A DNA stretch of 6,594 bases, from assembly GCA_025927935.1 (NCBI GenBank), contig JAICKM010000393.1, positions 1 to 6,594 of the forward strand. The letters are read 5' to 3'. Both the position numbers and the translations under genes were made by a program. Of this stretch, positions 1 through 6,594 are shown piece after piece. How positions within the stretch are numbered: position 1 is the stretch's first letter; the number at the start of each line of letters is the position of its first letter. This DNA comes from Chloroflexia bacterium. Lineage in GTDB: Bacteria; Chloroflexota; Chloroflexia; QHBQ01; JADMIH01. Under the pieces are notes generated by a model, which was not told the origin of the DNA, ran no database searches, and worked only from the letters and a program-made list of their open reading frames with translations.

Positions 1-414
1 CAGGTGGGGGCGGGCCTCGCGGCGTAACGCCTGCATCTGTAGCCAATCAACCGCAGCGCGAGACATATCCCCCAGTTCCTGATGGAAGAGCGCGCGGTTA
101 TAGAGCACGTCGGGATCGTGGGGCGCCAGGGCCACGGCCCGGTCGAAATCAAAGGCCGCGGCCTGCACGCGCCCCAGGTCGCGCAACACCCAGGCCCGTT
201 GCACCAGGGCGGCCGCGTGGGTAGGCCGGTCCGCGAGGAGCGTGTCCAGGACGCGCAACGCGCCCAGCAGATCGCCTGCTGCGCGCCGCTGCTGGGCACG
301 GTCCAGCAGTGGCGTGGGCGCCTCTTCGCCTGCCGGAGAAGGGGCGCGGTCGAACAGCGTGGGCACAGCGCCCGGCCTGCTCTGGTTACTGGTCTGCTGT
401 GTGGCGAGCACCAT
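1..414 (-). CDS. TPR-repeat protein, N-terminal part, truncated at the left window edge
   Basis: An uninterrupted minus-strand frame starts at the ATG at 412-414 and runs through the first base of the window, giving 138 residues with no stop. A strong Shine-Dalgarno (GGGGAGG at 421-427, six bases from the ATG) fixes the start. The first ~38 residues are Pro/Ala/Gln-rich, without a signal peptide or membrane segment. Tetratricopeptide helix pairs follow: residues ~39-64 (AGDLLGALRVLDTLLADRP), ~65-98 (AALVQRAWVLRDLGRVQAAA, then FDRAVALAP) and ~99-132 (DVLYNRALFHQELGDMSRAA). The W..L..LG....A...F..A..L.P spacing is the TPR consensus. TPR arrays are protein-interaction scaffolds, so partner and function cannot be told from this end. 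The gene lies 293 bp downstream of the yceI-family gene on the same strand with a hairpin between, so it is probably a separate transcript. Confidence 0.85.
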   Translation of the reverse strand, partial: MVLATQQTSNQSRPGAVPTLFDRAPSPAGEEAPTPLLDRAQQRRAAGDLLGALRVLDTLLADRPTHAAALVQRAWVLRDLGRVQAAAFDFDRAVALAPHDPDVLYNRALFHQELGDMSRAAVDWLQMQALRREARPHL

Positions 415-520
415 CTGGAACCTCCCCGATCTGCCTGTCCGGCGACCGCGCGTTTACCGGTATCGGCCTGTACGGGCCGTATTACGGCTCTGTTCGCTCT
501 ATAGCTATTATCGCGCCGGA

Positions 521-549
521 ACATTAAGCGGGGATTAGGGGAATGTAAA
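521..549 (-). promoter_or_regulatory. Possible promoter of the TPR gene
   Basis: On the minus strand TTTACA (544-549, five of six to the -35 consensus) is followed after 17 bp by TAATGT (521-526), a poor -10. Transcription would begin near 514, leaving a leader of about 100 bases before the ATG at 414. Only the -35 and the spacing are good. GATAAT- and TATAGA-like hexamers in the same AT-richer patch (500-512) could serve instead. Confidence 0.25.
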
Positions 550-595
550 CAATTGGTATGAGTCTATTGGGATCGTTTGCGGGAGATTTGGGGCG

Positions 596-627
596 CCACT
601 CCCGGCGCCGACCGGCGCCGGGAGTGG
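596..627 (-). terminator. GC-rich perfect hairpin, probable end of the yceI-family transcript
   Basis: Bases 596-610 and 613-627 are perfect 15-base reverse complements separated by only two bases (in a transcript, about 14 bp with a tight tetraloop). The hairpin lies 81 bases after the yceI-family stop codon and before the next gene on the same strand. Neither side has a convincing T-run, so it is not a textbook intrinsic terminator. It may protect the 3' end of the mRNA or act with Rho. The core GGCGCCG also recurs at 1471-1478 in the spacer upstream of the same gene. Confidence 0.45.
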
Positions 628-707
628 GTTACATTTGTGCGGAAGCGAACCGTGCTTTCGCCGCAACAACCTGATGCGGCCAGAGGGTCGGGCGGCCCGT
701 TCGGCGC

Positions 708-1295
708 TTAGAGCGGGGTCGCCTCGCCGTCGATGCTGATCTTGATGTCGTCGCCAACCATCATCCCGCCCATTTCCATGGCCATATTCCAGTTCAGGCC
801 AAAGTCCTTGCGGTTGATCTGAGTGGTGGCCGAGAAGCCCATTTTACGTTCGCCCCAGGGAGTCATGTTGTGGCCCCCAAGCTCCACGTCCAGCGGCACC
901 TCCTGCGTCACCCCACGAATGGTCAGATTGCCCGTTACGCGGATCTGGCCGGGGCTGACAGAATCGACGCGCGTGCTGGTGAACGTAATCTGCGGATAGT
1001 TCTCCACGTCCAGGAAATCCGCGCCCCGCAAATGCGCATCGCGCTCGGCCGCGTGCGTGTCCAGCGTCGTGGCGTCGATAACCGCGTCCACACGCGAGCG
1101 CGTCACGTCCTGCTCATCCACCGTGATGGTACCGCTTGGCGAGTGAAAGCCGCCCCGTACGGTGGAGATCATCATGTGCTTGACGGCGAACTGCACAACG
1201 GTGTGCATCGGATCGACCTTCCAGGTACTGGACACCCCGGCATCCGCGGTGCTCGCGGTGCTTTGCGTGTTCTGATCGTTCGAGGTAATAGTCAT
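708..1295 (-). CDS. YceI-family protein (lipocalin-like, polyisoprenoid-binding fold)
   Basis: The product has 195 residues and a full-length YceI domain. Hallmarks in order: W-x-VDP-x-HT-x-V-x-F-x-VKHMMISTVRG-x-F (25-50), HLRGADFLDVENYPQITFTST (88-108, with central DFLDVENYP), GNLTIRGVTQEV (122-133), INRKDFGLNWN (160-170) and GDDIKISIDGEA (181-192). The family folds as an extended eight-stranded barrel that binds long polyisoprenoid or amphiphilic molecules; its physiological role is unsettled and often linked to stress. The first ~22 residues are polar (Ser/Thr/Asn/Gln) and lack a signal peptide, so this copy is probably cytoplasmic, unlike E. coli YceI, which is exported. The start is the ATG at 1293-1295, with AAGGAG at 1307-1312 eleven bases upstream. 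An ATG inside that Shine-Dalgarno stops after four codons. The gene appears monocistronic, with a hairpin downstream and a promoter about 150 bp upstream. Confidence 0.93.
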   Translation of the reverse strand: MTITSNDQNTQSTASTADAGVSSTWKVDPMHTVVQFAVKHMMISTVRGGFHSPSGTITVDEQDVTRSRVDAVIDATTLDTHAAERDAHLRGADFLDVENYPQITFTSTRVDSVSPGQIRVTGNLTIRGVTQEVPLDVELGGHNMTPWGERKMGFSATTQINRKDFGLNWNMAMEMGGMMVGDDIKISIDGEATPL

Positions 1296-1333
1296 AGAAT
1301 TGCCATCTCCTTACGCGCCCATACAGCTTGACC

Positions 1334-1349
1334 TGTCTCTCTAGAGACA
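1334..1349. promoter_or_regulatory. Short inverted repeat in the yceI-family leader (possible operator)
   Basis: TGTCTC and GAGACA (1334-1339, 1344-1349) are perfect inverted 6-mers around TCTA, 39 bp upstream of the yceI-family start and inside the predicted leader. The size suits a dimeric repressor site or a small RNA hairpin. No regulator is identified and the arms are short, so chance occurrence is quite possible. Confidence 0.25.
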
Positions 1350-1441
1350 ACGCAGGGTATTCAGGCACGCGCGGCGCGGAAGAAAGCGGAGGAGATGGCA
1401 GGGCGGTGCTGGCGAACTCACAGCGAGGTCCCACTGTAATC

Positions 1442-1450
1442 AGTATAGCA
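1442..1450 (-). promoter_or_regulatory. Extended -10 promoter for the yceI-family gene
   Basis: On the minus strand the sequence reads TGCTATACT: a TATACT -10 hexamer (1442-1447) with the extended TGn motif. No good -35 lies 16-18 bp upstream, which is common for extended -10 promoters. Transcription would start near 1435, giving a leader of about 140 bases to the ATG at 1295. An inverted repeat ACTG-TAAT-CAGT (1433-1444) overlaps the -10 and the predicted start, so a regulator binding there could block initiation. Confidence 0.5.
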
Positions 1451-1601
1451 TACCAATGCAATACCCCCGCCGGCGCCGGGTGCATCCCGGCAGAGCAGCG
1501 GCGTCCGGCCCCGCAAGAGGCGGGCTAGCGGAGCGCGCCGCCTGCCAGCGCACCCATCGCCCAATTGGTCCAGCCCGCGCAGGCGGGATTCGTAAAGGTA
1601 G

Positions 1602-1621
1602 CCGGAGGCTTGAGCCTCCGG
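1602..1621. repeat. Perfect palindromic hairpin with outer AAGGT/ACCTT arms (REP-like)
   Basis: CCGGAGGC (1602-1609) and GCCTCCGG (1614-1621) are perfect inverted repeats around a TTGA loop. Outside them AAGGT (1595-1599) and ACCTT (1631-1635) can extend the stem past an internal bulge. Stems of the form GTAG..GCCGGAGGC..GCCTCCGG are typical of dispersed REP-like elements in GC-rich genomes, including Chloroflexota. It is in the middle of the divergent spacer with no T-run, so it is unlikely to be a simple terminator. Confidence 0.45.
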
Positions 1622-1630
1622 GCGCACGCC

Positions 1631-1663
1631 ACCTTACCGCGCAGCCCACCGGTTACCTTACCG
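1631..1663. repeat. Two 9-bp direct repeats ACCTTACCG, 24 bp apart
   Basis: ACCTTACCG occurs exactly at 1631-1639 and 1655-1663. The second copy ends 17 bp before the -35 hexamer of the promoter serving the zinc-ribbon gene. The position suits tandem activator sites roughly two helical turns apart, although the first copy also forms the outer arm of the neighbouring hairpin. No protein is assigned. Confidence 0.35.
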
Positions 1664-1680
1664 AAACCTGACCGCGCATC

Positions 1681-1709
1681 TTGCATTGCAGGGCGGATTC
1701 TGCTACAAT
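1681..1709 (+). promoter_or_regulatory. Sigma70-type promoter toward the zinc-ribbon gene
   Basis: TTGCAT (1681-1686) and TACAAT (1704-1709) are separated by exactly 17 bp, and the -10 carries the extended TGn motif (1701-1703). This is among the best promoter matches in the window. Transcription should start near 1716, leaving a leader of about 280 bases before the zinc-ribbon ATG at 1994, unusually long for such a small gene. A 20-codon frame starts at 1728, and an open frame without a normal start ends at 1839 inside that leader. Confidence 0.5.
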
Positions 1710-1727
1710 ACAAACCATCATATTAGA

Positions 1728-1790
1728 TGAACCTTCCTCAGCGCCGTTCCCGTATGACGATCTGGCCATCATTGCCGCTGAGAGCCTGAT
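1728..1790 (+). CDS. Possible 20-residue leader peptide ahead of the zinc-ribbon gene
   Basis: An ATG at 1728, about 12 bases after the predicted transcription start, opens a 20-codon frame (MNLPQRRSRMTIWPSLPLRA) ending in TGA at 1788-1790. There is no Shine-Dalgarno, so it would have to be read as a near-leaderless message. No recognisable domain is present. It may be a chance frame. The overlapping frame that ends at 1839 looks more protein-like but has no standard start codon downstream of the promoter. Confidence 0.15.
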
Positions 1791-1993
1791 ACGGGGTGCG
1801 TCCGCGACCGCTATGGAGTTAATCGGCACGGGACAATAGGGCTACAGGCGACGCGCAGTTTGGTAAGCTTCCTGGCGCCCCATCCGGGTCTTTGACTACT
1901 CTGCCATCCGCATACCCCATATTTCCTATCCTGTTACCTGATGCCGGCCCCGCTGCCGTGGCCTTCATCCGACTCTCCACCAGGAGGTTCGTT

Positions 1994-2422
1994 ATGGTCT
2001 GTAAAAACTGTGGCAAGGAACTCCCGTTGGCAGCGAGTTTTTGCTGGCAGTGTGGCACGTCGCTGCATGCCGCCGCTGAGCAAGCACGCGAAGAAACCGC
2101 CGCGGCCTGGGAGACCTGCGAAGTGATGTGGGAAGTAGTCCAGGAAGGCAAGCCCGCCCTGGTCGGTTCGCCCACGCATGTGCTCCGCTTCTGGGCGCGC
2201 GCTTTCGGCGCCAAAGGCACTTATATGGCGGGCGAGACGGAACCCTTCAGCGTGAAAAAGGCGGGATCCACTGCCTATCCCATCCCGGAGCGCGAGGCCG
2301 TGACGGCGCACGGCACCTTCATCCAGCAATTGATGGAAGACGGCTGGGAACCGATCCGGGAAGACGCGGAAACCTGGTTCCACACGCACCTGCGCCGCCG
2401 GGTGAAAGCGCCCCGCCGCTAA
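1994..2422 (+). CDS. Zinc-ribbon protein with a C-terminal domain of unknown function
   Basis: The product has 142 residues. The start is the ATG at 1994, chosen because AGGAGG (1982-1987) lies six bases upstream; an in-frame TTG at 1892 would add 34 residues but has no ribosome site. Residues 3-20 form a compact treble-Cys ribbon (C3-K-N-C6, C17-W-Q-C20) that should bind one structural zinc, as in the small ribbons at the N-termini of many bacterial proteins. A helical linker (~25-40, Ala/Glu-rich) follows. A globular part (~42-136) contains CEVMWEV, FWARAFGAKGTYMAGETEPF and HGTFIQQLMEDGWEP, then a basic tail. That part resembles short Chloroflexota hypothetical proteins ending in 'I..L..DGWEP....WY..R.RR', from memory and without a known function. 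No signal peptide or membrane helix is present, so it is cytosolic. The gene is alone on its strand and convergent with the kinase gene, 15 bp away. Confidence 0.88.
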   Translation: MVCKNCGKELPLAASFCWQCGTSLHAAAEQAREETAAAWETCEVMWEVVQEGKPALVGSPTHVLRFWARAFGAKGTYMAGETEPFSVKKAGSTAYPIPEREAVTAHGTFIQQLMEDGWEPIREDAETWFHTHLRRRVKAPRR

Positions 2423-2423
2423 G

Positions 2424-2465
2424 CGCGCCGCCCGCCGTTACACCGGCACCACGGCGGTGGGCGCG
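2424..2465. terminator. Imperfect GC hairpin between convergent genes (possible shared terminator)
   Basis: Bases 2424-2437 and 2452-2465 are reverse complements at 12 of 14 positions around a 14-base loop. The structure begins just after the zinc-ribbon stop and overlaps the last codons of the kinase gene. The location between convergent stops suits a bidirectional terminator, but no T-run follows on either strand and the surrounding sequence is very GC-rich, so support is modest. Confidence 0.3.
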
Positions 2466-4252
2466 GGGGCCACCGGCAGCGTGAAGGAGAAGGTGGCACC
2501 CTGATCCGGGCGGCTGGTTACGCCGATTTCGCCGCCGTGGGCCTGCACCAGGTGCTTGGCGATAGCCAGGCCCAGGCCCGTGCCGCCCGCGCTTTTGGCC
2601 CCGGCGCTGCGCGCCTTGTCCACTTTGTAGAACCGCTCGAACAGCCGCGGCTGTTCCTCCTGTGGGATACCGATACCGGTATCGCGCACGTAGAGCCGCA
2701 CGCCCGCCGGGTCCGGCTCGGCCCAGAGGGTGATTGCCCCGCCGGGTGGCGTGAACTTGATCGCGTTGTGGACCAGGTTGACCAGCACTTGTTCGATCCG
2801 CGTGGCATCCACATCGGCGGGCGGCAGATCCGGCCCGGCGCGCACGGTCAGCGTGAGTCCGGCCCGCTCAGCCTGCGCGCGCAGCCGCCCCGCGGCCCGC
2901 TCCAACAGCGTGTCCACCGGGAACGGCCGGCGGTCGAGTTGCACCTGGCCCGACTCGATGCGCGACAGCTCCAGCAGTTCGCGCACCAGTTGGGTCAGCC
3001 CATCCAGTTCCACGTCGATGCGCCGCAGGAAGCCGGCTGCCGCCTGCGGGTCGTCGTGGATGGCGGTATGCAGCGTTTCGACCAGCAGTTTCACGGAGGC
3101 CAGCGGCGTGCGTAGCTCGTGGCCGATATTCGCCACGAAGTCGCGGCGCACGCGCTCCAGGCGGCGCAATTCGGTGACATCTTGCAGTACGGCCAGCACG
3201 GTCGGCGCCCCACCGGCCGGGCCGGGGATGCCGGTGACGACGCACGCGACCTGGTAGGGGCCGAGGGCCAGGTCCAGGTATTGGCGCTCGCCCGGCGCGG
3301 CCAAGGCGGCGCGCCCGGCCTGGTACATCTCGTGGCTCTGCGTCAGCGCCACCAGCGAGCGGCCCACGGCCCGCTCCGGGCTGGTCTGCAGCAGGCGGCA
3401 GGCGGTCGGGTTGATGCCGTCGATGGCGCCGTGAGCGTCGGTCAGCACGATGCCGTCGTGCATATGGGCCAGCACGGCGGCCATCTGGTTGCGCTCGGTC
3501 GTGCGCCGGCGGATCGTATCGCCCAGCCGGTTCGCCATGGCGTTGAACGCGCCGCTCAGCGCCCCGATCTCGCCGCCCGTCTGGCTGTTGGCGCGCGCCG
3601 TCAGATCGCCCTGGCCGAAGCGGGCGGCCACCCCGCGCAGGGCCGACAGCGGCCCGGCAATGGAGCGCGCCAGCACGGTACCGAGCAGGGCGGCGGGCAG
3701 GCTGACCAGCAGCACCGCCAGCCCCAGGTTACGCCAGAGCGTGTCACGCGCCTGCTCCACCGATGTCAACGGGTAGGCCACGCGGGCGATGCCGGCCACT
3801 CTGCCGGGCGCTGCGGAGTCAGGTATGGTCACGGCCACGTAGAGCAACTGGCGGTGGACCGTGGCGCTCAGGCGGCTGTCGCTGCCGGGCGCGCCGGGAT
3901 GGGCAAGGGCCTGCACCACTTCCGGGCGCTGCCGGTGGTTTTCCATCAGCGCCGGGTTTTCTTCCGAGTCGCCCACGACCGTGCCGTCGGGGCGAATCAG
4001 CGTCACGCGGGTGCCGAAGATGCCGGCCAGGTTGTGGGCCAGGGTGTTTGTGATGGAGATCGGCGTGGCCGGGGTGAGCAGCGGGGCGGCGTTGAACGCC
4101 ACGGCGTGGACCTGGTCGCTCAGCCGCGCCCGCAGGGCATCTTCATCGCGCGTGGCGAACTCGTCGCCGAGCAGCACGGCCAGGATGCCCACGGTAATCA
4201 GCACCAGGGCGATATAGCTCAAGGCGATGCGGACCCAGGTGCGCGATAACAT
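2438..4252 (-). CDS. PhoR/PnpS-like membrane sensor histidine kinase
   Basis: The protein has 604 residues. In order: membrane helix (~8-29); extracytoplasmic sensor (~30-173) carrying the PnpS/PhoR-type stretch TRVTLIRPDGTVVGDSEENP then MENHRQRPEV (81-112); second helix (~174-195); HAMP (~196-250); PAS (~255-365); HisKA with phospho-accepting His378 in FVANIGHELRTPLA; HATPase_c with the N box (N492/N496 in NLVHNAIKF), G1 DTGIGI (524-529), F box LFERFYKVDKARS (537-549) and G2 GGTGLGL (556-562). All catalytic motifs are intact, so it should autophosphorylate and pass the phosphate to the regulator encoded just upstream. This order of domains is the usual one for PhoR/PnpS phosphate sensors, with WalK and ResE the close alternatives. 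The ATG at 4250-4252 lies 18 bases after the regulator stop. AGGAAG (4267-4272), overlapping that stop, is a rather distant ribosome site and suggests coupling. Confidence 0.93.
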   Translation of the reverse strand: MLSRTWVRIALSYIALVLITVGILAVLLGDEFATRDEDALRARLSDQVHAVAFNAAPLLTPATPISITNTLAHNLAGIFGTRVTLIRPDGTVVGDSEENPALMENHRQRPEVVQALAHPGAPGSDSRLSATVHRQLLYVAVTIPDSAAPGRVAGIARVAYPLTSVEQARDTLWRNLGLAVLLVSLPAALLGTVLARSIAGPLSALRGVAARFGQGDLTARANSQTGGEIGALSGAFNAMANRLGDTIRRRTTERNQMAAVLAHMHDGIVLTDAHGAIDGINPTACRLLQTSPERAVGRSLVALTQSHEMYQAGRAALAAPGERQYLDLALGPYQVACVVTGIPGPAGGAPTVLAVLQDVTELRRLERVRRDFVANIGHELRTPLASVKLLVETLHTAIHDDPQAAAGFLRRIDVELDGLTQLVRELLELSRIESGQVQLDRRPFPVDTLLERAAGRLRAQAERAGLTLTVRAGPDLPPADVDATRIEQVLVNLVHNAIKFTPPGGAITLWAEPDPAGVRLYVRDTGIGIPQEEQPRLFERFYKVDKARSAGAKSAGGTGLGLAIAKHLVQAHGGEIGVTSRPDQGATFSFTLPVAPAPTAVVPV

Positions 4253-4270
4253 GGCGATGGGGCCCGCTTC

Positions 4271-5074
<804 letters not shown>

Positions 5075-5080
5075 AGCGGT

Positions 5081-5086
5081 ATTGTA
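5081..5086 (-). promoter_or_regulatory. Possible leaderless promoter of the response-regulator gene
   Basis: On the minus strand TACAAT (5081-5086) ends six bases before the ATG at 5074, so transcription would begin at or next to the start codon. No -35 is recognisable. An 11-bp palindrome, CACTATTAGTG (5101-5111), sits where a -35 or operator would be. The absence of a Shine-Dalgarno fits a leaderless transcript, but two better -10 elements exist upstream. Confidence 0.25.
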
Positions 5087-5192
5087 TTCTCATTTCCAAT
5101 CACTATTAGTGTACACGGCCGGGACGGCTTATGCAAATCTCCGCCGGGTGGGCGTCCGGCGCCTCATGGGCCTGGGGATCGGATTGCGGAGC

Positions 5193-5198
5193 ATTATA
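5193..5198 (-). promoter_or_regulatory. Consensus -10 (TATAAT) upstream of the regulator/kinase operon
   Basis: A perfect TATAAT on the minus strand would give a start near 5186 and a leader of about 112 bases. The matching -35 region is a G-run with the small inverted repeat GGGGG/CCCCC around CTT (plus-strand 5202-5214), not TTGACA. It is therefore either activator-dependent or not used. Confidence 0.35.
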
Positions 5199-5246
5199 CA
5201 CGGGGGCTTCCCCCTGCCCCGATTCACGCCATTATCGTCACCGTTC

Positions 5247-5252
5247 AGTATA
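5247..5252 (-). promoter_or_regulatory. -10 element (TATACT) of the putative PHO-box promoter
   Basis: TATACT on the minus strand lies 9 bp downstream of the last TTAACA-like hexamer of the repeat array at 5262-5299. There is no independent -35; in PhoB/PhoP-activated promoters the bound regulator takes that role at this distance. Transcription would start near 5240, with a leader of about 165 bases to the regulator ATG. Confidence 0.45.
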
Positions 5253-5261
5253 GCGAATGCG

Positions 5262-5299
5262 TGTTAACAACGATTTAATGCTATGTTAGCGCCCGTTAA
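5262..5299 (-). promoter_or_regulatory. Putative PHO box: four TTAACA-like hexamers in 10/11-bp phase
   Basis: Reading the minus strand toward the regulator gene, the hexamers are TTAACG (5299-5294), CTAACA (5289-5284), TTAAAT (5278-5273) and TTAACA (5267-5262), starting 10, 11 and 11 bp apart. Together they match TTAACA at 20 of 24 positions. The Bacillus PhoP box is TTAACA-like hexamers with about 5-bp gaps. The cyanobacterial PHO box is tandem TTAA-core octamers in 11-bp phase. The E. coli Pho box also has 11-bp units. The array ends 9 bp above a TATACT -10. The regulator encoded downstream is of the family that binds such arrays, so autoregulation is the natural reading. This is inferred from spacing and sequence only. 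Confidence 0.5.
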
Positions 5300-5337
5300 T
5301 AAGCGGGAGTCTGTCGTCGGTCGTACAGTGTCCCTCG

Positions 5338-5413
5338 TGTCACTCTGAGCGCAGCGAAGAGTCTCGTCTCGTGTCCGCAGGTGAGGAGATTCTTCGCTGC
5401 ACTCGGAATGACA
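5338..5413. repeat. Interspersed palindromic repeat (TGTCA..CTGAG..GCGAAGA..TCTC type)
   Basis: Arms 5338-5365 and 5386-5413 are reverse complements at 24 of 28 positions, separated by 20 bases. Outer ends TGTCA/TGACA and the motif GCAGCGAAGA..TCTC match, from memory, an imperfect palindrome found in many copies in Chloroflexota, cyanobacterial and Bacteroidota genomes ('TGTCATTCTGAGCGAAGCGAAGAATCTC'). It carries no gene and probably belongs to the REP/MITE-like class, moved by a transposase encoded elsewhere. The four mismatches suggest an old copy. It lies in the spacer between the divergent operons. Confidence 0.8.
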
Positions 5414-5434
5414 ATTTGTCTCCGGGGAGGGCAT

Positions 5435-5518
5435 ATGCCGTGGATGTACCAGGACAAACGGTACTTTCTGGCTAATTCGCCGGCCGTATCTTGTGCCGGG
5501 ACATTTGCTTTGCTATAA
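5435..5518 (+). CDS. Possible 27-residue small protein with a strong ribosome site
   Basis: An ATG at 5435 follows GGGGAGG (5424-5430) by four bases and opens a 27-codon frame (begins MPWMYQDKRYFLAN, ends AGTFALL) stopping at TAA 5516-5518, inside the -10 hexamer of the next promoter. The Shine-Dalgarno is as good as that of the real genes nearby. The peptide has no recognised domain and no clear promoter; TACAGT at 5324-5329 is weak. It could be a genuine small gene, the stump of a decayed gene next to the repeat, or chance. Confidence 0.2.
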   Translation: MPWMYQDKRYFLANSPAVSCAGTFALL

Positions 5519-5519
5519 T
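5491..5519 (+). promoter_or_regulatory. Strong promoter of the membrane-protein/lipoprotein operon
   Basis: TTGTGC (5491-5496), exactly 17 bp, then a perfect TATAAT (5514-5519) with the extended TGn motif (5511-5513). Transcription should begin near 5526, giving a leader of about 95 bases to the ATG at 5621. This is the best promoter match in the window. A short inverted repeat TATAA/TTATA (5514-5518, 5525-5529) spans the initiation region. Confidence 0.6.
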
Positions 5520-5528
5520 AGAGGTTAT

Positions 5529-5552
5529 AAACTTACCAAGGTGGTAAAGTTT
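5529..5552. promoter_or_regulatory. Operator-like inverted repeat just after the predicted start site
   Basis: AAACTTACCA (5529-5538) and TGGTAAAGTTT (5542-5552) are inverted repeats around AGG, perfect except for one extra base in the right arm. The inner 15 bp (TTACCA-AGG-TGGTAA) are perfect. It lies at about +4 to +27 relative to the predicted transcript start, where a bound repressor would block RNA polymerase, or where the RNA could fold at its 5' end. Size and symmetry fit a dimeric helix-turn-helix repressor. No such regulator is encoded in the window. Confidence 0.45.
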
Positions 5553-5624
5553 GCGAGAGCTTTCCTGGTTGGTGTTGGGGAAGCACAGCGCAGCTTGCCT
5601 ACCCAGAAGGGGAGGGACCTATGA
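5541..5624 (+). CDS. Possible 27-residue leader peptide overlapping the membrane-protein start
   Basis: A GTG at 5541 opens a 27-codon frame (begins VVKFARAFLVGVGEA, ends QKGRDL) whose TGA at 5622-5624 overlaps the next gene's ATG as ATGA, the classic layout for coupled translation. The GTG lies about 15 bases from the predicted transcript start and has no clear Shine-Dalgarno, which counts against it. The peptide is basic and has no recognised domain. The same bases hold the Shine-Dalgarno of the next gene (5609-5616), so ribosomes on this frame could affect its access. Confidence 0.25.
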   Translation: MVKFARAFLVGVGEAQRSLPTQKGRDL

Positions 5625-6085
5625 CACTTGCCCAACAGAGCCAGATTGCCGCATCGCTGCTCTGGCTCGCATTGATCCTGGGGCCACCCCTGGCCCTGGC
5701 GCTGGGGGCCGGCATGGTCTATATGGACAGCGCCACCCGCGGCTTGAATACGGTGCCCGTGCGGGCCGACAACCGGGGCATCTTGCTGTTGCTCCTCGTT
5801 GCCTTCGCCGTCTGGGTGCTGCTGCTCAAGTTTCTCTACCTGCCCATTATCGGCTTCGACGCCCAATTTCTGAGCCTGAATGGCGTTACGAAGTACAATT
5901 ACGGCGACATCCGCAGCGTGCAGACGCTCTGGCACCTCACCCGCGATTGGGTTGCCACGCGGCCATTTGAGGCGGTGACGTTGCTTAGCTTCCTGCCGCT
6001 GATCTCGGCCTCGGTGCTGGTCTTTGCCCGCGCGCTGGGCCGCTCCGCCGCGCTCCCCGCCCCGCCGCAACGTTATTGGCGGTAA
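5621..6085 (+). CDS. Predicted three-helix membrane protein, function unknown
   Basis: The product has 154 residues and is not recognised. GGGGAGGG (5609-5616) lies four bases before the ATG and fixes the start. Hydrophobic segments are at about 11-34 (ASLLWLALILGPPLALALGA), 53-78 (ILLLLLVAFAVWVLLLKFLY) and 117-137 (EAVTLLSFLPLISASVLVFA). The loop ~35-52 is charged. The loop ~79-116 is polar and aromatic (FDAQFLSLNGVTKYNYGDIR, then HLTRDWVATRPF) and may carry its function. The short C-terminal tail is Ala/Pro-rich and basic (PAPPQRYWR), suggesting a cytoplasmic end. The first helix could also be read as an uncleaved signal anchor. The gene is first in an operon with the lipoprotein gene, which it overlaps by 10 bases if the TTG at 6076 is used. 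No ATPase, transporter or enzyme motif is visible, so its role can only be guessed as part of a cell-envelope pair with the lipoprotein. Confidence 0.8.
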   Translation: MTLAQQSQIAASLLWLALILGPPLALALGAGMVYMDSATRGLNTVPVRADNRGILLLLLVAFAVWVLLLKFLYLPIIGFDAQFLSLNGVTKYNYGDIRSVQTLWHLTRDWVATRPFEAVTLLSFLPLISASVLVFARALGRSAALPAPPQRYWR

Positions 6086-6594
6086 ACGCGCTCCGGCTGC
6101 CCCGCCCGCGATCCCGCTTGCCGGTGGTCGCGGGCGGTTTGCTTTGTCTGTTGCTGGTCGCCTGCACCGCCGACGGCAGCGACCCGGATCCGCGCCCCAA
6201 AGGGATCAACGTGCAATCGGGCACGGCGGCCACGCCCATCGTGGTCTATCGCAGCCTGGACGCCGCCCGCGCGGCTGTGCCCTTCGCGCTGCTGGCGCCC
6301 GCCTGGCTGCCCGCGGGCGTCTGGCCCGAACCCTATGTGCTGGTGGACGCCGCTGGCATTTCGCCGGGCCGCAACGGCACCCCCGGCGTCGAACTGGCCT
6401 ACTATGTGACTTCCGGCAACCAGGCGTTGAGCATCGAGGAGTACAGCCCGCAGCCGCCGCCGTCCTGGCAGGACCGGGCGTTGCCGGGCAGCGCCACCGG
6501 CCTGCCGGGCCAGGAGGAAGCGGTCAGCCTGCCGCAGGGGCCGGGTTGGCTGCTGCCCATCGCCCTCGACCCTGAGCAACCGCTCAGCCTCACC
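6076..6594 (+). CDS. Lipoprotein with a DUF4367-like domain, truncated at the right window edge
   Basis: This frame is open to the last base of the window (173 residues from the TTG at 6076, the only start possible ahead of the signal sequence because the frame opens at 5989). The N-terminus is an arginine-rich n-region (R7, R10, R12, R14), a hydrophobic core (~15-29) and the lipobox LVAC with lipid-attachment Cys30, so the protein should be anchored to the outer face of the membrane. A short Asp/Gly/Ser-rich linker (31-45) leads into a beta-type domain from ~50: VPFALLAPAWLPAGVWPEP, then VELAYYVTSGNQALSIEEYSP. The 'PF.LL.P.WLP.G' opening followed by 'V.L.Y....L.I.E' resembles DUF4367, often found in regulators and envelope proteins of Firmicutes and Chloroflexota. 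The TTG start has no clear ribosome site and overlaps the end of the preceding gene, which suggests translational coupling. A TTG at 6118 would remove the basic n-region and is less likely. Confidence 0.75.
   Translation, partial: MAVNALRLPRPRSRLPVVAGGLLCLLLVACTADGSDPDPRPKGINVQSGTAATPIVVYRSLDAARAAVPFALLAPAWLPAGVWPEPYVLVDAAGISPGRNGTPGVELAYYVTSGNQALSIEEYSPQPPPSWQDRALPGSATGLPGQEEAVSLPQGPGWLLPIALDPEQPLSLT

Follow-up and report, generated by a model that had tools for sequence, protein, structure and literature searches.

A promoter of the PHO-box type, made of TTAAC-like repeats, precedes a phoB-like response regulator gene in a 6,594-nucleotide stretch of DNA from a Chloroflexia bacterium (the window). 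The repeat array is a real feature of the sequence and its assignment as a PHO box is well supported by comparison within the phylum; it belongs to an already known kind, the TTAAC-type PHO boxes. It probably acts as a Pho-type activator promoter, bound by the operon's own regulator after phosphorylation by the kinase and raising expression of the regulator-kinase operon. The elements discussed here are listed below with the evidence for each.

5294 to 5299, minus strand: PHO-box unit 1, TTAACG (sequence; unit profile of pstS promoters)
5284 to 5289, minus strand: PHO-box unit 2, CTAACA, 10 bp from unit 1 (sequence)
5273 to 5278, minus strand: PHO-box unit 3, TTAAAT, 11 bp from unit 2 (sequence)
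5262 to 5267, minus strand: PHO-box unit 4, TTAACA, 11 bp from unit 3 (sequence)
5247 to 5252, minus strand: -10 element TATACT, 9 bp past unit 4, with no -35 (sequence; sigma-70 scan; distance rule of pstS arrays; full promoter score 36.5)
4271 to 5074, minus strand: OmpR-family response regulator, phoB-like, 267 aa, with receiver and winged-helix domains (Pfam; NCBIfam below cut-offs; relatives beside pst)
2438 to 4252, minus strand: sensor histidine kinase, phoR-like, 604 aa, with HAMP, PAS, HisKA and HATPase domains and a weak Cache-like match (Pfam; NCBIfam below cut-offs; relatives beside pst; tree)
507 to 559, minus strand: weaker second candidate, ATACCA, TTTACA, CTAATC and TTAATG (steps of 10, 11 and 11), then 9 bp and GATAAT, facing a TPR open frame at 1-414 (model score 21.4)

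The four TTAACA-like hexamers occupy 5299-5262 on the minus strand and match the consensus at 20 of 24 positions (5+5+4+6), in steps of 10, 11 and 11 bp. A sequence-only reading of this DNA had described such an array ending 9 bp above a TATACT that lacks a -35, and the description is exact in every count. Direct repeats of about 11 bp, as expected of a PHO box, are thus present, and their unit agrees with that of relatives in the phylum, which served for this comparison in place of the window's own genome. The -10 lies at a distance of 9 bp, where the array replaces a -35. A sigma-70 scan finds no -35/-10 pair at the array; both of its hits (5099-5070) overlap with the first start codon of the regulator gene. 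The leader from TATACT to the regulator gene would be about 165 nt long. Closer to the gene, and out of phase with the array, a perfect TATAAT with no -35 in the scan is found at 5198-5193 on the minus strand. Rfam at its gathering thresholds gives zero matches in the window.

The TTAACA consensus was picked by eye and post hoc, which makes scoring with an independent matrix important. When the 300 bp upstream are shuffled with dinucleotides preserved, 20/24 is never reached (0/3000; best 18). With a matrix derived from other sequences, the score of the array is reached by 0/20000 mononucleotide shuffles of the same 300-bp region and by 0/20000 of the local 81 bp. Block-shuffled windows likewise do not attain the full promoter score of 36.5 (0/300; best 17.4). 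The presence of a -10 of at least 5/6 at one fixed offset has a p value of about 0.006.

The same unit, period and -10 distance characterize the pstS promoters of Chloroflexota. Across 53 upstream regions of pstS (59 before duplicates were removed by sequence), repeats peak at spacings of 11 bp (241 vs 82.0 in shuffled sequence) and 22 bp (216 vs 77.8). Without use of the window, TTAAC emerges as the 5-mer that most often recurs at 11 bp, in 13/53 regions. This bears out the proposal that the box in this lineage is of the TTAAC type rather than the CTGTCAT type of E. coli. The search for matches upstream of pstS, put forward as a check on the array, was also successful in these relatives, as 16/53 regions carry the TTAACA consensus at 18/24 or better, with 0.1 expected. 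The profile of 79 units from pstS promoters reads T92 T87 A84 A94 C73, followed by A or C.

The position of the -10 follows a rule of its own. In the 20 top-scoring pstS arrays, words resembling a -10 (a match of at least 4/6, within 40 bp) peak at 9, 20 and 31 bp past the fourth unit, which indicates that some promoters have further units and that the -10 stands 9 bp past one of them. In total, 21/37 such words lie at 9 mod 11, and 17/20 arrays possess an in-phase -10 of this kind. The gap of exactly 9 bp between unit 4 and TATACT in the window obeys the same rule. Unit, period and -10 distance are therefore shared with the phylum's pstS promoters, and the identification of the array as a PHO-box-type promoter holds. 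Its direction is ambiguous when the array is taken by itself, as the TTAA core is self-complementary and can be read almost equally on both strands (matrix score 26.2 on the minus strand vs 26.6 on the plus strand). Only the minus strand has an in-phase -10, and the full promoter score including it is 36.5 vs 21.0; the minus-strand direction is thus favoured by the -10 alone. For pstS, 18 of the 20 best arrays score higher when read forward.

A promoter model consisting of four units and a -10 at 9 bp was trained on 20 pstS arrays, excluding the window, and gives the window array its score of 36.5. In 614,018 bases from relatives, the model finds 24 places scoring at least 30, including 16 at 36.5 or above; many of these are training sequences, so that only the score of the window is fully independent. 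A pst gene lies within 900 bp downstream of 21 of the 24 places, and the other three stand directly behind a phoR-like gene. Reversed sequence and 60-bp block shuffles of the relatives contain no place scoring 25 or more. There is partial overlap between the loci of the two sets, L001-L080 and L172-L210 (L011/L207, L012/L206, L017/L208, L009/L210), and their score lists are consequently not independent of each other. In at least 14/80 loci of relatives, no more than 100 bp separate the end of the kinase match from the box, which precedes pst genes. Arrays with an in-phase -10 behind phoR-like genes also occur at L077:7896 (Clostridium) and at L036:3135 and L039:2426 (records named Ca. Psychracetigena and Ca. 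Lithacetigena). The weaker candidate at 559-507 in the window has a score reached by 0/300 shuffled windows; 4 places in the reversed sequence of the relatives (614 kb) score like it.

A stricter search, for the exact pattern TTAACN6TTAACN6TTAAC, returns 27 matches in 21/400 genomes, and the reversal gives 2 matches in 2 genomes. These correspond to 25 distinct three-unit places, three overlapping matches in one genome (G164) being counted once. A clear phosphate gene is found downstream in 11/25, namely pstS as the first or second gene (7), PhoX (1) and Na/Pi cotransporters (3). At the remaining 14/25 places, no clear phosphate gene was found downstream; the genes there include HsdM, SpvB-like, MgtC, haem-NO-binding, an MFS transporter, an ABC permease and genes of no family. 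Two of these 14 are near phosphate genes anyway, one with a divergent pstC (L221) and one behind a phoR-like gene (L216). The cotransporters preceded by a three-unit array carry a PhoU domain, and these three together with the PhoX phosphatase are found in L222, L228, L229 and L212 (array at 1501). In three loci, a gene with a methylglyoxal-synthase-like fold (MGS-like) sits between the PHO array and pstS (L215:989-1462, L217:1623-2000, L218:1621-2064), where it perhaps provides a phosphate-releasing step in the Pho operon.

The regulator and kinase encoded behind the array fall below the cut-offs of every curated NCBIfam model compared. The regulator reaches 256/300 bits for MtrA, 252/340 for YycF (WalR) and 226/296 for PhoB, with RpaB also among its closest models and below cut-off. 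For the kinase, the values are 353/725 (WalK), 329/400 (PnpS) and 262/334 (PhoR), so that the best curated matches are MtrA and WalK, and neither the WalK/WalR nor the MtrA models are passed. The PhoR/PnpS signature attributed to the kinase from the sequence alone is present, but it stays under the curated cut-offs for both families. As the PhoB, PhoR and PnpS cut-offs are missed, the pair is named phoB-like/phoR-like only.

The surroundings of related pairs nevertheless point to phosphate. Of the kinase matches found in 400 Chloroflexota genomes, the best 30 were taken and the neighbourhoods of 26 were read, leaving out G040, G001 and G004 (short contigs) and G049. In 20/26, pst or phoU genes (pstS, pstC, pstA or phoU) lie within 6 kb of the kinase, usually in the order regulator-kinase-pstS-pstC-pstA-pstB-phoU; they are absent within that distance in 6/26 (G131, G240, G103, G094, G125, G058). 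The 6.6 kb of the window contain no pst or phoU gene by Pfam and phmmer; phmmer matches on antisense frames were set aside as artefacts. A phosphate signal had been assigned to the pair despite this lack of pst neighbours, and the gene order in relatives supports that assignment, making the pair likely to be of the phosphate type.

A tree of 32 kinases places that of the window inside the Chloroflexota group, with four Bacillota kinases set apart (support 98/95). The window kinase is on a long branch and the tree does not fix its position within the group; one locus in it, L008, was labelled ‘nopst’ by hand. Relatives of the kinase are mainly from Chloroflexota. Among the matches listed from genome contigs, identity is at most 45% over the full length and 53% in partial matches, and in whole-genome draws, some with three candidates scored per genome, at most 48% and 52%, respectively. 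Among the best 120 of 1773 protein-database matches, relatives show 99% and 88% identity, followed by a group at about 54-70%. Wherever the entry names an organism, it is a member of Chloroflexia or Chloroflexota, and many of the relatives are named PhoR by their JGI source, a name that is the source's own.

Presence of the array upstream of orthologous regulators had been named beforehand as support, and its absence from relatives as a refutation; at the distance of the relatives compared, the array is absent. None of 58 related regulator regions holds an array at 17/24 or better; all are from distant relatives, with a full-length kinase identity of at most 48%. Deduplication by sequence had reduced 92 regions to 60 including the window, and one region containing N was dropped from the 59 besides it. 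When 16 regions with starts estimated by tblastn were added and two that were too short dropped, giving 72 in all, the best region by matrix score, and the only one to approach the window, is L008 at 25.0, which scores only 16.2 towards the regulator. This array (L008:5119, minus strand) points away from the regulator; the strand that it faces carries two genes of the phosphoesterase family, the closer one at a distance of about 600 bp. In G058, the kinase pair has no pst gene nearby and a second regulator stands beside pstS, with a weak array (21.6) 20 bp before it (L200). Repeats in regulator-upstream regions are enriched at spacings of 12, 9, 8, 21 and 24 bp. Given the lack of the box before orthologous regulators and the second TATAAT closer to the gene, autoregulation of the pair would be specific to this lineage; it is the natural but still tentative reading of the arrangement.

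Several other explanations compete with a self-activated promoter. A true PHO box could be bound by a different PhoB-type regulator, leaving the window pair to answer another signal as a mere member of the Pho regulon. The curated models, which put the pair between the MtrA/WalK and PhoB/PhoR types with none above cut-off, are compatible with this, as is G058, with its pst-less pair and its separate regulator beside pstS. But most related kinases read (20/26) adjoin pst or phoU, and the window kinase is placed among pst-linked kinases in the tree, if not at an exact position, which makes this account unlikely. It is a little harder still to favour a true box that serves the divergent plus-strand genes from 5621 on, or that is a repressor site or a bystander, while the regulator is transcribed from the TATAAT at 5198-5193. 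The array scores equally on the plus strand, the array of L008 before a regulator faces the opposite strand and its phosphoesterase genes, and the perfect TATAAT is closer to the regulator gene. Nonetheless, no in-phase -10 is present on the plus strand, where the genes are without Pfam matches and are preceded by a TATAAT of their own (5514-5519), and the TATAAT at 5198-5193 also lacks a -35 in the scan.

The array might instead be the operator of some other OmpR-family regulator unrelated to phosphate. Direct repeats with a comparable period also serve the WalR, MtrA and RpaB families, and the best curated matches of the regulator are MtrA and YycF (WalR), below cut-off. This is improbable, as the array agrees in unit, period and -10 distance with those before the phylum's pstS, and at scores of 30 or more the model finds pst promoters almost alone. 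Least credible is that the array arose by chance in intergenic DNA rich in A+T. The four units were indeed selected by eye, with a first step of 10 and with a third unit, TTAAAT, that matches at 4/6 only, and the array is not conserved before orthologous regulators, yet no shuffle in any of the four sets reaches the array, and the scoring matrix derives from other sequences.

The preferred reading, a Pho-type promoter activated by its own regulator, suggests the following mechanism. Under low phosphate, the kinase (4252-2438) would phosphorylate the regulator (5074-4271), which would then bind the four 11-bp units at 5299-5262 head to tail. The unit nearest the -10 would stand at the -35 position and help RNA polymerase use TATACT, activating rather than repressing a transcript that may start near 5240. 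Expression of the regulator-kinase operon would rise as a result, constituting positive feedback. As the box is the same as that before the phosphate-uptake genes of relatives, the pair probably raises its own production when phosphate is low.

At a broader level, the balance tips slightly towards a single PHO-box ruler for Chloroflexota, with TTAAC every 11 bp and the -10 placed 9 bp beyond a unit, that is attached to different genes. Relatives have it in front of pst, often immediately after phoR, so that uptake would respond and the sensor pair would remain unboxed; in the lineage of the window the box precedes phoB, the pair would amplify itself and the TPR gene at 1-414 may belong to the regulon. 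A literature search, mostly outside subscription journals, found no description of a Chloroflexota PHO box. The box described here provides a usable phosphate-box definition for a large and mostly uncultured phylum, making Pho regulons there predictable from DNA. It also indicates what a two-component pair with no informative neighbours is likely to sense, and suggests that the wiring, i.e., the genes given a box, differs between lineages that have the same box.

TTAACA-type repeats with a unit and period like those of the window form the Bacillus subtilis PhoP box, which belongs to another phylum; the window-like array behind a phoR-like gene in the Clostridium locus L077 can be likened to it. 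The phoP promoter of B. subtilis is called autoregulated (PMC13403408). In E. coli, PhoB binds 11-nt direct-repeat units head to tail, with the unit CTGTCAT in contrast to the TTAAC type of the window (PMC4415409), and phoBR is stated to be autoregulated (PMC1906773).

A further likeness is with cyanobacteria. The SphR/PhoB PHO box of cyanobacteria, CTTAACCT, consists of 8-bp tandem repeats with 3-bp linkers and a period of 11, and shares with the window a TTAAC core, an 11-bp period and at least three units (PMC1906773). TTAA cores are required for binding by cyanobacterial PhoB (PMC11126600). The cyanobacterial boxes stand before pst and other phosphate genes; boxes before sphR are reported in only two of the species analysed, so that autoregulation ‘is not a general rule’ (PMC1906773), a pattern resembling that of the regulators compared here. 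The window differs from this system in phylum and in the sixth position of its units, which is A, G or T and not C. The rule for the -10 (9 bp beyond a unit, 9+11k beyond unit 4) derives from measurements on Chloroflexota loci only.

Other elements flank the array on its upstream side. The plus-strand open frames 5621-6085 and 6076 on have zero Pfam matches in the region 5621-6594. Right behind the TATAAT at 5514-5519, and before the plus-strand gene at 5621, lies an operator-like sequence that resembles a palindrome, AAACTTACCAAGGTGGTAAAGTTT (5529-5552). Just upstream of the array, a 36-nt inverted repeat at 5338-5413, TGTCA-TCTGAGCGCAGCGAAGA, has arms that are 81% complementary around a 4-nt loop and looks like a mobile or REP-like element.
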